This document shows, in pieces, positions 1-11,549 of a stretch of DNA of 11,549 bases (position 1 is its first letter; every line of letters starts with the position of its first letter). Source of the stretch: a bacterium (lineage in GTDB: Bacteria; JAMCPX01); the NCBI GenBank assembly GCA_021792615.1, contig JAJYUJ010000056.1, positions 1 through 11,549 of the forward strand, in the 5' to 3' direction. The notes below the pieces were generated by a model, which worked only from the letters and a program-made list of their open reading frames with translations, did no database searches and was not told the origin of the DNA. The translations under genes and the position numbers were made by a program.

Positions 1-487
1 GATCTTTTGAGCTGCGGGCTTCTTTCGGAGTCAGCTTGGTTTTCAGCAGTCCTTGCAATTCGTCCATAAACTCACTGATGTCTTTGAAGTCGCGGTAGAC
101 CGATGCAAACCGTACATAGGCGACCTTATCAAGCTCTTTAAGCTCAGCCATGATTTCTTCACCGATATCACTTGCCGGTATTTCCTTTTCTGCGGCATCC
201 TCGTACTTTTTTGCTATACGGTCCACGACCTTTTCGATGGTGTCCATGCTGATCGGCCGTTTTTCGCATGCCTTCAGGAGCCCCTGTTTGATCTTTTGAC
301 GGTCGAACAGTTCCCGCCTGTTGTCCTTCTTGATGACCATGGGAATAATGTTTTCCACACGTTCATAGGTCGTAAAACGTGTAGCGCATTTTGGGCATTC
401 CCTGCGCCTTCGTATGGCAAGTCCGTCTTTTGACATGCGCGAGTCTATGACGGATGTATCAATGTATCCGCATTCAGGACATTTCAT
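1..487 (-). CDS. nrdR: NrdR, transcriptional repressor of ribonucleotide reductase genes (3' end cut by window)
   Basis: NrdR is a zinc-ribbon/ATP-cone repressor that senses ATP and dATP and binds NrdR boxes upstream of ribonucleotide reductase genes. The 162 codons visible here begin [19 protein letters not shown]. They show the N-terminal zinc ribbon (C3-x2-C6 and C31-x2-C34), the basic RRRREC stretch at 26-31, and the ATP-cone from about residue 49 ([16 protein letters not shown]) to about 140 ([13 protein letters not shown]). No stop is reached before base 1. Family members are usually about 150-160 residues, so only a short C-terminal tail should be missing. The ATG lies 4 nt after the glyA stop and I see no clear Shine-Dalgarno, so translation is probably coupled to glyA. 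The identification is secure. Confidence 0.95.
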
Positions 488-491
488 ATTT

Positions 492-1736
492 TTAAATCAT
501 CGTGCTGTATATCGGAAAATTGCTGCACAGTTTGATAACCTTCTGTCTTATCTCTGCGAGGGTTGTTTCGTTGTTCATGTTTTTCAGCGCATCGTCGATA
601 TACCCGGCTATCAGAGCCATCTCCTGCTCCTTCATGCCCCTGGTTGTCACTGCCGGTGTACCTATCCGCAGTCCGCTGGTCACTGCAGGGGGCTTTTCGT
701 CGAACGGGATTGCATTTTTGTTGACGGTTATGCCGGCTTTCTCGAGGGTTTTTTCCGCATCCTTGCCGGTCAGGCCCTTAGAGGAAACGTCAACAAGGAA
801 AAGATGGGTATCGGTACCTCCCGATACAATATCGAATCCCCGCTGCTTCATTTCATCGCACAGCCTTGCGGCATTTGCGATGATTTGCTTCTGGTACTGC
901 TTGAAGCCGTCCGACAGCGCTTCTTTGAAAGCTACAGCTTTGGCAGATATAACGTGCATCAGCGGGCCTCCCTGCATGCCCGGAAACACCTGCGATTTGA
1001 TCTGTTTCTCGTACTGTCCCTTGCTCATGACCACACCGCCTCTGGGTCCCCGCAGCGTCTTGTGTGTGGTGGTCGTGACAAAATCAGACCATGGAACAGG
1101 ACTTGGATGCAGACCCGCCGCGATCAGACCTGCAATATGCGCCATATCGACCATAAGGTATGCCCCGCAGGACTTTGCAATCTCTGAAAACCGTTTAAAA
1201 TCGATGGTTCTCGGATATGCCGAGGCACCTGCGATGATCATCTTCGGTTTATGTTCCCGTGCGAGCTTTTCAAGTTCTTCATAATCGATGGTTTTTGTAT
1301 CCTTGCGTACGCCATAGGGTATTACTTTGTAGAATTTACCGGAAAAGTTAACCGGGCTCCCATGGGTAAGATGACCGCCGTGGGCGAGGTTCATACCCAT
1401 AATGGTATCTCCATAATTCAGGAAAGCGAAGTAAACCGCCATGTTTGCCTGAGCTCCGGAATGCGGCTGAACATTCACATAATCCGCGCCAAATAATGCT
1501 TTTGCCCTGTCCATTGCAAGCTGTTCCACGGTATCCATGTTTTCACAGCCGCCATAGTATCTCTTGCCAGGATATCCTTCCGCATACTTGTTCGTCATCA
1601 CACTGCCCATTGCTTCGAGTACAGCCATACTGACGATGTTCTCCGAAGCGATCAATTCGAGCGTGTTCTGCTGCCTCTTTACTTCGGCAACGATTGCATG
1701 ATAAACCTCGCTGTCCGTTTGTTTTAAATTATTCAT
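492..1736 (-). CDS. glyA: GlyA, serine hydroxymethyltransferase (414 aa, from internal start)
   Basis: PLP enzyme that converts serine and tetrahydrofolate to glycine and 5,10-methylene-THF, the main cytosolic source of one-carbon units. Starting at the ATG at 1736 the product is 414 aa, close to the usual length of about 415-420. Visible motifs are LELIASEN (27-33), [16 protein letters not shown] (50-65), QPHSGAQAN (90-98), [13 protein letters not shown] (196-208), the PLP lysine K226 in [14 protein letters not shown], and the C-terminal [18 protein letters not shown]. The start is supported by AAGGAG at 1746-1751, 9 nt upstream. The same frame continues upstream into rpiB without a stop, so this is either the only GlyA product or one of two. 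The stop is TAA at 492-494, and nrdR follows after 4 nt. Confidence 0.93.
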
Positions 1737-2192
1737 GAAAACATTCTCCTTCCCGGTGTTTTCTAAGGCAAAGATTTTTTCTATCCTTTGCCCGTGTCTC
1801 CCGCCTTCGAACGATGTGTTCATCCATATATCTACATACCGCAGCGCAGCACCGGTATCCATGGTTCTGCCGCCGAGCGCGATGACATTGGCATTGTTGT
1901 GCCTGGCTGCCATCTCTGCGGTATACTCGCTGTAAACGAGCGCCGCAATAATACCCTTTTTTTTATTTGCCGAAATGGACATGCCTATGCCCGTACCGCA
2001 TACCAGTATCCCTTTTTCCGCCCCTTTGCTTGTTATGATATCGGCTACCTTTTCAGCATAGTCCGGATAATCCACGGACGTCTCGGAATACGTTCCGAGG
2101 TCGATTGTTTCGATTTTTTTATTCTGTAAAAATTGAATAATTTCTTTTTTTAAATTAAGTCCGGCATGATCGGAAGCAATAGCTATTCTCAT
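492..2192 (-). CDS. rpiB-glyA: RpiB-GlyA in-frame fusion: ribose-5-phosphate isomerase B joined to serine hydroxymethyltransferase
   Basis: One open frame of 566 codons holds two complete enzymes. Residues 1-152 are RpiB (ribose-5-P to ribulose-5-P, pentose phosphate pathway). They start [18 protein letters not shown] and carry the active-site [12 protein letters not shown] (C65) and H98 in ARHNNANV. Residues 153-566 are a full-length GlyA. RpiB normally stops near [10 protein letters not shown], but here the frame runs on through TGKENVF into the GlyA methionine without a stop or a recognisable linker. The start ATG at 2192 overlaps the fabF stop (ATGA) and is preceded by AAAGG. An upstream in-frame start at 2309 lies inside fabF and adds no RpiB-like sequence, so I rejected it. 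Either a true bifunctional protein is made, or the fusion is low-level readthrough beside internally initiated GlyA. A lost stop codon or a sequencing error is the alternative explanation. Confidence 0.8.
1737..1754 (-). promoter_or_regulatory. Internal ribosome binding site for glyA inside the rpiB frame
   Basis: Minus-strand GGGAAGGAGAATGTTTTC precedes the glyA ATG. AAGGAG (1746-1751) is a near-consensus Shine-Dalgarno with 9-nt spacing. It lies in the last RpiB codons, which read on into glyA, so this site decides whether GlyA can be made separately from the fusion. A second, out-of-frame ATG (1744-1742) opens only a three-codon frame that ends at TGA. Confidence 0.75.
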
Positions 2193-3433
2193 TGTGTTAC
2201 CTTTCTGAATAGAAGCACTGCATTCGTTCCCCCAAAACCGAAGGAATTGGACATCCCGGTCGTTATGCTCATCTGAACCGGAACATTCGGGACGTAGTCG
2301 AGGTCGCATTCGGGATCCGGGGTTTCATAGTTGATGGTTGGCGGCAGCACCCCGTGGTGCAGTGCGAGCACCGTAAAAATGGCCTCGATCGCGCCTGCCG
2401 CACCGAGCAGATGCCCGGTCGCTCCCTTGGTAGAACTTATCGCGAGTTTGCAGGCATGCTCCGCAAAGACGGTCTTTATCGCAAGTGTCTCCACCTGGTC
2501 GTTATATTTCGTCGAGGTGCCGTGAGCATTGATATAGTCTACTGCATCGGGTTTGATACCGGCATCCTCTAGGGCCCGTTTCATGCATTGAACCGCTCCC
2601 TTACCTTCCGGAGAAGGGGCTGTTATGTGATAGGCGTCTCCGTTGGCGCCATAACCGGCAACCTCCGCATATATTTTTGCTCCCCTGGCCATGGCATGTT
2701 CGTAGGATTCCAATATGAGTATGCCGGCGCCTTCTCCCATAACAAATCCGTCCCTGTTGAGATCAAACGGCCTTGATGCATGCCGCGGGTCGTCGTTGCG
2801 TGAAGAAAGTGCTTTCATATTGGCAAACCCTGCAACTGCGAGCGGGGTTATGGTCGATTCGGCTCCACCCGCTATGATGATATCCGCCAGCCCGTTTTGA
2901 ATATACCGGTATGCCTCACCGATTGAATGTGCTCCGGATGCGCACGCCGTCGTTATACAGAGGTTCGGCCCGGTTGCACCGAACTTTATTGCGACATAAC
3001 CCGATGCCATATTTCCTATAGTCATCGGGATAAAGAACGGCGATATTTTTCTGCCGCCTCCCTTGAGGAGCGCTGCATGGTAGAATTCTATGCTCTCAAG
3101 TCCTCCCATACCACTGCCGATGATAACGCCCATCCGTTCCTTATTGACAGGCTGGCCGGACAGGCCGCTGTCGTTGTAAGCCATGATAGCGGATGCCACT
3201 GCATACTGTATGAACAGTGACATCTTTTTTACGTCTCTTTTTTCTATAAAGGCTTCAGGAACAAAGCCTTTTACTTCGCCTGCTATCTGTACTTCATACT
3301 GGTCAGGGGCAAAACGGGTTATACGATCGATACCGGTTTCTCCCTTCAACAGGGCGGACCATGTTCCCGCCACATCGTTGGTGAGCGGATTGACCGTACC
3401 CAGCCCTGTTATGACGACCCTTTTTTTAGTCAT
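2189..3433 (-). CDS. fabF: FabF, 3-oxoacyl-[ACP] synthase II
   Basis: Elongating ketoacyl-ACP synthase that condenses malonyl-ACP with acyl-ACP by decarboxylative Claisen condensation in cytosolic type II fatty-acid synthesis. The 414-aa length is normal for KAS II. The Cys-His-His triad is complete: C164 ([10 protein letters not shown]), H304 ([12 protein letters not shown]) and H341 ([14 protein letters not shown]). The glycine-rich C terminus [12 protein letters not shown] is also present. The start ATG overlaps the end of acpP by 8 nt (ATGACTAA), with AGGGTG just upstream as ribosome binding site. Its own stop overlaps the rpiB start (ATGA), so translation is likely coupled on both sides. 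With no fabH nearby, initiation of chain synthesis must rely on a gene elsewhere. The call is secure. Confidence 0.97.
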
Positions 3434-3665
3434 TTACACCCTGGGATTTGAGATAGGATATGGCATCTCCCACGGTCTTTATCTTCTCCGCATCCTCATC
3501 CGGTATTGTTATACCGAAGTCCTCTTCCATCTGCATTATCATCTCGACGATGTCCAGTGAATCCGCACCGAGATCTTCTATAAACTTTGAAGCGGGTTGA
3601 ACCTGTTCGATATCGAGTTTGAGACGGTCCGCGATAAGCTCCCTAACTTTTTTTTCAAGCGACAT
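3426..3665 (-). CDS. acpP: Acyl carrier protein
   Basis: Small acidic carrier (79 aa) that holds growing acyl chains on a 4'-phosphopantetheine arm. The attachment serine is S36 in the invariant DSL motif ([19 protein letters not shown]). The rest matches the four-helix ACP fold in length and charge pattern, including the [11 protein letters not shown] helix at the end. It has the best ribosome binding site in the window, AAGGAGG at 3673-3679 with 7-nt spacing. It is also the only gene of the fatty-acid run preceded by a real gap (74 nt, AT-rich). Both fit the high ACP output usual in bacteria. I could not find a convincing -35/-10 pair in the gap. The 3' end overlaps fabF. Confidence 0.97.
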
Positions 3666-3672
3666 ACTGTAT

Positions 3673-3679
3673 CCTCCTT
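3673..3679 (-). promoter_or_regulatory. Strong Shine-Dalgarno for acpP
   Basis: Minus-strand AAGGAGG lies 7 nt before the acpP ATG. It is a full-consensus site in an AT-rich leader, stronger than those of the neighbouring genes and consistent with high ACP synthesis. Confidence 0.8.
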
Positions 3680-3739
3680 TTGTTTAATGAAAATATATTA
3701 TCAAATCTTTCTGCAATCTGCGACTTTTTTGTCCGGTCC

Positions 3740-4492
3740 TTAATACATGCCTCCGTTGACATCTATGACTGCCCCGTTTATATACCCGGCATCTTCAGAA
3801 AGTAAAAAGCATACGACACTTGCAACATCATACGTCGTGCCGTACCGTCCCACCGGTATCGTCTCGAGCATTCGCGATTTCATGTCTTCCGGTATACCAG
3901 AAACCATATCAGTTTCAATATAACCCGGAGCCACGACGTTTATCAGAATATTTTTCCTGCCCATCTCCCTGGCGACGGATTTTGAAAATCCTATGACCCC
4001 TGCTTTTGCAGCAGCGTAATTTGCCTGCCCTGCATTGCCGGTCATACCGACGACAGATGAAATTGAAACAATCCTTCCGTACTTTTGCTTCAACATGAGC
4101 TTCAGTGCAGACCGTGTACAGTAGAACACCCCGTTGAGGTCGGTATTGATAACGTCGAGCCACTGTTCATCATTCATGCGCAGGACCAGGCCGTCTTTTG
4201 TAATGCCCGCATTGTTAACGAGAAAATCGAGCCGTCCGAAATTATTCTCTATGAATTCGATGGCTGCCGTAACCTCGGAAGCGTCTGCAATATTGCATTT
4301 CAATGCAGAGAGTTTCTTGCCGTCGGCCCCGGCCATCCTGCACATGGCGTCGGCATCCTTCTGAGAAGTATTGTAGGCAATAATAACAGAGGCATTGCAG
4401 GAAAGAAGTTTTTCGGTTATAGACTTGCCTATACCTCTTGTTCCGCCTGTCACGAAGGCTATTTTACCTGAAAAGTCGTAACTCATAATCAC
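3740..4492 (-). CDS. fabG: FabG, 3-oxoacyl-[ACP] reductase
   Basis: NADPH-dependent short-chain dehydrogenase that reduces 3-oxoacyl-ACP to 3-hydroxyacyl-ACP. The 250-aa product has the Rossmann dinucleotide motif TGGTRGIG (15-22), NNAG (93-96), and the catalytic Ser-Tyr-Lys as S146 (SISSVVG), Y159 and K163 (ANYAAAKAG). It also has the FabG-typical NVVAPGYIETDM (185-196) and the C-terminal IDVNGGMY. The first ATG (4492) overlaps the fabD stop (ATGA). A second ATG two codons on (4486) is an equally good N terminus by homology, and neither has a strong Shine-Dalgarno. Position between fabD and acpP is canonical. Confidence 0.96.
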   Translation of the reverse strand: MIMSYDFSGKIAFVTGGTRGIGKSITEKLLSCNASVIIAYNTSQKDADAMCRMAGADGKKLSALKCNIADASEVTAAIEFIENNFGRLDFLVNNAGITKDGLVLRMNDEQWLDVINTDLNGVFYCTRSALKLMLKQKYGRIVSISSVVGMTGNAGQANYAAAKAGVIGFSKSVAREMGRKNILINVVAPGYIETDMVSGIPEDMKSRMLETIPVGRYGTTYDVASVVCFLLSEDAGYINGAVIDVNGGMY

Positions 4493-5424
4493 TGTATAAG
4501 TACGTGCAGTTGTTCGAGCGTTGCAGGGTCATTGACATTAAACAACCGGACGGAGCTGTTTATTCTTTTCACAAGCCCCGTTAAAACCTTGCCGGGTCCT
4601 ATCTCTACAAACGTGTCGACCCCGTTCTGAATGGCATAGATAATCGTATCAACCCATCGTACCGGACTCACGAGCTGTTTTAAAAGCATACCGGCAATGT
4701 CGTGCGGCGGGTGCACCGTTGCGTCGACATTGAATACAACGGGATAATCCATACTGTTCAATTTTATATCATTCAGGACTTTCTGCATTTCAACAACGGC
4801 AGGCTCCATGAGACTCGAATGAAAGGGTGCACTTACGTCCAGTTTTTTGACCAGTCGTGCCCCGTGTGAACGGAGCAGATCCATCGCATAGTCCACGGCA
4901 ATGGTATGCCCCGAGATTACTATTTGTTCCCTGCTGTTATAATTTGCCACCTCGACAATTGCACCGGTGTCAGCCTGAACGTGCGTTAAAATTTCTTTTA
5001 TTTTGGATTCGTCAATTCCTACAACGGCAGCCATGGTCCCCTGTCCTGGTTTTACCGCGGCTTGCATGGCTTCGCCTCTTTTTCTTACCGCATATACCGC
5101 GTCTTCGAACGACAGTGCCGATACAGCGGTAAGAGCACTGTATTCTCCGACACTATGTCCCATGCACATCTCCGGTTCTATGCGGAGTGTCGATTGCAGG
5201 AGCTTATAAAGCGCAACACTCATGGTCAGAATTGCGGGTTGGGCGTTATAGGTTAGCGTTAATTCCTCTTTTGGTCCTTCAAACATCAGCTTCTTTAATC
5301 CTGTGCCGAGTTTTCGATCCGCCCTGTCGTAATACTCCCTCACGATCTCATACCGGTCATAGAGCTCTTTCCCCATACCCACAAACTGGGAACCCTGTCC
5401 CGGGAATATAAAGGCTATCTTCAT
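4489..5424 (-). CDS. fabD: FabD, malonyl-CoA:ACP transacylase
   Basis: Moves malonyl from CoA to ACP to supply the two-carbon donor for fatty-acid elongation. It is 311 aa, the usual size. Motifs are FPGQGSQFVGMG (7-18), the nucleophile S91 in GHSVGEYSAL, R116 in VRKRGEAM (binds the malonyl carboxylate), GQGTMAAV (127-134) and the catalytic histidine H202 in SAPFHSSLM. It starts 6 nt after the plsX stop. GAGGTG, in the last plsX codons, is the likely ribosome binding site, with rather long 12-nt spacing. In the related arrangement fabH normally sits between plsX and fabD; here there is no room for it. Confidence 0.96.
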   Translation of the reverse strand: MKIAFIFPGQGSQFVGMGKELYDRYEIVREYYDRADRKLGTGLKKLMFEGPKEELTLTYNAQPAILTMSVALYKLLQSTLRIEPEMCMGHSVGEYSALTAVSALSFEDAVYAVRKRGEAMQAAVKPGQGTMAAVVGIDESKIKEILTHVQADTGAIVEVANYNSREQIVISGHTIAVDYAMDLLRSHGARLVKKLDVSAPFHSSLMEPAVVEMQKVLNDIKLNSMDYPVVFNVDATVHPPHDIAGMLLKQLVSPVRWVDTIIYAIQNGVDTFVEIGPGKVLTGLVKRINSSVRLFNVNDPATLEQLHVLIQ

Positions 5425-5430
5425 AACGAT

Positions 5431-6444
5431 CTATTTCACCTCTTCGTAAACCTTTTCGTTCGCGCTGTTTTCCAGGGTAAGGTTTTTGTTCACTTCTTCT
5501 ATTATCGCATCGTTCAACTTTGTGTCATAGAACCGTTTTGACAGCTTTATTGCATTCAGTATTGCCTTTTCGTTTGAGCGTCCGTGGGTTATGACCGCGA
5601 GTCCGTTGACGCCGATAAGAGGCGCCCCGCCGTACTCTGCGTAATCGATCCGCTTTTTCAGCCTGTTAAATGCCCCCCTTGAAAAAAGGTAACCGAGGAT
5701 GCTCAACGGCGACGCCTTAAAACTGTCCTTCAGTATCTTTGTCACCATTTCGGCAATACCCTCGCTTGCCTTGAGCACCGTATTGCCGACAAAACCGTCG
5801 GCCACGATTACATCGACATCACCCATATAGATGTCCTTGCCTTCGACATACCCTCTATAGTTTACGGAACTCTTCTTGAGGAGTTCATTGGTAAGAGAGG
5901 TAAGCTCATTGCCCTTCCCCTCTTCCTCGCCGTTACTGAGAAGCCCTACGGACGGTGTTGAAAGGTTAAAGAGTTTTTTTGCATACACACTGCCCATAAG
6001 TGCGAATTGAAGGAGGTAGTGCGGCTTACAATCGACGTTTGCCCCCATGTCGATAAAGACCGTATACCCGCGATAACTGGGAAGCACACCGACGATAGCG
6101 GGCCGGTAAACGCCCGGCAGTTTATGGAGAACAAACATGGAAAGTGCCATCATCGCTCCTGAATTGCCGGCACTCACTACCGCATCTGCCTTTCCGGCGC
6201 CGACCAGGTCTATCGCTACGCGCATGGAGGAGTTTTTCTTTTTCCGCAAGGCATTCGCAGGAGACTCGTCCATGGTAATAACTTCATCTGCCTGAACGAC
6301 CTCCACCCCGCTGCTTATACCGCTCAGTTTCTTTTTGTCGCCGACAAGGATGACGTCGATTCCCTGTTTTACCGCCTCATTTGCCGCTTTTATTTCTATT
6401 TCGGGACAGAGATCGCTGCCGAAAGCATCAAGCGCTACTCGCAT
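5431..6444 (-). CDS. plsX: PlsX, phosphate acyltransferase
   Basis: Membrane-associated soluble enzyme that makes acyl-phosphate from acyl-ACP. This is the first step of the PlsX/PlsY route to phosphatidic acid and links fatty-acid to phospholipid synthesis. The 337-aa product starts MRVALDAFGSD (family MxIALDAMGGD). It contains SAGNSGAMMA (91-100), FIDMGANVDCKP (130-141), GLLSNGEEEGKG (167-178) and DGFVGNTVLK (216-225), all hallmarks of the family. A small oddity is the N-terminal AFGSD in place of the usual AMGGD; the aspartate is kept. It starts 6 nt after rpmF. Confidence 0.96.
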   Translation of the reverse strand: MRVALDAFGSDLCPEIEIKAANEAVKQGIDVILVGDKKKLSGISSGVEVVQADEVITMDESPANALRKKKNSSMRVAIDLVGAGKADAVVSAGNSGAMMALSMFVLHKLPGVYRPAIVGVLPSYRGYTVFIDMGANVDCKPHYLLQFALMGSVYAKKLFNLSTPSVGLLSNGEEEGKGNELTSLTNELLKKSSVNYRGYVEGKDIYMGDVDVIVADGFVGNTVLKASEGIAEMVTKILKDSFKASPLSILGYLFSRGAFNRLKKRIDYAEYGGAPLIGVNGLAVITHGRSNEKAILNAIKLSKRFYDTKLNDAIIEEVNKNLTLENSANEKVYEEVK

Positions 6445-6450
6445 AGTTGA

Positions 6451-6633
6451 TTATATTTCCTTTACTTCAACGACCTCTTTACCTGCATAATAACCGCATG
6501 TCGGACACACATGGTGGGGTTTCATAAGCTGGTGACATCGCGGGCATGCTACCAGTGACGGTGCGCTCAGCTTGTGGCTTGACCTTCTTTTCCCTGTTCT
6601 CGATTTTGAATGTTTCCTCTTGGGCTGTGCCAT
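6451..6633 (-). CDS. rpmF: 50S ribosomal protein L32, zinc-binding form
   Basis: Small basic protein (60 aa) of the large ribosomal subunit. The lysine/arginine-rich N terminus MAQPKRKHSKSRTGKRRS is typical of L32. Four cysteines in two pairs (C30-x2-C33 and C43-x2-C46) form the zinc ribbon, so this is the zinc-dependent paralogue type rather than the cysteine-free type. AAGGAGT at 6638-6644 is a good ribosome binding site inside the 13-nt gap after yceD. Linkage of yceD, rpmF and plsX is widely conserved in bacteria and ties ribosome and membrane synthesis together. Confidence 0.97.
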   Translation of the reverse strand: MAQPKRKHSKSRTGKRRSSHKLSAPSLVACPRCHQLMKPHHVCPTCGYYAGKEVVEVKEI

Positions 6634-6646
6634 AGTTACTCCTTCG

Positions 6647-7177
6647 TTATATTTTTATCTTTCCCAACTGACTTTTAAAAGGACTTATTCCCTTATCCTT
6701 CGTGCATGTATGTTCCGGATTTTCGTTCAGATTGACGCCGCAGTACGTACACAGTCCTTTACACGCGGGATTACATAAAGGATACAGCGGTAAATTAAGC
6801 ATGATCTGCTCAAAAACAACGGCTTCCGGATCAAACTCATCATTGACATAAAATTCTGCGTCAAGTTCGGTTTTTGCAACTGCATGCCGTGCCGGCGCAG
6901 ATTCGTCATAAGGCTCAAGCTCTACGGAAAAAGTAGTGTCGACAATTTTATGAAAAGACCGCAGGCACTTTACGCACCTGAGCACAATATCGGCATGTGC
7001 GCTGCCTTCAATAAGAACAGACTTTGTGTACTGCATATGTATATCGACGGCAGACGTCAGATCCCCGGATAGAGATTCAACATCGGCATCCGAATCACCA
7101 ACCATGACCATAAACCATGCGTTGTCTTTTTTTATGCTTAATTTTTTTCCTTCTTTAGAAATTTCTCTTATATTCAT
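6647..7177 (-). CDS. yceD: YceD/DUF177 family protein
   Basis: DUF177 proteins are encoded just before rpmF in most bacteria and, in E. coli and plants, are implicated in 23S rRNA accumulation; the biochemical mechanism is not settled. The 176-aa product has the family layout: an N-terminal beta-rich part, a CxxC pair (C68, C71 in RCVKCLRSF), an acidic middle with the FDPEAVVFEQIMLNLPLYPLC block (115-135), and a C-terminal cysteine cluster CNPACKGLCTYCG (C135, C139, C143, C146). The cysteines suggest metal binding. The start at 7177 gives the expected MNIREISKEGKK beginning. The ribosome binding site is weak (AGCAGG, spacing about 11-12 nt). It is the first gene of the lipid operon. Confidence 0.93.
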   Translation of the reverse strand: MNIREISKEGKKLSIKKDNAWFMVMVGDSDADVESLSGDLTSAVDIHMQYTKSVLIEGSAHADIVLRCVKCLRSFHKIVDTTFSVELEPYDESAPARHAVAKTELDAEFYVNDEFDPEAVVFEQIMLNLPLYPLCNPACKGLCTYCGVNLNENPEHTCTKDKGISPFKSQLGKIKI

Positions 7178-7465
7178 ACAACAGTACGCCTGCTCTCACT
7201 TTTATTAACGGATGCCCGCCGGGCCCGGTTTCTCGGCCAGCGGCTGATATCCTCCCTGGGCGGATGCGCCTTGGGCGCAAGTCCTCTGGCTTACTTTGGA
7301 GGAACAGCATGGTTCTTCGATTTCTTACCCCTTCTGCAGGAGATCGAAACAATCCTTCTCTCAGGTAAGGTGTTCTCACTCTTATTGAATATCTCTTTGC
7401 GATTGTCAAGTATACTCCACGGACTCAGGCAGGCTGCAAGGCGCACTGCGAACGGCATGCTTCTC
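7178..7465 (-). other. 288-nt intergenic region with nested inverted repeats; candidate structured leader
   Basis: No credible gene lies here: the one minus-strand frame (7155-7409) starts at TTG, has no family features and overlaps yceD. The sequence contains a nested structure. GCTG (7243-7246) pairs with CAGC (7305-7308), and TCCTCC (7250-7255) with GGAGGA (7298-7303). Together they enclose the hairpin TGCGCC/GGCGCA (7265-7270 with 7274-7279). Upstream in the transcript, CTTACC (7324-7329) pairs with GGTAAG (7364-7369). A GC-rich block with the palindrome CCGGGCCCGG (7219-7228) lies nearest yceD. I see no U-rich terminator after the FHA gene. I could not match this to a known riboswitch or small RNA. 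Confidence 0.4.
7381..7409 (-). promoter_or_regulatory. Possible promoter for the yceD-rpmF-plsX-fab operon
   Basis: A perfect TTGACA (-35, 7404-7409) is followed after 17 nt by AATAAG (7381-7386), a four-of-six match to the -10 box that lacks the important final T. An alternative -10, TATACT at 7409-7414, overlaps the TTGACA but has only TTGCAG at 19-nt spacing. Transcription from the first would give a leader of about 190 nt before yceD. Placement is sensible; the exact boxes are uncertain. Confidence 0.35.
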
Positions 7466-8335
7466 TTACGCTATATTCTCTACCCTGAGTTTCAGCTTCG
7501 TGTTGCCGATGGTCAGGATATCTCCGTGTTTTATTTTCGTGGTAGTGATGCGTTGTCCATTGATATACGTCCCATTGGTGCTTGCAAGGTCCCGTATGAA
7601 GTATGTGTCCCTCGACCAGGTCTCGATAACAGCGTGTTTTTTGGAAATGTTCTGGTCGTCTATGATAAGATCGCCGTCCGTTCGTCCTATGACGACCCTT
7701 CCTCCGATAAACTCATAGGTAACACCTTTCTGTACCCCCTCTATAATATCGAGATAGATCCGTTGTTTGTACGGCAATTTGAATTCAACATCGTCGGGTC
7801 TCTGGATACGCGTTGTCCCTTCTGCGGACACTTCGTCCTTAAGGAGAATGGTCCCGGTCGATCCTTCCTGAAGGGTATCCGGTGTTTCAAATATGGTAAC
7901 GAGCAGCCTTGTATTTCCTATGGAAATCTCGTCCAGATGTTTCAACTCCTCTTCTTTTATCTGTTTGGTGCCGATAAATGTTCCGTTGGTGCTGTCGAGG
8001 TCCTTCAAAACGATCCTTCGGTCATGAAGTTGTATGAGCGCGTGTCTCCTCGATGCCTGAACGTCATTCAATGCCATATCCGCATTTTCACGGCCTATGG
8101 TAAAATCGGGTTTATCAATCTGAACGGTTTTACCCATGTCCTTGCCTTCGAGCACTGTTAAAGAAACCCTTAATCCTTTGGGCATTTGCTGCGGTGCATT
8201 GTTGATACCCATCAGGGTGTTGCCGGACAGCGATTCCGACAATATGGTACGCTTGCAGGAGGGACATGTAATACCCTGCTTATCAAAATTATCTATATCA
8301 AAACTGTTACCGCAATAAGGACACTTTATCTGCAT
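7466..8335 (-). CDS. Zinc-ribbon protein with two FHA domains
   Basis: FHA domains bind phosphothreonine peptides, so this is probably the reader partner of the kinase encoded just upstream. In the 289-aa product, residues 5-27 form a zinc ribbon (CPYC...CPSC: C5, C8, C24, C27). FHA1 spans about 54-150, with IGR (R82), S95-R-R-H98 and DSTNGT around 114-119. FHA2 spans about 194-286, with IGR (R218), S231-K-K-H234 and STNGTY around 252-257. The linker holds TGTILL and EGTTRI, threonines with a hydrophobic residue at +3. No membrane segment is visible. GTG (8344) and ATG (8341) are possible earlier starts; I chose the ATG at 8335 because GAGGTG sits 6 nt before it and the protein then opens directly with the zinc ribbon. 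It lies 5 nt after the kinase stop. Confidence 0.88.
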   Translation of the reverse strand: MQIKCPYCGNSFDIDNFDKQGITCPSCKRTILSESLSGNTLMGINNAPQQMPKGLRVSLTVLEGKDMGKTVQIDKPDFTIGRENADMALNDVQASRRHALIQLHDRRIVLKDLDSTNGTFIGTKQIKEEELKHLDEISIGNTRLLVTIFETPDTLQEGSTGTILLKDEVSAEGTTRIQRPDDVEFKLPYKQRIYLDIIEGVQKGVTYEFIGGRVVIGRTDGDLIIDDQNISKKHAVIETWSRDTYFIRDLASTNGTYINGQRITTTKIKHGDILTIGNTKLKLRVENIA

Positions 8336-8340
8336 AAACA

Positions 8341-9306
8341 TCACCTCTTTTGTTTCTTATTAAAGACATGCCTTCTCAAATCGGTCGTTGCTTCGTCAAT
8401 AATCGTATCGACATGAGAAATTTCCGAAAGGATATTCCGTTTTCCCGGGGAGATATCCTTTACCGAATTCTCGGACCTTTCCCGTGGCCTTGTATGTGCC
8501 CGTATGAGTGATTCAACCACCTCACCCGCCTTCTTATACCGTTCTTCTGGTTTCTTGGAAAGTGTTTTTAATAAGACCCCGTCTACATGGTGCGTTAAAG
8601 CTGGATTATAGAAACTCGGGGGCTTTGGTTCTTCGTTCAATATCCTATAGGTCACGGCATGCGGTGTAGCTCCATAAAACGGCTTCTCCCCCGCTATGAG
8701 ATAGTATAGCATCACGCCCAGTGAGAAGATGTCCGTGGCGGAAGTGATCGTGCCGCCGAGTATTTGCTCCGGGGACATATAGGAAGGCGAGCCTATGATG
8801 CCCGAATCCTGTGTGGAGGATGTATCCAGTATTCTTGCAATACCGAAATCCGCTATCTTCGGGATGTATTCTCTTGTGATCAATATGTTGTCGGGTTTTA
8901 TGTCTCTGTGCACAATACCCATGGAATGGGCATAATCGATACCGCTGGCAACACCCTGCACAATGGGATAGAGTTCTTCCATGCTTAATTTCCCCTTTTT
9001 CTTCCTTAATGACTCCAATGACTCGCCCTCGACATATTCCATGACGACGAAGGGGAGCACATCCTCGTCTAAATCATATATAGTGACTATGTTCTGGTGA
9101 TTCAATCTTCCCGCGGACCGAACCTCGGTTAGCATTCTTTTGGTTAATTCTTCCCTTTTGGCAGCATCGAGAGAATTGGCTATATCTATTGTTTTCAGTG
9201 CAATATTCCTGTTAATAACGGGATCGTGGGCAAGATAAACAACTCCCATTGCTCCCCTGCCGATTTCTTTTTCTATTTCATATCTTGAGATTTTTTTTAG
9301 CGTCAT
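8341..9306 (-). CDS. Hanks-type serine/threonine protein kinase, soluble
   Basis: Bacterial eukaryotic-like protein kinase, 321 aa. The catalytic domain spans about 8-270 with every key element: glycine loop IGRGAMGVVY (15-24), K38 in IALK, alpha-C glutamate E61, HRDIKPDN (D135, N140), DFG (D153), the P+1/SPE region GSPSYMSPE (172-180), D192 in TDIFSLG, and R256. It should therefore be active. The activation loop has several Ser/Thr (162-173) for autophosphorylation. The roughly 50-residue tail is charged and has no hydrophobic segment and no PASTA or other sensor domain, so the kinase appears cytosolic. It ends with EATTDLRRHVF, a possible phosphothreonine site for the adjacent FHA protein. 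The start at 9306 has AAGGT 7 nt upstream. Substrates cannot be read from sequence. Confidence 0.93.
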   Translation of the reverse strand: MTLKKISRYEIEKEIGRGAMGVVYLAHDPVINRNIALKTIDIANSLDAAKREELTKRMLTEVRSAGRLNHQNIVTIYDLDEDVLPFVVMEYVEGESLESLRKKKGKLSMEELYPIVQGVASGIDYAHSMGIVHRDIKPDNILITREYIPKIADFGIARILDTSSTQDSGIIGSPSYMSPEQILGGTITSATDIFSLGVMLYYLIAGEKPFYGATPHAVTYRILNEEPKPPSFYNPALTHHVDGVLLKTLSKKPEERYKKAGEVVESLIRAHTRPRERSENSVKDISPGKRNILSEISHVDTIIDEATTDLRRHVFNKKQKR

Positions 9307-9318
9307 GACATACCTTGA

Positions 9319-9347
9319 ATACTACATATAATCCGGAGCTATGTCAA
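9319..9347 (-). promoter_or_regulatory. Promoter-like boxes before the kinase gene
   Basis: Minus-strand TTGACA (9342-9347) and TAGTAT (9319-9324) are separated by exactly 17 nt, a good housekeeping-sigma pattern. The predicted start, near 9312, would leave only about 6 nt of leader before the kinase ATG, so the message would be nearly leaderless and the AAGGT motif would sit at the extreme 5' end. The -35 box adjoins the inverted repeat at 9347-9396. Confidence 0.5.
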
Positions 9348-9396
9348 TACGGAAGGTCTATGGAAAAACGGGGAAGTTTATCCATTCTTTCCGTAT
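9347..9396. repeat. Nested 50-nt inverted repeat between dgt and the kinase gene
   Basis: The outer arms ATACGGAA (9347-9354) and TTCCGTAT (9389-9396) are exact complements. Inside them ATGGA (9360-9364) and TCCAT (9381-9385) are also exact complements, around a 16-nt loop. There is no T-run on either side, so it is not a normal terminator. It abuts the -35 box of the kinase promoter, so an operator site or a cruciform is possible. Confidence 0.6.
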
Positions 9397-9448
9397 TCTC
9401 TTATTACTCATGGTACAGGCTCCCCCAGGTTTCCAAATAGATTTCTGG

Positions 9449-10489
9449 TTAAACAATACCCCAGGGCTTGGGCATAAATATGACGTTGAACCGGTCGAGT
9501 GCGTATCTGTCCGTCATGCCTGCTATAAAATCCGTTATGCGTCTTTCCAGCGTATCATTTGCCATGTTGAAACCGGCCTCTTTTTCAAAAAGATCCGGGT
9601 GCGTCTTGTAATGGTTGAAAAGTTCATAGAGGATCTTTTCGCATTTCATGAGATCTCCATGAACAACAGCGCTGTCATAAACAGCCTCATACAAAAAACC
9701 CCTCATTGCATTGAGGGAAAACAACACCTCATCCGTTATGCCGATGGTTTCATAGCCGACAGCCTGGGTTGCGCTGATAACGCCCTTTATCATTGCGTCG
9801 ATACGCTTTGAATAGCTGGTGCCGAGTATCTTTACGGCCTTTTCCGGCAAATCGGTATCTTTTATTACACCGGCGCGGATCGCGTCGTCGATATCGTGAT
9901 TGATATAGGCGATGATATCGGCGAGTCTGACGATCCTCCCTTCGAGCGTGACCGCGGTCACATCAGGCGCTGTAGTAATAATCGGACCCTTGCCCTTGGA
10001 ATGCTTTGCAATGCCATCCCTGACCTCAGAGGAAAGGTTCAACCCCCTGCCGTCCCTTTCAAGCAGCTCAACAACGCGCAGGCTCTGCTGGTAATGCCGG
10101 AACCCTCCTGGGGTGAGCTTGTTCAAAACAGACTCTCCTGCATGGCCAAACGGGGTATGCCCGAGGTCGTGTCCCAGGGCTATTGCCTCGGTCAGTGATT
10201 CGTTCAGCATGAGTGATTTTGCGATCGTCCGTGCTATCTGCGTTACTTCCAGCGTATGCGTGAGCCTTGTTCTGTAGTGGTCTCCCTTGGGTAAAAGCAA
10301 TACCTGTGTCTTGTACATGAGCCGTCTGAAAGACTTACTGTGAAGGACCCGGTCCCTATCATGCTGGAATACAGGACGTACATCACAAGCAGGCTCCTGG
10401 AGTGTCCTGCCTTTTGAATTTACACTGAGCATGGCCTTTGGATGCAGGATTTGTTTTTCCTGCTGTTCTAACATTTCGCGGATAAGCAT
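9449..10489 (-). CDS. dgt: HD-domain deoxynucleoside triphosphate triphosphohydrolase (dGTPase-like)
   Basis: Hydrolyses dNTPs to the nucleoside and tripolyphosphate, limiting dNTP pools. The 346-aa product carries the HD metal site: H78 (RLTHTLEVTQIAR), H107-D108 (ALGHDLGHTPFGHAGE) and D191 (RLADIIAYINHDIDDA). It also has the N-terminal RDRVLHSKSFRRLMYKTQV (45-63) typical of dGTPase-like proteins. Its length matches the shorter dGTPase-like subgroup rather than E. coli Dgt (about 505 aa), so its nucleotide preference may be broad. The ATG at 10489 gives the standard MLIREMLEQQE start; the nearest purine-rich site (GGTGG) is some 12 nt upstream, so the ribosome binding site is weak. The gene sits alone between the cytochrome terminator and the kinase pair. 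The product name is firm; substrate specificity is not. Confidence 0.92.
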   Translation of the reverse strand: MLIREMLEQQEKQILHPKAMLSVNSKGRTLQEPACDVRPVFQHDRDRVLHSKSFRRLMYKTQVLLLPKGDHYRTRLTHTLEVTQIARTIAKSLMLNESLTEAIALGHDLGHTPFGHAGESVLNKLTPGGFRHYQQSLRVVELLERDGRGLNLSSEVRDGIAKHSKGKGPIITTAPDVTAVTLEGRIVRLADIIAYINHDIDDAIRAGVIKDTDLPEKAVKILGTSYSKRIDAMIKGVISATQAVGYETIGITDEVLFSLNAMRGFLYEAVYDSAVVHGDLMKCEKILYELFNHYKTHPDLFEKEAGFNMANDTLERRITDFIAGMTDRYALDRFNVIFMPKPWGIV

Positions 10490-10519
10490 AGGTTATGGTA
10501 CCACCGTTTTTTTTTAAGA

Positions 10520-10547
10520 ACACGGGCAATTCATGAATTGCCCGTGT
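10520..10547. repeat. Perfect 28-nt palindrome upstream of dgt
   Basis: The left arm ACACGGGCAATTCA is followed directly by its exact reverse complement TGAATTGCCCGTGT. On the plus strand nine Ts lie 4 nt before it and eight As follow directly. This is the reverse of the usual A-run/stem/T-run of a bidirectional terminator, and the two runs could extend the stem. It lies next to the terminator of the cytochrome gene and about 30 nt upstream of the dgt start. Confidence 0.85.
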
Positions 10548-10591
10548 AAAAAAAATATCTTTGTCCTGCTCCACCGGCGAGGCAGGAAAGA
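10548..10591 (-). terminator. Intrinsic terminator after the multihaem cytochrome gene
   Basis: In the minus-strand transcript, TCTTTCCTGC (10591-10582) pairs with GCAGG (10569-10565) and AAAGA (10562-10558). The only interruption is a 2-nt AC bulge, and the 12-nt loop can pair further as CTC/GAG. TATTTTTTTT follows immediately, giving a run of eight Us. It begins 11 nt after the cytochrome stop codon. Confidence 0.75.
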
Positions 10592-10602
10592 CAAGCCGTA
10601 TT

Positions 10603-11549
10603 CTACTTCAAAGCAGGCGGCGGCTGCGTAATTGCCACACTCAGGTTGGCAGCAGAATCATAGGGATTGAGCATATCCCGTGTCAAAAATAAACTTGTAT
10701 TCCCATGGCAGTTTGCGCAGGCCATTTGCGGAGTTGTATGCTGGATGTTATGCGGTGATGTCGTTTGCCACGTAGGTACAAGATCAAAACCGTTCAGCAT
10801 GTTTATCCCGAAGTAATCGAACGTATCCCTTGTTATGGGATAATGACGTACCGTTGTATAGAGGTACGGCTGTGATGGTATCGTATTGAATCCGATTCTG
10901 AAATCCGTCACGGTTATTCCTGCGGCACCGACATACTGATTGCCGACGAACATACTGGTATAATTGTAGGTATTCTCATACGGCTGTGCATGGCACGCCG
11001 TACAATTCAAGGATTTCATTTGGGGTATGTTGTGTTCAGCGATACCGGAAGTTCCGTTGGTAACATCGGTATGGCACAAACCACACTGCGGCATCTCCTG
11101 AACGTTCCACATGGTCGTGTAGGTTATGCCGTCCCCGTGGATGCCGTTCCCATGACAATCAATACATTGCATACCGTTAGGATATCCTGGGAGGGGCAAA
11201 GAATGAAGATCCGGAGCCTGGCCCGTTAACCCCAGAAACTCATTTGCCTGATCTTTGTGACACTGGAGACAGGTTTGCTGCATCGGAGGTACGGGCATAA
11301 AGGTATGGCCCGAGATAAGCCCGCCACTCAGAGGTTTGGCAACATGGCAGTTTCCGCATGATGCGTGGCACCGCTGGCAGTCTGTCTTATCGGGAGTATT
11401 CAGATTGTTGTTGTACGGACAGGAAACCTTGTTCAGATAGGATTGTTCTCCTGCAAGGGTGTAGTGGAGGCTTGTCGTGTAACTCTGGACAATACCTGCA
11501 TGACAGTTCGCGCAGACCGTGTTCGGGTTCAACGAAGGGTCCACGACCA
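10603..11549 (-). CDS. Multihaem c-type cytochrome with eight CXXCH sites (5' end cut by window)
   Basis: Electron-transfer protein expected outside the cytoplasm, since c-type haem is attached after export. The reading frame is open to the window edge, so the signal peptide and any further haem sites are missing. Numbered from the GTG codon at 11544, 313 residues are visible with eight CXXCH motifs at 11, 56, 63, 92, 127, 154, 181 and 276. Two are only two residues apart (CQRCHASCGNCH). Exactly eight other histidines are present (27, 80, 114, 136, 171, 234, 265, 269), enough for bis-histidine ligation of all eight haems. A stretch of about 90 residues (186-275) rich in Tyr and Thr lacks haem. 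I cannot place it in a named cytochrome family. It could serve metal, sulfur or nitrogen respiration, or extracellular electron transfer. Confidence 0.9.
   Translation of the reverse strand, partial: VVDPSLNPNTVCANCHAGIVQSYTTSLHYTLAGEQSYLNKVSCPYNNNLNTPDKTDCQRCHASCGNCHVAKPLSGGLISGHTFMPVPPMQQTCLQCHKDQANEFLGLTGQAPDLHSLPLPGYPNGMQCIDCHGNGIHGDGITYTTMWNVQEMPQCGLCHTDVTNGTSGIAEHNIPQMKSLNCTACHAQPYENTYNYTSMFVGNQYVGAAGITVTDFRIGFNTIPSQPYLYTTVRHYPITRDTFDYFGINMLNGFDLVPTWQTTSPHNIQHTTPQMACANCHGNTSLFLTRDMLNPYDSAANLSVAITQPPPALK

Follow-up and report, generated by a model that had tools for sequence, protein, structure and literature searches.

The 11,549-nucleotide stretch of bacterial DNA analysed here (contig JAJYUJ010000056.1, hereafter the window) carries a gene in which ribose-5-phosphate isomerase B (RpiB) and serine hydroxymethyltransferase (SHMT, GlyA) are joined in one open reading frame. 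Sequence comparison indicates that the fusion is real and conserved, that it probably gives rise to two products, a 566-amino-acid RpiB-GlyA protein and a free GlyA of 414 amino acids, and that it is one case of a recurring fusion of operon genes which was foreshadowed in the literature. The features are listed in Table 1.

Table 1. Position of the rpiB::glyA fusion gene, its parts and its immediate neighbours in the window.
Feature	Position	Strand	Basis or remark
nrdR-like gene, directly downstream	2..487	minus	ORF list; cut by window end
rpiB::glyA fusion gene	492..2192	minus	open frame, two Pfam domains, common to G002, G003 and G004
SHMT (GlyA) part, residues 153-566, with stop codon	492..1736	minus	PF00464, NF000586, 3pgy alignment
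In-frame ATG inside the fusion (residue 153), presumed to start free GlyA	1734..1736	minus	kept in four genomes; aligned with G006 GlyA start
Linker codons, residues 147-152 (GKENVF)	1737..1754	minus	junction comparison; block 141-150 pLDDT 65
Internal Shine-Dalgarno AAGGAG, 9 nt before GlyA ATG	1746..1751	minus	identical in four genus genomes and G006
RpiB part, residues 1-146	1755..2192	minus	PF02502, TIGR01120, 3he8 alignment
fabF-like gene, directly upstream	2189..3433	minus	ORF list and sequence; stop overlaps rpiB start (ATGA)

The fusion gene was read as a single frame of 566 codons plus a stop, running from an ATG at 2192-2190 to the stop codon at 494-492 with no internal stop. Residues 3-140 matched LacAB_rpiB (PF02502, 185.5 bits, model positions 1-138 of 138) and residues 156-532 matched SHMT (PF00464, 573.9 bits, model positions 1-399 of 399), both far above the Pfam cut-off; in NCBIfam, the RpiB part matched TIGR01120 (173.4 bits, cut-off 138.65) and the GlyA part NF000586 (658 bits, cut-off 335). 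Length-wide alignments to solved enzymes found the catalytic motifs of both parts intact: 144 residues of the RpiB part were aligned with 3he8 with zero gaps and the SDH, CGTG and HN motifs were kept, while the 14-residue PLP-binding lysine motif of the GlyA part was identical to that of 3pgy. By its full-length family match the RpiB part is assigned to ribose-5-phosphate isomerase B, with isomerase activity predicted. A preliminary description of this DNA, made from the letters alone, had placed RpiB and GlyA in one stop-free frame; this was borne out by the frame reading and by both domain databases, and the junction it quoted, with AAGGAG standing 9 nt ahead of an in-frame ATG, was exactly as written. 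Its remark that there is almost no linker was right as to length (about 6-10 residues), but in the AlphaFold2 model (mean pLDDT 91, alignment of fused and separate relatives) both domains were predicted confidently and the joint between them less so, which is what a flexible connection would give: residues 141-150 averaged a pLDDT of 65, with the last RpiB helix ending at residue 146 and the first SHMT helix starting at 151.

The gene lies in a compact operon with the order fabF-rpiB-glyA-nrdR, the nrdR-like gene starting 4 nt past the fusion stop. Promoter-like and terminator-like sites were no more frequent near the junction than expected by chance. In the window genome (G000, 99.55% complete) there was no match to a second glyA or rpiB, nor to the RpiA family, which was matched in eight control genomes; both enzyme activities should therefore come from the fusion gene. 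Elsewhere in the window, a Ser/Thr protein kinase-like gene overlaps a twin-FHA-like gene (7466-9306, minus strand) and the pair adjoins a fatty-acid run, plsX-fabD-fabG-fabF (all named by eye from the sequence), and an ORF resembling a multihaem cytochrome and rich in CxxCH motifs (10603-11547, minus strand) is open at the window end.

Comparison within the window phylum covered nine genomes, all of one family, five of them in the window genus. Relatives carrying the fusion were found: the whole open frame is present in G000, G003 and G002, and G004 has the open junction on a contig which ends inside glyA, after residue 408 (amino acid identity to the window fusion 99% for G003, 91% for G002 and 90% for G004). 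No match was obtained in the fifth member of the genus, G001, whose assembly is 80% complete. In G006, of a sister genus in the same family, a TAA stands at the codon homologous to V151 of the window gene (GTT, 1740-1742), the spacing and the AAGGAG being as in the window gene, and in two further members of the family (G005 and G007) rpiB and glyA are in different frames. The suggestion that a stop was lost between operon neighbours is thus upheld by G006. On these sequences the join spans the genus, and the simplest history would be that the stop codon underwent a base change in the genus ancestor; the single gain is an assumption, because branching inside the family is poorly resolved, and the grouping of G004 with the other genus members in the SHMT tree is not firm. 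The loss had also been called recent, which is only partly right, since genomes sharing the fusion differ at 15-26% of nucleotides. For most of these genomes the assembly is a draft, and a sequencing or assembly artefact might have deleted a true stop codon. Such an artefact is extremely improbable: the open junction recurs in four separately assembled genomes, in which unlike codons (GTT, ACT or TTT) have taken the place of the stop, and a shared error is excluded by the low DNA identity among the three diverged lineages G000, G002 and G004 (rpiB 74-79%, glyA 81-85%). Assembly error was accordingly rejected as the source of the fusion, given that relatives share the stop-free junction.

Whether one product or two is made turns on the internal start. 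The same three lineages have identical codons at 106 of 337 positions encoding the same residue, and amino acid identity is lower in the linker (60-70%) than in RpiB (82-83%) or GlyA (95-97%), yet the AAG GAG AAT codons and the ATG are invariant; from the invariance rates of those codon types, the chance of the AAG GAG AAT invariance is about 0.03 (7/26 x 9/21 x 5/17), a rough estimate from three lineages. The internal site was predicted to pair with the anti-Shine-Dalgarno sequence at -8.8 kcal/mol, none of ten other gene starts in the window being stronger than -6.9 kcal/mol, and the local fold around the ATG is weak. A Shine-Dalgarno match alone proves little, since in-frame ATGs at residues 412 and 389 of the G000 protein have equal or stronger scores, with more stable local folds. 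It is the combination of invariant codons and ATG, a strong site and a weak fold which favours internal initiation, and the strong GlyA start noted in the preliminary description was found to be kept in all four genus genomes. The 566-amino-acid protein could instead be the sole product, the internal Shine-Dalgarno and ATG being leftovers conserved by chance. Five fusions of other lineages (L121, L127, L139, L142 and L147) lack any plausible internal start and have to function as one chain, and AAGGAG, which encodes Lys-Glu, may have been kept for protein reasons; against this, the start signals are invariant while most codons vary and linker residues drift, and the site is strong and little structured, which makes a single product unlikely. 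Nor is keeping the internal start automatic, as several fusions elsewhere have lost theirs. At the other extreme, internal initiation could supply nearly all SHMT, the joined chain being minor or processed, for example by a cut in the linker that releases both enzymes. The internal site is indeed stronger than the Shine-Dalgarno of the rpiB start (-3.9 kcal/mol), but a ribosome that has translated RpiB cannot avoid going on into GlyA, and no other ribose-5-phosphate isomerase was found, so that this arrangement appears improbable.

The favoured reading, an ancestral stop loss that created the fusion and a maintained internal start that also yields free GlyA, is given a probability of roughly two in three. 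In the genus ancestor, the rpiB stop codon of the tightly packed operon would have mutated to a sense codon without an indel, and ribosomes ending RpiB would have run on into GlyA to give the two-enzyme protein. The ribosome-binding site and ATG of the original glyA would have stayed inside the frame and been maintained, allowing initiation of free GlyA. Both products are presumed to be made and active, and mixed assembly with free GlyA may ease the strain of joining two oligomeric enzymes.

The fusion was also sought outside the window phylum. Among 290 sampled genomes, stop-free matches across both domains came from six genomes belonging to five families, among them that of the window. Junction reading confirmed the fusions L117, L121, L127, L128 and L133, and further fusions were found in G136 and G304, in G250, G305 and G306, and in G049 and G309; stop-free RpiB-SHMT genes occur in five families besides the window's. 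In the phylum of G100 all six genomes with a complete locus carried the fusion, the locus of a seventh being cut by a contig end. Eight fusions were tested against Pfam, and in each both domains were confirmed with no third at the threshold used. Single-segment tblastn matches at L025-L036 (Pelotomaculum, Acidobacteria, Alphaproteobacteria and others) had stops between the genes, and in G009 and G040, for which a single long open frame had been listed, the genes were found to be separate; these were rejected as fusions. The two genes stand as separate neighbours in many phyla, but a join between them is in principle nothing exceptional: it recurs in five other families, and one such join has been published within a three-domain protein.

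In the SHMT tree the fused genes required 8 label changes, at least 6 of them forced by well-supported branches. Several independent gains are therefore likely, although some label changes could be losses; the tree puts the fused genes in separate lineages. The other fusions (phylum of G100, families f129 and f195, G049 and G309) resemble the window gene in having RpiB followed by SHMT, stop-free and of similar length, but differ in their linkers, and several have no usable internal start; the existence of such fusions indicates that evolution tolerates a tie between SHMT and RpiB. L117 retains AAGGAG before an in-frame GTG, and its junction has the look of a young fusion; its order-mates G181 and G297, which are order-mates of G049 and G309 too, still have stops between the genes. 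At L146 (G307, family f195) rpiB and glyA do not share a single frame while its close relatives L128, L143 and L144 are fused, possibly through a secondary split or an assembly frameshift. The separate operon neighbours of many phyla have the same gene order as the window, with fabF before them in G006, G007 and G040, but are divided by a stop codon or a frame change.

A literature search found one paper with an rpiB-glyA fusion, the genome paper of Methylacidiphilum infernorum, in which Minf_1669 was described in 2008 as a single protein combining a low-molecular-weight phosphatase domain with those of RpiB and SHMT (PMC2474590); nothing specific was found on fusion together with internal initiation. 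Minf_1669 shares with the window gene the union of RpiB and SHMT in one chain and differs in its extra phosphatase domain, the window gene having two domains and a kept internal start. No low-molecular-weight phosphatase domain was detected in the window gene with Pfam, and its upstream neighbour is fabF-like. Upstream of the fusions L127, L133 and L138 (phylum of G100) lies a low-molecular-weight protein tyrosine phosphatase-like ORF, recognised solely by the motif CTGNxCRSPLAEG; together with the fusion it comprises the same three domains that form one protein in M. infernorum.

The gene downstream of the window fusion resembles nrdR, a regulator of ribonucleotide reductase. Purine precursors come from both enzymes: ribose-5-phosphate from RpiB, glycine and one-carbon units from SHMT. 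The two enzymes share no intermediate, so direct channelling is unlikely; if there is a benefit, it more likely lies in fixed stoichiometry or co-regulation, and a tolerated stop loss may also have been fixed neutrally. It is a tentative and rather doubtful proposal that rpiB and glyA have been repeatedly fused as a link between ribose-5-phosphate, glycine and one-carbon supply, with the window genus caught mid-way, making both forms, and free GlyA aiding co-assembly. The 290-genome sample gives no rate of rpiB-glyA fusion relative to other neighbour pairs. The genes compared form a natural series in which operon neighbours turn into one protein, from separate genes with a stop, through a stop-free frame keeping the old start, to fusions without an internal start, and the repeated appearance of the fusion suggests a possible advantage in coupling the supply of pentose phosphate to that of one-carbon units.
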